This document shows positions 1 to 64,000 of a DNA stretch of 64,000 nt, one piece after another. The notes beneath the pieces were generated by a model. That model was given only the letters and a program-made list of their open reading frames with translations, made no database searches and had not been told where the DNA came from. This DNA comes from Lysinibacillus fusiformis. GTDB lineage: Bacteria > Bacillota > Bacilli > Bacillales_A > Planococcaceae. The stretch covers positions 992,001 through 1,056,000 of the forward strand of contig NZ_CP070490.1 in NCBI RefSeq assembly GCF_016925635.1, given 5' to 3'. Position numbers and translations under genes: made by a program. How positions within the stretch are numbered: the first letter of the stretch is position 1; every line of letters begins with the position of its first letter.

Positions 1-456
1 ACAGTAGTTGATGCATACTGTGGCGTTGGCACAATTGGACTATGGTTAGCGGATCAAGCGAAAGAAGTTCGTGGAATGGATGTCATTCCTGAAAGCATTC
101 AGGATGCTCGTAAAAATGCTCGCAACCATGGCTTCAAGCATACGAAATATGCAGTTGGTACAGCGGAAAGTGTCCTAGCAAAATGGCGCAAGGAAGGATT
201 TACTCCAGATGTGATTACGGTAGATCCACCACGTACAGGACTAGCACCTGAATTTATTCGAACAGTCCTTAAACTAAAACCTAAGCGGTTTGTTTATACC
301 TCTTGTAACCCATCCACTTTGGCAAAGGACTTACAACAGTTAGCGAAGCTTTATGATGTTGAGTATATTCAGCCAGTCGATATGTTCGCACAGACTGCGC
401 AGGTGGAATGTGTTTGCTCCATGGTTCTTAAATCAGATTATCAGAAGAAATCATAA
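1..456 (+). CDS. rlmD: 23S rRNA (uracil-5-)-methyltransferase RlmD-type, 3' part
   Basis: The gene is cut by the left window edge; only the C-terminal 151 residues are present. Visible motifs are the SAM-binding loop [11 protein letters not shown] at the very start, the DPPRTGL motif (fragment residues about 75-81) and the catalytic-cysteine motif TSCNPSTL (Cys about residue 102). These are hallmarks of TrmA/RlmD RNA m5U methyltransferases, which methylate a uridine of 23S rRNA (or tRNA) with SAM. The usual C-terminal HVECV stretch appears as [11 protein letters not shown] clear rho-independent terminator follows. RlmD, RlmCD and TrmFO-independent TrmA paralogues cannot be separated from this fragment, so the exact target base is inferred. 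Confidence 0.88.
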
Positions 457-474
457 AATTATTGGCGACTATAA

Positions 475-507
475 ACAGATAACTAATTACAGTTATCTGT
501 TTTTTGT
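475..507 (+). terminator. Rho-independent terminator of the rlmD-type gene
   Basis: A perfect 10-bp stem (ACAGATAACT / AGTTATCTGT) with a 6-nt loop is followed by TTTTTGT. It lies 18 nt after the stop codon. Confidence 0.88.
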
Positions 508-634
508 GTGTTTAACAAATTTGGAAGTAAATCAAATAGATGGGTATTATTGAACTCTATCAACATCTGTTATATTATTAATATAACAAAATGAACAAAG
601 ATACATAATTTAATAACTATTAAGGAGGTTGCTT

Positions 635-798
635 ATGACAAAGCAAACAAGTATTAAAGAATTATTTATCTTTAGATTGGAATCATTGCAATAGGTTCCT
701 TATATCCTACTATACTATCCAAAATTCCGACCCAATTAGAGCAATTTAGTGAAATGGGGATTTCAGGACTAGGAATACAATTTCATTTGATGGTTTAA
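635..798 (+). pseudogene. Frameshifted small membrane-protein ORF
   Basis: A strong ribosome binding site (TAAGGAGG at 620-627) precedes an ATG at 635. This frame stops after 19 codons. A one-base frame change near 675 would continue it into a hydrophobic stretch (IGIIAIGSLYPTIL) and on to a stop at 796-798, giving about 54 residues. The good RBS and the coherent second half suggest a recently broken small membrane protein. I do not recognise the family. It could also be a real 19-codon peptide followed by chance sequence. Confidence 0.35.
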
Positions 799-819
799 AA
801 CTAAAAAGAGGATTCGAAC

Positions 820-873
820 AATGCAGGTGGATACGTCTGTTCCATTATTCTTAAAACCGATAGACAGAAATGA
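820..873 (+). pseudogene. Decayed duplicate of the rlmD 3' end
   Basis: The reading frame from 823 gives YVCSIILKTDRQK before a TGA at 871-873. This closely mirrors [14 protein letters not shown] at the end of the intact gene at 1-456. DNA identity is visible from GCAGGTGGA onward, with one frame change just upstream (QVD in one frame, VCSIILK in the next). It is therefore the stub of a second rlmD-like gene. A terminator follows as expected for a gene end. Confidence 0.6.
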
Positions 874-883
874 AATAACGACT

Positions 884-923
884 AAAAGGTGCTGTTCTGC
901 AAACTGCGGACTGCACCTTTTTA
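884..923 (+). terminator. Terminator after the rlmD remnant
   Basis: The stem AAAAGGTGC / GCACCTTTT encloses an inner TCTGCA-AAC-TGCGGA helix and ends in a T run. It appears to be the terminator of the lost gene. Confidence 0.75.
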
Positions 924-940
924 AGTTAATTGAAGTGCAT

Positions 941-971
941 AAAAAAAGAGGGACTGAACTTTAGGTCCCCC
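941..971 (-). terminator. Terminator of the Cys-rich gene (minus strand)
   Basis: On the minus strand GGGAC / GTCCC with a 10-nt loop is followed by TCTTTTTTTAT, about 85 nt after the stop of the gene ending at 1056. Confidence 0.75.
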
Positions 972-1055
972 TTAGTCAATTCATTTATAATTTATTATAG
1001 CTATTTATATTTATAAAAAACAATTATTACATTCTCTTTGTCATATTCTAACTTC

Positions 1056-1694
1056 TCAATCATGACATTTATATTTACGGCATGGTGGGAGAGTAAATTC
1101 GATATGATAAACTAAATACACTTTATCTTCACATCTAATAAAATCACTTAAATGAACTGAAATTTTTGAATGACAAAGGTCTATCGTGCAATCTGATTCA
1201 CATTCAGGTAAATAGCACAATACCTGATCTACAGATGTTGAACCTTGACCAGCTGCAGTTCTAAAGTCAAGTTTTTTCTTACAACCATCTATAAAAACTT
1301 CCTTAAAATTAAACCAATAACCTAATTGTCCACAAATATGAACTGCATTTAATTTAGTTTTCACTTTTTCTGGAGGACAACCTGGAATATTTATTGTTGC
1401 ATAAGTAGTACACGGCTTCACTATACAATGAAGTCTTGAAAAATCAGCTGATGCATTGAATCCATATTTAGAAACAGCAAGTAAATTCACAGGTGCCTCT
1501 TTTATAAAACATGTAGAGAACTTTTTCTTACAAGGGCTATTACATTTCGAAGGATGTTTGATATATTTCTCCCACATTTCTTCTTTTGAGCCTACAAAGC
1601 TCATTTTTTCCTCATCATATAAATCTTTCATTTGCTGAGATAAGTCTATTTCAATATCAACCTGATTCATTTCAAAAAATTCTTCTGACATCAT
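1056..1694 (-). CDS. Cysteine-rich hypothetical protein
   Basis: A 212-residue soluble protein with 15 cysteines after residue 49, several paired with basic or acidic neighbours (for example CNSPCKKKFSTC, CESDCTIDLC, and a CRKYKCHD end). There is no signal peptide or membrane segment. A strong RBS (AAGGAGGTGG) precedes two adjacent ATG codons; the first is taken. I do not recognise the family. The Cys distribution, spread rather than in CxxC knuckles, resembles disulfide-rich spore-surface proteins of spore formers, but that is inference only. It is monocistronic with its own terminator. Confidence 0.7.
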   Translation of the reverse strand: MMSEEFFEMNQVDIEIDLSQQMKDLYDEEKMSFVGSKEEMWEKYIKHPSKCNSPCKKKFSTCFIKEAPVNLLAVSKYGFNASADFSRLHCIVKPCTTYATINIPGCPPEKVKTKLNAVHICGQLGYWFNFKEVFIDGCKKKLDFRTAAGQGSTSVDQVLCYLPECESDCTIDLCHSKISVHLSDFIRCEDKVYLVYHIEFTLPPCRKYKCHD

Positions 1695-1856
1695 TATCCA
1701 CCTCCTTTTTGCTTTATTAGTACTAGTTTATTCTGATTTGATTGTCATTTATGGTATATCAAACCATATATTACTTATTATTTTTTTTATGTAAAATAAT
1801 TAGATGATTTACATAGATTATAATTTACTTTTTTCTTAAGTAACTAGTTTTCAAAT

Positions 1857-1893
1857 AAAAAAAACGTTTCCATATAACAGGAAACGTTTTTTT
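1857..1893. terminator. Bidirectional hairpin in a gene-free stretch
   Basis: An 11-bp perfect stem AAAACGTTTCC / GGAAACGTTTT is flanked by A and T runs, so it can act on either strand. The stretch 1695-2182 otherwise holds no supported gene: a 26-codon ATG frame at 1897 without an RBS, and an inverted repeat AAGGCATG/CATGCCTT at 2094-2130. Confidence 0.6.
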
Positions 1894-2182
1894 CTAATGC
1901 ACAGCACAAGCTGCCTGGTGGATGATGGATGGTCCAGAAAAGTCGATACCTTAACCGATATCCCAGGATTTAAATGATTTTTAAATGTTAAACTTTCAGC
2001 TTTTATCAAAAGAACTTTGACACGTAAGCTTTGTACTTTCTTCTTTCACCTTTGAGCTTTCAAATCAGTTTAGTTGAAAGTTACCATTTGTGTAAGGCAT
2101 GTTTTACGTTTTAACTCGCACACATGCCTTGAAGCGCGAGCGACTTTTCGTTTTCCATTTTCGCTAGGCCATGCAAATCTTG

Positions 2183-2818
2183 TTAAACTTGCACTTCAAT
2201 AAAGGTTGTAGCGTTCGATTCTGATAAGACAGCGTCAACCTCTGTTTCAAATTCTTCAATCCGATTGCTCAATCTCTCTATTTGCTGTTTGGCATTTAGG
2301 GGGTCAATGATTTCAAACTCATTTCTTTTCATAAATGTTTCGGTATGTAATTTGACTTCCTCTGGCGATTGTTTATCTTTATTGCCCAATATGTTAATTA
2401 AATAGGTTTCCAGTTTTCCAGGTAATGCATCATTTTCTTTGGCAACGGTATTGATTGCTGAGCGGTGCTGATGCTGTATAATTTCTAGCAAATTCTTTTC
2501 GTATTGAATGGATTGTTTCCGCTCAATTGCCTCAGCTACAGTCATTTCCTCCTTGCCCACCATCACCTTCGTGTTTGCGTTGGACTGCACAACTAGCGCT
2601 TTTATTTTATTTCGATAGCTCATTAAGCCTACTACTTTATCATAGGATGCTTGCATTTGCTTTTCATATTCATGAATGTCTACACCATTAATTTTACGAT
2701 TGCTTTTTCGATTAGCTACGACTGCGCTAACCTCATTTGTGGCTGCTTCAATTCGTAGATTCAGCATCTTTAATTCTGTTAAGGCACGGTGGATAGATAG
2801 CTTTTTTATTTCGGTCAT
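2183..2818 (-). CDS. Hypothetical coiled-coil protein
   Basis: A 211-residue, charged, mostly helical protein with predicted coiled coils at both ends (residues about 1-35 and 165-205), no Cys and no membrane segment. The middle contains YRNKIKALVVQSNANTKV followed by MTVAEAIERK. This arrangement loosely recalls DIP1984/septicolysin-like proteins (helix, SNAxTxV, then an xEAIxxK helix), but I cannot confirm membership. AAGGAGG lies 7 nt before the ATG. Similar proteins occur in phages and mobile regions, so a phage origin is possible but unsupported here. Confidence 0.6.
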   Translation of the reverse strand: MTEIKKLSIHRALTELKMLNLRIEAATNEVSAVVANRKSNRKINGVDIHEYEKQMQASYDKVVGLMSYRNKIKALVVQSNANTKVMVGKEEMTVAEAIERKQSIQYEKNLLEIIQHQHRSAINTVAKENDALPGKLETYLINILGNKDKQSPEEVKLHTETFMKRNEFEIIDPLNAKQQIERLSNRIEEFETEVDAVLSESNATTFIEVQV

Positions 2819-2984
2819 AATAAAACCTCCTTTTTAAGCAAGTGTTCTTTCATTATAAATAGAAGGATGAATAATGTCCAAAATTCCCCATTTTCTTTTT
2901 TATTGATTTCATTAGAACAAGCCTGTATAATAACTTTCTAGGTGCCAAACCTATGTAACTTGGACGGAACATCCTTGTTACGCC

Positions 2985-3053
2985 AAAAAACGCCATAACA
3001 GCACGGATTTGCTGGGCGTTTTTTGTTTTTTGAGCGGGAGATGAGCCCCGCTC
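2985..3053 (-). terminator. Tandem hairpins ending the MFS gene
   Basis: Reading the minus strand, GAGCGGG / CCCGCTC comes directly after the stop codon. A second hairpin (AAAAAACGCC / GGCGTTTTTT with an inner CAGCA / TGCTG helix) ends in a T run. Confidence 0.75.
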
Positions 3054-3056
3054 TTT

Positions 3057-4241
3057 TTATTTTGCCATCGTTGTTTGTTGATGCTTTTGGCGTCCAAATA
3101 TAAGTAAAACTATTGCAACAGCTAGCAAAAGCATTGCCACTAGTAAAAGGAAGCTATAATTTTTTACATATTCTAAATAAACCCCACCTAAAAATGGCCC
3201 TGTTAAACTACCAATACTTAAAGCAATTCCACAAAGTAAATTCCCTGTAGGCAGTAGCTCCTTTGGTGTCAAATCAGCCATAAATGTAATCCCTAAAGAA
3301 AACATCGAGCCAACTAGCGTACCCGTTAAGAAAAAGGCGACAGCCACAGCGAATTGTGAATGCTCTAAAAAGCTTGCAATCGCGAACATAATTGCGCCAC
3401 CAAATGACCCAATCATCAAAATATTCCTTCTCCCTACTTTATCTCCTAGTGCACCAAGCGGCACTTGCGTTAAAATACCACCAAATGTAAACACAGATAA
3501 AATGATAGGAATCATGCCGACTTCAAAACCTTTGCGTAATGCATAAACAGGGAATAAGGCATTTAACGAAGATTCCAAAAACCCGTAAACGAAAGGACCT
3601 AAAAAGGCAATCCACCCAAATAAGATAGCCATTTTATACCGTTGCCATCCTCTGGCATTTAAGTCACCTGTTAAACGCTCAGGCTTTTCATTTCGTAAGA
3701 AAAATACAAAGGACCATGCAAATAGGCACATAATCGAAGATACGATAAACGGTAGGGCTTCAGCAATTTCAATTAGCTTCACCATCAGTGGTCCAACGGC
3801 AAAACCTATGCTAAATGACAAGCCATAGATGGCCATTCCCTTCCCTAAGCTTTTATGATCTGCTGTACTTGTAATCCATGTTTGTGTTGCATAATGCAGG
3901 GCATGATCGCCAACACCAATTAATAAACGAAGGACAAACCAAAAGGTCACACTTTTCCATAAAGGAAATGCAAGTAAAGACGCAAAAACTAGTGCTCCAC
4001 CAATTAAAATAATCGGTTTATAGCCCCACCTGCGTAAGGGCTGCTCAATAAATGGTGAAATTAGTAATGTTCCTATGTATAAGCCAGTTGCATTCAAGCC
4101 ATTCAATGCAGAGGATACCCCATCTCGTTCAAATATTATCGAAATAAGCGGTAATAGCATTCCTTGTGAAAAGCCTGATATGGATACAATTAATACTAAA
4201 ATGGTAAATCTTTTTTTGCTGTAATCTGAGAAGTACGTCAT
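3057..4241 (-). CDS. MFS transporter, probable drug or toxin exporter
   Basis: About 394 residues with 12 hydrophobic segments and the MFS loop motif GALGDKVGRRN after segment 8. It is an inner-membrane proton-driven transporter; substrate unknown. An open frame extends 22 codons further upstream, but those codons run through a terminator hairpin. GGAGG is placed 6 nt before the ATG at 4241 (MTYFSDYSKKRF), so that start is chosen. The preceding leader contains a six-codon ORF and a terminator, the arrangement typical of antibiotic-inducible resistance genes; this makes an exporter role likelier than nutrient uptake (inference). Confidence 0.85.
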   Translation of the reverse strand: MTYFSDYSKKRFTILVLIVSISGFSQGMLLPLISIIFERDGVSSALNGLNATGLYIGTLLISPFIEQPLRRWGYKPIILIGGALVFASLLAFPLWKSVTFWFVLRLLIGVGDHALHYATQTWITSTADHKSLGKGMAIYGLSFSIGFAVGPLMVKLIEIAEALPFIVSSIMCLFAWSFVFFLRNEKPERLTGDLNARGWQRYKMAILFGWIAFLGPFVYGFLESSLNALFPVYALRKGFEVGMIPIILSVFTFGGILTQVPLGALGDKVGRRNILMIGSFGGAIMFAIASFLEHSQFAVAVAFFLTGTLVGSMFSLGITFMADLTPKELLPTGNLLCGIALSIGSLTGPFLGGVYLEYVKNYSFLLLVAMLLLAVAIVLLIFGRQKHQQTTMAK

Positions 4242-4285
4242 TTTTTCCTCCAACATCAAGTCATTCTTCCAAAGAACAGCATACC

Positions 4286-4430
4286 AAAAAGCCTTAGCGC
4301 TCACCACATGTGATTTTACGCTAAGGCCTAACTAATACTTATCCTCATTTAATTGTATAAACACGAATTTCGGCTTTTGAGTATTACCGAGTACTTGTTT
4401 AAACTCCCTCCTTTTCGAGTTAGCGTTGCA
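4286..4430 (-). promoter_or_regulatory. Transcription attenuator leader of the MFS gene
   Basis: On the minus strand a perfect terminator (GCCTTAGCG / CGCTAAGGC then TTTTTGG, + coordinates 4327-4286) lies between the likely promoter and the MFS RBS. An upstream CGCTAA (4425-4420) can pair with the TTAGCG of the terminator 5' arm, giving a mutually exclusive antiterminator. A mini-ORF ends exactly at the terminator base. No known riboswitch consensus was recognised. Confidence 0.6.
4328..4348 (-). CDS. Putative six-residue leader peptide MRISIS
   Basis: ATG AGG ATA AGT ATT AGT TAG sits immediately 5' of, and abutting, the terminator stem of the MFS leader. Ribosome stalling here would cover the terminator 5' arm. 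The RBS is weak, so this rests on position alone. Confidence 0.35.
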   Translation of the reverse strand: MRISIS

Positions 4431-4614
4431 AATGACTTTTTTTCGATCAGCTCCTTTACTTTATCTTAAAACAACTTTAACATACATCTTCAATATTGTA
4501 AATATTCTGTCTATTGTTTTTTTGAAATTAATCTTTTAGTCCTAGGTGTTTACCTAAACATTGAAATTTAAGCTCAAATCAGCTACGATGAAAGGGATGA
4601 AATGAGGTGTACGA

Positions 4615-4800
4615 ATGTCAAAGCCAATCACTGATAAAGAGCAGCAAGTAACCTATTTAAAAGAGCGTCTTGAGATGTTTTTAGAAGTATTAGATGCCCT
4701 TGACCCTGAAACAGCTGAGTTAGAAGATATTGATCGCTTAATCCAAATGATGGATGATTTAGAGGACAAAATGGAGCAGTTTCATGCTCGTGAACAATAA
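4615..4800 (+). CDS. SE1561 family small protein
   Basis: A 61-residue acidic helical protein whose core (YLKERLEMFLEVLDAL, then LEDIDRLIQMMDDLEDK) matches the SE1561 family found across Bacillales; its function is unknown. The start is supported by GAGGTG 7 nt upstream. It is a single-gene unit ending in a strong terminator shared with the convergent ywqG-like gene. Confidence 0.85.
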   Translation: MSKPITDKEQQVTYLKERLEMFLEVLDALDPETAELEDIDRLIQMMDDLEDKMEQFHAREQ

Positions 4801-4805
4801 TGAAT

Positions 4806-4843
4806 AAAAAACAAGCGAGCATCGTGTGCTCGCTTGTTTTTTA
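4806..4843. terminator. Bidirectional terminator
   Basis: An 11-bp stem ACAAGCGAGCA / TGCTCGCTTGT is flanked by A and T runs between convergent genes. Confidence 0.9.
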
Positions 4844-5641
4844 ATGGCAATCCCAATTATAAAGTACCTTGCTAAAATCTTTATTGATTAACTCTTCCTC
4901 TGTGATAAAGAAATTGCCTACACCACAATCGCCCCAAAGAATATTGTCACCAATACTATCTATCTGTAACAGCATAATGATTGAATCTGTATAATCACCA
5001 TATGCTCGTGGATCTTCTTGCGTAAAGAATGGATACCCCCCTATTTTATGACCATCACCAGTCATAGCATCATAGAAGCCGTCTTCTAATGCCTCGTCAT
5101 TCTTCAAAGCTGTTAAGATACTTGCGTACATGTCATTGCTCCTAAAATCATCAATCGACATCGGTTCAACATCTGCTTTAAAGGATAATGCCATTTCACG
5201 CTCCACGGGAAAATATAGTTCCTCATCATCTATTTCTACAAATGAAAAGTCTTGAATAAGCTGTGCTTCATCTTGCGTAATTTGTTCATGGAAAATTACA
5301 CGAAAGCCTTCTTGATTTTGCCCATTATCAAAATCCATTCCTAAAACATCGTCATAACCATCAATATAAAACTGCAGTATTCCCTCTTCTGGGAAATGGG
5401 GTAGGTGCTTTGGTACCTCTGCAAAGTTAATTTGAGCTAATAGCTTTAACGGTTGTCCCTTCGTGTTTTTTGGATATTCCATCGCCAACGGAAAATAAGG
5501 ATCTCCTGCAAACTTACTTTGAAACAAAGATGTTTTTCTTATCTCCGTATCAACCAATACAACAGGCTTCACTGTTCCTTCTATTAACGGTCTATATTGT
5601 TCAAACGCTTCTGGTATTTCAAGTAATGTTTTAGCAGCCAT
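4841..5641 (-). CDS. YwqG family (DUF1963) protein
   Basis: 266 residues. The order of motifs matches DUF1963/YwqG: SKFAGDPYFP, LLAQINFAEVPKHL, FPEEGILQFYI, then KIGGYPFFTQEDPR and the C-terminal LLQIDS-(x)n-WGDCGVGNFFI. Cytosolic; biochemical function is not established for the family. TAGGAGG lies 7 nt before the ATG. Monocistronic. Confidence 0.9.
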   Translation of the reverse strand: MAAKTLLEIPEAFEQYRPLIEGTVKPVVLVDTEIRKTSLFQSKFAGDPYFPLAMEYPKNTKGQPLKLLAQINFAEVPKHLPHFPEEGILQFYIDGYDDVLGMDFDNGQNQEGFRVIFHEQITQDEAQLIQDFSFVEIDDEELYFPVEREMALSFKADVEPMSIDDFRSNDMYASILTALKNDEALEDGFYDAMTGDGHKIGGYPFFTQEDPRAYGDYTDSIIMLLQIDSIGDNILWGDCGVGNFFITEEELINKDFSKVLYNWDCH

Positions 5642-5721
5642 ACAAGTTCCTCCTAATTATGGATTTATCCTCATTTTAGAACAAATGTTCTATGAAATCA
5701 ATACTCACCTACCAAATAAGG

Positions 5722-5754
5722 ACTCTTTTTTTCATTAGTTGAAAAGAGTATAAT
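5722..5754 (+). promoter_or_regulatory. Promoter -10 overlapped by an inverted repeat, fumarase gene
   Basis: TATAAT at 5749-5754 lies 42 nt before the fumarase start. An 8-bp inverted repeat ACTCTTTT / AAAAGAGT (5722-5749) abuts it, as an operator would. No convincing -35 box; the operator reading is speculative. Confidence 0.35.
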
Positions 5755-5796
5755 GTAACGTGGAAATAATCAATTTTTCTATGGGGGGCAATACCA

Positions 5797-7335
5797 ATGA
5801 ATCTACAAACTTTGGAGAAAAGTCTTTACGATTTAATTACTGAAACATCTACGAATTTACCTAAGGATGTACGTCGTGCTATTAAAAAAGCAAAAGAAGC
5901 TGAGAATGCTGGTACACGTGCAGCAATGAGCTTAGACACAATCGCGAATAATATTATTATGGCAGAAGATAACGTGTCACCAATTTGCCAGGATACAGGA
6001 TTACCAACTTTCAAAATCTATACTCCTGTTGGCGTAAACCAATTAGAAATTAAAGCTGCAATCAAAAAAGCAATCAATGATACAACTGCAGATGCTAAAT
6101 TACGTCCAAATGCGGTGGATTCATTATCTGGTGCAAACAGTGGGAACAACCTTGGAGATGGATTGCCAGTAATGAAATTTGAGCAATGGGAAAAAGATTA
6201 CATTACAATTAAGTTAATTCTAAAAGGTGGCGGCTGTGAAAACAAAAACATTCAGTACAGTTTACCATGTGAATTAGAAGGTCTTGGTCGTGCAGGTCGT
6301 GACTTAGATGGTATTCGTAAATGTATTTTACATTCTGTATACCAAGCTCAAGGTCAAGGCTGTTCTGCTGGTTTCATTGGTGTAGGTATTGGTGGAGACC
6401 GTTCTTCTGGCTATGATTTAGCAAAAGAGCAATTATTCCGTCATGTTGAAGATACAAATCCAAATGCTGATCTTGCAAAATTAGAAGAATATGTAGTTAA
6501 AACAGCTAACACATTTGGTATCGGTACAATGGGCTTCGGTGGTGAAGCAACATTACTAGGATGTAAAATCGGCGTAATGCACCGTATCCCTGCTTCTTTC
6601 TATGTATCAGTAGCCTATAATTGTTGGGCTTACCGTCGTATGGCTGTGGACATCGATCCTCAAACTGGCGAAATTATGAATTGGCACTACCAAGAAGGTG
6701 AAAAAATTACCTTCAAAGAAAATGAAGTAGCTGCTACAACAGAAGATACAACTACAGATGTAGTCGAGCTTACTGCGCCAATTACTGAAGAACAAATTCG
6801 TTCACTAAAAGTTGGTGATGTCGTTTCTATTACTGGTCGTATGTATACTGGCCGTGACGCCATCCACCACCATTTAATGAGCCACGATGCACCAGTTGAT
6901 TTAAATGGACAAGTTATTTATCACTGTGGACCTGTAATGGCTAAGGATGAAGAAGACAATTGGACAGTAAAAGCGGCTGGTCCAACTACTTCTATTCGTG
7001 AGGAGCCTTATCAAGGAGATATCATGAAAAAATTCGGTATCCGTGCTGTCATTGGTAAAGGTGGAATGGGACCAAAAACATTAAAAGCGCTTAATGAACA
7101 TGGTGGCGTTTACTTGAATGCAATTGGTGGAGCAGCTCAGTACTATGCAGACTGCATTAAAGGCGTTGATGGTGTTGATTTAATGGAATTTGGTATTCCT
7201 GAAGCTATGTGGCACTTAAATGTTGAAAACTTTACAGCAGTTGTAACAATGGACTCACATGGTAACTCACTACATGCAGATGTGGATAAATCATCATTAG
7301 AAAAGCTTGCTTTGCATGCGGAAAGAGTTTTCTAA
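5797..7335 (+). CDS. Class I fumarate hydratase
   Basis: A 512-residue single-chain class I (iron-sulfur, oxygen-sensitive) fumarase, converting fumarate to L-malate in the TCA cycle. The alpha part (to about residue 290) carries ICQDTGLP (Cys64), GQGCSAGFIGVGIGGDR (Cys189) and SVAYNCW (Cys276), the likely 4Fe-4S ligands by spacing. The beta part begins at ITEEQIRSLKVGDVVSITG and contains GRDAIHHH and the IGKGGMG loop. The RBS is the G-run before the ATG. Monocistronic with its own promoter and terminator. Confidence 0.93.
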   Translation: MNLQTLEKSLYDLITETSTNLPKDVRRAIKKAKEAENAGTRAAMSLDTIANNIIMAEDNVSPICQDTGLPTFKIYTPVGVNQLEIKAAIKKAINDTTADAKLRPNAVDSLSGANSGNNLGDGLPVMKFEQWEKDYITIKLILKGGGCENKNIQYSLPCELEGLGRAGRDLDGIRKCILHSVYQAQGQGCSAGFIGVGIGGDRSSGYDLAKEQLFRHVEDTNPNADLAKLEEYVVKTANTFGIGTMGFGGEATLLGCKIGVMHRIPASFYVSVAYNCWAYRRMAVDIDPQTGEIMNWHYQEGEKITFKENEVAATTEDTTTDVVELTAPITEEQIRSLKVGDVVSITGRMYTGRDAIHHHLMSHDAPVDLNGQVIYHCGPVMAKDEEDNWTVKAAGPTTSIREEPYQGDIMKKFGIRAVIGKGGMGPKTLKALNEHGGVYLNAIGGAAQYYADCIKGVDGVDLMEFGIPEAMWHLNVENFTAVVTMDSHGNSLHADVDKSSLEKLALHAERVF

Positions 7336-7380
7336 TTAAATAATAGGTAGCAGTAACCCTTTTTATTGCACAATTTTGTA

Positions 7381-7419
7381 AGGCACAGAATATTCCTAGT
7401 GAATAGACTGTGCCTTTTT
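7381..7419 (+). terminator. Terminator of the fumarase gene
   Basis: AGGCACAG / CTGTGCCT stem with a long loop, followed by TTTTTC. Confidence 0.85.
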
Positions 7420-7491
7420 CTATTTAAAAGTCTTTTTCAAATTATTTCAATCTCCTTCAAACTTCCTACTTTATTTTTACAAATTCCTTTG

Positions 7492-7506
7492 TTATAATAA
7501 TTCTAA
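7492..7506 (+). promoter_or_regulatory. PerR (Fur-family) operator
   Basis: TTATAATAATTCTAA matches the PerR box TTATAATnATTATAA at 14 of 15 positions, counting the free central base. It overlaps a TATAAT -10 element about 100 nt before pfeT. In B. subtilis the orthologue is PerR-regulated, which agrees. Confidence 0.75.
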
Positions 7507-7609
7507 ATAAAATAGATGGTAAATGAAATCCATTTTCAATTGAACATCTCTATAAAATGTTATTTAATAAAGGTTTTGATATTGATTTTCATTATCAGGA
7601 GGGATATGA

Positions 7610-9514
7610 ATGGAATACTTTAATCGAGAAAATATAAATTTAATTGAGAAAATAAAAGAACATGCAGAATTAATCGCTGCATTGATGGCCGGTATTTTCA
7701 TCTTACTTGCATGGCGTTTAGACACTGGTGGACAAACAACGGCTTCTGTTCTACTGTATTTAATTGCCTTTTGTGTGGGTGGTTTCGCGAAAGCAAAAGA
7801 AGGTATTGAAGAAACGATAGAAGAACGAAAGCTAAATGTTGAGCTGTTGATGGTATTAGCGGCGATTGGTTCAGCAGCAATAGGCTATTGGACAGAGGGC
7901 GCTATCCTTATATTTATTTTTGCGGTAAGTGGTGCACTAGAAACATATGCGATGAATAAAAGTCATCGCGAAATATCAGCCCTTATGAATTTACAGCCAG
8001 AAGAAGCTTGGTTAGTGCGTGGTGGATTTGAGCCTATGAAGGTGTCAGTGTCCACATTACAAATCGGTGATCATTTATTGATTAAACCAGGTGAACGTAT
8101 TCCAGCAGATGGTATTATTTTCAAAGGCCAGTCGTCCATTGATGAATCAGCTATAAGTGGAGAGCCACTGCCTATCTCAAAAAGCGAAGGGGACGAAGTA
8201 TTTGCGGGCACAGTAAACTTAAATGGTGCAATTACAATGGAAATGACAAAGGCGAATTCAGAAACACTTTTCCAAAAAATTATACAGCTCGTCCAAAGTG
8301 CTCAAAGTGAAAAATCTCCCTCTCAACAATTCATCGAAAAGTTTGAAGGGACCTATGTAAAATTTGTTTTACTAGGTGTTGCCATTATGATGTTTCTTCC
8401 CCACTTCTTGCTTGGCTGGGACTGGACAACAACATTTTACCGAGCAATGGTGTTATTAGTGGTTGCTTCTCCTTGTGCACTCGTAGCATCCATTATGCCT
8501 GCCACACTCGCTACTATATCAAATGGTGCAAAAAATGGTGTGCTGTTTAAAGGTGGTTTACATTTAGAGCATCTTAGTGTATTACGTGCCTTGGCTGTCG
8601 ATAAAACAGGTACTTTAACTCAAGGCAAACCAGTTGTTACAGATTTTATTGTCCGAGATGGCGTAGAGCGTGATATGGCTTTAGCAATTCTTGCAGGAAT
8701 CGAATCTCAATCCAATCACCCCCTTGCCCAGGCTATTACCTCGTATGCTAAGGCTGAGGGAATCCACGCATTGCCACAAGCAACGATTGAAGATATTCCT
8801 GGCTGGGGGATAAAAGGAACGATTCATAATGAAGCTTATCAAGTAGGTAAACCAGAGTTTGTTGGTGCACAGCTTGCTAGTGATTTTGCCAACAATGCGG
8901 CTACAAAACTTGCAGCCGAGGGCAAAACAGTTATTTTCATTCGGGATCAACATGGGATTGTTGCATTAACAGCGCTGAAAGATACTGTACGCAACGAGGC
9001 TAAGAAAGCTGTAACATTATTAAAAGAGCTTGATATTCAAGTAGTGATGCTTACAGGTGACAACGAAAAAACGGCCAAAGTTATTGCGAAGGAAGCTGGC
9101 GTTACTGAATATGTCGCAGAATGTCTGCCTGAAACGAAGGTTACTGAAATGAAACGCCTACTTACACAGCATCAATTCGTTGGCATGGTAGGCGATGGTA
9201 TTAATGATGCCCCTGCATTGGCTACGGCAACTACTGGCATTGCTATGGGTGAAGGAACAGACGTTGCGCTAGAAACAGCCGATGTTGTGCTGATGAAAAA
9301 TGACTTATCGAAAATCGCCTATGCTGTTCGTTTATCACGTAAAATGCAACGTATTGTGAAACAAAATATTTTCTTCTCTATTGGGGTCATTATGTTATTA
9401 ATTGCCTCTAACTTTTTACAAGTAGTCGACTTACCTTTAGGCGTAATCGGGCATGAAGGGAGTACAATACTAGTTATTCTAAATGGTTTACGTATGCTCA
9501 ATAAAAATGTTTAA
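7610..9514 (+). CDS. pfeT: P1B-4 type metal-efflux ATPase (PfeT/ZosA-like)
   Basis: 634 residues, no N-terminal metal-binding domain. Ordered motifs: SGEP (183-186), SPC transmembrane metal site (287-289), phosphorylation DKTGT (331), HP locus (370-371), TGDN (482), GDGINDAP (528-535), and HEGST in the last helices (615-619). SPC plus HEGST defines the P1B-4 subgroup, which exports Fe(II), Co(II) or Zn(II); the PerR operator upstream points to Fe(II) efflux under peroxide stress, as for B. subtilis PfeT. The start follows AGGAGGG. Monocistronic; a dispersed repeat begins directly after the stop. Confidence 0.92.
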   Translation: MEYFNRENINLIEKIKEHAELIAALMAGIFILLAWRLDTGGQTTASVLLYLIAFCVGGFAKAKEGIEETIEERKLNVELLMVLAAIGSAAIGYWTEGAILIFIFAVSGALETYAMNKSHREISALMNLQPEEAWLVRGGFEPMKVSVSTLQIGDHLLIKPGERIPADGIIFKGQSSIDESAISGEPLPISKSEGDEVFAGTVNLNGAITMEMTKANSETLFQKIIQLVQSAQSEKSPSQQFIEKFEGTYVKFVLLGVAIMMFLPHFLLGWDWTTTFYRAMVLLVVASPCALVASIMPATLATISNGAKNGVLFKGGLHLEHLSVLRALAVDKTGTLTQGKPVVTDFIVRDGVERDMALAILAGIESQSNHPLAQAITSYAKAEGIHALPQATIEDIPGWGIKGTIHNEAYQVGKPEFVGAQLASDFANNAATKLAAEGKTVIFIRDQHGIVALTALKDTVRNEAKKAVTLLKELDIQVVMLTGDNEKTAKVIAKEAGVTEYVAECLPETKVTEMKRLLTQHQFVGMVGDGINDAPALATATTGIAMGEGTDVALETADVVLMKNDLSKIAYAVRLSRKMQRIVKQNIFFSIGVIMLLIASNFLQVVDLPLGVIGHEGSTILVILNGLRMLNKNV

Positions 9515-9516
9515 CA

Positions 9517-9600
9517 TCAATCATGCCTCAGCGTAATTGCGTCCTAATTTTTTTAGAGCTTGCTCGAAAAAATCTGTGACATCCGCTGGGGCTTCAATAT
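9517..9600. repeat. Dispersed repeat, copy A
   Basis: One of three related copies (also 38098-38200 and 47261-47395). Shared core: GCCTCAGCGTAATTGCGTCC, a T run, a GAGCTTGCTC hairpin and GACATCCGCTGGGGCTT. GCCTCAGCG (9525) and CGCTGGGGC (9584) are inverted, so the unit folds into one long hairpin. Copy A appears truncated at its right end. Confidence 0.75.
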
Positions 9601-9650
9601 TGTTTCAGTCGTTGTGTAAACACCCATTGAACAATGGGTGCATTTAAAAT

Positions 9651-9685
9651 AGCCTCGCTACTCTTTATGAGTTTAGCGAGGCTTT
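9651..9685. terminator. Bidirectional terminator
   Basis: AGCCTCGCTA / TAGCGAGGCT perfect stem between convergent genes, with TTTTG on the plus side and ATTTT on the minus side. A second hairpin, CACCCATTG/CAATGGGTG, lies at 9621-9640. Confidence 0.75.
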
Positions 9686-9705
9686 TGTTAATGCTTATTA
9701 TTTCC

Positions 9706-10623
9706 TTATCGACGAATTTCCTTTTGAAGTGCTCTTTTCTGCATGGTAGCGTTTAATACGCCACCAAAGATTAAAATGATTCCCGTAAAGTATAGCCAGA
9801 GCATTAAAATAATGACGCCACCAATACTACCATATGTAGCAGAATAATTTGCAAAATTATTAATATAAAAAGAGAAACCATATGTGACTGCTAACCAAGC
9901 AAGTGTAGCAAACATCGCCCCTGGCCATACGCCCATTACTTTCAAACGTGGACTGGTATTTGGCACAAACCAATAGATGCCCATTAAAACAACAAAAATC
10001 AGTAATGGCGGTATCGACCATCTTAATCTATGCCAGACCGATTCAAATTGCTCCTCTATTCCGACGATTGAGAATAGGAAATGTCCAATTTGCTGTCCGA
10101 AGACGGGTAATAAGAGAGCAACAGCAATAACAATGACGAGGGCGATTGTAAAAACTAATGATAAGCCCCTATCTAATATACCTGCTCTCCCCTCTGTATC
10201 GTAGGCTTTATTTAAAGAACGAATGAGTGCATTAATGCCTTTAGATGCAGACCAAATTGTACCAAGAACCCCAATGGACAATAAACTACTGTTTCTATTC
10301 GTTAAAATCTCATTCAGTGTATTTTCAATAAGCTTATACACTTCATCAGGTAATACATTCACTAAAAATGCATAGACCTGTGTCGTTTCTAAGTTAAGAT
10401 ATGGTAGTAGTGTCACTAAGAAAATAAGTAAGGGGAAGAACGATAGTAAAAAGAAATAAGCCAATTGTGCAGCAAGCGCAGATATTTCAACTCGCTTGAG
10501 CCGACCTATTAAATCTTGGATAAAGCCCTTGGATGTCATAATATCAATCGCTCCCTCCTCTGGAGAGACAAACGATTTTACAAACCCAAAAGCGTTATGC
10601 AATGTTGCTTTATTCTTTTCCAT
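9706..10623 (-). CDS. YihY/BrkB family membrane protein
   Basis: About 305 residues with six hydrophobic segments spread from roughly residue 50 to 295 and a long cytosolic N-terminus. The segments GTIWSASKGINAL, SFYINNFANYSATYGSIGG and IILMLWLYFTG are the signature of the YihY/BrkB family. Function is uncertain (older 'ribonuclease BN' labels are wrong). An AGGAGG placed 8 nt before the ATG at 10623 fixes the start. It lies 22 nt downstream of the YtxH-domain gene, forming a two-gene operon. Confidence 0.88.
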   Translation of the reverse strand: MEKNKATLHNAFGFVKSFVSPEEGAIDIMTSKGFIQDLIGRLKRVEISALAAQLAYFFLLSFFPLLIFLVTLLPYLNLETTQVYAFLVNVLPDEVYKLIENTLNEILTNRNSSLLSIGVLGTIWSASKGINALIRSLNKAYDTEGRAGILDRGLSLVFTIALVIVIAVALLLPVFGQQIGHFLFSIVGIEEQFESVWHRLRWSIPPLLIFVVLMGIYWFVPNTSPRLKVMGVWPGAMFATLAWLAVTYGFSFYINNFANYSATYGSIGGVIILMLWLYFTGIILIFGGVLNATMQKRALQKEIRR

Positions 10624-10645
10624 ACAATTCCTCCTAAAACGACCT

Positions 10646-10972
10646 TTACTCCTTATCAGGTAAAGTAAAGGCTGATTTCGTATCTTCAATCATTCCTTGT
10701 ATCGTGGAAGGTAAATCCTTAAATTCATCCACCTTTTCGGCAATTGTGTTGACATTATCTGACACGCTTTCACAAAGCACCTTTGCCGCTAATACTTTTT
10801 CCTCAACCAAAACCTGCAATTCTTCTCGATTTGCTGCATAGTATGAGATGGCTTCCTTCATCTTTTTTGTTGAGGCAATTGTTTTTTCACGTGTTGCACG
10901 ATCTAACATACTTAATGCTGCTCCTACTGCTGCTCCTGCTACAATAGATGCGAATAATTTACTTTGACCCAT
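10646..10972 (-). CDS. YtxH-domain protein
   Basis: 108 residues: a short glycine/alanine-rich hydrophobic N-terminus (LFASIVAGAAVGAALSMLD, about 6-24) followed by a charged helical tail. This is the YtxH organisation, a membrane-anchored general-stress type protein of unknown biochemical role. AGGGGG precedes the ATG. First gene of the operon with the YihY-type protein. Confidence 0.82.
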   Translation of the reverse strand: MGQSKLFASIVAGAAVGAALSMLDRATREKTIASTKKMKEAISYYAANREELQVLVEEKVLAAKVLCESVSDNVNTIAEKVDEFKDLPSTIQGMIEDTKSAFTLPDKE

Positions 10973-11149
10973 ATTAAAACCCCCTGCTTGTATAGTTGCA
11001 TATTCCCTATTATTTCATAAATAAACAGTCTACTGCACTTATTCTACCCAATAACAGTCTATTTTTAAAGCAATGCCCAAATACGGAGTTGACATTTTTT
11101 TTATTCAATGAAATGATATGTGCGAGGATTATGAAAGGTAGGGTAAAAA

Positions 11150-11371
11150 ATGGATTTATCTGTTCCATCTAAAGAAAACGTTGTGTATATGGTCGATCAA
11201 ATGAAGGACAAGCTTCGTATGGTGAATGTCGATGCCATGAAATCAGAAAACTTCGATGAAGCCAATTATGAAGATTTAGTGTATCTATATGAAATGGTTA
11301 TGAAAAGAGAAACTTTTAGTCCAAGTGAAATGCAAGCGATTGTTGCTGAGTTAGGATCTTTACGTAAATAG
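11150..11371 (+). CDS. UPF0435 (DUF1128, YfkK-like) protein
   Basis: 73 residues, soluble, helical. [17 protein letters not shown] and [14 protein letters not shown] followed by [13 protein letters not shown] match the UPF0435/YfkK family of Bacillales, whose function is unknown. RBS GGTAGGG. A strong terminator follows. Confidence 0.88.
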
Positions 11372-11379
11372 GTAAAATG

Positions 11380-11425
11380 AAAAGCTATTAGCGAAAGACA
11401 TTTGTCTGCTGCTAATAGCTTTTTT
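11380..11425. terminator. Bidirectional terminator
   Basis: AAAAGCTATTAGC / GCTAATAGCTTTT perfect 13-bp stem, T run on the plus side; shared with the convergent motB. Confidence 0.88.
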
Positions 11426-11438
11426 ATTACTGTGTACT

Positions 11439-12191
11439 CTAAGTTTCTGAACCATCCTCAGTAACTAATGGTTGAATTAATACTTCTACACGACGATTCT
11501 TCGCACGTCCTTCCGCTGTGTCATTCGGTGCGATCGCACGATACTCGCCGTTTCCTTTTGCACTAAAGCGCGTAGGATCTAATTTGTCATTACTTTCAAT
11601 AAGCAGTTCTAAAAATTTCGTTGCACGCATTACAGATAACTGAAAATTCGATGTAAAATTCGGACCTGCTGGTACATTATCTGTATGACCTGTAATGACA
11701 ATATTTCGAGCTGGATCAGATTCCAGCATAGTTGATAGCTCTTTGGCAATAGGGACATACTCAGGTTTAACTGTTGCTTGCCCTGGATCAAATAAAATAC
11801 TATCACGGATTGTCACAAGCAGCCCTTCATCGGTCATTTCTGTGGCGAATTGATCTTCCATTTCATTGACTGCAATAAAATTATCCACACTATCTTTTAT
11901 TTCAGCTAACTCCTGTTGATCCTTTAAATAGGCAGAGTTTTGCTGTGGCGTTTGGTCGCTATCCGCATTCGGAGTAGGCACTGGTGCAGGTTGCTCTAGA
12001 AAACTAGTTCCACCATCAAATACTTGATTAAAAACTGCCGACATTCTTTCTAGCTTTTCTTGGTCGACTGAACTTGAGGCAAACAAAATAATAAACACGG
12101 CTAGCAGTAAAGTTAAAATATCTGCGTATGGAACTAACCAAGATTCATCAATATGTTCATCATGCTTTTTTTTCTTAGCTTTCTTTGCCAA
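11439..12191 (-). CDS. motB: Flagellar motor stator protein MotB
   Basis: About 250 residues: a Lys-rich N-terminus, one transmembrane helix with the essential proton-binding Asp in VPYADILTLLLAVF (about residue 24), a Pro-rich linker, then a C-terminal OmpA-like peptidoglycan-binding domain (ITGHTDNVPAG, GNGEYRAIAPNDT, AKNRRVEV). With MotA it forms the ion-driven flagellar stator. The proposed start is a TTG at 12191 inside the 3' end of motA, giving the usual M-A-K-K-rich start; the upstream in-frame ATG would add seven residues. The 17-nt overlap implies translational coupling. Confidence 0.92.
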   Translation of the reverse strand: MAKKAKKKKHDEHIDESWLVPYADILTLLLAVFIILFASSSVDQEKLERMSAVFNQVFDGGTSFLEQPAPVPTPNADSDQTPQQNSAYLKDQQELAEIKDSVDNFIAVNEMEDQFATEMTDEGLLVTIRDSILFDPGQATVKPEYVPIAKELSTMLESDPARNIVITGHTDNVPAGPNFTSNFQLSVMRATKFLELLIESNDKLDPTRFSAKGNGEYRAIAPNDTAEGRAKNRRVEVLIQPLVTEDGSET

Positions 12192-12978
12192 GGCCACCCG
12201 CCCCGCTTTCACCAGAAATTTGACGACGTTCTTCCATCGTTAAGTATGATGAAAGTTTCTGTTCAATTACACGAGGAGCCTCCCCTTCTAATACTGAAAG
12301 GATACCCTCAATCATCATTCTCTTTTGTTTTACCTCTAAAGCAGACTTACGCTTTAGCTTGTTCGCAAATGGATGCCATAAAACATACCCTGTAAAGATA
12401 CCGAGTAATGTAGCCATGAAGGCAGCTGAAATAGCATGTCCTAGCTTTTCGATATCGTTCATATCAGCCAATGCGGCGATTAACCCTACTACTGCACCAA
12501 GAACCCCTAAAGTAGGTGCATATGTACCTGCTTGTGTAAAAATAGCTGCTCCACTAGTATGACGTTCTTCCATCGCTTCTACTTCTTCCGTTAGAACATC
12601 ACGTATGTAGTCAGCATTTTGACCATCAATTGCTAATGTAAGACCATTTTTCAAAAATGGGTCTTCAATTTCTGAGGCTTTACTTTCAAGCGCTAATAAC
12701 CCTTCACGACGAGCTAAGTCAGCCCATTGTGAAAACATTTTAATAATCTCTATATCATTCGCTAATTTTGTTTCTTTAAAAAGAATTTTAAATAGCTTTG
12801 GTACACGCTTTAACTCCTGCATCGGAAAGGCAATTGTTACTGCGGACATAGTACCAAAAATGATAATTAGGATAGCTGCAGGGTTATAAAATGCAGATAA
12901 ACTAACACCCTTCATTACCATCCCTGTTAATAATGCTACAAAAGCAAGTATTAACCCTATAATCGACGACTTATCCAT
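12175..12978 (-). CDS. motA: Flagellar motor stator protein MotA
   Basis: 267 residues with four membrane segments and the large cytosolic loop between segments 2 and 3. The start MDKSSIIGLILAFVALLTGM, the segment TQAGTYAPTLGVLGAVVGL and the Pro-containing GYVLWHPFANKLKRKS near the end are typical of Bacillus MotA. GGAGG lies 7 nt before the ATG at 12978; the longer upstream frame has no RBS. Promoter-proximal gene of motAB. Confidence 0.95.
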   Translation of the reverse strand: MDKSSIIGLILAFVALLTGMVMKGVSLSAFYNPAAILIIIFGTMSAVTIAFPMQELKRVPKLFKILFKETKLANDIEIIKMFSQWADLARREGLLALESKASEIEDPFLKNGLTLAIDGQNADYIRDVLTEEVEAMEERHTSGAAIFTQAGTYAPTLGVLGAVVGLIAALADMNDIEKLGHAISAAFMATLLGIFTGYVLWHPFANKLKRKSALEVKQKRMMIEGILSVLEGEAPRVIEQKLSSYLTMEERRQISGESGAGGLGKES

Positions 12979-13173
12979 TCTAGAACCTCCAAATCTACTA
13001 TCTAATGTTATTTCGTCTTTTTTTCCATATTTTAAATATATAATCCTAGTATAAATGTATTTCATATATTTTTCGATGTAATTAATGCTTTTTATTCACA
13101 TTTCGACCATTTTTGATTATATTGAATTAAGAATATTACACTTAACTGTCTTAAATTGAAAGGGGATATGATT

Positions 13174-14409
13174 TTGTTATTATCGTTGGACACAAAATTA
13201 CTAAAATATGCAGAGTTAGCGGTGAAAGTAGGAGTAAATATCCAAAAAGATCAGTATCTTTATATAAGCTGTTCGACTGATAATCTAAAACTCGCACAAA
13301 TAATTACTAAAATAGCCTATAAAAATGGTGCAAAACAAGTTTTTGTCGATATATCCGATGATGAAATTGTACGTGCTCGCTATGAGGGAGCACCAAAAGA
13401 CTCATTTGATTTCTTCCCACCTTGGAAAGTGCAGGAACGTGAATGGTTAGCTGAACACGGTGCTGCTTTCTTAAGCATTAGTTCTCAAAATCCAGATTTA
13501 TTAAAAGGAATTGAACGTGATAGAATCATGACATTCCAAAAAGCATCTGGTCAAGCACTTGCAAACTATTATCAGTGGCTACAGGCAGATAAATTTAGCT
13601 GGTCAGTCATTGCTGCACCTTCTAAGGCTTGGGCAGCGAAAGTATTTCCTCACTTACCAGAAGAACAACAAATAGATGCATTATGGGAAGCTATCTTTGC
13701 AGCAACACGTATTGACGTTGAAAACTCTGTTGAAGCTTGGCATGCCCATGATCAGGAATTACATAGCAAAGCTGATTATTTAAATGCAAAGCAATTTAAG
13801 TCACTACACTATACTGCTCCAGGCACGGATCTAACAATTGAGCTGCCTCCACATCATGTGTGGGCAGGCGGTAGTAGTATTAGCACACAGGGCCAAACAT
13901 TTATGGCCAATATGCCAACTGAAGAAATTTTTACAGCACCTTTAAGAACAGGTGTTAATGGTTATGTAACAAGCACTAAGCCTTTAAGCTATGGCGGCAA
14001 TATTATAGACAATTTCACATTAACATTTAAAGATGGTCGGATCATTGACGTCAAGGCGGAGCAAGGCCAAGAAATTTTAGCTTCCCTTATTGAAACGGAT
14101 GAGGGTGCTCATTACCTTGGGGAAATAGCATTAGTACCACATAAATCACCTATTTCACAATCGAACTTATTATTTTACAATACATTGTTTGATGAAAATG
14201 CATCCAATCATTTAGCCATTGGTAGTGCCTATGCCTTTTGCATTGAGGGTGGTAAAGAAATGACTACTGAGGAGCTAAGTGCGCATGGACTTAACCAAAG
14301 TTTGACACATGTAGACTTTATGATCGGCTCGAGCAATATGAATATAGATGGAATAACACAGGATGATCAAATAGACCCAATATTCCGCAATGGAAATTGG
14401 GCATTCTAA
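13174..14409 (+). CDS. M29 family (AmpS/PepS) aminopeptidase, copy 1
   Basis: About 411 residues, paralogous to the gene at 25715-26944. Shared motifs: YAELAVKVGVNIQ at the N-terminus, LHYTAPGTDLTIEL, NMPTEEIFTAPLRTGVNGYV, EGAHYLGEIALVPHKSPIS, LFDENASNHLAIG and THVDFMIGS near the end, supplying the Glu, His and Asp ligands of the two-metal site. Cytosolic, removes N-terminal residues from peptides. Start uncertain: TTG at 13174 has AAAGGGG 8 nt upstream, whereas the ATG at 13168 is only 2 nt from that RBS; TTG also fits the paralogue's length. Confidence 0.92.
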   Translation: MLLSLDTKLLKYAELAVKVGVNIQKDQYLYISCSTDNLKLAQIITKIAYKNGAKQVFVDISDDEIVRARYEGAPKDSFDFFPPWKVQEREWLAEHGAAFLSISSQNPDLLKGIERDRIMTFQKASGQALANYYQWLQADKFSWSVIAAPSKAWAAKVFPHLPEEQQIDALWEAIFAATRIDVENSVEAWHAHDQELHSKADYLNAKQFKSLHYTAPGTDLTIELPPHHVWAGGSSISTQGQTFMANMPTEEIFTAPLRTGVNGYVTSTKPLSYGGNIIDNFTLTFKDGRIIDVKAEQGQEILASLIETDEGAHYLGEIALVPHKSPISQSNLLFYNTLFDENASNHLAIGSAYAFCIEGGKEMTTEELSAHGLNQSLTHVDFMIGSSNMNIDGITQDDQIDPIFRNGNWAF

Positions 14410-14549
14410 ATAATCCATTCCTACTAATAGTATTCTAGGCTAAGTATGTTAAGGTTGTCATAAATTATCCTTAGATTTTCCTAGTAACCTATTGTATAAT
14501 TGTTTTAGGGAAATTTAGTAGATCATTTAAGTAGAGAGGAGCTCTAATA

Positions 14550-14684
14550 ATGTTCATTACAACTGTTCTTGGCTTTTCAGCAGTTTTATTAATTTCAACG
14601 GGATTCTTCATCCACTACCTACAAGTTGGTTTAGATAGCAAGTCTTCAGTAACTGTAGATCCAAAGCCAAACGAAAAATTTTAA
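14550..14684 (+). CDS. Small membrane protein (44 aa)
   Basis: ATG at 14550 with GAGAGGAGC 8-14 nt upstream; 44 codons to a TAA at 14682-14684, then a strong terminator. One transmembrane helix (VLGFSAVLLISTGFFIHYL) and a short hydrophilic tail ending KPNEKF. The RBS, terminator and composition make it a convincing small gene. Family not recognised. Confidence 0.72.
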   Translation: MFITTVLGFSAVLLISTGFFIHYLQVGLDSKSSVTVDPKPNEKF

Positions 14685-14690
14685 TGTGTA

Positions 14691-14723
14691 AAAAACAGCT
14701 ACTATATAGGTAGCTGTTTTTTT
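14691..14723 (+). terminator. Terminator of the small membrane gene
   Basis: AAAACAGCTAC / GTAGCTGTTTT followed by TTT. Confidence 0.85.
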
Positions 14724-14862
14724 ATAGCTTACAAGTTATTTAATCTACTAAAGCGTAAGAAACTGCTCCTTTATTGTAAAAATTATCTGAATAAAGTCTT
14801 TATTGTTTGCATATTGAAAATTTTGCTCTACAATATTTTTTGTAAGGAAGGGAGCAATATTC

Positions 14863-15426
14863 ATGACAATGTTACAAGATATTCTAGAATTTAACAAAGA
14901 GTTTGTACAAGAAAAAAAATATGAACCATTCATCACTACGAAATATCCTGATAAACGTATTGTTGTTTTATCTTGTATGGATACTCGTCTTGTAGAGCTT
15001 TTACCAAAAGCGATGAATTTGCGTAATGGCGATGTAAAAATAGTGAAAAGTGCTGGTGCGTTAGTGAGCCATCCTTTCGGTGCAGTTATGCGTAGTTTAT
15101 TAGTTGCTGTCTACGGCCTACAAGCCGATGAAGTGTATGTCGTGGGACATTATGACTGTGGTATGAGCGCGGTTGATCCTGATGCCATGCTAAGCGAAAT
15201 GGTGAAGCGAGGCATTGATCCAGAAACCATCAAAATGTTGGAATATTCTGGTTTCGATTTAAAGGATTTTTTACGAGGTTTCGGTGATGTAGCAACAAGT
15301 GTTAAGAAAAGTGTCGATACAATTCGTAATCACCCTTTAATGGTAAAAGACGTGCCTGTCCATGGTTTAATTATTGATCCGAATACAGGTCATCTAGATA
15401 TAATTGAAGACGGTAACAAACAATAA
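14863..15426 (+). CDS. Beta-class carbonic anhydrase
   Basis: 187 residues. Zinc ligands and active-site residues are visible: SCMDTR (Cys38, Asp40, Arg42) and GHYDCGM (His96, Cys99). Reversible hydration of CO2 in the cytosol. The length and the absence of an extra N-terminal domain fit the short Firmicute type (YtiB-like). RBS AAGGAAGGGAG; monocistronic, ending at a terminator shared with the convergent acetyltransferase. Confidence 0.93.
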   Translation: MTMLQDILEFNKEFVQEKKYEPFITTKYPDKRIVVLSCMDTRLVELLPKAMNLRNGDVKIVKSAGALVSHPFGAVMRSLLVAVYGLQADEVYVVGHYDCGMSAVDPDAMLSEMVKRGIDPETIKMLEYSGFDLKDFLRGFGDVATSVKKSVDTIRNHPLMVKDVPVHGLIIDPNTGHLDIIEDGNKQ

Positions 15427-15456
15427 AATGACTTTTTGATGTACAGTAATAAATGA

Positions 15457-15495
15457 ACAAGTGCCTACCCCTCACTACGAGAGATAGGCACTTGT
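15457..15495. terminator. Bidirectional terminator
   Basis: ACAAGTGCCTA / TAGGCACTTGT perfect stem between convergent genes. Confidence 0.82.
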
Positions 15496-15499
15496 TATT

Positions 15500-16042
15500 C
15501 TATTCATCCTCTAAACGTGCATACATATAATGATCTATCCAGTGACCATTGATATACAGCAGCTTTCTTAGCAGACCTTCCTGTTGAAATCCAGCCTTCG
15601 CTAAGACACGCATGGAGGCGCTATTTTGTGTCGATACATATGCCTCTACACGATGTAGACCAATTTGCTCAAATGCGAATCGAACCACCATATTCACAGC
15701 TTCTGTGACAATGCCCTTCCCTACGTAAATTTCATCCATCGCATAGCCAACAAATGCACTCGAGTACGGTAAGCGTTTTACAGCATAAAGTGCAATATGT
15801 CCTATTAGATTGTTTGTACCATGCTCAAAAATACCAAACGTAAATTCTCGCTTTGACTCCATTAAATAGAGACTTTCTTGAATTTTTTTGTATTGAGCGT
15901 CAACTGTATAGTATTCAGGTCTTTGCAGTGGCTCATATATAGACCAAAAGTATTTATTTCGGCTTACGAGACCCATTAAACTTCGTGCATCTTTTTCTTG
16001 GAATGTGCGGATGTAGCATTTTTCCCCCTTTATCGTTACCAC
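15500..16042 (-). CDS. GNAT acetyltransferase, RimJ/RimL type
   Basis: About 180 residues. It starts KGEKCYIRTFQEKDARSL as in the RimJ/RimL/YdaF branch, has the acetyl-CoA segment VGYAMDEIYVGKGIVTEAV, and the C-terminal VEAYVSTQNSASMRVLAKAGFQ motif (Asn preceding the amphipathic helix). Probably N-acetylates a protein alpha-amine or a small amine. The start is inferred as GTG at 16042 behind AAGGGTGGG, giving the family-typical length; an in-frame ATG further upstream would prepend a basic, non-conserved stretch. Confidence 0.85.
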   Translation of the reverse strand: MVTIKGEKCYIRTFQEKDARSLMGLVSRNKYFWSIYEPLQRPEYYTVDAQYKKIQESLYLMESKREFTFGIFEHGTNNLIGHIALYAVKRLPYSSAFVGYAMDEIYVGKGIVTEAVNMVVRFAFEQIGLHRVEAYVSTQNSASMRVLAKAGFQQEGLLRKLLYINGHWIDHYMYARLEDE

Positions 16043-16185
16043 ATTCCCACCCTTTTTTCTTAATAGATTCCAAATTTTAAGCACCATTCTCCACACTAGC
16101 CTTCCAATAAATATCAATACATTCCTTTTTGTTACATTGGCTACAATCCATTGATTGAAAACCCTATTTATATTTTATTGTATGT

Positions 16186-16239
16186 AAAAAAAGATGCTGC
16201 TACAACCAAAACAGCTCATGTCTTATTGTCATAGCAGCA
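16186..16239 (-). terminator. Terminator of ppk2-type gene
   Basis: Minus strand TGCTGCTA / TAGCAGCA with a long loop, then TCTTTTTTT. Confidence 0.78.
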
Positions 16240-16247
16240 CAATTCAA

Positions 16248-17072
16248 TTATTTAGTTTTTTGTTCTTTCTTTTTCTCGTTTACTATTTCCAAACTGGATG
16301 ATTCAGCATCCTCTAGTTGTGCATTGTCTAACACATTTGTTAAATGAAGACCACGTCTTTGAGCTTCTCGTTCAATGTGTGCAATTGTTTCTTGAAGCAC
16401 CTGAACACGTGCATACTTTTTGTCATCTCCAGCGACTAAGATCCATGGAGCATCTTTTTTATCGGTCTTTTCAAACATTGCATTTGCTGCTTCAATATAC
16501 TGCGGCGATTTATCACGATTGCGCCAATCTTCAGCTGTTAGCTTCCAAGATTTATAAGGGTTTTGTTCACGTTCTTTAAAGCGTTTTAATTGCTCCTCAT
16601 CTGAAACATGAAGCCAGAACTTAATAATTATGTAATCTCCTGCAGTTAAGATCTTCTCAAAATTATTAATTTCTTCATAAGCACGAGACCATTCATCCTT
16701 CGTTGCAAATCCTTCGATGCGTTCTACTAATACGCGACCATACCATGAGCGATCAAAAATAGCGATTTGTCCATGTTGAGGCAATTTTCTCCAAAATCGT
16801 TGTAAATAGTTGTAGCGTAATTCATGTGCTTGAGGAGCAGATATAGGGTGTACAACATAACCGCGTGGATCGACGCGTTCGATCAATCGTTTAATAGCGC
16901 CACCTTTACCAGCCGCATCCATTCCTTCAAATACCAAGATTAAGCCAATTTTATTTTTTAATAAAAACTGTTGCGCGTTTAACATTTCATATTGGAGTAC
17001 TTTTAATTTCTTTTTATACATCTTTTTGTCTAGTTCAATGGATAGGTCTAGATTTTTCAAATTTTGTGCCAT
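16248..17072 (-). CDS. Polyphosphate kinase 2 family protein
   Basis: 274 residues. Walker A GMDAAGKGG (50-58), Walker B region IAIFDRSWYGRVLVERIEG (Asp107), the lid RFKEREQNPYKSWKLT, and WRNRDKSPQYIEAANAM define PPK2. These enzymes move phosphate between polyphosphate and nucleotides (NDP or NMP depending on subclass); the short one-domain form is most like those acting on AMP/ADP or GDP, but the subclass is not assigned here. AAAGGAGTG precedes the ATG. The C-terminal 40 residues are charged and non-conserved. Monocistronic. Confidence 0.92.
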   Translation of the reverse strand: MAQNLKNLDLSIELDKKMYKKKLKVLQYEMLNAQQFLLKNKIGLILVFEGMDAAGKGGAIKRLIERVDPRGYVVHPISAPQAHELRYNYLQRFWRKLPQHGQIAIFDRSWYGRVLVERIEGFATKDEWSRAYEEINNFEKILTAGDYIIIKFWLHVSDEEQLKRFKEREQNPYKSWKLTAEDWRNRDKSPQYIEAANAMFEKTDKKDAPWILVAGDDKKYARVQVLQETIAHIEREAQRRGLHLTNVLDNAQLEDAESSSLEIVNEKKKEQKTK

Positions 17073-17271
17073 GAAACTTCACTCCTTTTATTTGGATATT
17101 CTTATTGTACTAAAGAAATATATGGATGCCTATCAGGCATGGTAAATTGTAGATATTATTAGTAAAACAACACGATACATTGTTAGGAATTTCCGTTATA
17201 ATAAAAAAAGTGACAGTACTATACTTATTTGTCTTTTCCCTATACAATCTAACACGAAGGGAGAGGAAAAC

Positions 17272-17985
17272 ATGCCTCGGTTTATCATGATGACAATCTC
17301 TTATCTTGTCTCAATCATCCTAACCTTTTCATCCTTTTTCGTGAACATCAACGGTCAATCTTCGCTAGAAATCGCTAATCGTTTTTCTGTAGTATTTGCA
17401 CCGGTTAGTATAAGTCATGTAATTTGGATTATCATTTATTTATTACTCGGTTATTGGTTAGTTATGAACATCAAAAAGACAACTTTGAAACAGTCTGCGC
17501 TCTTTAGTTGCATAAATATATTACAAGCATTGACGGTATACGTCTGGCATCATGAGTTATTTATTGTTTCTCTTGGCATTACATTACTCTTAGTCTTGTA
17601 TTTATTTATGCTGTATAATACGTACCCTCTTCAGGACAAAGCCTTGTCTGGTCGTATTCCTTTCTCCATTTATTTAGCATGGATGACATTTATTTTTATC
17701 ACAAATACAAGCTTTACATTAACGGCTTATGGTTGGAACGGCTTTGGTCTTAGTACGCCTCTTTGGGCAGTGATTTTACTAACATTAGGAGGAGCCATTG
17801 CGCTACATATCCGTTTCCATCACTTTGATGTTATGTATCCAAGTGTTTTTATTTGGGCTTATATTGGAATCGCCATACATAATGGTTTTGATGAGCTACT
17901 TGTCACTACAGCCGCCTTATTTTTATGTGGTGTTCTCTTTGTTGGCATTTTATTTATTAAAAAAAATCCTGCCTACCAAAAATAA
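17272..17985 (+). CDS. TspO/MBR-like polytopic membrane protein
   Basis: 237 residues with about seven hydrophobic segments. The N-terminal part (ANRFSVVFAPVSISHVIWIIIYLLLGYW) and RIPFSIYLAWMTFIFITN resemble the tryptophan-rich sensory protein (TspO) family, although it is longer and less Trp-rich than classical TspO (about 160 residues). Ligand unknown. GGGAGAGG lies 6 nt before the ATG. The terminator stem overlaps the last codons. Confidence 0.72.
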   Translation: MPRFIMMTISYLVSIILTFSSFFVNINGQSSLEIANRFSVVFAPVSISHVIWIIIYLLLGYWLVMNIKKTTLKQSALFSCINILQALTVYVWHHELFIVSLGITLLLVLYLFMLYNTYPLQDKALSGRIPFSIYLAWMTFIFITNTSFTLTAYGWNGFGLSTPLWAVILLTLGGAIALHIRFHHFDVMYPSVFIWAYIGIAIHNGFDELLVTTAALFLCGVLFVGILFIKKNPAYQK

Positions 17986-18003
17986 ATTGGTTAGCAGGAT
18001 TTT
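17962..18003. terminator. Bidirectional terminator overlapping a stop codon
   Basis: A 16-17-bp near-perfect stem (AAAATCCTGCCTACCAA / TTGGTTAGCAGGATTTT) includes the last codons and stop of the TspO-like gene and precedes the convergent map gene. Confidence 0.85.
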
Positions 18004-18013
18004 TCATTATATC

Positions 18014-18787
<774 letters not shown>

Positions 18788-18893
18788 CTAATATCTATTC
18801 TTTAATATAACATAACTTTTTATGCGTATAACGATAAACGCTTTAAATATTGTATGCTTTCCTACTTTGCAAAGTGCTAAAAGAGCTATTCAC

Positions 18894-18928
18894 AATAAAA
18901 AAGTCCCCCCACTCATGTGAAGGGACTT
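18894..18928 (-). terminator. Terminator of thiT
   Basis: Minus strand AAGTCCC / GGGACTT with TTTTTTATT following, 4 nt after the stop codon. Confidence 0.82.
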
Positions 18929-18931
18929 GCA

Positions 18932-19492
18932 TTAAGCTTTTCTTTGCATTAATTGTGGAGCGGCTGTGAATAAAAGAACACCAACGATTGCCGTTAATAT
19001 AGTTGCTGGTAGCATATATGTACCGTTATAGATGATGGAATAGATCCAAGCATTTTGATCGCCAGCATATTCTGCAAAAAATACAGCACCAGCAATTGTA
19101 TGTGCCGCGTATCGTAAGAAGCCTGCGAAAACGGTACCTATTATAATATAAAGTGCCATTTTTGTTTTGTTCATATGTTTAGCAGCGTCCAACACTGGTC
19201 CACGTACAACTGCCGCTAATCCTACAACTGTAAAAGCAACACCATAATCTAGTAATCCTTGTAGCCAGTGCACGATATAGGAACCAAACATTGTTTGCAT
19301 AACACCCACAAGTAGTCCCGTTGTTAGCCCAGCTACTAGGCCCCAACGAAACGCGATTAACATAATAGGTACCATGACAAGACTAACTGAGCCACCTTGT
19401 GCCCATACTTTAAAGGATACCTGATCAAGTACTAGCCCAATCGCTGCAAATATCGCAATCTCCACTAGCATTAACAGTCTTTTTTTGTCCAT
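18932..19492 (-). CDS. thiT: Thiamine ECF transporter S component ThiT
   Basis: 186 residues, six hydrophobic segments. The N-terminal LLMLVEIAIFAAIGLVLD, GGSVSLVMVPIMLIAFRWG, GLLDYGVAFTVVGLAA and the Trp/Tyr-rich NAWIYSIIYNGTYMLPA are typical of ThiT, which binds thiamine outside and docks with the shared EcfAA'T module (not in this window). The upstream TPP riboswitch confirms the substrate. GGAGAG precedes the ATG. Confidence 0.95.
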   Translation of the reverse strand: MDKKRLLMLVEIAIFAAIGLVLDQVSFKVWAQGGSVSLVMVPIMLIAFRWGLVAGLTTGLLVGVMQTMFGSYIVHWLQGLLDYGVAFTVVGLAAVVRGPVLDAAKHMNKTKMALYIIIGTVFAGFLRYAAHTIAGAVFFAEYAGDQNAWIYSIIYNGTYMLPATILTAIVGVLLFTAAPQLMQRKA

Positions 19493-19585
19493 ACATATTC
19501 TCTCCTTTGTTCCGATGTAGGATACAAGAGCAGGAATAGAAATGCACTGATATGTCTCTTTCTGACACCATTTTCCCCCAAGAAT

Positions 19586-19619
19586 GAAAAAACGATGCCA
19601 GGACAGAGCCTCACATCGT
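19586..19619 (-). terminator. Expression-platform terminator of the TPP riboswitch
   Basis: Minus strand ACGATG / CATCGT with an inner AGG/CCT pairing, then TTTTTTC. It lies between the aptamer and thiT, so TPP binding should terminate transcription. Confidence 0.85.
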
Positions 19620-19635
19620 ACAAGTGTCGGTTTCT

Positions 19636-19733
19636 ATCCACATCCCTACGCAAGCGTTAACTTACAGGTTCGAAGAGTCAAGGCATTACGTGCCCAGTCT
19701 CAGCTGACATCATCAGCTCCCCTTGTGGTCGTT
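19636..19733 (-). promoter_or_regulatory. TPP riboswitch (THI element)
   Basis: The minus strand reads ACAAGGGGAGCTGATGATG, then GCTGAGA, CGAACCTGTAAGTTAACGC and GCGTAGGGATGTGG. These are the conserved TPP aptamer blocks (GGGG-GCUGAGA, GAACCUG, GCGUAGGGA) in order and at normal spacing. Confidence 0.95.
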
Positions 19734-19860
19734 ACATCTGAATTTATTTGAACATTTTCATTGTACGCAAAGGATAGGAGGATTACAACCTCTTCCATAC
19801 ATTATTTTTTTGAAACTTTGCTATTATTCATGCGTAAATATTAAAAAAGGAGGTACAACT

Positions 19861-20184
19861 ATGGAGAATCAAAAAATTTTAGCTGCCTTTAGTTATCTTA
19901 GTATTTTCTTCGCCCCTTTCATCGTTCCATTAATTGTGTACATTGTGACAAAAGATAGTGATGTAAAAAAACATTCGATTCGTGCACTTGTCTCTCATTT
20001 AATTCCTTTTGTTTTTGGCATCCTGTTCTTTATTGTCTTTGTTTTTTCCACATTTAGTTTAGATCCAACCTCCAGTAATAATACAGTGATGATTATTTGG
20101 TTTGCTTCATTCGCCATCTATGCCCTCGTCTCACTTGGTATTGTGATCTGGAATATTATTCAGGCTGTTCGCGTTATCCGTTAA
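19861..20184 (+). CDS. DUF4870 membrane protein
   Basis: 107 residues with about three hydrophobic segments. MENQKILAAFSYLSIFFAPFIVPLIVYI followed by VKKHSIRALVSHL is the DUF4870/Tic20-like pattern. The start is at 19861 behind AAAGGAGG; a longer open frame runs back into the divergent TPP riboswitch and is not real. Function unknown. Confidence 0.85.
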   Translation: MENQKILAAFSYLSIFFAPFIVPLIVYIVTKDSDVKKHSIRALVSHLIPFVFGILFFIVFVFSTFSLDPTSSNNTVMIIWFASFAIYALVSLGIVIWNIIQAVRVIR

Positions 20185-20239
20185 TGTTTTATTTTTAAGA
20201 GAAACAGGTAGTAGTAATTGTAAAAGGAGCTGTTTTTGG

Positions 20240-20362
20240 ATGAAAGTATCAAACGTTGTGAAAACCGCCGTAAAGTTAGCACCGATTGTTATTCCTATCG
20301 TCAGAAAAGTAATGGCTGCAAAAAAGGGAACAACGCCTACAGCCACACCTCGAAAAAAATAA
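20240..20362 (+). CDS. Small basic protein (40 aa)
   Basis: ATG at 20240 with AAAAGGAG about 11 nt upstream; 40 codons reading MKVSNVVKTAVKLAPIVIPI, then RKVMAAKKGTTPT and a Lys-rich end. It has one short hydrophobic segment and is very basic. Immediately followed by a terminator, which supports a real transcript. A competing frame from TTG at 20236 reads through the terminator and is unlikely. Family not recognised. Confidence 0.6.
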   Translation: MKVSNVVKTAVKLAPIVIPIVRKVMAAKKGTTPTATPRKK

Positions 20363-20366
20363 AACC

Positions 20367-20405
20367 AAGGCGTATTCCTTTTTTTTCGGAAATACGCCTT
20401 CGTTT
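20367..20405. terminator. Bidirectional terminator
   Basis: AAGGCGTATTCC / GGAAATACGCCTT stem with a T-rich loop, followed by CGTTTTATTT; shared with the convergent sbcC. Confidence 0.8.
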
Positions 20406-23400
20406 TATTTCACTTCAAAATGTGTTTGACTATGTCCATTCAATGTTTTTTCTACATGTAAAACTGCTGGCATCGCAGATTTCAATTCAGGTACATGAGA
20501 AATAACGCCAATCATACGACCAGAATCCTGTAAATCAATTAATGTATCAATTGCCTTATTTAGTGATTCCTCATCGAGTGAACCAAAGCCCTCATCAATA
20601 AACATCGTTTCAATATGGATATTACCTTGGAAGCTTTGAATCACATCTGCCATTCCCAAAGCAAGACTTAGCGAAGCATTAAATTTTTCGCCTCCTGATA
20701 ATGTTTTAACATCTCGTAATTGATCCGTATAGGCATCATAAACATCAAGACCAAGTCCACTCTGCTTTGCATGCTTTTCCAATCTATCTGAGCGTCTGAG
20801 CTCAAATTGACCGTTTGATAAATGATACAGCCGTATATTGGCAGCTTCTGTAATTTGATCTAAATAATTAATTTGTATATAACGCTCAAAGGATAGCTTT
20901 TTCGCGTTTTGTCCATTTAATAATCCATAGAGTTCCTTTACTCGCCCTGCTTCCTGTTCAAGTAAATGAAGCTCTCTCGCTATTTCTTCTACCTTTTCAA
21001 TAAAGCCCTGGCATGCTTGTGCAAAACCATTCATCTGTTGCAAACGTTTAAATGCTTCCTCATAGGAAATACGATGCTGTTCTACCCTTGCTTCCATCAA
21101 CACTAAATCTTGCTTCTCTTTCCCTTGAAGATATGTAGCCCCTTCGGTAATTTGGATTCGCAAAGTGTGTACTTGTAAAGCATAGTCGCTGCATGTTTTT
21201 CGAAGGGCATCTAATTGCATGGCACTCCGTTTGGCAGTAGCATATTCCTCGTAGCTATTGAAACCTATTTTCTGCATATTTGCTGAAAATTGCTGAAGCT
21301 TTTCATTCATTTTGAGCTGTAATTCCTCAAAAGACTGTTTGGCAATTTCTACAGTTAATTTTGCATTGCTAGCCGCTTCCTTTGCCACATGCAAATTTTC
21401 TTGACTCGCTTGCCATCTTTTTTGCAGATTTTCTTTCTGTTTGCTGACATCAGTAAGTTGTTGCTTTAATTGCTGTATAGTTGGTAAGTTAGCTGGCATC
21501 TGCTTCAGCTGTTCTTCTACAACCGCTTGTAATCTTGTCCATTCTTTCATCTGCTCCGCTAAATATTGCTCTAGTTTGCTCTGCTTGTTTCGTAGCTGTT
21601 CTATTCGATCATGCTGATGTTTTATTTTTAATCGCAAATCAGCTAATTGGTTATAGATAATTTTTAAGGTAGCAATTTCTTTCTCCACTTCATGTAAAGT
21701 AGCGGTGATCTGTGCTCGGTCTTCTTGTTTAATATGCTGTGCCTCAAGTTGTTGACATGCATCTTGAAGAAGTTGTTGTGCAGATGCCAAAAATGCCTCT
21801 TGTTCTAGATACTTACGCTCGTCTGAAGATGCCTTCGCTCTTAATGTTTCTACTTCAGCAAGCTCGATAACTTCCAGTTGCTCATTGTGTGCTTTCTGAT
21901 GAGTCATACTACCACAGACAGGACAAGGGTCCCCTTCCTTCAGCTTTTTGGCTAAAATACTAGCCTGACTCGTCAACCACCGTTGCTGCAATAGCTGAAG
22001 TGCCTCTTTGCTTTCTTGATAGAGAATAGCTGAAGCGGCTACATCCTGCTTTGCTAACTCTACTGTATTTTTATATTTCTCAACCTGCTTGACTAAAGCT
22101 ACCTGTTCCCGTAGTTTCGGTAACTGTTCTAAGTAGCCTTCATATGGCTCACCCTGTTTTTCATAGCCCTCCACCGTTTGAGAAAAATGCTTCAATTGCT
22201 CTTGTTCTTTTTCCAAAAGCATAAGGTTATCAGTTACTGCTCGTTTCGCTGTTTCAGCATATTGCTCCGCTATTTGCAGCTGTTGTACATTATTTTCATA
22301 CGCTTCAAATTTCGGCAATAACGCCTGTAACTGCATTTCCTGCTGTAAGATTTGCTGACGTTCAGGCTCTTTAGCCTCTTCTACTGCATATTCTTCTTGT
22401 GCACCTTGCAACTGTTCTTCTGCCTGCTGTTGTTTAACTTTCGCTTGTTGAAAAGCTTGTTCTTTTACGTTCAGTTCAGCACGTAAATCCCTGCCTTGTT
22501 GTTCTAGCTGCACAAGTCGCTCTGCTTGTTCTGCTAAAGCAATCTCCTGCTCCTTTGCTTGGTATCTATCCTGCTCTTGTAACAGCATCTGTAGTCGTTG
22601 CTGTCGATTAGCTTGCTCATCGAATTGTTCATTAAGCGTTTTAGCTAAGCGATAATATTCTTGCTCTTTTTGATGAAGGCTATAAGCTTCATCGTATTGT
22701 AGCTGTTCATTTTCTATACATTTCTTATAGAAGCTAAACTCCTCATCAAGTGCCTGCGTCAGTTGATGTAAATTCCCTGTATTATCAGCAATCAATGTGA
22801 ATAAAGTGGAAGAACGTTGTGGTAAAGCGCCGACAATTTGACCAAGTAAATGTTCTTTTAATTGTTTGGCACGCTCAAGGTCACTTTCTGCCTCTTTACG
22901 TTTGGCATCAAGCTTTTTTGCCATGACGCCGAAACGATCTGTTTTAAAGATTTTCCGTAGAATTACTTCTTTATTTGTAGAATCAGAGGTTAATAGTTTA
23001 CGAAATTCACCTTGAGGTAACATCACAATTTGGCTAAATTGATCTTTTGTGAGACCTATAATTTCATGTAATTTCTTATCGACTTCAAGGGTTTGCTGCT
23101 TTTCTACAATACTATAATCAAGCTTTCCCTCTTTTACTTCAGCTAGCTCTATTTTCTTCCCAGTAACCGTTTTATTTTTTTCTTTAATATGACCTGGCTG
23201 TCTTACGATTTGATAGACTTTTCCATGCATTTCAAAGATGAGTTCTACAGCTGTATAGACATCATCATGAGCAAAGCCGCTTCTCAGTAATGCTGTATCC
23301 TGACGATCCTCCCCACTGCCTGATCCGTAAAGAGCATAGCAAATAGCATCGAAAATGGTTGTTTTCCCAGCACCAGTTTTACCAGAAATAGCAAACAATC

Positions 23401-23485
23401 GATGTTCTCCTAGTTCTTGAAAATCAATTACTTCCGTGTCTTTATATGGACCAAATGCAGTAATTGTTAACTTTAATGGCTTCAT
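20405..23485 (-). CDS. sbcC: Exonuclease SbcCD subunit C
   Basis: 1026 residues, a Rad50-like SMC ATPase. Walker A GKTGAGKTT (35-43), two very long Gln-rich coiled coils with the zinc-hook CPVCG near residue 520 between them, the ABC signature LSGGEKFNASLSLALG near 930 and Walker B MFIDEGFGSLDEES near 962. With SbcD it cleaves hairpins and protein-blocked DNA ends. Its ATG overlaps the sbcD stop by 4 nt (ATGA). Length and domain order are standard. Confidence 0.97.
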   Translation of the reverse strand: MKPLKLTITAFGPYKDTEVIDFQELGEHRLFAISGKTGAGKTTIFDAICYALYGSGSGEDRQDTALLRSGFAHDDVYTAVELIFEMHGKVYQIVRQPGHIKEKNKTVTGKKIELAEVKEGKLDYSIVEKQQTLEVDKKLHEIIGLTKDQFSQIVMLPQGEFRKLLTSDSTNKEVILRKIFKTDRFGVMAKKLDAKRKEAESDLERAKQLKEHLLGQIVGALPQRSSTLFTLIADNTGNLHQLTQALDEEFSFYKKCIENEQLQYDEAYSLHQKEQEYYRLAKTLNEQFDEQANRQQRLQMLLQEQDRYQAKEQEIALAEQAERLVQLEQQGRDLRAELNVKEQAFQQAKVKQQQAEEQLQGAQEEYAVEEAKEPERQQILQQEMQLQALLPKFEAYENNVQQLQIAEQYAETAKRAVTDNLMLLEKEQEQLKHFSQTVEGYEKQGEPYEGYLEQLPKLREQVALVKQVEKYKNTVELAKQDVAASAILYQESKEALQLLQQRWLTSQASILAKKLKEGDPCPVCGSMTHQKAHNEQLEVIELAEVETLRAKASSDERKYLEQEAFLASAQQLLQDACQQLEAQHIKQEDRAQITATLHEVEKEIATLKIIYNQLADLRLKIKHQHDRIEQLRNKQSKLEQYLAEQMKEWTRLQAVVEEQLKQMPANLPTIQQLKQQLTDVSKQKENLQKRWQASQENLHVAKEAASNAKLTVEIAKQSFEELQLKMNEKLQQFSANMQKIGFNSYEEYATAKRSAMQLDALRKTCSDYALQVHTLRIQITEGATYLQGKEKQDLVLMEARVEQHRISYEEAFKRLQQMNGFAQACQGFIEKVEEIARELHLLEQEAGRVKELYGLLNGQNAKKLSFERYIQINYLDQITEAANIRLYHLSNGQFELRRSDRLEKHAKQSGLGLDVYDAYTDQLRDVKTLSGGEKFNASLSLALGMADVIQSFQGNIHIETMFIDEGFGSLDEESLNKAIDTLIDLQDSGRMIGVISHVPELKSAMPAVLHVEKTLNGHSQTHFEVK

Positions 23486-24639
23486 TTTACTGTCTCTCGC
23501 TCCTCATCTAATAATTCCTGTAGCATCTCTGTGAAAAGACGTTCCGTATCTTCATCTGGCTGAATGCCGATAATATCGGTGAAAAATGAACGAAATAAGT
23601 CAATATCCTCTAGTTTTTCAGCTTCCACCACTTGTAGTTCACGTGGCGCATCTTGCCTTAGTACCTTACGTTCCACATGCATAGCGTGCGGAAACACACT
23701 ACGAATGCGTTCCATCGGTGAAGTCACAGATATTGTATCCGTCAATCTAACAAATACATAGTCCTCACTTGGTGTTTGCCTTAATAAGTCCTCCAACTGA
23801 CCTTCTACTACTCGTAAATCTCTTCTTGGCACAAGTTTTCTTTTACTAACTGTGCTATTACCTTGCTCATCTAAATCGATAATTAAAAAGCCTTTCTCAT
23901 GTAAATGTTCAGATAACGAATATTTTAATGGAGAGCCTGCATAGCGAATGGTTTCGTTTAAGACAAAATGTGCCTTATGTAAGTGCCCAAGTGCCGTATA
24001 GTGGAAAGGTTTAAATAAAGCTGCATTTACACAATCTGAACCTCCAATGGAAAGTGGTCGCTCGGAATCACTTGTATTGGCTTCTTCCTCACCATACTTC
24101 GTCACAAAGGCATGTCCAACAAAAACATGTCGCTTACTTGTGTCCATGTCTTCCGTGATATGCTCAATAATTTTTTGCATGGCGTCTTGATGAGAACGGA
24201 TTGATTCTTCTTCAAAGATGTTGCGAATGGCAGCTGGCTCTGCATAGGGTACTAGATGGAAATGTACTTCTCCATGTTGATCATTCAAAACAATAGGTGC
24301 ATGATTTTTTGTAAATTGGCCCTTGATATATAAACCACTATCCCTCATTAAACGGCTGCCAAAATTTAAACGTCCTGCACTATCGTGATTTCCCGCCACT
24401 GCTAAAACAGGAATCTTCTTCTCTAATACTATTTTCGCTAATACATCATTTAATAAATTAACTGCCTCAATAGGAGGCATCGAACGGTCATATAAATCAC
24501 CTGCGATGATAATTACATCTGGTTTTTCCTCATCTATCGCTTGTATAAATTGTTGAAGAATATCATGTTGATCTTCTGTCATATAGACACCTTGAACAAG
24601 CTTTCCTAAATGCCAATCTGCTGTATGAAATATTTTCAT
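23482..24639 (-). CDS. sbcD: Exonuclease SbcCD subunit D
   Basis: 385 residues, Mre11-like metallophosphoesterase. Motifs: TADWHLGK (6-13), GDLYDR, GNHDS, GHAFV and GHLHKAHF, which bind the two Mn ions. Nuclease subunit of SbcCD. AGGAGG lies 6 nt before the ATG; first gene of the two-gene operon, translationally coupled to sbcC. Confidence 0.97.
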   Translation of the reverse strand: MKIFHTADWHLGKLVQGVYMTEDQHDILQQFIQAIDEEKPDVIIIAGDLYDRSMPPIEAVNLLNDVLAKIVLEKKIPVLAVAGNHDSAGRLNFGSRLMRDSGLYIKGQFTKNHAPIVLNDQHGEVHFHLVPYAEPAAIRNIFEEESIRSHQDAMQKIIEHITEDMDTSKRHVFVGHAFVTKYGEEEANTSDSERPLSIGGSDCVNAALFKPFHYTALGHLHKAHFVLNETIRYAGSPLKYSLSEHLHEKGFLIIDLDEQGNSTVSKRKLVPRRDLRVVEGQLEDLLRQTPSEDYVFVRLTDTISVTSPMERIRSVFPHAMHVERKVLRQDAPRELQVVEAEKLEDIDLFRSFFTDIIGIQPDEDTERLFTEMLQELLDEERETVK

Positions 24640-24736
24640 TCTTGTACCTCCTAGTCTTCTCTATATTTTAGCATGACTATTCCCTATCTAGTGCTTTCTA
24701 ACGGTTTAGTAGTTCTAGCCAAAATTGGTTTTCATA

Positions 24737-24764
24737 GAAAAAAGCATCTTATTAGGTAAGATGC
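24737..24764 (-). terminator. Terminator of the SGNH gene
   Basis: Minus strand GCATCTTA / TAAGATGC, then TTTTTTC. Confidence 0.88.
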
Positions 24765-24780
24765 CTTAGATATCGGTTAT

Positions 24781-25683
24781 TTAGATGTATTTGATAAATG
24801 CCTTATATCCTGGGAATCCCTGAATAACGTAAGTCGTAAGAGAAGTTTGATGTTGTGCCACTTTTTGCTTCTGAGGTTTCACTGACGATTGTTGCTTTAG
24901 GATTTCCTCAAATGATATGGGATTTGGCTCTGGTAATTCTAATGAAGAGATGTTTAAAGCATCACTACCACTATAAACCCGTAAAAATGAGTTAGCCATT
25001 TGACGATAGCCTTCGATATTAGGATGGACATCAGCACTATTTGGTAAGTAGTTGGTCGCATTCAATCCAAAGGCGTCATAGACATTTATATAAGCCGCTC
25101 CAGCTTGTTCTGCTTGTTGTTGTAAAATCGTATTTAATCTAACTAGCTGAGCATTGGTTCCTTCTTTTTGCGTCGGATGAACTGTTGGATAAGCAAAATA
25201 ATAGCCCATGACATAGATCTTTGCTTTAGGCGCACGTTCTTCTAATTCATCCAAAATCGATATCATATTTTTTCTTGCCAAATTTAAAGCGTAATCTGCC
25301 TGAAGCTGTGAAAAAGCTAAGGTCCCTGCATTTGGGTTCACTTGGACAAGACGTAATAAATCATTGGCCCCTGCCGAAACCGTAATAAGTGTCGCATTTG
25401 CTAATAAATTTTGTGCTTCCTCAGATTGGATTCGTTCTAATACATCTGCCGTAGTAAAGCCAGGAAAAGCAAGTTCTTTTGTATAAAATGATAATTGACC
25501 GATCGAGCTTAATTTCATGGCAATCAAATCACTATACCCTGCATCAATTTCTTGGTAGGGTGTTTGACCAGCAGCTAAGGAATCTCCAATCGCCACATAG
25601 TTTTCCGTTTGAGCAAAAGCAGATGAAGTCCAATATGTCATGGATAATATCGTTATACCTAACAAGCTCCAAAATCGCTTCAT
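24781..25683 (-). CDS. Secreted SGNH/GDSL-family hydrolase
   Basis: 300 residues. A signal peptide (hydrophobic 6-24, cleavage after AFA) is followed by the SGNH blocks: GDSLAAG (Ser35), the Gly block near AFPG, AGAND (Asn107) and DVHPN (Asp218, His220). Exported esterase/lipase-like enzyme. A 60-residue Gln/Lys-rich tail follows the domain. It begins 31 nt after the M29 gene's stop and has an RBS (GGAGGAGAGC), so it may be read from the helicase-M29 operon. Confidence 0.9.
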   Translation of the reverse strand: MKRFWSLLGITILSMTYWTSSAFAQTENYVAIGDSLAAGQTPYQEIDAGYSDLIAMKLSSIGQLSFYTKELAFPGFTTADVLERIQSEEAQNLLANATLITVSAGANDLLRLVQVNPNAGTLAFSQLQADYALNLARKNMISILDELEERAPKAKIYVMGYYFAYPTVHPTQKEGTNAQLVRLNTILQQQAEQAGAAYINVYDAFGLNATNYLPNSADVHPNIEGYRQMANSFLRVYSGSDALNISSLELPEPNPISFEEILKQQSSVKPQKQKVAQHQTSLTTYVIQGFPGYKAFIKYI

Positions 25684-25714
25684 CTGCTCTCCTCCGTTTC
25701 TTCTCGTCTAAAGA

Positions 25715-26944
25715 TTAAAAAGCCCAGCTACCCTTACGGAAAATGGGCTCAACCGTACCATCCGGTAAAATACCATCAATGTCCATTTCACCACTGCCAA
25801 TCATGAAGTCTTCATGTGTCACAGAAATATTGGCACCCAATGCCTCAAGTTGGCCGTTTTCTAGGTCTCTACCGCCTTCTAAGCAAGTCGGATATGCCTC
25901 ACCAATAGCTAAATGGTTTGAAGCATTTTCATCAAATAGCGTATTGAAATATAAAATCTCCGACGCTGAAATTGGTGATTCATGAGGGACAAGTGCCACT
26001 TCGCCTAAATAGCTTGAGCCTTCATCTACTTGAATAAGCTCTTGCAATAAATCATGCCCTACTTCAGCCTCTGCCTTAATAATTTTGCCCTCTTCAAATG
26101 TTAATTTAAAGCCATCGATGATATTGCCCTGATAAACTAATGGCTTAGTATTACTAACATAACCGTTTACACCTTGTTTCATTGGAAGTGTATAAACTTC
26201 TTCTGTTGGCATATTGGCCACAAAGACATTATCTTCTGGTGTTTTACTACCACCAGTTAGCCATTTATGCTGTGGTGCTAAAGCGATTGTTAAATCTGTA
26301 CCAGGAGCCGTATAGTGAAGTTTTGCATACTTTTTATTATTTAAAAGTTCTGCACGCGATTCTAAATTAGCTACATGCTGACGCCAATTGTCAACTGCAT
26401 TGCCTTCCCCGATATGCACCGTTTTAAAGATAGCTTCCCATAATGCAGGCACCTGCTGCTCTTCTGTTAATTGAGTGAATACCTTTGCCGCCCATTTAGC
26501 TGAAGGAACGGCTACAATGGACCAAGCAATTAAATCCTTCATGACTGCATTGCGATAGTTTTTCAATGCTGCCCCTGATACTTTTTGATGTGTTGCGAGT
26601 CTGTCTGCAGGAATTCCTGTTAGCTTATCAGGGTCTGCTGCATCAATCCATAGTAGAGCCCCTTTACGTTCAATAAGTTCATCACGCATTTTTACAACCC
26701 ATTCAGGGAAGCGATTAAATTCCTCCTCGGAAGCATGCTCAAAATAAGCACGATCCAATTCATCATCGGAAAAGTTTACATGAACACGGCCTGCACCAGC
26801 CTTATAAGCCTCTTTTACAACTAAACGGGCAAAATCTAAAGCATCCACAGATGTATTGACTAATAAGTACTGACCTGGTTGGATGTTAACACCCACTTTT
26901 ACTGCAAGCTCTGCATATGCCTGTAATTTCTCTTCAAATGTCAT
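25715..26944 (-). CDS. M29 family (AmpS/PepS) aminopeptidase, copy 2
   Basis: 409 residues; the same family and motifs as the gene at 13174-14409 (YAELAVKVGVNIQ, LHYTAPGTDLTIAL, NMPTEEVYTLP, EGSSYLGEVALVPHESPIS, LFDENASNHLAIG, THEDFMIGSGEMDIDG). Two-metal cytosolic aminopeptidase. The ATG at 26944 is one base from the TAG of the upstream helicase, so translation is probably coupled. The 15 codons further upstream lie inside the helicase gene and are not part of it. Confidence 0.94.
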   Translation of the reverse strand: MTFEEKLQAYAELAVKVGVNIQPGQYLLVNTSVDALDFARLVVKEAYKAGAGRVHVNFSDDELDRAYFEHASEEEFNRFPEWVVKMRDELIERKGALLWIDAADPDKLTGIPADRLATHQKVSGAALKNYRNAVMKDLIAWSIVAVPSAKWAAKVFTQLTEEQQVPALWEAIFKTVHIGEGNAVDNWRQHVANLESRAELLNNKKYAKLHYTAPGTDLTIALAPQHKWLTGGSKTPEDNVFVANMPTEEVYTLPMKQGVNGYVSNTKPLVYQGNIIDGFKLTFEEGKIIKAEAEVGHDLLQELIQVDEGSSYLGEVALVPHESPISASEILYFNTLFDENASNHLAIGEAYPTCLEGGRDLENGQLEALGANISVTHEDFMIGSGEMDIDGILPDGTVEPIFRKGSWAF

Positions 26945-26945
26945 A

Positions 26946-28094
26946 CTATTTCCCTCGCTTCTGTCCAATTGTTTTAGAATTGCCTTCAATTAGCTCGCCA
27001 TCATGCCATATTTTTTGCACAGGCTTGCCTGGAATTTCCCTTGTCCACTTTTTATAGGTTTTTTCATCACGATAAGATAATAACGTTAATACTTCACCAT
27101 CTGCTCCCGCACGTCCAGTACGACCAGAACGATGCAAATACTGCTCAATTGTTCGTGGGACATCAACATGAATAACATGTGTTAAACCAGCAATATCTAA
27201 ACCACGAGCTGCAATATCTGTCGCAATTAAAATACGTGCGTCTCCTTTACGGAATGCATCTAACGCTTTTTTACGTTCTTCTTTCTTCATATCCGAATGG
27301 AGTGTGACAATCGGTGCTGAGCGGTATTGTAGTTTTGTTTCCTTCATTAATAATTGATCAATATTATTAACAAAAGCCAACGCTCTTAAGCCCTCTGTAT
27401 GGGAAAGTCGGCGTAGGAAATCAGTTTTATCGCGTTCTTCTACTTTCAAGAAAGAATGAACAACTTTACCCACCTTTAACATATCCTCAGGCTTAATTTT
27501 AAAACGTAGAGGCTCAAACATCATACGACTTGCCACTAATTCAATTTCCTCTGTAATAGTAGCCGAAACAACAACAACTTGTCGGCCATAGGCAGAACCT
27601 TCTATAAAGGATTTGATAACAACACGGTATTCACGACTTAGTAATTGATCACATTCATCTAAAATAACCGTTTCGACTTCTTTTAGCTTTAATTTTCCTG
27701 CTCGTGCTAATTCGTTTAAACGACCAGGTGTTCCAACAACAATCGTAGGCTTTTTCTTCAACTTTTCAATTTGGCGGGCAGAATTGGCACCACCAATCAG
27801 CTGCTGAACCGTAATATCTGTGCCAGCTGTCCACTCACGAATGACTTCTACGATTTGCATAGCAAGCTCTTGCGAGGGAGCTACGATCAGTCCTTGTGTT
27901 TGCTTTTTTGCCCCATTCACTTTATTTAATAATGGTAAGACATATGCTAACGTTTTACCTGATCCTGTTGGAGATTCTGCTACAATATCTTTGCCCTCAA
28001 GCATAGCTGGTATCATTTCATCTTGAATTTTCATGGGTGTTTCAAAGTTCCATTTTGCTTGTATTTCTTCTTTTAATAAATTAATGACTGACAT
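26946..28094 (-). CDS. yfmL: DEAD-box RNA helicase, YfmL-like
   Basis: About 382 residues, both RecA domains and no extension. Motifs: Q-motif region TPMKIQDEMIPAML, I AESPTGSGKT, Ia APSQELAMQ, GG (IGGANSARQ), Ib TPGR, II LDECD (not DEAD), III SAT, IV FVNN, V ATDIAARGLD, VI HRSGRTGRAG. The IGGAN block and compact size match B. subtilis YfmL, implicated in 50S ribosome assembly. Start at 28094 behind GGTGGGAA; a GTG further upstream would lie inside this RBS. Coupled to the M29 gene. Confidence 0.88.
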   Translation of the reverse strand: MSVINLLKEEIQAKWNFETPMKIQDEMIPAMLEGKDIVAESPTGSGKTLAYVLPLLNKVNGAKKQTQGLIVAPSQELAMQIVEVIREWTAGTDITVQQLIGGANSARQIEKLKKKPTIVVGTPGRLNELARAGKLKLKEVETVILDECDQLLSREYRVVIKSFIEGSAYGRQVVVVSATITEEIELVASRMMFEPLRFKIKPEDMLKVGKVVHSFLKVEERDKTDFLRRLSHTEGLRALAFVNNIDQLLMKETKLQYRSAPIVTLHSDMKKEERKKALDAFRKGDARILIATDIAARGLDIAGLTHVIHVDVPRTIEQYLHRSGRTGRAGADGEVLTLLSYRDEKTYKKWTREIPGKPVQKIWHDGELIEGNSKTIGQKRGK

Positions 28095-28208
28095 GTTATT
28101 TCCCACCTTCTATCTACTTGACACTAGTTTAACACACTCCGTAGGTTCCTACTTTATATGTACGAAAGCAATTATCTAATCGTTTCAAGAAAACATTGCT
28201 TCCTTTCA

Positions 28209-28297
28209 TAAAAAATCTGCTTCACTCAACACGGAAAAGTAAGCCTGTCCACAACTCTTTCAAGAATTGTAGCTTACCCGTGAAAAGCAAGCAGATT
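28209..28297 (-). terminator. Extended multi-helix terminator of the D-Asp operon
   Basis: Minus strand: AATCTGCTT / AAGCAGATT outer stem ending in TTTTTTATG, with nested helices CACGG/CCGTG, GTAAGC/GCTTAC and ACAATTCTT/AGAGTTGT. About 90 nt, longer than an ordinary terminator. Confidence 0.7.
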
Positions 28298-28317
28298 CTT
28301 TTCAATTCATTCAACGA

Positions 28318-29019
28318 CTAATCGACTAATTCATAACCACAAGCCAAAATGGCACATTCAGCTAAAACGATTAATGAATCAATATAAATGTCACTTAGCT
28401 TCAAATCTCTATTCACAATAGAAAGCTCTGTACACCCTAATACAATACGATCACAATTTAATGCTAACATCGCCTCTTCTATTGGTTGCCAGTCTTCTAA
28501 CGTAACATCCTTCCCAGCCTTGACGTAATCATAAATGATTGTCATCACATATGATCTCATTTCATTGTCTGGAACAACGGGTGTAATACCAAACTCCTCA
28601 AGCGCTTCCTGATACATCCGTGATGTTAAGGTGCCTGTTGTTGCTAAAATACCAACACGCTTCGCTCCTAAATCAGCAGCACGCTTCGCAGTTTCGCGAA
28701 TCATATGCAATACAGGTATAGGAGAACCTTCTTCAATTTCATGATAAAACGTATGCGCCGTATTACATGGGATAGCAATTATGTCTGCTCCTACCGAAGC
28801 TAGTTTTTTTGCATCCTCAATAATAACTGGAACTGGATTATCCTTTGTATTATCTAAAATAAAAGCCGTACGGTCAGGAATATTTGTATCATTATCAATG
28901 ATGGTATGTAAATGCTCCTGATCTTTTTGTGCTTTCGTACGTCTTACAATCATTTCTCCAATAAACATTGTTGCAAGTGGACCAACGCCACCAATTATTC
29001 CTAAAGTTTGTTTTTTCAT
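28318..29019 (-). CDS. Aspartate racemase (Asp/Glu racemase family)
   Basis: 233 residues. GIIGGVGPLAT at the N-terminus and the two catalytic cysteines in IPCNTAH and LGCTELS define the cofactor-independent aspartate/glutamate racemase family. It overlaps the upstream ATP-grasp ligase by 4 nt (ATGA), the same partnership as the D-aspartate ligase and racemase of Enterococcus faecium. Predicted role: making D-Asp for the peptidoglycan cross-bridge (inference from context). Confidence 0.9.
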   Translation of the reverse strand: MKKQTLGIIGGVGPLATMFIGEMIVRRTKAQKDQEHLHTIIDNDTNIPDRTAFILDNTKDNPVPVIIEDAKKLASVGADIIAIPCNTAHTFYHEIEEGSPIPVLHMIRETAKRAADLGAKRVGILATTGTLTSRMYQEALEEFGITPVVPDNEMRSYVMTIIYDYVKAGKDVTLEDWQPIEEAMLALNCDRIVLGCTELSIVNRDLKLSDIYIDSLIVLAECAILACGYELVD

Positions 29020-30248
29020 GTGTTAGACAGACCTTTATTATTAAAATATTTCTTATAGCTGCGATAAAAGCTTAAATTATCAAGCGTGACATTCAACCAA
29101 CGTTTTGCATTCATATCCTTATAATTAAAAATAGAATCTGTAGCCATACCTTGACGTATTAAACTTTTCGCTTCAATGACTAGTTGTTCATTTTGTACAT
29201 ATTTGAACAGCACACCATTTGGCACAATGGTCCAAAGATGCTTGTTCTTCACATATGTTAGTGATTGTTTACTTCCACGAACAAAATCGTTCGCGACATA
29301 CTGCATTAAATTATAGCCACTGGCCGTCACATAATAATTGGAAAGTTCATTATGTAATTCAATACTCAACAATTTATATTGACCATCACGTTCATCATAT
29401 TTCATATCAAATGTGGCAAAGCCTTGAAATTGTATCGCTTCAAGGAATGACTTCACTTTATCTATTAATTCTTGATGATAGGTTGTCATGATTGCTACAT
29501 AACGCCCAATGCCTTCTGGAGAATGCTCTTCTAAAATGGGGTTACCCACCGCAAGAAGTTTTGCCTTCCCATCTTGTCCAATATACGCATTCACAACACG
29601 CATATTAGCATCTTCTCCAGGAATATATTGTTGAATCATCAGATCATCTCGATAAGCTGATTCTTTATAGATAGCACGTAGTATACTGTCCTTTTCATCC
29701 TTATCATATGCAATATATACTTTTTTCTTACCAGGAAAAATACATGTAGCATATTTTGTCATATTCATTGGCTTAATGACAACTGGATAATCAAATGGCA
29801 TGTCGTAGTCTTCATAATCATTCACCGTGCATACATGTGTTGCAGGGTATTGAAAACCAAATTGTGCGCATAGTTCATACATACTTTCACGAGTTAAAAG
29901 TTGATGGGCAAGTGTGGCGTCTACATAAGGAACTAGAAAATCCTCTGCTAACTCCTCTTTATGTTCTACGATTTTTTTGACATAAAATTCATCACAAGCT
30001 AATAGCAGTAATTTTTTGTCTTGGAACTCCTCCGCAATGGCTTTTAACGCGGTCACAAACCTTTCTTCGATATGAAGTCGCGGTATCTCACGAAAAGTCC
30101 ATAAATCACTTTGTTGAATTTTTTCCATGTTCGTATGGTTTAGTGCAAGCGGCTTCACACCATAGGCCTCGTAAAATGCTCTGGCCATACCATAAGCATT
30201 CATTTCATCTCCAAGTAAAACCGGTAAAAAAACGTGCTCAATGGCCAT
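29016..30248 (-). CDS. ATP-grasp ligase, probable D-aspartate ligase for peptidoglycan
   Basis: About 410 residues. ATP-grasp fold: FDYPVVIKPMNMTKY (ATP Lys), DDLMIQQYIPGEDANMRVV, GFATFDMKYD and SIELHNELSNYY (metal-binding Glu/Asn). Size and layout resemble Asl of E. faecium, which adds D-Asp to the Lys of the UDP-MurNAc-pentapeptide. Lysinibacillus walls have L-Lys-D-Asp bridges, and a racemase gene overlaps its end, so D-aspartate ligase is the best reading. The ATG at 30248 is preferred; a TTG nine bases upstream is possible. Confidence 0.8.
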   Translation of the reverse strand: MAIEHVFLPVLLGDEMNAYGMARAFYEAYGVKPLALNHTNMEKIQQSDLWTFREIPRLHIEERFVTALKAIAEEFQDKKLLLLACDEFYVKKIVEHKEELAEDFLVPYVDATLAHQLLTRESMYELCAQFGFQYPATHVCTVNDYEDYDMPFDYPVVIKPMNMTKYATCIFPGKKKVYIAYDKDEKDSILRAIYKESAYRDDLMIQQYIPGEDANMRVVNAYIGQDGKAKLLAVGNPILEEHSPEGIGRYVAIMTTYHQELIDKVKSFLEAIQFQGFATFDMKYDERDGQYKLLSIELHNELSNYYVTASGYNLMQYVANDFVRGSKQSLTYVKNKHLWTIVPNGVLFKYVQNEQLVIEAKSLIRQGMATDSIFNYKDMNAKRWLNVTLDNLSFYRSYKKYFNNKGLSNT

Positions 30249-30307
30249 TCTACTCAACTCACTTTTACTTTTTTATTAGTGTAACATACTAACGATTTGT
30301 AGCTTAT

Positions 30308-31300
30308 TTATTTATGAACAGCTACAGCCTGTTTGCCTAGTTCCTGATAACTTTTGAAAAATTGATCGACATTGTAAGTAACATACCCTTTTAAAGGATC
30401 CATTACGACTACTTTATCACCTAAATGCCCCGTCAAGACGACTGCATGTAAGTTCATAAAAGCATCATGTGGAGTTGCTTCACCTTTATAAATCCAGCCT
30501 CTTTCTGCATTTCGTTTAGGCTTCGATAAATCTAGCGTCACCCATGTCACAACAGGAATGCCTTCACGAACAAGCTGTAAAATATCATCTTGTGAGGCGT
30601 TACTCATATTTTTGACATGTAAGTCAGCTTGTTTATCTGTAATGACTGCCTCAGCCGCTTTGACAATTGGGGCAGCAAAAACATACATACCACGCGCTTT
30701 ATCACGAGGATTACCTGCAAAAGCTTCATTTGGGTTTGGTCCAAAACGTTGATTGCCTGCTGTGCGTATTTCTTGCTTTGGTAAATACTTGTCAGTCATT
30801 TCAAGTTTTGACACATCCATTCCAAAATAATTTAATACGGCTGTGAGTGATGTAATTTCACAGCCATGTGGAAGCTCAGGGTTTTGCATGACAACAGGGA
30901 CATCTAACTCCTGTTCGTCTCTTAAAAAGTGTGTTTGCAAACGATAGTATGGCTTTGTTGTATCATATGTGAAATTCTCGATTGTCGTATACCCATTATT
31001 GTTTGTCGAACTATTTTCAAGTGTCGTTGCTGCAATTGCATATTCTCGCCCTGCCTTTAGCTTCGAAAATACAGCCTCTCCCTCTTCTGAACCAATTGCT
31101 TCTTCCACTACATCACCTGTTTGTACGTCTGTCACCGTGAGGAAGAGATTTGGAATAGGTGCCCCGCTATTAAATTCTACTGTTAAAACTGTTAATTGAT
31201 TTTTTTGTTCAGCATCTTGCTGTGAAAATGGCTGACAGCCTGAAAGTAACATAATAATCAAAATGCCAATAAGTAAAAGGCGTTTATACCCCGTCCACAA
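30308..31300 (-). CDS. Lipoprotein with C39-like cysteine peptidase domain
   Basis: About 330 residues. Lipobox IIMLLSGC at the N-terminus, a beta-rich linker resembling a carboxypeptidase-regulatory repeat (VEFNSGAPIPNLFLTVTD), then a Peptidase_C39_2-type domain: Cys in PHGCEITSLTAVLNYFG and His in NLHAVVLTG, with MDPLKGY following. Anchored outside the membrane; substrate unknown. The start is taken as TTG at 31300 (MWTGYKRLLLIGILI) behind AGGAGC, which makes a normal lipoprotein signal; the open frame to GTG 31423 adds a hydrophilic stretch without an RBS. Confidence 0.8.
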   Translation of the reverse strand: MWTGYKRLLLIGILIIMLLSGCQPFSQQDAEQKNQLTVLTVEFNSGAPIPNLFLTVTDVQTGDVVEEAIGSEEGEAVFSKLKAGREYAIAATTLENSSTNNNGYTTIENFTYDTTKPYYRLQTHFLRDEQELDVPVVMQNPELPHGCEITSLTAVLNYFGMDVSKLEMTDKYLPKQEIRTAGNQRFGPNPNEAFAGNPRDKARGMYVFAAPIVKAAEAVITDKQADLHVKNMSNASQDDILQLVREGIPVVTWVTLDLSKPKRNAERGWIYKGEATPHDAFMNLHAVVLTGHLGDKVVVMDPLKGYVTYNVDQFFKSYQELGKQAVAVHK

Positions 31301-31527
31301 GACAAATTCCGCTCCTATTCTAAGGCGAAGAGCAAACCCTTCGCCATTCTCTTTATTCAATTTGTCGTAGACTCTATTATACGATACTTTCATAGCCGTT
31401 CCTATTTTATCTTGATTCAGCACCTATTTTTTGTACCGAAAGCGAGCGGCAAGTACACAAGACTCTTTCTTTTCAAGTAAACTTAAAAATTTGGATAACA
31501 TTTATGCTGAGAAATAATTGAACCGAC

Positions 31528-33024
31528 TCAAATCGTTGTCACTTTCGGCCGTAATGTATGCTTTAGTACCTTACCAGAGGCATTGCGTGGCAATTCTGCT
31601 AAAAATTCTATTTCATACGGTACTTTATATTTGGCAAGTCGTGTTTGACAATAGGATAATATCGAATTTTCATCGAGAGACTTGCCTTCCTTCAACACCA
31701 CAAATGCTTTTGGTACTTCTCCATATACTTCATGTGGCAATCCAACCACTGCTGCTTCTAAAATTTCTGACATTTGATATAGAACTTCTTCTACTTCGAT
31801 TGGGTAAATATTCTCTCCACCACGGATGATCATATCTTTTTTCCGATCTACAATATATAAATAGCCTTCCTCATCAAAACGTCCTAAATCGCCTGAGTAC
31901 AGCCAGCCATCTCTAATCGCTCTTGCTGTTTCCTCTGGATTGCGCAAATAGCCCTTCATTACTTGTGGTCCTCTTACGCAAATTTCGCCCACCTCGCCAG
32001 CTGGTACGGTCTTTCCTTCGCTATCAACTACACGTACATCTGTCTGTGCTAATGGTTTTCCAACTGAGCCAATTTTCGTCAATGCATCCGTATCTAATAA
32101 AGAGGTAGCTGCAGGTGAATTTTCAGTTTGACCATAAAGATTTTGAACCTTTACATTTGGAAATGCTTCTTTCACTTGCTTTACGAGCTCATAAGGCATT
32201 GGGGCAGCCCCGTAACATAATAAACGTAAATGTTTAAAGCTATGTTCCTTGAATTCAGGAGTATTTAAAATGATGGTATACATAGATGGAACACCAAAGA
32301 AAATGGTTGACTCAGTAGCTGCAATTTGAGCTAACGTTTTAGTTGGTGAGAATGCTTCTTCAATGACTACTGTTCCCCCTTGATAAAACATAGGCATAGC
32401 AAAAACATGAAGACCTGCACAATGAAACAATGGCGTACAAATAAACATCTTATCCTTGCTAGACATATTCATAGAAGACGACCATATCTCTGCGGTAGCC
32501 ACGATATTTTGATGTGTGAGCATAACGCCTTTGGGTTTACCTGTTGTACCAGATGTATACATGACCACAGCTGTGTCATGAGCCTCCAATTGCACAATTT
32601 TTCTTTCACGTTTGTCGTATTCTATTATGTTTTTCATTTCTTGAAATCCAATCGTATGTTGGAATGAATAAGAAACGTCCTCTAATGCCTGTGTTAATCT
32701 TTCATCAAAAATTAAGCCTTTTGCTTGTGAATGATTAAAAATAAAATCAACCTCAGGAGCAGCTAATTTAGTGTTAATAGGCATCACAATAAATCCAGCT
32801 AATTGGACACCTAAATAAGCGATTAAAAATAAATCTGAATTAAGCGTATATAAGGCAATCACATCATCTTTTTCAAAATCTTGTTCCTGCAAGTAAGCCG
32901 CAAATCTTTCTACACGTTGATAAAAATCATGATAGCTTAACGTTTTTCCATCATACAATGTTGCAATTGCATTTGGTTGCTGCCCTGCATAGTTTTCTAG
33001 AATCTCTGTCATAAACATCGTCAT
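31528..33024 (-). CDS. Long-chain fatty-acid-CoA ligase family protein
   Basis: About 498 residues, ANL adenylating enzyme. Motifs: YTSGTTGKPKGVMLTH (A3), YGQTENSP (A5), DGWLYSGDLG (A7), DRKKDMIIRGGENIYP (A8) and the C-terminal Lys in PRNASGKVLK (A10). Activates a carboxylic acid to its CoA thioester via acyl-AMP; chain length undetermined. Start at 33024 behind GGAGGG. No downstream genes share the transcript clearly. Confidence 0.92.
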   Translation of the reverse strand: MTMFMTEILENYAGQQPNAIATLYDGKTLSYHDFYQRVERFAAYLQEQDFEKDDVIALYTLNSDLFLIAYLGVQLAGFIVMPINTKLAAPEVDFIFNHSQAKGLIFDERLTQALEDVSYSFQHTIGFQEMKNIIEYDKRERKIVQLEAHDTAVVMYTSGTTGKPKGVMLTHQNIVATAEIWSSSMNMSSKDKMFICTPLFHCAGLHVFAMPMFYQGGTVVIEEAFSPTKTLAQIAATESTIFFGVPSMYTIILNTPEFKEHSFKHLRLLCYGAAPMPYELVKQVKEAFPNVKVQNLYGQTENSPAATSLLDTDALTKIGSVGKPLAQTDVRVVDSEGKTVPAGEVGEICVRGPQVMKGYLRNPEETARAIRDGWLYSGDLGRFDEEGYLYIVDRKKDMIIRGGENIYPIEVEEVLYQMSEILEAAVVGLPHEVYGEVPKAFVVLKEGKSLDENSILSYCQTRLAKYKVPYEIEFLAELPRNASGKVLKHTLRPKVTTI

Positions 33025-33267
33025 TATAAGCCCTCCATACATTCATTTTTTATTACGGAAAAGACACGAATGGGAAACTATTAAACTTCTTAAAATTCAG
33101 AAAATTATGATTATATTTTAACAAGCAATGAATTTCTTGGCAATTTTTCCACACAATCAAAATATGTAATTGAAGTAACGAAATATTCTTAGACATTTTA
33201 CTTTTCTAGCAATTTCTATTGGGTGTATGATACTTGTACGATCATTTTAAGGAAAGGCCGGGTTTAA

Positions 33268-33861
33268 ATGCTTTATGCACTTTTAGGAGATTTACATTCT
33301 AATATAGAAGACACTCAAGCTGTTCTAGCTCATATTCAACAAACAGCAGAAGAAGCAAAAATCATCGGGTTAGGTGATTTATATGAATGCACTGTCAGTA
33401 AGAAAAAGGCACAAACCCTATCTGGCTTACCTTTGCAAAAGGCGGCCATAATAGAAAGTGAATTTGAAAAACTACTAACCTTCCCCTCAATACGAGGCAA
33501 TCAAGAAGAACGCATTACGCAGGTTACTGGCATCGAACGTTTTAAAGCTTTACCTGAGACAATGGAGATTGATGGCGCCACGCTTATGCACGGACATCAA
33601 TTTAAGTGGAATGTAAGCTGGCAGCCAACATTCCCACCCTTTCAAAAACCATTATTTTTCTTCGGGCATAGTCACGAATCAGGCCTTTATCATCAGCAAA
33701 AAAAGTTACCGATTCGTATTCGCTACGGGCAGCCTATTGTATTACAGGACAAACAATATGGCGTTAATGTAGGCTCTGTTATCAATCACCGTGAATGGTG
33801 TCTTTATGATAGCAAAAACCGAACAGTGACATTTATGTGTGTCCCACCTATTCATCTATAA
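33268..33861 (+). CDS. Calcineurin-like metallophosphoesterase
   Basis: 197 residues. GDLHSN (7-12), GLGDLYE, GNQE, MHGHQ and GHSHESG are the five metal-binding blocks of the PrpE/YfcE-like phosphoesterase superfamily. Cytosolic; substrate unknown. RBS AAGGAAAGG. Divergent from the acyl-CoA ligase and followed by a hairpin at which repeat R1 begins. Confidence 0.9.
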   Translation: MLYALLGDLHSNIEDTQAVLAHIQQTAEEAKIIGLGDLYECTVSKKKAQTLSGLPLQKAAIIESEFEKLLTFPSIRGNQEERITQVTGIERFKALPETMEIDGATLMHGHQFKWNVSWQPTFPPFQKPLFFFGHSHESGLYHQQKKLPIRIRYGQPIVLQDKQYGVNVGSVINHREWCLYDSKNRTVTFMCVPPIHL

Positions 33862-33862
33862 G

Positions 33863-33894
33863 AGAGCAAGCTAGTCTACATACTAGCTTGCTCT
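33863..33894. terminator. Hairpin flanking repeat R1 (left)
   Basis: A 13-bp perfect stem AGAGCAAGCTAGT / ACTAGCTTGCTCT directly after the phosphoesterase stop. There is no T run on either side; it is almost identical to the hairpin at 34426-34460. Confidence 0.65.
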
Positions 33895-33900
33895 GTTAGT

Positions 33901-34420
33901 GTTGAAAAACAAAACAGTCAATTGAAAGGTAGAAATGGATTTCCGTTGCAGGCTGCTTGCTTTCCTGTGGGCGAGCGCCGAATCGCTTCCTCCGCTACCG
34001 CTCCGTGCAGGGCTTCGCCTGTCTCGCTATCCCACGGGAGTCAAGTAGCCTTCCACTTCAACCCACTGACTTTTTAGCAAAGGTTTTCAAATAAAGGGAA
34101 GGTGCTCACTACTCTTTATGAAGAGGTGTTGTCACGCATCACTTCTCCACATTGAAAATAAGAGCCTATCCTCTCTCTAAGAATACAAATAATAGGCTAT
34201 TTAATTGCTAAGCTACTTTGAAAATTTGCAGAATGGTTGATTGGAGTGGAGCCAGCGTCACTCCTAGGGGATTTAGCGTCACAGAGGAGACCCTGGAGCG
34301 AACGGAAGTGAGTGAAGCGGCTCATCGGACGCCCCCTGGAAAGGACGCTGGCGGAACGGAAATCAACCCCTCACCTTGCTAAAAGGTCTTTTTCTGCTAG
34401 TGACATGATCTTTTTTCAAC
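33901..34420. repeat. Repeat R1: TIR-bounded ~520-bp non-coding element
   Basis: Starts GTTGAAAAAC and ends TTTTTTCAAC (inverted ends). It is the reverse complement of R2 (43683-44201) over nearly its whole length. It carries two GC-rich palindromic blocks: about 33940-34075 (ends GGCTGCTTGCTTTCCTGTGGG / CCCACGGGAGTCAAGTAGCC, mismatched) and about 34230-34370. No convincing ORF or transposase. Confidence 0.85.
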
Positions 34421-34425
34421 AATAT

Positions 34426-34460
34426 GAGAGCAAGCTAGTTCTATAGACTAGCTTGCTCTC
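34426..34460. terminator. Hairpin flanking repeat R1 (right)
   Basis: 14-bp stem GAGAGCAAGCTAGT / ACTAGCTTGCTCTC just after the HemAT-type gene stop (minus strand); the same stem as 33863-33894. Confidence 0.65.
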
Positions 34461-34466
34461 AATTTT

Positions 34467-36218
34467 CTAATGAATATATTGCTTCTTCTCGCTCAATAAA
34501 ATTTCCTTTAGCGCTTTTAATTTTTCAATAACAACATACGATTCATCCGTAATTTCTTTCAGGTATTTTTCAGCGCCCGTTTTATTGCCTACATTGTATT
34601 CACGGACTGCTTTTTTTGCAATATCATGAACGTGAATAAATGGCTGTTCTAACTCTGCGTAGACACGCTCATTACCTAACAGTTTTTTTCCTGTGCCGTA
34701 ATACCATTCGCCAAGGCGAGATTCTTTTGGAGACCCTACATCCTGCTCCGTCATCGTTTCAAAACCTAATAGCAAATTATAGATTTTCCATCTCCACAAT
34801 AGATGGTCAGTAATGGCTAATTCAATAATATCCTCTTGGCTAATAATAAAGTTTTTAGAAATCGTCGTGGATCGATATCCATCAATCATTTTACTTAACT
34901 TATAAATGGCAGAGCCCATATCAAAAACGATTACCTTACTTTTTTGCATGCTCTCCGTAATTGTATGGTTACGTTCTGAAATAGTTGTAGCAGATTGTGC
35001 TTGTACCTTTGTCGTTGTGGCTATTTCCTCAAAGCGGGCACCTTGCTGCTGTAAATTTTTATTTAGCTCTGCTAGCGTCTGTGAAATATATAAGGTATCT
35101 GTAACACCTTGATGTAAATCTTGTGAAAATTGAGTCGTCAATGAACTAATATTATGGGTAATATGAAGTAGCTCCTGTATATCTGTATGTATAGATTTAA
35201 CAGATGTACTTGTATCATCAGCAAGTTTACGAACTTCCTCCGCAACAACCGCAAAGCCTTTCCCTGCTTCTCCAGCACGAGCCGCCTCAATCGATGCATT
35301 TAAGGCCAATAAATTTGTTTGATCTGCAATTTTCTTAATTAATTCCATCAACTTCGCTACACTATTTACACGTTCAACTAAACGCTTAATATCTTCCTGC
35401 ATTGATTTATGGCCTTCATCGGTTGTCTGTAAAATAGATGATACTTGTTGCAATGATTCCAAATCCTGATTTAATTTTTTAAAGGCATGCTTTGTTTGCT
35501 CTGAGATATCACCAACTGATGTGGCAATTTCTTCAATACTCTCGTCTAACTCATGCATTAATTGATCTGCTGCGACAATCTCCTGTTGCTGAATCTCTTG
35601 AAATTCAATCAGTTCCTTAATGGTATCTAACTGTGTATTATAAGTAATAATTTCACCTAACCCATTCACAACAGATCCTGCTTGAATTTCAATATAGGTC
35701 TCTAAAATGATTTGTTGATCAATTGTTACTAAACTATCATAGGACAATAAAACATCCAACATTTTTTCTTCATCACGTGATAGTTCTTTAACAATAAGCG
35801 GAATGATTAATTGGTTAATCAGTGTATAGGCAGAAATCATCCAGTTCGGTAGTACCCCTATTCGAGCATGAACATAGGCAATTTTACGTCGCTTAAAGAC
35901 ATAATCTAAATCTAATTCATCATCAAATAAGCTAATAAAATGTGAATCAAACAACCCTTTCAAGCGCTCTACTGTTGAATGTGTATTGATGACATGATTA
36001 AACTCTGGAATTTCCAGTAGACGAGCATAAAAATTATCGAGTATATACTGTCGATTATTCTCGTAAATTTTACGTAAAAACCCAACAGATTCTCTTCTAA
36101 TTCTAGATAAAGCAAGGAAATCTAATTTTTCTTTAAAGCGTTCATTTGTTTCGATGTCTGAATTTTTTGTAGCTGAGAAATAATCATAACTTTGATTAAT
36201 CTTCTTCCTTTTGAACAT
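34467..36218 (-). CDS. HemAT-type globin-coupled chemoreceptor with C-terminal CZB-like domain
   Basis: 583 residues, no transmembrane segment. Residues 1-170: globin-coupled sensor with proximal His in [17 protein letters not shown] (His117). Middle: MCP signalling domain with hairpin tip [40 protein letters not shown]-terminal 110 residues: CZB-like ([32 protein letters not shown]), but the Cys of the usual Cx-L-G-x-W motif is Ser. Soluble aerotaxis transducer sensing O2 through heme. Start at 36218 behind AGGAGTGG; the upstream frame lacks an RBS. Confidence 0.9.
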
Positions 36219-36443
36219 TGCTCCCACTCCTAGTTGTATTAAATTAAAGTAAAATAAAATTACCAATATTTTAAAGCCAATAATAGATCTCTCTTCATTA
36301 CCTTCAACTAATAAAACATATATATTTTACCAACAATAGAAAGACAAAAATAGATTCTCATTTAATTCTTTACACTTTATTATTTTTTCGTCCACTTTAT
36401 TGACAATTTCTTATTTTCCTAGTTAAACACTGTCTTTACGCAG

Positions 36444-36476
36444 AAAAAGCGCTAAAATCACGTTTGATCCTAGCGC
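36444..36476 (-). terminator. Terminator of the DUF305-like gene
   Basis: Minus strand GCGCTA / TAGCGC with TTTTTCTG. The rest of 36219-36505 shows only AT-rich intergenic sequence. Confidence 0.75.
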
Positions 36477-36505
36477 CTTCTTCCCATATAAACTTATCGT
36501 TAGTG

Positions 36506-37090
36506 CTAGCACTCGCAATCGCAATTTTGTAAGCTATCTAGTAGCTTTTCCATGGCTTCTAGTTGCTCACAAAACGTTTGAATCATGCATCGTAGGATTG
36601 GTATTAATTCTTGACAAATGCAGAATCTAAGCACATTTTGTGCCAGTCGTATACCACCCTGATGATGGACAATCATTTCCCGCAGATAATTGATATTAAT
36701 GCTGTTGGAGACTGGCGGTGCACACATTGCATTGAACATAGCTTCTGTAATTTCTTTATAAGCACACATATACTCGTATAATTCATACTCTGAATTTTGC
36801 ACGACACAACATCGATTTTGTATCGCTTCAAGACTCTCAACCATTTCTGTATGTGTTCGAATGATTTCTAATGCGAGATTTTGTACAGGGATATTCGTTG
36901 TATAGCGTAAAACATTTTCAGACATTTGGATTGCTGCAACTTGATGAGGGAGGATTTGTTTAATAAAGTTTTCTGAGATACTACAAGTAATGGTAACATA
37001 GGTCATACCCTGCATCATTTTTTTGAGGATTCGCTGATATTCCTCTAGATATGCCTTAGTCACATTACTGAGTTCAATTGGTTTAGCCAT
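36506..37090 (-). CDS. DUF305-like, Cys-rich helical protein
   Basis: 194 residues in two similar halves, each with an HQ/HHQ helix followed by NVLR: PHQVAAIQMSENVLRY and VHHQGGIRLAQNVLRF. This resembles DUF305/ferritin-like four-helix proteins that bind metal through His/Met/Cys. Ten cysteines, ending NCDCEC. ATG at 37090 behind AAAGGAG; the frame upstream has none. Neighbouring short Cys-rich and spore genes suggest a sporulation or metal role (inference). Confidence 0.65.
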   Translation of the reverse strand: MAKPIELSNVTKAYLEEYQRILKKMMQGMTYVTITCSISENFIKQILPHQVAAIQMSENVLRYTTNIPVQNLALEIIRTHTEMVESLEAIQNRCCVVQNSEYELYEYMCAYKEITEAMFNAMCAPPVSNSININYLREMIVHHQGGIRLAQNVLRFCICQELIPILRCMIQTFCEQLEAMEKLLDSLQNCDCEC

Positions 37091-37192
37091 TAGACACACT
37101 CCTTTCAGAGTAATGTATGCCTGCTAGGTTGTTGTGCGATAGACAATTGTACCAATTGCTCAATTTTTACCAGCCATCATCATCGTAAAAAA

Positions 37193-37381
37193 TTATACTT
37201 GCTCTTTCTTATATGTATCTATACATGTAGAACAAATGCATATTTTTAGCTCTCCCTGCACTGCATTTAACAGATGTTCTGGAATGCTAACTGTCATACA
37301 CCAGCACTCTTTTTCGCCTTTTGCCACGCCACAATGATTTTCTCCCCCACATAATGGACATTTCATTTCTCCAGTTGACAT
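37193..37381 (-). CDS. Cysteine-rich CWC family protein
   Basis: 62 residues: CPLCGGENHCG, then CWCMTVSIPEHLL and CICSTCIDTY. The CxxC-(x)n-C-CWC-CxxC pattern is the Cys_rich_CWC family, probably zinc-binding, function unknown. AGGAG upstream of the ATG. Confidence 0.85.
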   Translation of the reverse strand: MSTGEMKCPLCGGENHCGVAKGEKECWCMTVSIPEHLLNAVQGELKICICSTCIDTYKKEQV

Positions 37382-37418
37382 GCTCCTACAACTCCTTTTC
37401 TTTTCCCATTGTAAAGTA

Positions 37419-37452
37419 AAAAAGGAAGAGCACTCAATACCTTGCTCCTCCC
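37419..37452 (-). terminator. Terminator after the SspE-like gene
   Basis: Minus strand GGAGGAGCA / TGCTCTTCC, then TTTTTTA. Confidence 0.8.
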
Positions 37453-37458
37453 AAACGC

Positions 37459-37656
37459 TTATTGTTGATGCTTGTGTATGTCTTGTTTTACTTCTTCAGT
37501 ATCTGTGTCACTATAAATGGATGTTCCATGCCCACCACTTTTTGCTAACAATGCCTTCACTTCATTATAGGATAATCCTGCGTCTGCATTTTTTTGCTTC
37601 ACTTCATTAATATTCGTGCCTGCAGATGTAAATTGGACTTCTTTTTCATGATTCAT
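37459..37656 (-). CDS. Gamma-type (SspE-like) small acid-soluble spore protein
   Basis: 65 residues with two degenerate SspE repeats: SAGTNINEVKQKNADAG and GTSIYSDTDTEEVKQD, comparable to the FxTExxxETNxxxVKxQN units of SspE. Hydrophilic, no Cys. Gamma SASPs are amino-acid stores degraded by GPR at germination. The repeats are less Gln-rich than in Bacillus, so a divergent member. AGGAGG 9 nt before the ATG. Confidence 0.65.
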   Translation of the reverse strand: MNHEKEVQFTSAGTNINEVKQKNADAGLSYNEVKALLAKSGGHGTSIYSDTDTEEVKQDIHKHQQ

Positions 37657-37670
37657 TGTATTTCTACCTC

Positions 37671-37880
37671 CTATAATTCATCTGGCTGCATTTCAATCAA
37701 TTCATCGCCTTCTCTTTTTACTCGCTTATTGAGCTCCTCTATAGGAATGGCATCTACAGTTTGCATATCCTCATGCAAATCGAAAAGACTAATTGTATCT
37801 GATTCAACCATGTCAGGCTTGTCCTTGCTATTTAAATTCATGAACATTTTCTTTTCATGTGGTATTTTTTCGATATCCAT
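37671..37880 (-). CDS. Hypothetical acidic protein (69 aa)
   Basis: Charged, no Cys or membrane segment; contains PIEELNKRVKREGDELIE. Strong RBS (AAAGGAGTGTG). 14 nt upstream of the SspE-like gene, so probably co-transcribed and spore-associated. Family not recognised. Confidence 0.6.
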   Translation of the reverse strand: MDIEKIPHEKKMFMNLNSKDKPDMVESDTISLFDLHEDMQTVDAIPIEELNKRVKREGDELIEMQPDEL

Positions 37881-37924
37881 TCTGTCACACTCCTTTTCCT
37901 ATAATGTGTGTAAAGCTGGACAGA

Positions 37925-38252
37925 TTATGTGTCTTTCCCTTGTGCGCTTTTATCAATACGGTGATACTCAGCTATTTGAATAACTCGTACATGTTTTGTG
38001 TGCAGTTCATGGTATATACCCCTACTATCGGTAAAGGAAATATCTTGATCGCGTTCACTTTTCACTAATTTTTCTGCCTCTTGTTGCGATTCAATATCAA
38101 TTACGCCTTAGCGTAATTGCGTCCAGATTTTTTTCGAGCTTGCTCGATCATCTCACCGCCTATAGATGGACGTTTTCTGCTGAATCAAGATAAATGAATC
38201 TTCGTACATAATGTATCTCATCAAAAAAATACGTAATTTTAAATTCCTTCAT
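37925..38252 (-). pseudogene. Small protein gene split by repeat copy B
   Basis: The 5' part starts at ATG 38252 (RBS AGGGG) and reads MKEFKITYFFDEIHYVRRFI before entering the repeat and stopping. After the repeat another frame continues IDIESQQEAEKLVKSERDQD and later FTDSRGIYHELHTKHVRV to a TAA at 37925-37927. Joined, the two parts give a plausible ~78-residue cytosolic protein with an EAEKLV helix. The frames differ, so the gene is inactive as such. Confidence 0.6.
38098..38200. repeat. Dispersed repeat, copy B (inside a gene)
   Basis: Shares TACGCCTTAGCGTAATTGCG, GTCCAGATTTTTTTCGAGCT hairpin and TATAGATGGACGTTTTCTGC-TGAATCAAG with copy C; it lacks the central CATCCGCTGGGGC part. Confidence 0.75.
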
Positions 38253-38386
38253 CTTTATGCCCCTTAATCCTGCAATGTCACCGCTTATTCTGTCCAGAAA
38301 CTGAAAAACCTTGCATTCCTAAAATTACATAAAACATATGAAGCATATAGTAGAACAATAAACATTTGCATTGGAGGGAGTAATGA

Positions 38387-38881
38387 TTGATTCATACAGT
38401 CAAAGCTGGTGAAACCCTTGCTCAAATTTCTCAAGATTACCGTACACCTTTAGCATCCATTATCGCTGCAAACCCAGGAATTCAGCCTGATCATCTTGTC
38501 ATTGGTCAACAAATCGTCATCCCTGGCTTGCCCGACCCCGAGACAATTCCTTACCGTATCGAGATCTCTACCAATAATCGCTGGCTACGTTTATATAGAA
38601 ACAATATCCTTCAAAAACAATACCCTATTGCAGTTGGACGCATGCTTCACGAAACACCCGTAGGTAGTTTTATTATCATTAATAAAGCGCCAAACCCTGG
38701 CGGTCCTTTTGGCACGATGTGGATGAGTCTTTCTAAAGAACATTACGGAATTCATGGCACAAATGATCCTAGCTCTATTGGGCATGCTGTGTCACATGGT
38801 TGTATCCGTATGCATAATCGAGATGTTGAAGAGCTTGCCAGTATTGTGCCAATCGGTACAGAAGTAGTGATTCATCCCTAA
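38387..38881 (+). CDS. LysM-L,D-transpeptidase (YkuD family)
   Basis: 164 residues. N-terminal LysM ([16 protein letters not shown] to IVIPG, 3-48), then a YkuD catalytic domain with [10 protein letters not shown] and SHGCIRM (catalytic Cys about residue 139). No signal peptide, as in B. subtilis YkuD, a spore-associated L,D-transpeptidase that cross-links peptidoglycan. Starts at TTG 38387 with GGAGGG 8 nt upstream; an out-of-frame ATG nearby leads nowhere. Confidence 0.92.
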
Positions 38882-38888
38882 CTAAAAA

Positions 38889-38920
38889 GGCTATCTATAC
38901 AAATTAGATAGCCGCTTGTT
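38889..38920 (+). terminator. Terminator of the L,D-transpeptidase gene
   Basis: GGCTATCTA / TAGATAGCC with GCTTGTTTTC following. Confidence 0.8.
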
Positions 38921-38929
38921 TTCATTATC

Positions 38930-39053
38930 TTATCCTCTAGTCTGCGCAAGCTTCGTTAAATAGTATTGCTCTTCCCGCCACATATAATCCGCCATCGGAG
39001 CTTTAAATTTCAATCCTCCCCATTCTCTTAAAACGTTTTCATAATGCTACATC
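38930..39053 (-). pseudogene. C-terminal gene fragment
   Basis: The minus frame reads ENVLREWGGLKFKAPMADYM, then WREEQYYLTKLAQTRG and a TAA at 38930-38932; an in-frame TAG precedes it and there is no start. The pattern PMADYMWREEQYYLTKL resembles the tail of DUF2935-type ferritin-like proteins. A remnant left by deletion; no RBS or promoter. Confidence 0.45.
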
Positions 39054-39171
39054 TCATAGTAGTAAGATTAAGCATTGCAAATTTCGTATAGGATGAAATG
39101 CTAAAAGCTATACTACCTATGGCAAAAGCAATTATTTGATAGCTTTATTTAAAACTATAGGAGGGAATACG

Positions 39172-40845
39172 TTGTCCACAAGTAAACAGTTATTATCCAT
39201 TTTCGCCCTAGGTGGCATCAATGAAATTGGAAAAAATATGTATGTAGTACAATATGCAGATGACATAATTATTATTGATTGCGGAGCAAAATTTCCAGAT
39301 GAAACCCTGCTTGGTATTGATCTTATCATTCCTGATATTACGTATTTACTTGATCATAAGGAAAAAATTAAGGCATTAATTGTCACACATGGGCATGAGG
39401 ATCACATTGGTGGGATTCCTTATTTACTAAAAAAATTAAATGTCCCTGTGTATGCTACTCGATTCACTCTCGGACTTATTGAATTAAAGCTAAAGGAACA
39501 TAAGCTTTTGAGAGAAACGGATTTAATTGAAATTCACGCTGACTCAGCTCTACATTTAGGACAAATTGATATTAATTTCTTCAGAACCAATCATAGTATA
39601 CCCGATTGTTTAGGAATCGTTTTAGCTACTCCTGAAGGAAATGTTGTCCATACGGGAGACTTTAAATTTGATCTAACGCCCGTTAATAACCAGTTTGCTG
39701 ATATTCATAAAATGGCGGAAATCGGTTCAAAGGGTGTGCTAGTTCTGATCTCGGAAAGTACAAATGCAGAAAGACCAGGTTTGACACCTTCTGAGCAACT
39801 GGTAGGGCATCATATTGAGGAAGCCTTTTTACATGCTGAACGGAAAGTAATCATCTCTACCTTTGCTTCAAATGTTAATCGTATCCAACAAATCGTACAT
39901 GCAACAATTGCCACCAATAGGAAGTTAGCTTTAGTTGGGCGCAGCATGGTCAATGTTGTGGATGTCGCGATTGAACGAGGTTATTTATTTGTGCCAGAAG
40001 ATCTGTTAATTGATGCACGAGAAGTTAAATACCTCCCCCCAGAAGAAGTAGTGGTCCTCTGCACAGGTAGCCAAGGCGAGCCTCTAGCAGCACTTGCACG
40101 ATTAGCAAATGGCAACCATCGTGAGGTAAAAGTTCTGCCAGATGATACAGTCATTCTTGCCGCTTCTCCGATTCCAGGTAATGAAAAGGGCGTTTCTCGT
40201 ATTGTAGACAATTTGTTTCAGCTTGGTGCTAAGGTGATTTATGGTTCTTCCAGTCATACAGGTATGCATGTTTCAGGACATGGTCATCAAGAAGACTTGA
40301 AGCTGATGCTGACGTTTATGAAGCCTAAATTTTTCATCCCTATTCATGGTGAGTATCGCATGTTACATCAACATCGTTTATTAGCGGAATCTATTGGTGT
40401 TCAAAAGGGACATACCTTTATTATGAAAAATGGAGATGTCGTGGACATTGAAAATGCGAAGGCAAGGCAAACGCGTAAAATTCCAGCTGGTGATACGTAT
40501 GTTGATGGGATTGGCATAGGTGAAGTAGAGGGAATTGTCCTCCGTGATCGCAAGCAACTTTCAGAAGATGGAATGCTTGTTATTGTATTAACACTCAATA
40601 AAGCAGATGGTTCTTTTATTTCAGAACCTGATACCATTTCACGTGGTTTTGTTTATGCTAAAGATTTCGAGGCACTTTTAACTAAGGCCAATGTGCTTAC
40701 CAAAGAAATCGTAAATGAGCTTCAAGAAGAAAGCAGACAGCAAATACATGTCCTACGCCGAGAAATTAAAAGAGCTGTTGGACAATATTTATTTACCCAA
40801 ACCAAACGAAAGCCAATGATTTTACCGATTATTATTGAAATTTAA
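39172..40845 (+). CDS. Ribonuclease J family protein
   Basis: 557 residues: metallo-beta-lactamase plus beta-CASP plus C-terminal domain. THGHEDHIGG (His73, His75, Asp77, His78), TNHSIPD, VHTGDFKFD and PIHGEYRM bind the metals; the end reads KRKPMILPIIIEI. 5' exoribonuclease/endonuclease for mRNA decay. The start TTG at 39172 has AGGAGGG 6 nt upstream and gives the normal length. An isolated locus flanked by degraded genes suggests an extra paralogue beside the usual rnjA/rnjB (inference). Confidence 0.92.
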   Translation: MSTSKQLLSIFALGGINEIGKNMYVVQYADDIIIIDCGAKFPDETLLGIDLIIPDITYLLDHKEKIKALIVTHGHEDHIGGIPYLLKKLNVPVYATRFTLGLIELKLKEHKLLRETDLIEIHADSALHLGQIDINFFRTNHSIPDCLGIVLATPEGNVVHTGDFKFDLTPVNNQFADIHKMAEIGSKGVLVLISESTNAERPGLTPSEQLVGHHIEEAFLHAERKVIISTFASNVNRIQQIVHATIATNRKLALVGRSMVNVVDVAIERGYLFVPEDLLIDAREVKYLPPEEVVVLCTGSQGEPLAALARLANGNHREVKVLPDDTVILAASPIPGNEKGVSRIVDNLFQLGAKVIYGSSSHTGMHVSGHGHQEDLKLMLTFMKPKFFIPIHGEYRMLHQHRLLAESIGVQKGHTFIMKNGDVVDIENAKARQTRKIPAGDTYVDGIGIGEVEGIVLRDRKQLSEDGMLVIVLTLNKADGSFISEPDTISRGFVYAKDFEALLTKANVLTKEIVNELQEESRQQIHVLRREIKRAVGQYLFTQTKRKPMILPIIIEI

Positions 40846-40846
40846 T

Positions 40847-40887
40847 AAGTCGGTGCAAGGATTGTCCAATCCATTTTGCACCGACTT
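40847..40887. terminator. Bidirectional hairpin
   Basis: AAGTCGGTGCAA / TTGCACCGACTT perfect 12-bp stem between convergent genes. Confidence 0.78.
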
Positions 40888-40890
40888 ATG

Positions 40891-41544
40891 TTAATTGCTC
40901 AACCTTTGAAAGGAATCATTTAGAAGATCTCCATTAAAAACTTTATGTAACATATCAGCATATACATGTTGGAGCTGTTCAAAGCTATGATGTAAGTTTT
41001 TTGAATGCTGATTTACTTGGTTTGAAATATTATTGAAATACTGTGGAAGGTCCTCTATCGCTGCGACTAAAGAATCTTTATTCATTAATAAATGTTGAAC
41101 AGCATTTAATAATTGAGCTGCTCTATGCTGAATATCAAGAGGAGGTAATGCAATTCTTAAACGAAAGATATTACGTCTCTCTTTATTTATTTGAAACCAT
41201 TTAAAAAAGTGAAATAAATAATCACTGACAACAATGGATTCATTCGGAATAATGGCAATGATATCATGACCGATACACACAGCTTTTTTACATTGATAAA
41301 TCAAGGTTTCCTGTAAATTAAATTTATTTAGAAGAATGCTTTTAGCAGGCACGATTGACAAATTAAATGAATCAACTGTGTGATCAACCTTTGGCACTTG
41401 ACTAAAATCATCGTCTCTCAATAATTGCATTAGCATTTCTTCGGTGATAAAAGGAGTATCTTCCCTAGTAAAACATTGATCATTCACAATCAAATGACCA
41501 ATTTGTATTTTTGCTATTTCTTCTAAAAAAAACTGCTTCACCAT
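40891..41544 (-). CDS. Solitary HsdS-like specificity protein (one TRD)
   Basis: 217 residues. One target-recognition-like domain (KIQIGHLI; VPAKSILLNKFNLQ; VVSDYLFHFFKWF) followed by LPPLDIQHRAAQLLNAVQHL, a coiled coil and LHKVFNGDLL, matching the LPPLxEQ-helix-FxGEL ending of type I restriction S subunits. It is about half the size of HsdS, and no HsdM or HsdR gene occurs in the window. Start at 41544 behind GGAGGG. Divergent from an XRE regulator 214 bp away. Confidence 0.72.
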   Translation of the reverse strand: MVKQFFLEEIAKIQIGHLIVNDQCFTREDTPFITEEMLMQLLRDDDFSQVPKVDHTVDSFNLSIVPAKSILLNKFNLQETLIYQCKKAVCIGHDIIAIIPNESIVVSDYLFHFFKWFQINKERRNIFRLRIALPPLDIQHRAAQLLNAVQHLLMNKDSLVAAIEDLPQYFNNISNQVNQHSKNLHHSFEQLQHVYADMLHKVFNGDLLNDSFQRLSN

Positions 41545-41758
41545 GTATGAACCCTCCAATCCTCTGTCCCAATTAATACCCTTAATACAATCTTCATTAA
41601 CGCATTATACCTAGCTTTTTATTTAGGTCATTTGTCTGATGAAAAGTATTACTCTAATAATTGTACCATTTTAATGTAACTTTTTCTCCATTATACCACT
41701 ATAATAGTATAGTCATTTCCCTTGTTTTTCACTAGCTTTTAACATAGAGGTGAATCAT

Positions 41759-42148
41759 ATGTCAGATTTTTTAAAGCTAGTAGGTGAACAACTTCGGATT
41801 ATTCGATTATCCAAAGGACTTAGCCAGGAAGAAGTGGCTGAACGGACAGGGAAGTTAGGTTTCAGTAAAGGAAGAGTTTCTAATATTGAACATGGACAAT
41901 CTAATATTACCTTAAGTACTTTGGAAACAATCATGAAGGCATTAGACATTACCCCTGAGGAGCTATTTAATTTTCAAAAACTATCTGGCGTTACTGATAT
42001 TGAGGAAAAAAACCTCATGCTAGACATTCATCGCTCATTACTAAGAGAACGAAATTTAGACGAGGTAAAATATGTAGTTCGTATTACGAAGGATTTTTTA
42101 GATACAATTGATTCTCAATCGAAGAAAAACAGCTCCAACGGTCAATGA
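41759..42148 (+). CDS. XRE family transcriptional regulator
   Basis: 129 residues. HTH_3 at about 8-65: VGEQLRIIRLSKGLSQEEVA, then GRVSNIEHGQSNITLSTLE and ITPEELF. The C-terminal half is helical (dimerisation or ligand). SinR/SlrR-like size, but the target is unknown. ATG at 41759 with AGAGGTG 6 nt upstream. The terminator stem overlaps the last codons. Probably regulates itself and the divergent HsdS-like gene. Confidence 0.88.
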   Translation: MSDFLKLVGEQLRIIRLSKGLSQEEVAERTGKLGFSKGRVSNIEHGQSNITLSTLETIMKALDITPEELFNFQKLSGVTDIEEKNLMLDIHRSLLRERNLDEVKYVVRITKDFLDTIDSQSKKNSSNGQ

Positions 42149-42166
42149 CAATTGGAGCTGTTTCTT
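42129..42166 (+). terminator. Terminator overlapping the XRE stop codon
   Basis: CAGCTCCAA / TTGGAGCTG then TTTCTTT. Confidence 0.78.
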
Positions 42167-42188
42167 TATTAAAATTAACTTTTAGTAG

Positions 42189-43106
42189 CTACATACCAAA
42201 CTTTTGACGATAGCCACATTTTCTACATAGTTCTTCAACAGCTTCTCTTCGTGAAAAGCCCTCTACAATCTTATTGGCACGTTCCCCTTCAACAATTTCT
42301 GAGAAGGGTTTTTCGTGTACATTCCCTAAATTAATGACACCTTCCCCATCCAAGCAACAAGGCACAACGGTTCCATCCACAAGTATAGCCGCTTGGCTAC
42401 GCAGAGCATGACAGAAACCCTTCCCTTCATCCTCTGGCTCTAGGAGACTTGGCCATCTAAATTCATGATCCTGATTTAAATAAACATGAGGGGCAATTTT
42501 TACTCCTTTCCCAGGCTCTACTTTTTCTTCTATGCGGTAATCAAGATTATACTCATTTTCTAATATTTCTAAAGTCTCACGGTTACGACGTGCTGCAACA
42601 TCCGAAACATGATCCTGTTGTAGATTCCATAAACGATAGGAAATAATCGTATTGTACTCCCTTGATTCTCGCACAAAGTTCAAGATATCCCCTAAATATT
42701 TTTCACGGTTTTCAGAGCCCTCATGCCCATCAAAGCTATGCAACGAGAAATTAATTTGACGTAATGCTGGTTTTCCTAATATTTTCTCACGATTCTTTTT
42801 TATTAGCGTACCATTCGTTGTAATATTGACTTTAAACCCTTTTGCATGGGCAGCATCTAATAGCTGATCGATTCTTGGATGTAGTAATGGCTCTCCTTTT
42901 ACATGCAAATAAATATATTTTGTATGTGGACGAATTTCATCTAATATTTTATTAAATTGTTCGACTTTTATAAGCCCCTTTGCACGAGCTGTAGGTGGGC
43001 AAAAACTACAGGCTAAATTACAAACACTCGTTATTTCTATATAAACCTTTTTAAATGTTCTCAATGTTGCTTCTCCGTTCCCATTCACTAAATAATCAAA
43101 TCTCAT
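42189..43106 (-). CDS. Radical SAM/SPASM domain protein
   Basis: 305 residues. Radical SAM cluster motif CNLACSFC (Cys29, Cys33, Cys36), GEPLLHP (SAM GGE-like), TTNGTLI, and a C-terminal SPASM-type region with PCCLDGEGVINLGNV and CRKCGYR carrying extra cluster cysteines. Such proteins modify peptides or small molecules; no precursor-peptide gene was found beside it. The RBS is not obvious. Divergent from the gene at 43261. Confidence 0.88.
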   Translation of the reverse strand: MRFDYLVNGNGEATLRTFKKVYIEITSVCNLACSFCPPTARAKGLIKVEQFNKILDEIRPHTKYIYLHVKGEPLLHPRIDQLLDAAHAKGFKVNITTNGTLIKKNREKILGKPALRQINFSLHSFDGHEGSENREKYLGDILNFVRESREYNTIISYRLWNLQQDHVSDVAARRNRETLEILENEYNLDYRIEEKVEPGKGVKIAPHVYLNQDHEFRWPSLLEPEDEGKGFCHALRSQAAILVDGTVVPCCLDGEGVINLGNVHEKPFSEIVEGERANKIVEGFSRREAVEELCRKCGYRQKFGM

Positions 43107-43147
43107 TCATTCTAACAAATTTATTGGATAGATAGCAAAAATCGTTG

Positions 43148-43220
43148 AGCTTTCATCTGGGCAGTCCTACCTTTTCTCTAGGTAACATGGCTACACGTAC
43201 AAGTGGGTTCATGAAGCGCT
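43148..43220. other. Possible structured RNA or operator region
   Basis: AGCTTTCAT and ATGAAGCGCT are near-complementary ends enclosing TACCT-TTTCTCT-AGGTA and CAC-GTACAA-GTG helices, a possible three-way junction between divergent genes. No known RNA family recognised. Confidence 0.25.
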
Positions 43221-43260
43221 AATATCTTAATAGTAAGATGAAACGAAGGGAGGAGAAACG

Positions 43261-43674
43261 ATGTCTGGTTTTAATTCTAAAAAATTTTATGGACCTGACG
43301 AACCTGAGCAGGAATCCTCTAACAAGCAAGGGAAAAATCATATAACGATCAATTTTACATTCAATATAGGAAACACCGATTTCCACTTTGAGCAACGAGC
43401 GGAAGGTGGAGGTCAAATCAATCATGATGTAGGCACAAATGCTAACCAAGGTGGACAAAATGCTAGTAACGGTAGTCATACACGAAATGTCAATTCGCAA
43501 TTTGCTGACGGTAATGGAAGAAGCGGTATTGCTGGTAATCATAATGATGAGGCTGGTGGCCAACAAGGCATAAAAGTACGGGATAGCCTAGTCATTGAAA
43601 GTGATATACATTCATCCTCTAATCATAGTGAAAGTAATGAAGAAACTGATGTATTAACTGAAGAAAATGAGTAG
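43261..43674 (+). CDS. Low-complexity hydrophilic hypothetical protein
   Basis: 137 residues, rich in Asn, Gly, Ser, Gln and Glu, without Cys or membrane segments. ITINFTFNIGNTDFHFEQ is the only ordered-looking stretch; the rest looks disordered. Strong RBS (GGGAGGAG). Repeat R2 starts 9 nt after the stop. Unknown function. Confidence 0.65.
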   Translation: MSGFNSKKFYGPDEPEQESSNKQGKNHITINFTFNIGNTDFHFEQRAEGGGQINHDVGTNANQGGQNASNGSHTRNVNSQFADGNGRSGIAGNHNDEAGGQQGIKVRDSLVIESDIHSSSNHSESNEETDVLTEENE

Positions 43675-43682
43675 ATCATGTT

Positions 43683-44201
43683 GTTGAAAAAAGATGATGT
43701 CAACGGCAGAAAAAGCAACTTGGCAAGGTGAGGGGTTGATTTCCGTTCCGCCAGCGTCCTTTCCAGGGGGCGTCTTAGGAGCCGCTTCACTCACTAGCGT
43801 TCGCTCCAGGGTCTCATCTGTGACGCTAAATCCCCTAGGAGTAACGCTGGCTCCACTCCAATCAACCATGTGCAAAAGTGTCTTTTTCTTATCTTTCATA
43901 CTAGCCGTAGCGATCAAAATAGCACATGATTTGTATAATTAGATAGGCTCTTATTTTCAATGTGTAGTGACAACACCTCTTCATAAAGAGTAGTGAACAC
44001 CTTCCCTTTATTTGAAAATCTTTGCTAAAAAGTCAGTGGGTTGAAGTGGAAGGCTACTTGACTCCCGTGGGATAGCGAGACAGGCGAAGCCCTGCACGGA
44101 GCGGTAGCGGAGGAAGCGATTCGGCGCTCGCCCACAGGAAAGCAAGTAGCCTGCAACGGAAATCCATTTCTACCTTTCAATTGACAGTTTTGTTTTTCAA
44201 C
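43683..44201. repeat. Repeat R2: inverted copy of R1
   Basis: Begins GTTGAAAAAA, ends GTTTTTCAAC. Block 1 (43734-43867) has ends GGTTGATTTCC / AATCAACC. Block 2 (about 44039-44174) contains GGCTACTTGACTCCCGTGGG (44052) and CCCACAGGAAAGCAAGTAGC (44131). Between them lies an AT-rich spacer shared with R1 and R3. Short ORFs inside are by-products of the palindromes. Confidence 0.87.
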
Positions 44202-44213
44202 ACTAAGAGATTG

Positions 44214-44501
44214 GTTGAAAAAAGATCATGTCACTAGCAGAAAAAGACCTTTTGGCAAGGCGATGGATTGTTTCCCGTTCTGCAAAAGTGTCCTTTCCTT
44301 ATCTTTCATACTTGCCATAGCGATCAACATAGCTCATTATTTGTATAATTAGTGAAAGGATAGGCTCTTATTTTTAATGTGGAGAAGTGATGAATGACAA
44401 TACCCCTCCATAAAATGAGTAGGAACAGCTTCACTTTATTTGAAAACCTTTGCTACATTGTGGTTTGGAGTGGAAGACTACTTAACTCCCGTTTTTTCAA
44501 C
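44214..44501. repeat. Repeat R3: deletion derivative of R2
   Basis: Same ends (GTTGAAAAAA / TTTTTTCAAC) and same AT-rich spacer as R2, which it follows in the same orientation by 12 bp, but GC-rich blocks 1 and 2 are missing almost exactly. 288 bp. Confidence 0.8.
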
Positions 44502-44506
44502 ACTAT

Positions 44507-44558
44507 GAAAAAAACTTCTATCTGTTTGATGATACCGTCAACAGATAGAAGTTTTTTT
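44507..44558. terminator. Terminator of spoVR
   Basis: A long perfect stem (AAAAAAACTTCTATCTGT / ACAGATAGAAGTTTTTTT) 2 nt beyond the spoVR stop. Confidence 0.9.
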
Positions 44559-44559
44559 G

Positions 44560-45963
44560 TCATACATTGCGTTTATAGTTTTTAGTGCCGTCATATGAAT
44601 AAAGCATCGGCTTTTTATCCACATAGGTTTCTAAATGAACGGGCCGTCCCCATAGCTGATAAATATAAGGCAATACATTTTCTAAATAGCGAGGATCTAA
44701 CTCCATCCCTTCGTAACCATGTACTAAATAGAGCTCACCATTACGCAAATAATCACCATTTTTCACTACAATATATGGGAAGCCCCCGTTTACACGCATG
44801 GATACAAGCTGATCTCGAACCATCTCATGATCCTTATCCGTTATACGATACTCATTACCTTTCTTTTGGAACAAATACAAATCTTCACGCTTCGCTAAAT
44901 CCTTTGATAAATAGTTTCGAATAAAGGAAATATCCGATTCTATTTCTCTTACCTCAAAGATCTTTTCACGCCCCGTATTTGGCTGTACACCTAGCCGCTT
45001 CATTTCCTCTGTAGGATTATTATAGCGATTTTCAATATCCTCGAAAATTTTTATTCCAAGGTAATATGGATTAATCGATGTTTTGGATGGCTGCACAACC
45101 CCTGCATTTAATTTGGCATATTCAATTGTCTCAGCAGTGGTTAGTTTTAACTCCCGCATGATGCGTTGATGCCAGAAGGACGCCCAGCCCTCATTCATTA
45201 TTTTTGTTTCTAATTGAGGCCAAAAATAAAGCATTTCCTCTCGCATCATTGTTAAAATATCTCGTTGCCAGTCCTCCAATTCACGGCTATACTCCTCCAA
45301 GAATAGCAACAAATCTTTTTCTGGCTTTGGCGGAAATTGCTTTAATCTTCGTCTAATTGGTTTATAAACTTTTTCTTTTTCTTCTATACTCCACAAATCA
45401 TCGTATGGTGATTTCGTTGGAGATTTTTCCTCTTCAAGGTCATCGTCCTCACTCCAGGATAGCTTCGGTCGTAAAATAGATGGATCAATATGTTCCTGAA
45501 TAGCTAAAACTGCATCTAAAAACTGCTCAACCTCATCCTTGCCATATTCTCTTTCATAATCAGCTATTCGCTCGGCAGTTGCGGTCATACTCTCTACCAT
45601 ATCTCTTCTTGTATTGGAAAAACGCACATTATTTTTAAAGAAATCACAGTGTGCTAAAACATGGGCAATAATCAGTTTATTTTGGGTTAATGTATTGGTA
45701 TCGAGTAAAAACGCATAGCAAGGATTTGAATTGATCACAAGCTCATAAATCTGGCTAAGTCCTAAATCATATTGAAGCTTCATTTTATGAAATTGTTTCC
45801 CGAAGCTCCAATGGGAAAAACGCGTAGGCATACCATAGGCGCCAAATGTATAAATAATATCTGCTGGACAAATTTCATAACGCATTGGATAGAAATCTAA
45901 GCCAAAGCTTGAGGCAATTTCGGTAATTTCATCTATTGCTCGTTGAAGCTCTTTTGTGTCCAT
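44560..45963 (-). CDS. spoVR: Stage V sporulation protein R
   Basis: About 467 residues. [43 protein letters not shown] and [13 protein letters not shown] are SpoVR hallmarks. Cytosolic mother-cell protein involved in spore cortex formation; biochemical activity undefined. ATG at 45963 behind AAGGAGGGGG. 44 nt downstream of yhbH, so likely co-transcribed. Confidence 0.95.
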
Positions 45964-46007
45964 TTTACGCCCCCTCCTTTGAACGTCGTACTGTGCAAAC
46001 ATCCATG

Positions 46008-47165
46008 TTATTCTTCATTTTTTTTGAAAAAGCTCTTTAAGGCATCATATACATCGCCTTTTTTTCTCAAAATATGGTATCTGAATTTAGGATCATCAAT
46101 TTTTTTATACGTATACATAAGCGTTGAGAAACGGTTATGTTGATTCACCTCACCATAGCCAAACATGCTGGATACATCCATTAACTCTCCTACCAGTTTC
46201 AAGCACTTTTCATTATCCATCGAAATATTTTCACCATCTGAGAAATGGACAGGGTAGATATTGTAGCGAGACGGATGATATTTATCCTGAATTAACTCCA
46301 ATGCCTTTTTATAAGCTGAAGAACAAATAGTTCCCCCACTCTCTCCCTTTGTAAAAAATTCCTCTTCAGTGACAACCTTTGCCTCTGTATGATGGGCAAT
46401 AAATTCAATCTCTACGGTTTCATATTTTGATCGTAAAAACTTCGTCATCCAAAAGAAGAAGCTTCGTGCACAATATTTCTCAAAAGCTCCCATCGAGCCA
46501 CTTGTATCCATCATGGCAAGTACTACGGCTTTGGATTCTGGTTTCTCCACTTCATCCCACGTTTTAAAACGTAAATCGTCATTGTGGATAGGCGTAATTT
46601 CCGCTTTCCCATGCATTGCATTGCGCTTTAATGCATTTAAAATCGTTCGCTTTTTATCAACATTACCCATTAGCCCTTTTTTTCGAATATCATTAAACTC
46701 TATTTTTTCTGTTTTAATATCTGCCTTTTCTTTTTGCTGTAAATTAGGTAACTCAAGTTCATGGAATAAGACATTTTGGATTTCCTCAATACTGACTTCC
46801 GCTTCATAGTAATCTTGGCCAGGCTTGTCACCTGCTTCTTTTCCTTGGCCTTGAGCCTGATTGGCTTTACTGCCATCCCGGGCTACTACATCCCCGACAC
46901 TACTATCCCCTTGTCCTTGCCCAACATGCTTAGAATTATCATAGTTATATCGAATTTTATATTCATCAAGTGACCGAATTGGTATTTTAATAACCTCGCG
47001 ACCATTGGACATCACAATACTTTCTTCACTAACTAAATCTGGTAAATTATTTTTAATCGCATCTTTTACTTTTTCCATATGGCGTTCCTGGTCCTGGTGC
47101 CCTTTACGATGGAGGGACCAATTTTCCTGAGAAATGACAAAGCGTTTATTTTCGTGTTCAGTCAT
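46008..47165 (-). CDS. yhbH: YhbH (DUF444) sporulation-associated VWA protein
   Basis: 385 residues. Gln/Gly-rich linker after about residue 80, then a von Willebrand A-like domain with MIDAS sequence MMDTSGSMG and [11 protein letters not shown]444 family, the partner of PrkA and SpoVR (YeaH-YcgB in enterobacteria). Start at 47165 behind GTGAGGA. Sits between prkA and spoVR; repeat copy C separates it from prkA. Confidence 0.93.
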
Positions 47166-47260
47166 TTTTATCCTCACCCATCTATCAAATTCGCTTTTTC
47201 TATACTATGCTTGTGAGCCAAATTTTTGAACTTTTTTCATAAAATCAATTGTGCACCTAT

Positions 47261-47395
47261 TAATCACGCCTCAGCGTAATTGCGTCCAGATTTTTTTCGA
47301 GCTTGCTCGAAAAGCTCCGCTTCAATATCTATGACATCCGCTGGGGCTTTTATCTCACCACCTATAGAGGTGGATATTTTCTGCTAAATCAAGTT
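47261..47395. repeat. Dispersed repeat, copy C (fullest copy)
   Basis: GCCTCAGCG (47268) and CGCTGGGGC (47339) inverted; inner hairpin TTTCGAGC-TT-GCTCGAAA; right part CCTATAGAGGTGGATATTTT then CTGCTAAATCAAG. Lies between yhbH and prkA. Confidence 0.78.
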
Positions 47396-47417
47396 AAATC
47401 TCTCATCCTGATAGTAA

Positions 47418-47446
47418 AAGGAGTGCCCTAAAAATGGGACACTCCT
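47418..47446 (-). terminator. Terminator of prkA
   Basis: Minus strand AGGAGTG-(T)CCC / GGG-CACTCCT with TTTTAC following. Confidence 0.75.
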
Positions 47447-47473
47447 AACTGACTTGGAACAATCAACATCAAG

Positions 47474-49369
47474 CTATCGATTGAGTAAACTTCCTACATA
47501 TTGTAGCAACTCATTTGCCGATGTTGTATTATAGCCATGTTCATCAACAAGCCTTGCAACGACCTCATTAATTTTCTTCAGTTGCGATTTATCTGGCATT
47601 TTAGAAGAAGTTGTAATTTTCACAATATCTTTTAAATCTGCAAATAATTTCTTTTGAATAGCTTCTCGCAATCTTTCATGAGAATTATAGTCAAAACGTT
47701 TACCTTTTCGTGCATAGGCAGAAATTCGAATGAGAATCTCTTCACGGAATGCCTTTTTAGCATTTTCTGAAATGCCAATTTGCTCCTCAATCGAGCGCAT
47801 TAATTTTTCGTCTGGGTTCATTTCTTCCCCAGTCAGAGGATCGTAAATTTTATTTTTATTACAAAATGCCTCTACATTATCAAGGTAGTTGTTCATCAAT
47901 GTTTTTGCCGATTCTTCATATGAGTACACAAAAGCCTTCTGTACTTCATTTTTAGCAATTTCATCATATTCCTTACGAGCAACCGCAATGTAATTCATGT
48001 ATTTTTCACGATCCTCTTGAGAAATCGACGCATGCTGATCCAATCCATCCTTCAATGCTCGTAAAACATCCAATGCATTTATTGATGGTATCTCTTTGCG
48101 AATAATAGCAGAAGAAATACGGTTAATAATATAGCGTGGATCAATACCGTTCATGCCTTCATTTGGGAACTCTTTTTTCAGCTCCTCTAAGTCAACGGAA
48201 TTAAATCCCTCCACATTTTCTCCGTCGTACAAGCGCATTTTTTTAATCAGATCCACACCTTGTTTTTTCGGTACTTCCAATCGAGTGAGAACCGAAAAGA
48301 TTGCTGCGGCCTTTAAAGCATGCGGTGCAATATGGACATGGGCCATATCACTCTCATTTATCATCTTTTCATAAATATGCTCTTCCTGGCTAACTTTTAG
48401 GTTGTAGGGAATGGGCATAACGATAATTCGAGAATGTAATGCCTCGTTCTTTTTATTCGAAATAAATGATCGATATTCAGTTTCGTTTGTATGGGCAACA
48501 ATTAACTCATCTGCACTAATTAAAGCGAACCTTCCCGCTTTAAAATTCCCTTCCTGTGTTAAAGATAATAAATTCCATAAGAATTTTTCATCAAGCTTCA
48601 GCATCTCCTGGAATTCCATCATTCCTCTATTGGCCTTATTCAGTTCCCCATCAAAGCGGTAAGCACGAGGATCAGACTCTGAACCAAATTCACCTATTGT
48701 GGAAAAATCAATACTTCCTGTTAAATCAGCGATATCCTGCGATTTAGGATCTGATGGTGTAAATGTCCCAATACCAACACGTTTGTCTTCTGAAAACGTA
48801 ATACGTTCAATCATCACATTTTCAATGCGCCCATCGTATTCCTTTTCAAGACGCATTGTATTTAAAGGCGATAAACTTCCTTCAATTCTAATACCATATT
48901 CCTCAAAAAACTCATTACGCAAATGATGTGGAATTAAATGGAGTGGATCTTCATGCATTGGACATCCCTTAATTGCGTAAACTGCACCCTCATCTGTTCG
49001 CGAATATTGTTCTAATCCACGTTTCAGTAAGGTAACGATTGTTGATTTACCACCACTAACTGGTCCCATTAATAATAAAATACGTTTTCTAACATCTAAC
49101 CTGCGCGCTGCTGGATGGAAATATTCCTCCACCAGTCTTTCAATTGCTGTTTCAAGCCCAAAAATTTCTTGTCCGAAAAATTTGTACATTTTTTGCCCAT
49201 CGCGTTCCTCTACACCAGAACTTTTTATCATATTGTAGACGCGTGAATGGGCTGTTTGAGCAACTTCAGGTCTTTCCCTAATGATGTTTAAATAATCTGC
49301 AAATGTTCCTTCCCACTTCAGCCTGTTTTCTTCTTCGCGATAGTTTTTCACTTTATCTAAAATGTTAAT
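47474..49369 (-). CDS. prkA: PrkA serine protein kinase / AAA protein, ATT start
   Basis: 631 residues if translated from ATT at 49369 (reads INILDKVKNYREEENRLKWE). N-terminal AAA domain with Walker A LLMGPVSGGKST, then the C-terminal kinase-like PrkA region. B. subtilis PrkA has the same length and begins in the same place. GGAGGG lies 6 nt before the ATT; the only upstream in-frame ATG (49423) has no RBS and lies upstream of the predicted transcription start. Sporulation protein of the mother cell. Confidence 0.9.
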   Translation of the reverse strand: MNILDKVKNYREEENRLKWEGTFADYLNIIRERPEVAQTAHSRVYNMIKSSGVEERDGQKMYKFFGQEIFGLETAIERLVEEYFHPAARRLDVRKRILLLMGPVSGGKSTIVTLLKRGLEQYSRTDEGAVYAIKGCPMHEDPLHLIPHHLRNEFFEEYGIRIEGSLSPLNTMRLEKEYDGRIENVMIERITFSEDKRVGIGTFTPSDPKSQDIADLTGSIDFSTIGEFGSESDPRAYRFDGELNKANRGMMEFQEMLKLDEKFLWNLLSLTQEGNFKAGRFALISADELIVAHTNETEYRSFISNKKNEALHSRIIVMPIPYNLKVSQEEHIYEKMINESDMAHVHIAPHALKAAAIFSVLTRLEVPKKQGVDLIKKMRLYDGENVEGFNSVDLEELKKEFPNEGMNGIDPRYIINRISSAIIRKEIPSINALDVLRALKDGLDQHASISQEDREKYMNYIAVARKEYDEIAKNEVQKAFVYSYEESAKTLMNNYLDNVEAFCNKNKIYDPLTGEEMNPDEKLMRSIEEQIGISENAKKAFREEILIRISAYARKGKRFDYNSHERLREAIQKKLFADLKDIVKITTSSKMPDKSQLKKINEVVARLVDEHGYNTTSANELLQYVGSLLNR

Positions 49370-49402
49370 AGCCTTCCCTCCATTCAGGGCTTGATTTATA
49401 AC

Positions 49403-49432
49403 ATAGTATGAAGTTAATGGCATGATGATACC
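49403..49432 (-). promoter_or_regulatory. Candidate sporulation-sigma promoter of prkA
   Basis: On the minus strand CATACTAT (49410-49403) resembles the sigma-E/sigma-G -10; GGTATCA lies 15 nt upstream. The start point would fall about 27 nt before the ATT codon. Confidence 0.4.
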
Positions 49433-49581
49433 ATTACTTTTTCTTTGATGAAGTTTCTTCTTATTATTTCTATTTTTTTTGGCAAAAAGATTGCGGATAT
49501 ATCAACTGTTTTAATACATAGAACCTTACTGAATGAAGATAAAAATTTCGGTTATTCTAACGTTAGAAAGGAGGTCCATCA

Positions 49582-50577
49582 TTGCATCGCCATTTTACAT
49601 TTCTTTTCACATTTTTATTTTTAGGGATAATGCTGTACCCTACTGCCTCTTTGGCAAAGGAGGATCTAACAGAAGAAGAAATTTTACAGCAGCGCATGTC
49701 CTATTATGTACAATTCGATGAATTACTCATTCCTTGGCACTTTTTGGCTGCTATCGATCAGTATGAAAGAAATTTACAATCTGTCCGTAAAGACATCCCT
49801 AAACGAGAAGGCTATTTGGCTATCCAATTTTCTGATGAATACTGGTCAGGCGCTTTAAATCCTGTAAAGGAAGACACTTCTCCTGAGACAATTAGCTATT
49901 TCGGAGGAATGGGCCTTGATGGTAATCACGATGGGCTCGCTAGTCCAAAGGATGATGAGGATGTCATTTTTTCGATGGCTAGTTATTTAGGGAAATTTGG
50001 AACGACTGATGAAGATTTTAAATTAGCATTATGGGAATATTATGGAAGCGAAGAAGCAGTCAATCAAATATTTACCATCTCCACATTGTACAGACATTTT
50101 AAAACAATTGAACTTGACGCACATACTTTCCCACTAAATATTCGCTCTGATTACAGTTACAAGGGCACATGGGGCGCCAATCGAGGTTGGGGTGGTCGCC
50201 GAATTCATGAGGGAACTGATATTTTTGCAAGCTATGGAACGCCAGTGTTATCAACCTCTTATGGAATTGTCGAGGTAAAAGGATGGAATCAATTTGGTGG
50301 CTGGCGTATTGGTATTCGCGACAATCATAATTCCTACCACTATTATGCCCACCTCGGTAGCTATCATAAGGAAATTGAAGTCGGTACAATTGTAAAACCT
50401 GGTACTGTTCTTGGCTATGTGGGAAGCTCTGGATACGGAAAAGAAGGTACATCTGGTAAATTCCCTCCACACCTTCATTATGGGATTTATAAATTTAACG
50501 GAAGAACCGAATGGGCTTTCGATCCTTATCCTTCCTTACTCCAATGGGAGCGGCAAGCAAAAAAACAAAAACAGTAG
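49582..50577 (+). CDS. Secreted M23 peptidase, LytH-like
   Basis: 331 residues. Signal peptide (hydrophobic 5-24, ASLA cleavage), a helical middle region, then the LytM/M23 domain with RIHEGTDIF (His, Asp), YYAHLG and PPHLHYGIY (His). Length and layout fit LytH/YunA, the L-Ala-D-Glu peptidase that trims spore cortex peptides. TTG start at 49582 with AAAGGAGG upstream. Located next to prkA. Confidence 0.85.
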   Translation: MHRHFTFLFTFLFLGIMLYPTASLAKEDLTEEEILQQRMSYYVQFDELLIPWHFLAAIDQYERNLQSVRKDIPKREGYLAIQFSDEYWSGALNPVKEDTSPETISYFGGMGLDGNHDGLASPKDDEDVIFSMASYLGKFGTTDEDFKLALWEYYGSEEAVNQIFTISTLYRHFKTIELDAHTFPLNIRSDYSYKGTWGANRGWGGRRIHEGTDIFASYGTPVLSTSYGIVEVKGWNQFGGWRIGIRDNHNSYHYYAHLGSYHKEIEVGTIVKPGTVLGYVGSSGYGKEGTSGKFPPHLHYGIYKFNGRTEWAFDPYPSLLQWERQAKKQKQ

Positions 50578-50593
50578 ATAATCTTTTACTTAT

Positions 50594-50632
50594 GGCACTT
50601 GAAGCATGTTGCTTCAGGTGCATTTTCTTTCC
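50594..50632 (+). terminator. Terminator of the M23 gene
   Basis: GCACTTGAAGCA / TGCTTCAGGTGC, then ATTTTCTTT. Confidence 0.82.
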
Positions 50633-50840
50633 ACATAGGAAATTCTACATAAATACATGAATTTGTTATTAAACATCTATATATATTTAACTATTAATAA
50701 AAGGAAAACAATTATATCATTGTACTAAAAAACTATTTTTAAATATTTCTATCGAAAGGCTTATTAATATGCATAAATAGTTATAAAATAGTATTTGTGA
50801 TTGAAAAAATTTCTCAATGAGATAGTAAAGGGATGGGAAA

Positions 50841-52535
50841 ATGAAGGGCATTATCAAGTTTAAAACACTTAAAGCTCGAATTTTAAGTGCATTTATTCTT
50901 TTGTTAGTTTTAGTAGTTAGCTTTACAACCTACACTTACAATTCCAATACAAGTATGGAAAGACAAGCAAAAGATTTAGTAAAAGAAGATTTAGTAGTTT
51001 TAAATGCAAGTAAAAATTTAGCACTGTCCATGAGTGTCCGTCTATCTGCAGCGTTAAATTATGTGTTGACAGGTGACGAAAAATACAAAGAATCGTTTGA
51101 TGAGTATCGCAAAATGGCTGAGGAAAACAATGCTATTCTAGACAAATATGAAAAATCAGATGAACGCGAAAAACTAGTAGAAATAGCCCGTGATTGGAGT
51201 ACCCTTGTTAATACGGAGGTATTTGATATCTATCAAAAAGGCAATAAGGAATTAGCTTTAGAAAATTTAATGGATACACATCAACTCGTAACGAAAGTGC
51301 GTTATGGTTATGAAAAACTGGCAGATGATCGTGCTGAAGCCATTACAGCTGTTGGTAATGATGTTGTATCAACTAGCTCAGAGAATCGAACAATTGGTAT
51401 CGCTTTTAGTTTGATTCTAACAATAGCTGGTATTCTAATTGCCATTATCACAGCTAGTACCATATCTAAACCTGTTACAGTCGTAGCCAATCGAATGAAA
51501 GAATTAGCAAATGGAAATTTACAACTAGAGCCACTACCTGTAAAAACAAGAGATGAAATCGGAACGTTAATGGTAGCAGCTAATGACATGAACGAAAAAT
51601 TAAAACAAACAATCCGCTCTATCTATACGGTTTCTGAAACAGTAGCAGCTAGTAGTGAAGAGCTTGCTCAATCATCGAATGAAGTACAAGCAGGTACTGA
51701 GCAAATTACAGTAACGATGCAAGAGCTTGCATCAGGTACAGAAACACAAGCCTCCACAACAGGTGATTTGGCAGAGACAATGACAGCATTCAAGCGTAGC
51801 ATTCATGAAACTACACAAGAGGGCATTGAGTTAAGCAAACATTCTAGTCATGTTCAAAATTTAACAGTTTCTGGAAAAATCTTAATGGTGCAATCTACCA
51901 AACAAATGGCTACAATAAATGAAATTGTATTAGACTCTGTGAAAAAGGTGGAAAATTTAAATGAGCAATCTGCTGAAATTTCCAAGCTTGTGTCTGTTAT
52001 CGATGATATTTCAAACCAAACAAATTTACTTGCATTAAATGCAGCAATTGAAGCAGCACGAGCAGGTGAGCATGGCAAGGGCTTTGCTGTTGTAGCAGAT
52101 GAAGTCCGAAAGCTTGCTGAACAAGTACAGTTCTCTGTCACGGATATTGCAACAATTGTCCATCGTATTCAAGGTGAGACGGGCAATGTTACATCTGCCC
52201 TCCAAACTGGCTATGAGGAAGTAAAAAGAGGAACAACCCAGCTCGATCAAACAAATGAAACATTTGAAAAAATTTCTGATGCTGTTGAGGATATGATTGA
52301 TAATATTACAACCATTTCAACGAATTTAAATCAGCTTGCTCAAAATTCTGAAACCATTAATGCTTCTATTGATGATATGGCCTCTATTTCGCAAGAATCT
52401 GCTGCTGGTGTTGAGCAAACAACAGCGACTGTAGAGGAAACGGCCGCTACAATGGATGAAATCGCTAGAAGTGCAAATCAGCTTGCTGGCATGGCCGAGG
52501 AATTAAATACGCAGCTACAGCAATTTAAAATTTAA
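50841..52535 (+). CDS. Methyl-accepting chemotaxis protein, four-helix sensor type
   Basis: 564 residues: TM1 about 12-32, a helical extracytoplasmic sensor of about 150 residues (4HB-like), TM2 about 185-206, HAMP, then the signalling domain with tip [41 protein letters not shown]. Membrane chemoreceptor feeding CheA/CheW; ligand unknown. RBS AAAGGGATGGG. Monocistronic. Confidence 0.93.
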
Positions 52536-52549
52536 TCAACTACACAACA

Positions 52550-52590
52550 AAGGCTATCTCAAATTTCTCTATTTTGAGATAGCCTTTTCT
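52550..52590. terminator. Bidirectional terminator
   Basis: AAAGGCTATCTCAAA / TTTTGAGATAGCCTTTT between convergent genes. Confidence 0.88.
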
Positions 52591-52591
52591 A

Positions 52592-53266
52592 TTATTGCCA
52601 ATGACTTATCGGAACGCGTTCCAATTCATGACGTTTAATAATGACACTTATCTTTTGAAACCATTTCTCACAAAGCTCCAGGGCTTCTTTATAGTCATCT
52701 TCCTCTTTCGAGATGGGCTCTTCACTATTATCCATAAACATATATTCTTGAATAGGCTCTGATAAATGATCTACTACTAGCTTTAACGATAGCTGTGAGA
52801 TTGTATCTTCTTCTACCTCTTCTTCTTCTACTTCATCCGCTTCTGCAAGTAAGGACCCACTCATTAGGTGATTCTTTGTTCTAACCATAAACACCTCATC
52901 TTCCATGATAGCCACTTCATATATTTTGTTAAACGGAATCTCTATTATTTTCAGTTCTTCGTCTAAAGCTTCTCTTCGTGCGAAAATAAGCGTGTTTGTC
53001 TGTTCATTTAACAATAAGGCATTCAACGCATCACCTGAAAGTGTACATTGTGTATGAGGAATAGCCATTATTTCCTCCTCACTAGCTTCTGTCATGGCGG
53101 CCAAAGTTTGTGCAGCAATATAACGCTCTTTTAAATAACGAATACTACCTATACCGACTAAAGCTAGCCCAATTAAAAAAAATAGCTGCTTAATAATGAC
53201 CAATCCAATGGCATTTGCTAGAAAAAGATAGACAATCCCTAATAAAATGAAGAAAATATTTTTCAT
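52592..53266 (-). CDS. Two-helix membrane protein with acidic cytosolic tail
   Basis: About 224 residues: two transmembrane helices at 1-43 (IFFILLGIVYLFLANAIG; LFFLIGLALVGIGSI), a soluble domain with a beta-rich PH-like stretch (KIIEIPFNKIYEVAIMEDEVFMVRT), then a strongly Glu-rich segment. Family not recognised. Start at 53266 behind AAAGGCGGG. Confidence 0.65.
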   Translation of the reverse strand: MKNIFFILLGIVYLFLANAIGLVIIKQLFFLIGLALVGIGSIRYLKERYIAAQTLAAMTEASEEEIMAIPHTQCTLSGDALNALLLNEQTNTLIFARREALDEELKIIEIPFNKIYEVAIMEDEVFMVRTKNHLMSGSLLAEADEVEEEEVEEDTISQLSLKLVVDHLSEPIQEYMFMDNSEEPISKEEDDYKEALELCEKWFQKISVIIKRHELERVPISHWQ

Positions 53267-53354
53267 CCAAATCCCGCCTTTATCAAGATACTCACTAGAA
53301 AAATTCAGTTGATGTACTAGCAATAATATTCTTGATTCTAGCTTTTCATTCTAA

Positions 53355-53394
53355 TAAAAAACACGAATCCATTGAACTTTTCAATGAACCCGTG
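53355..53394 (-). terminator. Terminator of the MCP-SDR-symporter operon
   Basis: Minus strand CACGGGTTCATTGAA / TTCAATGGATTCGTG, then TTTTTTATT. Confidence 0.85.
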
Positions 53395-53403
53395 CTTTCA
53401 TTT

Positions 53404-54894
53404 TTAACGACCCATTAACTCTTCTTTACTACTTACGTCGTCTAATGTTTTATCTTTTTCTATTTTGTGCATCTCAAGAACATGCTCAGATGGTGGTACT
53501 AGTAAGCTCACCACGACAATCGTGATACCCGTTATCACAACACCTGAAAATACAGGAGCCTGCCATAATTCATTTAATAGACCTATGAAGCCTTGTGATT
53601 GGATTGTCAGACTAGGTACGAATGTTAGTGATGTCACAATGTAATAAACTAAGCCAACAGAAATACTTGCCCAAACTGCCGGTGTACTCACACGTTTCCA
53701 AAATGGTCCTAAAACGATTGGCCAGAATATTGTCACGAAAATAATATCCCATGCTAAATAAGCTAAATCAATGACTTTTTGGAAGCTTACAGCTAGCACT
53801 AAACCTAATAAAGCACTAGCTAGAATAATAGATCGTGAAAATCTTAATAGCTTCTTAGGATCAGGGTTACGATTAATAAAATCTAAATAGATATTCTTTG
53901 TCACAATCCCCGAAGTTGCTACATAACATGCAGCTACTGTAGACATCCCCATGGCTGCCATGGCTGTTAAGAAAATAGCTGCTAATAAGGGCGGAAAATA
54001 ACCTTGTGCAAAGGTAAGCATCAATGTTTCTGGGTTAGAGCTCTCAGGATAAATAGACTTGAAGGCTTCCCCTAGCATCCCTGGAATCCAGCTAATTGCA
54101 ATGACAATAATACCTGCAATTATCATACTGCGCTGTGCCACTCGTGGACTTTTCGCAGCAGCTACCCTCTGCCCAAGATCAACTGCAGGGATATCTCCAA
54201 GTGCTAGTACAAGATATAAAGTCCAAAACTCTGCTCCTGCCTTCTCAAATAATGTACCGATATTCCACCACTCAGGATTAAATGTAACGTCTGGATAGTA
54301 AAACAAAATAAAAATGGTAATACCCAAAATACCGGCTACTGCAAGCGCACCTTGCACGATTTCAGTATAGGCTACAGCCCATAAACCTCCTATAACCGAA
54401 TAAATAGCCGTTAGTGATACAAATAGAAGTGCCGCAGGAATAAAATCAATTTGCAACAATTGCTGAATAATATAGGTACCACCAACTGTTAACGCCGCTG
54501 CATTAAAAACACCAAAAGCAATTGCCATAACGACTCCTGTATAGGCTCCTAGCTTTTTGCTGCCATAGCGTAAACCGTAGTAATCTGCTAATGTCCAGCC
54601 CTTTAAACGTCGTAATGGTTTTGTCCAAATGAGTGCTCCAAGAATCATACAAGTCCCTAAACCACCCATTGTTGCCGATCCTTCAAAGCCACCGCTTGTA
54701 TAACCTGAACCTACTGCTGCAAAAAAGAATGGGGCAGCTAGTAGGGCAGCGACTAAACTACCCGTTACAACGGATAAAGGCATGCTCCAGCCAGCAACAA
54801 TTAAATCCTCAGCAGTGTTGACACGCTTATAGCCTTTATAGCCAATGTAATAGATAAATAATAAGTATAAGCAAAAGATAATAATATTTAACAT
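53404..54894 (-). CDS. Sodium:solute symporter family protein
   Basis: 496 residues, about 13 hydrophobic segments. GWTLADYYGLRYG, SVIGGLWAVAYTEIVQG and the GVVMAIAFGVFNAAALTVGG stretch are SSS-family signatures. Imports an organic solute with Na+; substrate unassigned. Last gene of a three-gene operon (MCP, SDR, symporter), 21 nt after the SDR stop. The whole operon sits behind a c-di-GMP riboswitch. Confidence 0.9.
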   Translation of the reverse strand: MLNIIIFCLYLLFIYYIGYKGYKRVNTAEDLIVAGWSMPLSVVTGSLVAALLAAPFFFAAVGSGYTSGGFEGSATMGGLGTCMILGALIWTKPLRRLKGWTLADYYGLRYGSKKLGAYTGVVMAIAFGVFNAAALTVGGTYIIQQLLQIDFIPAALLFVSLTAIYSVIGGLWAVAYTEIVQGALAVAGILGITIFILFYYPDVTFNPEWWNIGTLFEKAGAEFWTLYLVLALGDIPAVDLGQRVAAAKSPRVAQRSMIIAGIIVIAISWIPGMLGEAFKSIYPESSNPETLMLTFAQGYFPPLLAAIFLTAMAAMGMSTVAACYVATSGIVTKNIYLDFINRNPDPKKLLRFSRSIILASALLGLVLAVSFQKVIDLAYLAWDIIFVTIFWPIVLGPFWKRVSTPAVWASISVGLVYYIVTSLTFVPSLTIQSQGFIGLLNELWQAPVFSGVVITGITIVVVSLLVPPSEHVLEMHKIEKDKTLDDVSSKEELMGR

Positions 54895-54915
54895 TGTTTA
54901 CTCCTTAGTTTTCCA

Positions 54916-55668
54916 TTATCCGTTCATCACGACTCCACCATTAGGCATTAAAACTTGACCTGTATAGAAGTCAGCATGATGAGAGGCTAAAAATAACACA
55001 CTTTTCGCAATCTCTTCTGGTTGCGCTAAACGTTTTAATGGATATTTTGCTGATTCTTCCTCCACATAGTTATCGCCAAACTCTTTTAAAATGTCCGTAA
55101 ATGTTCCACTAGGAGCAACAGCATTGACAAGTATCGAAGGTGCTAATTCTCTTGCTAAAGACTTGGTAAAAGCATTGATAGCACCCTTCGCAGCTGAATA
55201 ATGCGTGAATTCCTCACAACCTAAGCTACCAATATCAGATGAAATATTTATGATTTTTCCTCTATTACGTTCTTTCATTCTTTTTGCTGCTTCACGACAA
55301 TTGTAGAAGCAACCATATAAATGAACTTTAATCATGCGATCCCACTGCTCGTCCGTTAAATCTGTAATGCTTGAACCCTGTGCAAAGCCTGCATTATTCA
55401 CAAGAATATCAATATCCCCAAACTGCTCGTCCATAAATTGATACATCGCTTTTACTTCCTGTGAATTAGAAACATCGGCATAGAATGTTAAAGCTTTTAC
55501 ACCAAGCTTTTCTGCTTCTTTACGAACCGCTTCTGCCTCTTGCTCATTCCCTATATAATTGATTAAAATATTCGCTCCATGTTGCGCAAATCCTAATGCA
55601 ATGGCTTTGCCGATTCCTTTACTAGAGCCTGTAATTAAAACATTTTTTCCTGTAAAATTAATGTCCAT
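54916..55668 (-). CDS. Short-chain dehydrogenase/reductase
   Basis: About 250 residues. [15 protein letters not shown] (NAD(P) Gly motif), NNAGFAQG, catalytic Ser in [16 protein letters not shown] (Tyr and Lys), and PNGGVVMNG end. FabG-like classical SDR; substrate unknown. The start at 55668 (GGAGA upstream) overlaps the chemoreceptor stop by 11 nt, so the MCP, SDR and symporter are co-transcribed. Confidence 0.9.
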
Positions 55669-57409
55669 TATGATCATTCTCCAATTTGAATTTTGCCACA
55701 AGACCTTGCAGTTCTTCTGCTGTTTTGCCCAGTGACGAAGAGGCATCCTTTACTTCCTGCATGGTAGATAATTGCTCTTGTGTAGATTTCGATACATTCG
55801 AAGAGAATTCCGCTGACTGCTCTGCAGATTGTTTAATATTATTCACAGATGCCGCCACTTCCTCTGAGGATGCGGAAATTTGTTGTGAGGCTGCAGAAAT
55901 TTCACGTATTTGGCTAGCCACTTCTTCTGAGGAAGTAAGAATTTCTTTAAAGATTTCTCCTACTTCAGTCGTAAATGCCATCCCTACCTTAACATCCTCT
56001 TTGCCCTTCTCCATGACCGTAATAGAAGCGTTTGAATCAGATTGAATAGAACTAATTAGATTGTAAATTTCTGTTGCTGATTGAGAGGATTGTTCAGCTA
56101 AGCGTCTCACCTCATCCGCAACAACGGCAAAGCCTTTACCATGTTCACCTGCTCGTGCAGCTTCAATGGCAGCATTTAATGCTAATAGATTTGTTTGATC
56201 GGCAATAGCAGTAATTAAGCTAACAATTTCACTTATTTTTTTAGTATTAACATGTAGTCCATTAATGGTTGTCCCTATTTGTTCAACAGAATCATTAATT
56301 AATTCCATTTGTGCAATAACCTGTTGTACAACTTCATTGCCTCGTTCAGAAGCCTGTGATGCTGAGATAGACGATTCCGCAGCAGTGTTTGCAGAATCAG
56401 CAATTTGCTGAATACCTGTTGCTGTTTCCTCCATAGCAGCGGCTGTTTCCTCGGTCATGGTCATCGAAGCCTCAGCATTTTGCGTAATTTGATTCATATC
56501 TAATGCAATATTTGTGGAGCTGCTATAGGTTTCACCAGCATGTACAGTGAGCTGATTAGCTGCTGAAGACACATGATTGGATGTATTTCGTATGTTTAAA
56601 ATAATATGTTGCAAATTAGCCACCATTGTCCGAATGGATTCAGATAATTTTCCAATTTCATCCTTTGATGTCTCTAAATCAACATCTATTAATTCACCAT
56701 TTGCCACTTGGTTGGCAACATTCACCACTTTTTTCAGTGGTTTTAAAAGTCGATCTATAATTATGTAAACTAAAACTAATAAAATTAAAATACCGATAAT
56801 GGCAATGACAATTTGTTTGATTACACTTGTTTTAATAATCGTATTGATATAATCAGCGGAGTAATCAATCCCTAATAGGGCAATCAGTTGTCCACTATCA
56901 TCTTTAATGGGACTAAAAACAGTTCTCCAAGAGCCAAAAGGATCCTCGAAAATATCTGTTACCTCTGTACTATTATTTTCAATAGCTAATTTTGCTGTTT
57001 CTACATGTTCATCCGCTAATTCAGTAAAAATTTCACCAGCTTCGTATACTTCATTTAGATTAGAGGTATAGCCAATGGGGTTGACACCACCTTCATCCTT
57101 TACATCCCAAATATAACTCCAGCTCATAATACCTTGCTGTTCTTGAATCATATCAAGTTGCTTTTGGATTTTTGTAAACTTTGCGTTTGTTTCCCCTTTT
57201 TCGGACAGCAAGTCTTTCACTTCATCACTGTCTAAATTCATAGCTGTTAATAAGCCAACACTTTTTAATTCCTGCTCCAAATCCACATTCATCCGATTAT
57301 TCAATTCACTAATACTTTGCGTTGTAATAATGGCGATAAGCAGTAAAACAACGATAGAGACTGTTAGTAAAAGCTTGTTTTTTAATGATGTGTTTTTTAA
57401 CAACTTCAT
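55658..57409 (-). CDS. Methyl-accepting chemotaxis protein, dCache-like sensor
   Basis: 583 residues: TM1 about 12-30, extracytoplasmic sensor of about 165 residues ending in [37 protein letters not shown] (Cache-like), TM2 about 205-225, HAMP, signalling domain with tip [24 protein letters not shown]. First gene of the MCP-SDR-symporter operon; likely senses the compound the symporter and dehydrogenase handle. Controlled by the upstream c-di-GMP riboswitch. Confidence 0.93.
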
Positions 57410-57440
57410 TACCCCTTTTCCCCCTTTGAATTTTTCTTAC

Positions 57441-57473
57441 AAAAAAAAATAGCCTATTTCAAAAGAAATAGGC
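57441..57473 (-). terminator. Expression-platform terminator of the c-di-GMP riboswitch
   Basis: Minus strand GCCTATTT / AAATAGGC followed by ATTTTTTTTT, 40 nt before the chemoreceptor start. Confidence 0.85.
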
Positions 57474-57518
57474 ATAAAAGAACAAAAACTAGAATTGGAA
57501 TGATACAACTAGCACTCT

Positions 57519-57605
57519 TTTGCAACCCAGCCGTCATAGCATTTGTTGCCTTAGACCTGTAGCTTTGCGTCTCTACTTTTCAGTAAATTTGCCTATATTT
57601 CCATA
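57519..57605 (-). promoter_or_regulatory. c-di-GMP-I (GEMM) riboswitch
   Basis: Minus strand: GGCAAATTTACTGAAAAGTA, GACGCAAAGCTACAGG, CTAAGGCAAC, GCTATGACGGCTGGGTTGC. These are the GEMM-I blocks (GGCAAA, GNRA loop, GACGCAAAGCYAYRGG, CUAA, GCUAUGAYNGCYRGGUUGC) in order. Confidence 0.93.
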
Positions 57606-57752
57606 CCAAAATTAACACAATAGGTAAAAGTAGTCAATGCTCGCCATTTAAAATATACATATTTTATACTATCTTATCCATCAATAACAATTATTTGTGT
57701 GTTTGAAAATACATCATTAAGAAGTTTTTATTCATCTTATTGAACAAAATAA

Positions 57753-57787
57753 AAACAGCTACAACCTCAATTAGCGTTGTAACTGTC
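57753..57787 (-). terminator. Terminator of the small membrane gene
   Basis: Minus strand ACAGTTACAAC / GTTGTAGCTGT, then TTTTATTTT. Confidence 0.78.
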
Positions 57788-57824
57788 TATTTTCATTTCA
57801 CTTACCCCTAAGTGTTTGAATAAA

Positions 57825-58019
57825 TTATACGTTTTGTGTGACAAGTAATACGGATGGTATAAAGGATAATGCAAACATAGCGATATACCATACTGAAGTA
57901 CGACGTAATGAAAAGCGTACTTTTTTTCGCTCCGCATAAAAAATATCTAACATAACTGCAACAATAAAAGGCATTGTAATACATGCAATAGCTACTAATA
58001 AGATGTCAAAATAAATCAT
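57825..58019 (-). CDS. Small two-helix membrane protein (64 aa)
   Basis: MIYFDILLVAIACITMPFIV begins a first membrane helix; a basic loop (ERKKVRFSLRR) and a second helix (SVWYIAMFALSFIPSVLLV) follow. ATG at 58019 with AAAGGGG upstream; the longer frame starting MFTKKMKN lies in the promoter region. Family not recognised. Confidence 0.65.
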   Translation of the reverse strand: MIYFDILLVAIACITMPFIVAVMLDIFYAERKKVRFSLRRTSVWYIAMFALSFIPSVLLVTQNV

Positions 58020-58159
58020 ACAAGCACCCCTTTGTTTGTGAACATTTTTCATCTTTTTTGTGAACATTTTGTGATAATTTTATTGTACACAATTTCGTCA
58101 CAAAATGTCAACGAGTTTCAAAGAAAAAAATGGCACTTTATGATTGATATCTTCGTGCG

Positions 58160-58654
58160 TTACGCTCTATATTTATATGTTAAGCCTCTTAAAAAATTTC
58201 GTACGAATGAATCGCCGCACTCTTTATAATTACGATGACTTGGATTTCTTAAAATAGCACCTAATTCACCTTTTGTAACTTTTATGCCGCCATCGTATAA
58301 AAGCTCAAGCATCTCCTCAGTTGTTAAAGCTAAAGCAATTTTCACTTTCTTTAATAGCATATTATTTGGGCTTTCTTTACCAGACACAGGTAGCGGCCCC
58401 TCTGTCTGTCCTTCCCTTGGTTTCTGAGGCCCACGTTTAAAAGTAATTAATCCATTTAAAAAAGCCTCTAACATTTTGTTATTACATTTGATGTATTCTT
58501 CCGGCGCTTCTTCCTCATCATTAATCTTAATCAGCATATTTAATACTTCTTCCTTTGTATAATCCATGCCACCTAGTTTGAAAATTTCTACCATATCTAC
58601 ATTTTTTATATCGAACGCATAGCGTAAACGAATTAAGATATCGTTATTCGTCAT
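58160..58654 (-). CDS. DUF1456 (YehS-like) protein
   Basis: 164 residues with two copies of the DUF1456 module: NDILIRLRYAFDIKNVDMVEIFKLGG...FLNGLITFKRG and NMLLKKVKIALALTTEEMLELLYDGG...FLRGLTYKYR. Cytosolic, function unknown. RBS AAAGGAGGA. Confidence 0.9.
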   Translation of the reverse strand: MTNNDILIRLRYAFDIKNVDMVEIFKLGGMDYTKEEVLNMLIKINDEEEAPEEYIKCNNKMLEAFLNGLITFKRGPQKPREGQTEGPLPVSGKESPNNMLLKKVKIALALTTEEMLELLYDGGIKVTKGELGAILRNPSHRNYKECGDSFVRNFLRGLTYKYRA

Positions 58655-58840
58655 TATGTTATTCCTCCTTTAATTAACCTTATATAGTAAAGAGCCAGGC
58701 TTAATTATAACAGAGAGTTTGCTGATTATTACTAGCTTTCCACAAGTTGTTGTTGTTAGCAATTAGCGTGTGCATTTCCTACTTTTTAAATGTATGAAAA
58801 GTTTAATCACAACCATTCTAAGGTCAAGGAGGTGAGAACA

Positions 58841-59044
58841 ATGGCTAATAATAACCGCAGTTCAAATAAACTTCTAGTACCGGGTGTACATGAAGCTGTC
58901 AATCAAATGAAATATGAAATTGCACAAGAGTTTGGCGTTCAGCTTGGGCCAGAAGCATCTTCTCGCGCAAATGGTTCCGTTGGAGGAGAGATTACAAAAC
59001 GCCTTGTTGAAATCGCTGAGAAACGTTCAAAGGGTTTATTATAA
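58841..59044 (+). CDS. Alpha/beta-type small acid-soluble spore protein
   Basis: 67 residues. [20 protein letters not shown] and GAITKRLV-like [14 protein letters not shown] match the two conserved DNA-binding segments; the GPR cleavage site lies in the YEIAQEFG stretch. Coats and protects DNA in the dormant spore. Start at 58841 behind AAGGAGGTGAG. Terminator shared with the convergent MFS gene. Confidence 0.96.
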
Positions 59045-59059
59045 TTAAATACTAATAAG

Positions 59060-59101
59060 AAAAGAACGAATCCCATTTGAAGAAATGGCATTCGTTCTTT
59101 C
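59060..59101. terminator. Bidirectional terminator
   Basis: AAAGAACGAA / TTCGTTCTTT stem with an inner CCATTT/AAATGG helix. Confidence 0.88.
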
Positions 59102-59114
59102 GTGCTCTAAAAAA

Positions 59115-60311
59115 TTATGCTGTTTGCAATTCCTTACCTGAGCTCTTAAGCGTTAGCATGATGATAAAGGAAATACAATACAGTGCTGCTAAGTAAATCA
59201 TAACGACAGTCATATCGTAGCTTTGTAAAATATAGCCGACAAAGATTGGTGAAAACCCACCTATAGCTCGACCAAAGTTAAAAATGGTGTTTGTTGCAGT
59301 ACTGCGAATTTGTACCGGATAGAAGCTACTAATTAATGCACCATATCCTGCAAACATGCCATTAGAGAAGAATCCTACAACCGCACCACCTACTAATATC
59401 GCTACTGCACCTGTTGCAAATGAGTAAAGGAATACAGCACATGCAGAGGCTAATAAAAAGATACCGAATGTTCGCTTTGCACCAAAACGATCCATAAATC
59501 TACCAAACGTCAGCATTCCAATGATCATGCCGACTGCGGTACTAATTGTCCACAATGCTGAGCTTGAGACCGATAAACCCTGCGATTTCTGTAGCATCGA
59601 TGGTAGCCAAATCATCAGACCATTATAGCCTGCAATTTGAACAGTAGCCATTAGAATCAGAGAGAGTGTTGTCATGGTGATACGTGGTGAAGCAAATAAC
59701 TGTGTCAATTTCCCGTTCTCTTGCTTATTTTTTTGTTTTTTCTGCGCTGCTAACCATTCTGGTGATTCATCAATATTTTTACGTACGATAAAGGCGAAAA
59801 TGACTGGTAGTAATCCTACAAAGAATAATGCTCGCCATCCTAATGTTGGTAAAATAATAGCACTTAACAAAGCTGCTAAAATTACTCCATATTGTGCACC
59901 TACACTGACGTAGGAGGATGCTCTGCCTTGTTTATTTTTTGGCCAAGCCTCTGCCACAAGCGCCATACCAATACCGTATTCCCCACCTGCACCTAAGCCA
60001 GCAATAAATCTATACACATAAACTTGTTCAATACTTGTTGCTACTCCTGTTAAGGCCGTTCCGATAGCAAATAAAATAATCGTATACGTAAACACTTTTA
60101 CTCGACCATATTTATCTGCTAACACTCCGAAAACAATACCACCCAGTAGCATCCCAATATTCGTGATGGATGAAATCAATCCACCTGTTGCAAGGTCAAT
60201 ATTAAATTCTGCAATAATCATTGTCATAGCAAAAGAAATAAACATAATGTCCATTCCTTCTAGCGTTAACCCAGCCACTGAAGCGACCACGGTTTTTTTA
60301 CGATAATCCAT
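59115..60311 (-). CDS. MFS permease, predicted pyrimidine-related transporter
   Basis: 398 residues, 12 hydrophobic segments, with GVLADKYGRVKVF after segment 2 and GRFMDRFGAKRTF after segment 8. It resembles the aromatic-acid:H+ symporter branch (EGMDIMFISFAM, RFIAGLGAGGEYGIGMALVAE). A PyrR attenuator precedes it, so orotate or another pyrimidine precursor is the best substrate guess (inference). GGAGG before the ATG at 60311. Monocistronic. Confidence 0.88.
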   Translation of the reverse strand: MDYRKKTVVASVAGLTLEGMDIMFISFAMTMIIAEFNIDLATGGLISSITNIGMLLGGIVFGVLADKYGRVKVFTYTIILFAIGTALTGVATSIEQVYVYRFIAGLGAGGEYGIGMALVAEAWPKNKQGRASSYVSVGAQYGVILAALLSAIILPTLGWRALFFVGLLPVIFAFIVRKNIDESPEWLAAQKKQKNKQENGKLTQLFASPRITMTTLSLILMATVQIAGYNGLMIWLPSMLQKSQGLSVSSSALWTISTAVGMIIGMLTFGRFMDRFGAKRTFGIFLLASACAVFLYSFATGAVAILVGGAVVGFFSNGMFAGYGALISSFYPVQIRSTATNTIFNFGRAIGGFSPIFVGYILQSYDMTVVMIYLAALYCISFIIMLTLKSSGKELQTA

Positions 60312-60380
60312 TCTTTTTAGCCTCCAATTTTCTAGTTGTCGATCTCTTTTAGTGAATGGATTATAGCTGTCATGTCCATT

Positions 60381-60416
60381 CTCTTTTGAAGCCTCACGGG
60401 ACTTCCTTTAAAAGAG
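60381..60416 (-). promoter_or_regulatory. Second PyrR-type binding loop
   Basis: Minus strand TCCCGTGAGGCT inside a hairpin CTCTTTT...AAAAGAG with GAAG/CTTC. Matches the PyrR loop pattern UCCnGwGAGGCU. No T run follows, so its mode of action is unclear. Confidence 0.5.
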
Positions 60417-60425
60417 GGTTATGGA

Positions 60426-60535
60426 ACAAAATAAAGCCCTTTCGTCACAGAGGACAAAAGGGCATGACAAAGCAAAGATATTAGCTTAAAAATATCACAT
60501 AGCCCTTTTCAGCCTCTCTGGACCGTATTAAAGGA
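60426..60535 (-). promoter_or_regulatory. PyrR attenuator (binding loop and terminator)
   Basis: Minus strand: GGTCCAGAGAGGCTGAAAAG is the PyrR binding loop (60535-60503). The terminator GCCCTTTTGTC...GACGAAAGGGC then TTTATTTT lies at 60464-60426. The AAAAGGGC at the end of the loop can instead pair with GCCCTTTT of the terminator, giving the classic antiterminator switch. Confidence 0.85.
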
Positions 60536-60612
60536 TTTTTATATCGTTCATTTATACCGTTCTACATTCTATAAGATTTCGAATGAAAAAGCAATGGTTG
60601 AATAGTGGAAAT

Positions 60613-61956
60613 TTAAGTCGCTATTTCTATAAAGTTTTGAGCAAACTGATAAATTAAATAGGCAGGTACAGCCAAATTTAGGTTTTGACCATCATCGAAG
60701 CCTGCTGTAATCAATCCGACCAATCGACCATGCATATCCAATAAAGCACCACCCGAACTGCCGTTTGAAATAGCAGCCGTAAATTGAATCATAGACATTT
60801 GTCGTATATCACGAAAGCCGGAAACAATCCCATCAGAAACCGAATTAAACAATCCTAAAGGACTGCCAATCGCCACAATTTTTTGCCCTCGAACTAATTG
60901 TCCATCCATTTTAACAGGTAAAGGATGGCTAATTCTGTCTACCTTTAAAATAGCCAAATCATGCATATCATGATATTTCACAAATTGATGGGTAATATAC
61001 TCGTTGGTATCATTTTCATATAGCACAGAATAGTATTTTCCACCACCCACAACATGCAAGTTCGTCAATATATACCCCGCTTGATGGAGAACGACACCAG
61101 AGCCAAAGCATAAAACCTTGTCATCCTCTCCGAATGTCTTAATCATCACAACAGATGTGGCTAAGGAAGCTAATTGCTCATAGCTCCACTCTTCTGTCGT
61201 ATTCGTATTTTGAGCCGGAATGTTCAATTGTCTTGCAGTACTTTTAGTAGGCAATGTTATTTCTTTTTCATAGAAATGACGACACATATGTAAGGTAGAT
61301 GACGTTTCTATAATAGGGTACAAATTGGCCATATCTCCTTTAGGATTCATGTAACAAATATCGCACCCCAGTGTCGATAAGAAATATAAAAACAATAATT
61401 CATGCTGCGTGATGTCACCTATAAAAACAATTTTTTGGGACGTTTGATTTTCCTCAGAAAAAATTTGTGGTAAATAATAATCCATCCAATACAAAAATTT
61501 AACTGCAAAATTTTTTAACAACGTTTCATTAGGATAAGTCTGATTTTCTTTAAATAGTTGAATCATCTGTTTAAAGCTTAGCTTTTTTGTCCATTCAAGT
61601 TGATCACTCGCTAATTTACTACATAAAGGTACCTTATACAGTAATTGCGTGTTGTCAGCAGCAGTCTGCCACATTCTCCAACTTTCCGACAATCTATCTA
61701 CATCTTCCTTATTGCGGATGATCTCAAGCTTATGTAGTCGTAAATAAAATACGTTTTGCTTGGAGAAATACTCCTCCATTTTTAGAATATCTTCTTTATA
61801 AAGTTCTACAGAATTAGGTATACCAATATATCGTAGAAAAACAACTTCCTTCGTAAGGGAATGTTTGTTGTGATTAATTTGCATAAACTCCTGAAAAGTA
61901 TTTACTGATTTTTTATATTTAATTTTTAACGGTCTAGTTGTCACAATCATCTTCAT
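60613..61956 (-). CDS. YceG-like domain fused to a trypsin-like serine protease
   Basis: 447 residues. Residues about 30-235 resemble YceG_bac (FAVKFLYWMDYYLPQIF, KIVFIG-(x)4-HELLFLYFLSTLGCDI, CYMNPKGD), a component of TerD/TelA-type stress operons. Residues about 262-447 are an HtrA-like protease: LTNLHVV (His301), MHDLAILKV (Asp333), NGSSGGALLD (Ser401), with GSGVVLHQAGYILTN and IGSPLG. No signal peptide or PDZ. No TerD or TelA genes nearby. RBS AGGAG; ATG 61956 or the next one at 61950. Confidence 0.82.
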   Translation of the reverse strand: MKMIVTTRPLKIKYKKSVNTFQEFMQINHNKHSLTKEVVFLRYIGIPNSVELYKEDILKMEEYFSKQNVFYLRLHKLEIIRNKEDVDRLSESWRMWQTAADNTQLLYKVPLCSKLASDQLEWTKKLSFKQMIQLFKENQTYPNETLLKNFAVKFLYWMDYYLPQIFSEENQTSQKIVFIGDITQHELLFLYFLSTLGCDICYMNPKGDMANLYPIIETSSTLHMCRHFYEKEITLPTKSTARQLNIPAQNTNTTEEWSYEQLASLATSVVMIKTFGEDDKVLCFGSGVVLHQAGYILTNLHVVGGGKYYSVLYENDTNEYITHQFVKYHDMHDLAILKVDRISHPLPVKMDGQLVRGQKIVAIGSPLGLFNSVSDGIVSGFRDIRQMSMIQFTAAISNGSSGGALLDMHGRLVGLITAGFDDGQNLNLAVPAYLIYQFAQNFIEIAT

Positions 61957-62042
61957 ACAACTCCTATAAGTACGTCATTACATATAATGGTACTTATATA
62001 CAATTCTCTGATGTTTCTCTAAATCCTCTATTCGTTGCAAAC

Positions 62043-62078
62043 AAAAAAGCCCAACTCTATAAAGAATTGGACGTTTTA
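62043..62078. terminator. Bidirectional hairpin
   Basis: CCAACTC / GAATTGG stem flanked by AAAAAAGC and ACGTTTTATT. On the minus strand it would end the fragment at 62122. Confidence 0.6.
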
Positions 62079-62121
62079 TTCAACTTTCTAAAATACCAGG
62101 AAATACCTTTCAGAAGTATAA

Positions 62122-62265
62122 CTAATGGTAGGCTTGTATAAATAATAAGCCTTTCATGAAAACAGGGTCCCCACTACTACCAGCATCTGTAGCCAAAATA
62201 CCAACAGTTAATGAAAAGGGTAAAATAGCTGCATTGATTGCCAAACTAAACATTATAAATGACAA
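62122..62265 (-). pseudogene. Membrane-protein fragment
   Basis: Minus frame: MFSLAINAAILPFSLTVGIL then ATDAGSSGDPVFMKGLLFIQ, stop TAG at 62122-62124. It looks like the middle of a small membrane protein with no RBS and an abrupt end. Family not recognised. Confidence 0.4.
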
Positions 62266-62283
62266 ATTTCTTCGTCGGATGGG

Positions 62284-63040
62284 TTAACTAAGGCAATACA
62301 ATTTTGAAGTGTTTTTTAACTCGATTATTCTATGGTATATTTTAGGCTGGAGGATATCCCACAACTCATAATATGGTATTAATTTGCTCGAATGTCTAAT
62401 TTTTGTATACTTCATATAGGTGTAGAATTCATTTATAAAACTGGCAATAAAATCTGCTACTTGTAATAAAGACTGGTTTAGTTGCTGATTGTATTTTATA
62501 TGAATATTACTCCAATAATTATCTTTCCTCCATTTTGGCTAATTAACTCTTAGTGAAAGATGTTCATGTAATCAGATATCAGATTCATTGTCTCTTTTGG
62601 GTTGTCCGTCTATTGTTATAATGACGTTTTTATTTGAATCATTTGGAATAGTATCAGCCAATCTACTTATTACTTTATCTATAAAGTAATTCTCAGTTTG
62701 TTCCCTATGTCTACTGCACCAATCTTTATTAAAAATTCTATGTGAGTCATTAAGAAGTGATTTATTTTCAACAATGTAAAAAATCCTAAGATCAGCCCAA
62801 CTGGAAATTATTTAAATACTTTTTTTCTTTGCTCATAAGTGGCCATATTGCTTTTGCCTTTTTTAATTTTGGATAACTTTCTAACTGTTGGTTGTAATTT
62901 TAGCAAAAATAGAATCAAGTAAATTTGTCAATTTTCTATAACCAGATTTAATAGAGAAACCCCACTCATACATAAAAGTGACCACCAGAAGAATTAATTA
63001 CCCCTGAATCATCTAAGTATACATAATTTTCTCCTTATTT
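62284..63040 (-). pseudogene. Degenerate DUF3800 gene
   Basis: An RBS (AAGGAGA) precedes ENYVYLDDSGVINSSGGHFY (DUF3800 start motif with the catalytic-type DDSG), which loses its frame; WGFSIKSGYRKLTNLLDSIF follows in another frame, then AIWPLMSKEKKYLNNFQ in a third. From about 62810 one frame runs SSWADLRIFYIVENKS to NVIITIDGQPKRDNESDI, TGA, then TAG, then NYWSNIHIKYNQQLNQSLLQ-VADFIASF to the final TAA. At least two frameshifts and two nonsense codons. Confidence 0.7.
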
Positions 63041-63081
63041 TATCTTTATTAAAGTTAAGAGATTTATCATACCTTAGTTCT

Positions 63082-64000
63082 CTACGAAAGGAAATTTCTC
63101 TTTAATTCTTCTTGTTTGTTTAATATTTCGTCTTTAAGCTCATTTAAACTAATTAAAAGTGTTTTTGCTTCTTCGACATTTTCAAAATCCATATTATTTA
63201 TTAGAATTTGTTTATTATTTAACTTCATAATATGTGTTTTCACCCTACTCTTGTTTCTATATTTACTTTCTTCCCCATTAATTTCAAATAGTACCTCTGA
63301 TAGCTTCTTTTGTGGATCAAGAAGAAAATTAGACATTTGTTCATAACTTGTTAGTTCTATAAACGATTCATTTCTTAAATCATTAACACTAACCAACTTC
63401 ATTTCAATTTTACGCAACATTGTTTTTCTAATCATTTCAATCTTATATTGCATAACTAAATTGCTTTTTTCTTTTTGAAGTTTATCTAGCCATATAATTA
63501 AAGTATATAAAGCAGATAATGTATATGTACCATTGGCTAAATTTTCTTCTATTTCACTATGTGGATAATATTGAAAAACTTTAATTCTACTTGCAATTTG
63601 AGATTCACTAATGTTCATCTTGTGAGACAACTCTTTATATGAACATTTATCCCATACAATCCACATTTCATAAGTGTACTTCGCCCACTCATAAACACTC
63701 CAATCAACTTTTCCAGCTTGAGCAGAACCTAATCGATCAAGTTCTTCAGCATCAGATTTTGGTGCATGTACAACCAAAACAGGAATTTCTCTTATTCCTA
63801 ATTGTTGAGCTGCAAACCATCGCCGATGTCCAGAAAGAATAACATATTTTGATTCTTTTTTGTAACATGTAATTCCAGTTTCCCAACCCTTATCTTTAAT
63901 TATTCTCTGCATTTCTTCAGATTTTGTTGAGTAATTTTTTCGAGGATTCAAAGGATTGGGAAATACCTCATTTATATTTGTCCAAATTAATTTTATTCTT
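63082..64000 (-). CDS. ParB-family protein, 5' end cut by the window
   Basis: More than 305 residues. The open frame runs to the window edge and begins WTNINEVFPNPLNPRKNY, the usual ParB/Spo0J N-terminus, followed by YVILSGHRRWFAAQQLG (GxRR CTP/DNA motif) and a central HTH (SYKELSHKMNISESQIASRI). The C-terminal half is Lys-rich and helical. Not adjacent to a ParA gene here. It may be a chromosomal partition relative, a plasmid/phage-type ParB, or part of a DUF3800-linked mobile island. Confidence 0.85.
   Translation of the reverse strand, partial: RIKLIWTNINEVFPNPLNPRKNYSTKSEEMQRIIKDKGWETGITCYKKESKYVILSGHRRWFAAQQLGIREIPVLVVHAPKSDAEELDRLGSAQAGKVDWSVYEWAKYTYEMWIVWDKCSYKELSHKMNISESQIASRIKVFQYYPHSEIEENLANGTYTLSALYTLIIWLDKLQKEKSNLVMQYKIEMIRKTMLRKIEMKLVSVNDLRNESFIELTSYEQMSNFLLDPQKKLSEVLFEINGEESKYRNKSRVKTHIMKLNNKQILINNMDFENVEEAKTLLISLNELKDEILNKQEELKRNFLS

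Follow-up and report, generated by a model that had tools for sequence, protein, structure and literature searches.

The window analysed here, a stretch of 64,000 nucleotides from Lysinibacillus fusiformis, carries on its minus strand a single uninterrupted frame (positions 60613–61956) for a protein of 447 residues, in which a YceG domain is joined to a trypsin-like protease. The initial annotation had read a YceG core and an HtrA-like protease in one protein, and Pfam places both well above its cut-offs: the YceG_bac domain (PF14266, residues 30–217) reaches 70.1 bits where 25 are required (3e-19), and Trypsin_2 (residues 285–415) reaches 84.8 where 27.6 are required (1.3e-23). By YceG we mean the Bacillus subtilis protein (PF14266) and not E. 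coli YceG/MltG, which has the name in common with it and is unrelated. The YceG domain, as delimited by Pfam, occupies positions 61306–61869 (minus strand) and is followed by a linker of variable length and sequence under relaxed selection (residues 236–256, positions 61189–61251, minus strand) and by the protease domain of the HtrA/S1C type (residues 257–444, positions 60625–61188, minus strand). The catalytic triad stands complete at His301, Asp333 and Ser401, just where it had been placed, and these residues as well as the oxyanion glycine are retained in all 21 copies compared. The absence of a PDZ domain likewise held up, with no Pfam match up to E 1 and a protein that terminates after the protease, and the predicted cytosolic location agrees with Kyte-Doolittle hydropathy, the one measure used for signals and anchors, by which none of 22 fusions has a hydrophobic N-terminus or signal peptide.

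Because the first ATG is missing from three of the loci (L048–L050), the second, at 61950, may be the start, giving a protein of 445 residues; a ribosome-binding site, AGGAG (61961–61965, minus strand), precedes the gene and is found in most of the aligned loci. Further upstream lies a predicted sigma-H-type promoter, AGAGGATTT-N11-AGAGAAT (62003–62029, minus strand), 46 bp before the first ATG. A terminator-like hairpin before this promoter (62049–62072, minus strand) separates the gene from the preceding sequence, and another (60436–60463, minus strand) sits between the fusion gene and an MFS gene (three such hairpins in the stretch, 1.2 expected), so that in the window the fusion seems to be transcribed separately from its neighbours. 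This arrangement is not universal, since in one genome (G042) a same-strand open reading frame (ORF) starts 14 bp after the fusion (L073).

The published sigma-H consensus is RNAGGAWWW / RNNGAATWW (PMC8510167), and our search used RNAGGAWWW-N11/12-RNNGAAT, that is, the consensus minus its last two letters, the last W being a G at the 62003–62029 site. The pattern matches once in the 64-kb window against 0.5 expected (s.d. 0.7, 20 simulations). Across the whole genome this shorter pattern gave 74 matches against 32 for a reversed control, so many of the genomic sites are chance. An exact match, beginning 66–136 bp before the second ATG, is found at 14 of the 20 loci from this bacterial family, the window's included, and is absent from the other six (L052, L055–L059) and from both loci of the distant family f131 introduced below. 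The copy from the sister genus on the contig of locus L010 (L051) has different neighbours and retains the motif. When the loci of the first 30 of these 74 matches were inspected, a dnaG-like ORF (named by eye) was seen to have one site 39 bp ahead of it and another inside it. In B. subtilis, a sigma-H promoter is located inside dnaG.

Downstream of the fusion, neighbouring genes recur among seven named loci: the MFS gene is common to five of them, and a gene for a small acid-soluble spore protein (SASP), two genes downstream of the fusion, and a DUF1456 gene are each common to six, while L010 has none of them. The other flank is of a different nature. The adjoining ParB-family gene is real by Pfam and extends beyond the window end as a 307-residue ORF, with a second ParB-family ORF (L166:6121-7116) a short way outside the window. 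The supposed ruined DUF3800 gene consists of three frame pieces with no DUF3800 match and chance-level matches only. None of the window's ORFs between 62142 and 64000 has a match in six relatives (L005–L010, each with about 10 kb of upstream sequence), and since the ParB stretch recurs in none of them it looks, as far as tested, like a strain-private insertion; two adjacent ParB_N-domain ORFs (window 63082–64000 and L166:6121-7116) beside the broken stretch have the look of a small insertion. The setting of a defence module that had been suggested for the fusion is thus not supported, as the ParB stretch does not recur in the six relatives, no ter gene adjoins the fusion and the PADLOC matches, RT-Protease_XI (9.2e-17) and LmuA (3.4e-6), are confined to the protease half (residues 254–438). 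No PADLOC model matched the fusion over its full length, and no nuclease partner was recognised among the neighbour genes inspected, an inspection that was not systematic.

Ancestry of the two halves

In the same genome, the separate YceG of the ter operon contains two PF14266 stretches, against one in the fusion. We built profiles of the N-terminal and C-terminal halves from 40 ter YceG proteins, and the fused domain fits the N-half profile with a median of 65.9 bits against 12.3 bits for the C-half, with hhalign probabilities of 99.1 and 38.7, respectively. These scores rule out an origin from the C-half, and by sequence comparison the YceG part corresponds to the N-half of such a tandem protein; its closest counterparts are five N-halves from one genus (g18), at 60.9–69.2 bits. 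Ten columns are invariant in all 40 N-halves. Counting over 19 fusions (L053 was omitted owing to a run of N), five of these columns (G45, W157, G180, G197 and D199) are retained throughout, one Pro is kept in 9 of the 19, and every fusion has gaps in place of an Arg and a Thr. F238 and P239, which border the linker in a poorly defined part of the alignment, are each kept in a single fusion. The YceG half has thus diverged and lost some of the residues that are invariant in N-halves. No biochemical role of YceG is known to us, and a sequence search of the PDB with the ter YceG of this genome returned no match up to E 10.

The protease half gave 12 NCBIfam matches, all to models of the HtrA/Deg kind or of nearby serine proteases and every one below its cut-off (best match 108.1 against a cut-off of 416.2; degP_htrA_DO, 5.1e-31), and its best PDB match was the anti-sigma factor RsgI9 (7sjy, 1.2e-19), followed by HtrA proteases. 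Outside the fusions, its closest relatives are nine other proteins of the same family of bacteria (36–44% identity, 83–102 bits). Three of these were run through Pfam; none has a PDZ domain and two have SLH domains. Strong hydrophobic leaders were present in all three secreted relatives measured, against none of the 22 fusions. Judged from sequence, then, the protease appears nearest to secreted PDZ-less proteases, yet without their signal peptide. Descent from the HtrA-like proteins of its own genome is less likely, these scoring 57.0, 45.5 and 32.5 bits with the same protease-half query that gave 83.5–102.1 bits for eight secreted-type relatives. In a protease tree the fusions group together; the tree left their sister group unresolved and carried long-branch warnings. 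Four secreted-looking trypsin proteases of about 750–760 residues (L147, L149, L152 and L153) have a long C-terminal region, to which Pfam gave no name in L147, the sole one tested.

Both halves are under purifying selection, with dN/dS over nine pairs of 0.02–0.13 for the protease and 0.15–0.33 for the YceG half; the linker, which is short and offers few sites, ranged from 0.29 to 2.8. In a comparison of two fusion genes (L042 and L045), the YceG halves are separated by a synonymous distance of 0.08 and the protease halves by one of 0.82, a contrast that marks a mosaic gene, probably formed by recombination near the linker.

Distribution and relation to the ter operon

A search for the same fusion elsewhere, as the initial annotation had advised, recovered it at full length in 20 of 261 genomes of the family, namely in 18 of the 32 genomes of Lysinibacillus and in two of a sister genus (the order-level search spanned the same 261 genomes and added no breadth). 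Seven of these copies carry species names (Lysinibacillus capsici, cavernae, fusiformis twice, sphaericus 2362 and macroides, and Bacillus ndiopicus) and are 73–94% identical to the window's protein, L. capsici being the nearest at 94%. With the class sampled evenly, the fusion occurred in 3 of 398 genomes, all three Lysinibacillus. Among 299 genomes of the phylum searched with PF14266, 10 had YceG, and one of these, G766, from a family in another class of Bacillota (f131), carries the fusion; within f131 it was found in 2 of 10 genomes, G766 (L176:6048-7475) and G913 (L181). In the fusion tree a branch with support of 100/99 sets this pair, together with the copies of G031, G035, G040, G054 and G042, apart from the rest, which points to an apparent cross-class transfer from Lysinibacillus, the direction resting on the midpoint root. 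Contamination is an unlikely source of the f131 copies, because two genomes have the gene and because, in G766, the G+C of the contig stretch with the fusion (0.39) is near that of the stretch with YceG (0.41). Traces were seen in two genomes: G028, a Lysinibacillus with YceG and no full fusion, holds a 37-residue remnant of the fusion C-terminus at 78% identity (G028:C7:48428-48538), and G057, which has no PF14266 match, holds a weak match to the YceG half (3.6e-4, 26% identity, five stops; G057:C1:180547-180789) that may be what is left of a YceG or of a fusion. In 50,697 phage and 72,556 plasmid records, no match extended over 80% of the protein.

The genome that contains the window (5.01 Mb, one contig) has a full ter operon with genes for TerC, a C-C bond lyase, PRTase_2-TRSP, StiP-PELOTA, a HAD-like phosphatase, the tandem YceG and TelA, along with three TerD-like ORFs as read by eye; this agrees with the statement that YceG normally works as a separate protein in TerD/TelA operons. 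About 84 kb separate the YceG gene of the operon from the fusion, and no ter gene adjoins the latter. A YceG in a separate frame accompanies the fusion in all 22 fusion genomes: in each of the 20 from the family it shows as two more PF14266 matches, located in a frame of about 550–600 residues, and the separate frames of G766 and G913 measure 799 and 551 residues. Conversely, the fusion is found in 20 of the 118 family genomes with PF14266 against none of the 143 without, and in f131 in both genomes with YceG against none of the eight without; in Lysinibacillus it is present in 18 and absent in 8 of the 26 genomes with YceG, and present in none of the six without. The ter system hence does not need the fusion, and no fusion was seen without YceG. 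Fisher's test, which ignores kinship, gives 5e-8 for the family, 0.003 for the genus and 0.02 for f131. A ThrS tree of 33 genomes contains two to three independent pairs that differ in ter; the fusion follows ter in one, is unchanged in the rest and never does the reverse. Since there are only two to three such pairs, a sign test cannot get to 0.05, and a coupling of fusion and ter as a pattern independent of kinship had to be set aside for want of events. YceG proteins with three PF14266 matches, in frames of 796–826 residues, were also encountered outside Bacilli (L179:6740-9118 in G840; G766:C26; G622; G770); by eye, the first PF14266 domain of the G840 protein resembles the fused half, and that genome has ORFs resembling YhbH and PrkA (named by eye) close to its ter cluster.

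Promoter patterns did not tie the two loci together: exact sigma-H, sigma-W and sigma-B patterns were absent upstream of the ter operon in all three genomes inspected, so a pattern common to fusion and ter operon was found in none of the three, and given this and the gap of some 84 kb there is no sign of co-regulation. For comparison, a table in PMC3498285 assigns the B. subtilis ter operon to sigma-W, sigma-B and sigma-M, and yceGH of B. anthracis is reported to confer tellurite resistance, its mutants being sensitive to peroxide and cathelicidin (PMC4633105, PMC6813211). The idea that the fusion constitutes the proteolytic output of a Ter-type module accordingly stands in part, fitting the co-occurrence in 22 of 22 genomes and losing ground to the small number of independent evolutionary events and the lack of an adjoining ter gene.

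Possible roles of the fusion

Taken together, our results suggest that the Ter stress system, which is poorly understood, has in Lysinibacillus its own protease. We tentatively prefer to see in this single gene a regulatory protease of the cytosol that targets the Ter machinery or is gated by it, and that is switched on near the onset of sporulation. The YceG half, which presumably has lost part of the function of full YceG, would still attach to the Ter machinery, whether through YceG, TelA or a client bound to Ter, or else to its metabolite, and this docking would localise or gate the protease; in most Lysinibacillus copies the sigma-H-type promoter would turn the gene on near entry into stationary phase and sporulation, and the protease would then cleave Ter components or clients. 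If this is true, the Ter stress system would be tied to sigma-H-type control.

Somewhat doubtful, in our estimation, is a protease for stationary-phase quality control or processing with no link to Ter, in which the YceG half serves as a domain for folding, oligomerisation or substrate binding. Such a role would accord with the SASP gene downstream, with the missing invariant residues of the YceG half, with the lack of a nearby ter gene or common promoter pattern and with the 8 of 26 Lysinibacillus genomes that have YceG and no fusion; it is harder to reconcile with the purifying selection on the YceG half and with the absence of the fusion from every genome without PF14266 in the family and in f131, an argument that kinship weakens. 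A more specific version of the preferred Ter-directed protease, in which the YceG half, as a degenerate copy of half of YceG, acts as an integrated bait that occupies the position of YceG within the Ter complex or else binds its metabolite, and licenses the protease once engagement of that complex sets in with sporulation or stress, we regard as unlikely. Were it true, the Ter system would gain a proteolytic output arm, of which we found no description in the literature searched; among openly licensed PMC papers, none was found that brings together YceG, a serine protease and a fusion.

Quite improbable is an anti-phage or abortive effector whose YceG half detects infection, or mimics YceG to lure a phage protein directed against it, and then sets the protease free. 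Sensors joined to trypsin-like proteases occur in Avs, Lamassu, Hachiman and DRT systems (PMC12799240), vWA-MoxR conflict systems contain both TerD and trypsin domains (PMC7159879), and the PADLOC matches of the protease half, the patchy losses and the apparent transfer of the fusion also speak for such an effector. Against it stand the downstream genes common to five or six of the seven named loci, the lack of a recognised nuclease partner in the non-systematic survey of neighbours and the empty result from the phage and plasmid records. Lastly, two genes joined by an assembly error or by a chance frame are ruled out for practical purposes, because full-length copies in 20 of 261 family genomes and in two of the ten f131 genomes establish that the fusion is real.

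The natural joining of YceG to a protease is a handle, in that the binding target of YceG could be learned from the substrates and partners of the fusion, and the protein offers a candidate cytosolic, PDZ-less protease of the HtrA type for study.

Comparison with known systems

Akin to Avs, Lamassu, Hachiman, DRT and vWA-MoxR systems (PMC12799240 and PMC7159879), the fusion joins a trypsin-like domain to a stress or defence module; it differs from them in its other sensor part, in matching no defence model over its full length and in having no nuclease partner recognised among the neighbours inspected. With HtrA/Deg proteases (S1C) it shares the protease domain, as judged by HMM, the triad and the GSSGG motif, whereas it has neither PDZ domain nor signal or transmembrane segment and falls below all NCBIfam cut-offs. 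The nearest protease domains are those of the nine secreted, PDZ-less trypsin-like proteases from the same family (36–44% identity), from which the fusion is set apart by lacking the hydrophobic leader (3 of 3 there) and the SLH domains (2 of 3 there). Bacillus YceG, encoded in the ter operon yceCDEFGH, resembles the fusion in its PF14266 match and in the core residues G45, W157, G180, G197 and D199; unlike it, the fusion has a single domain derived from the N-half rather than a tandem, with the invariant Arg and Thr deleted, and its gene lies outside the ter operon, joined to a protease.
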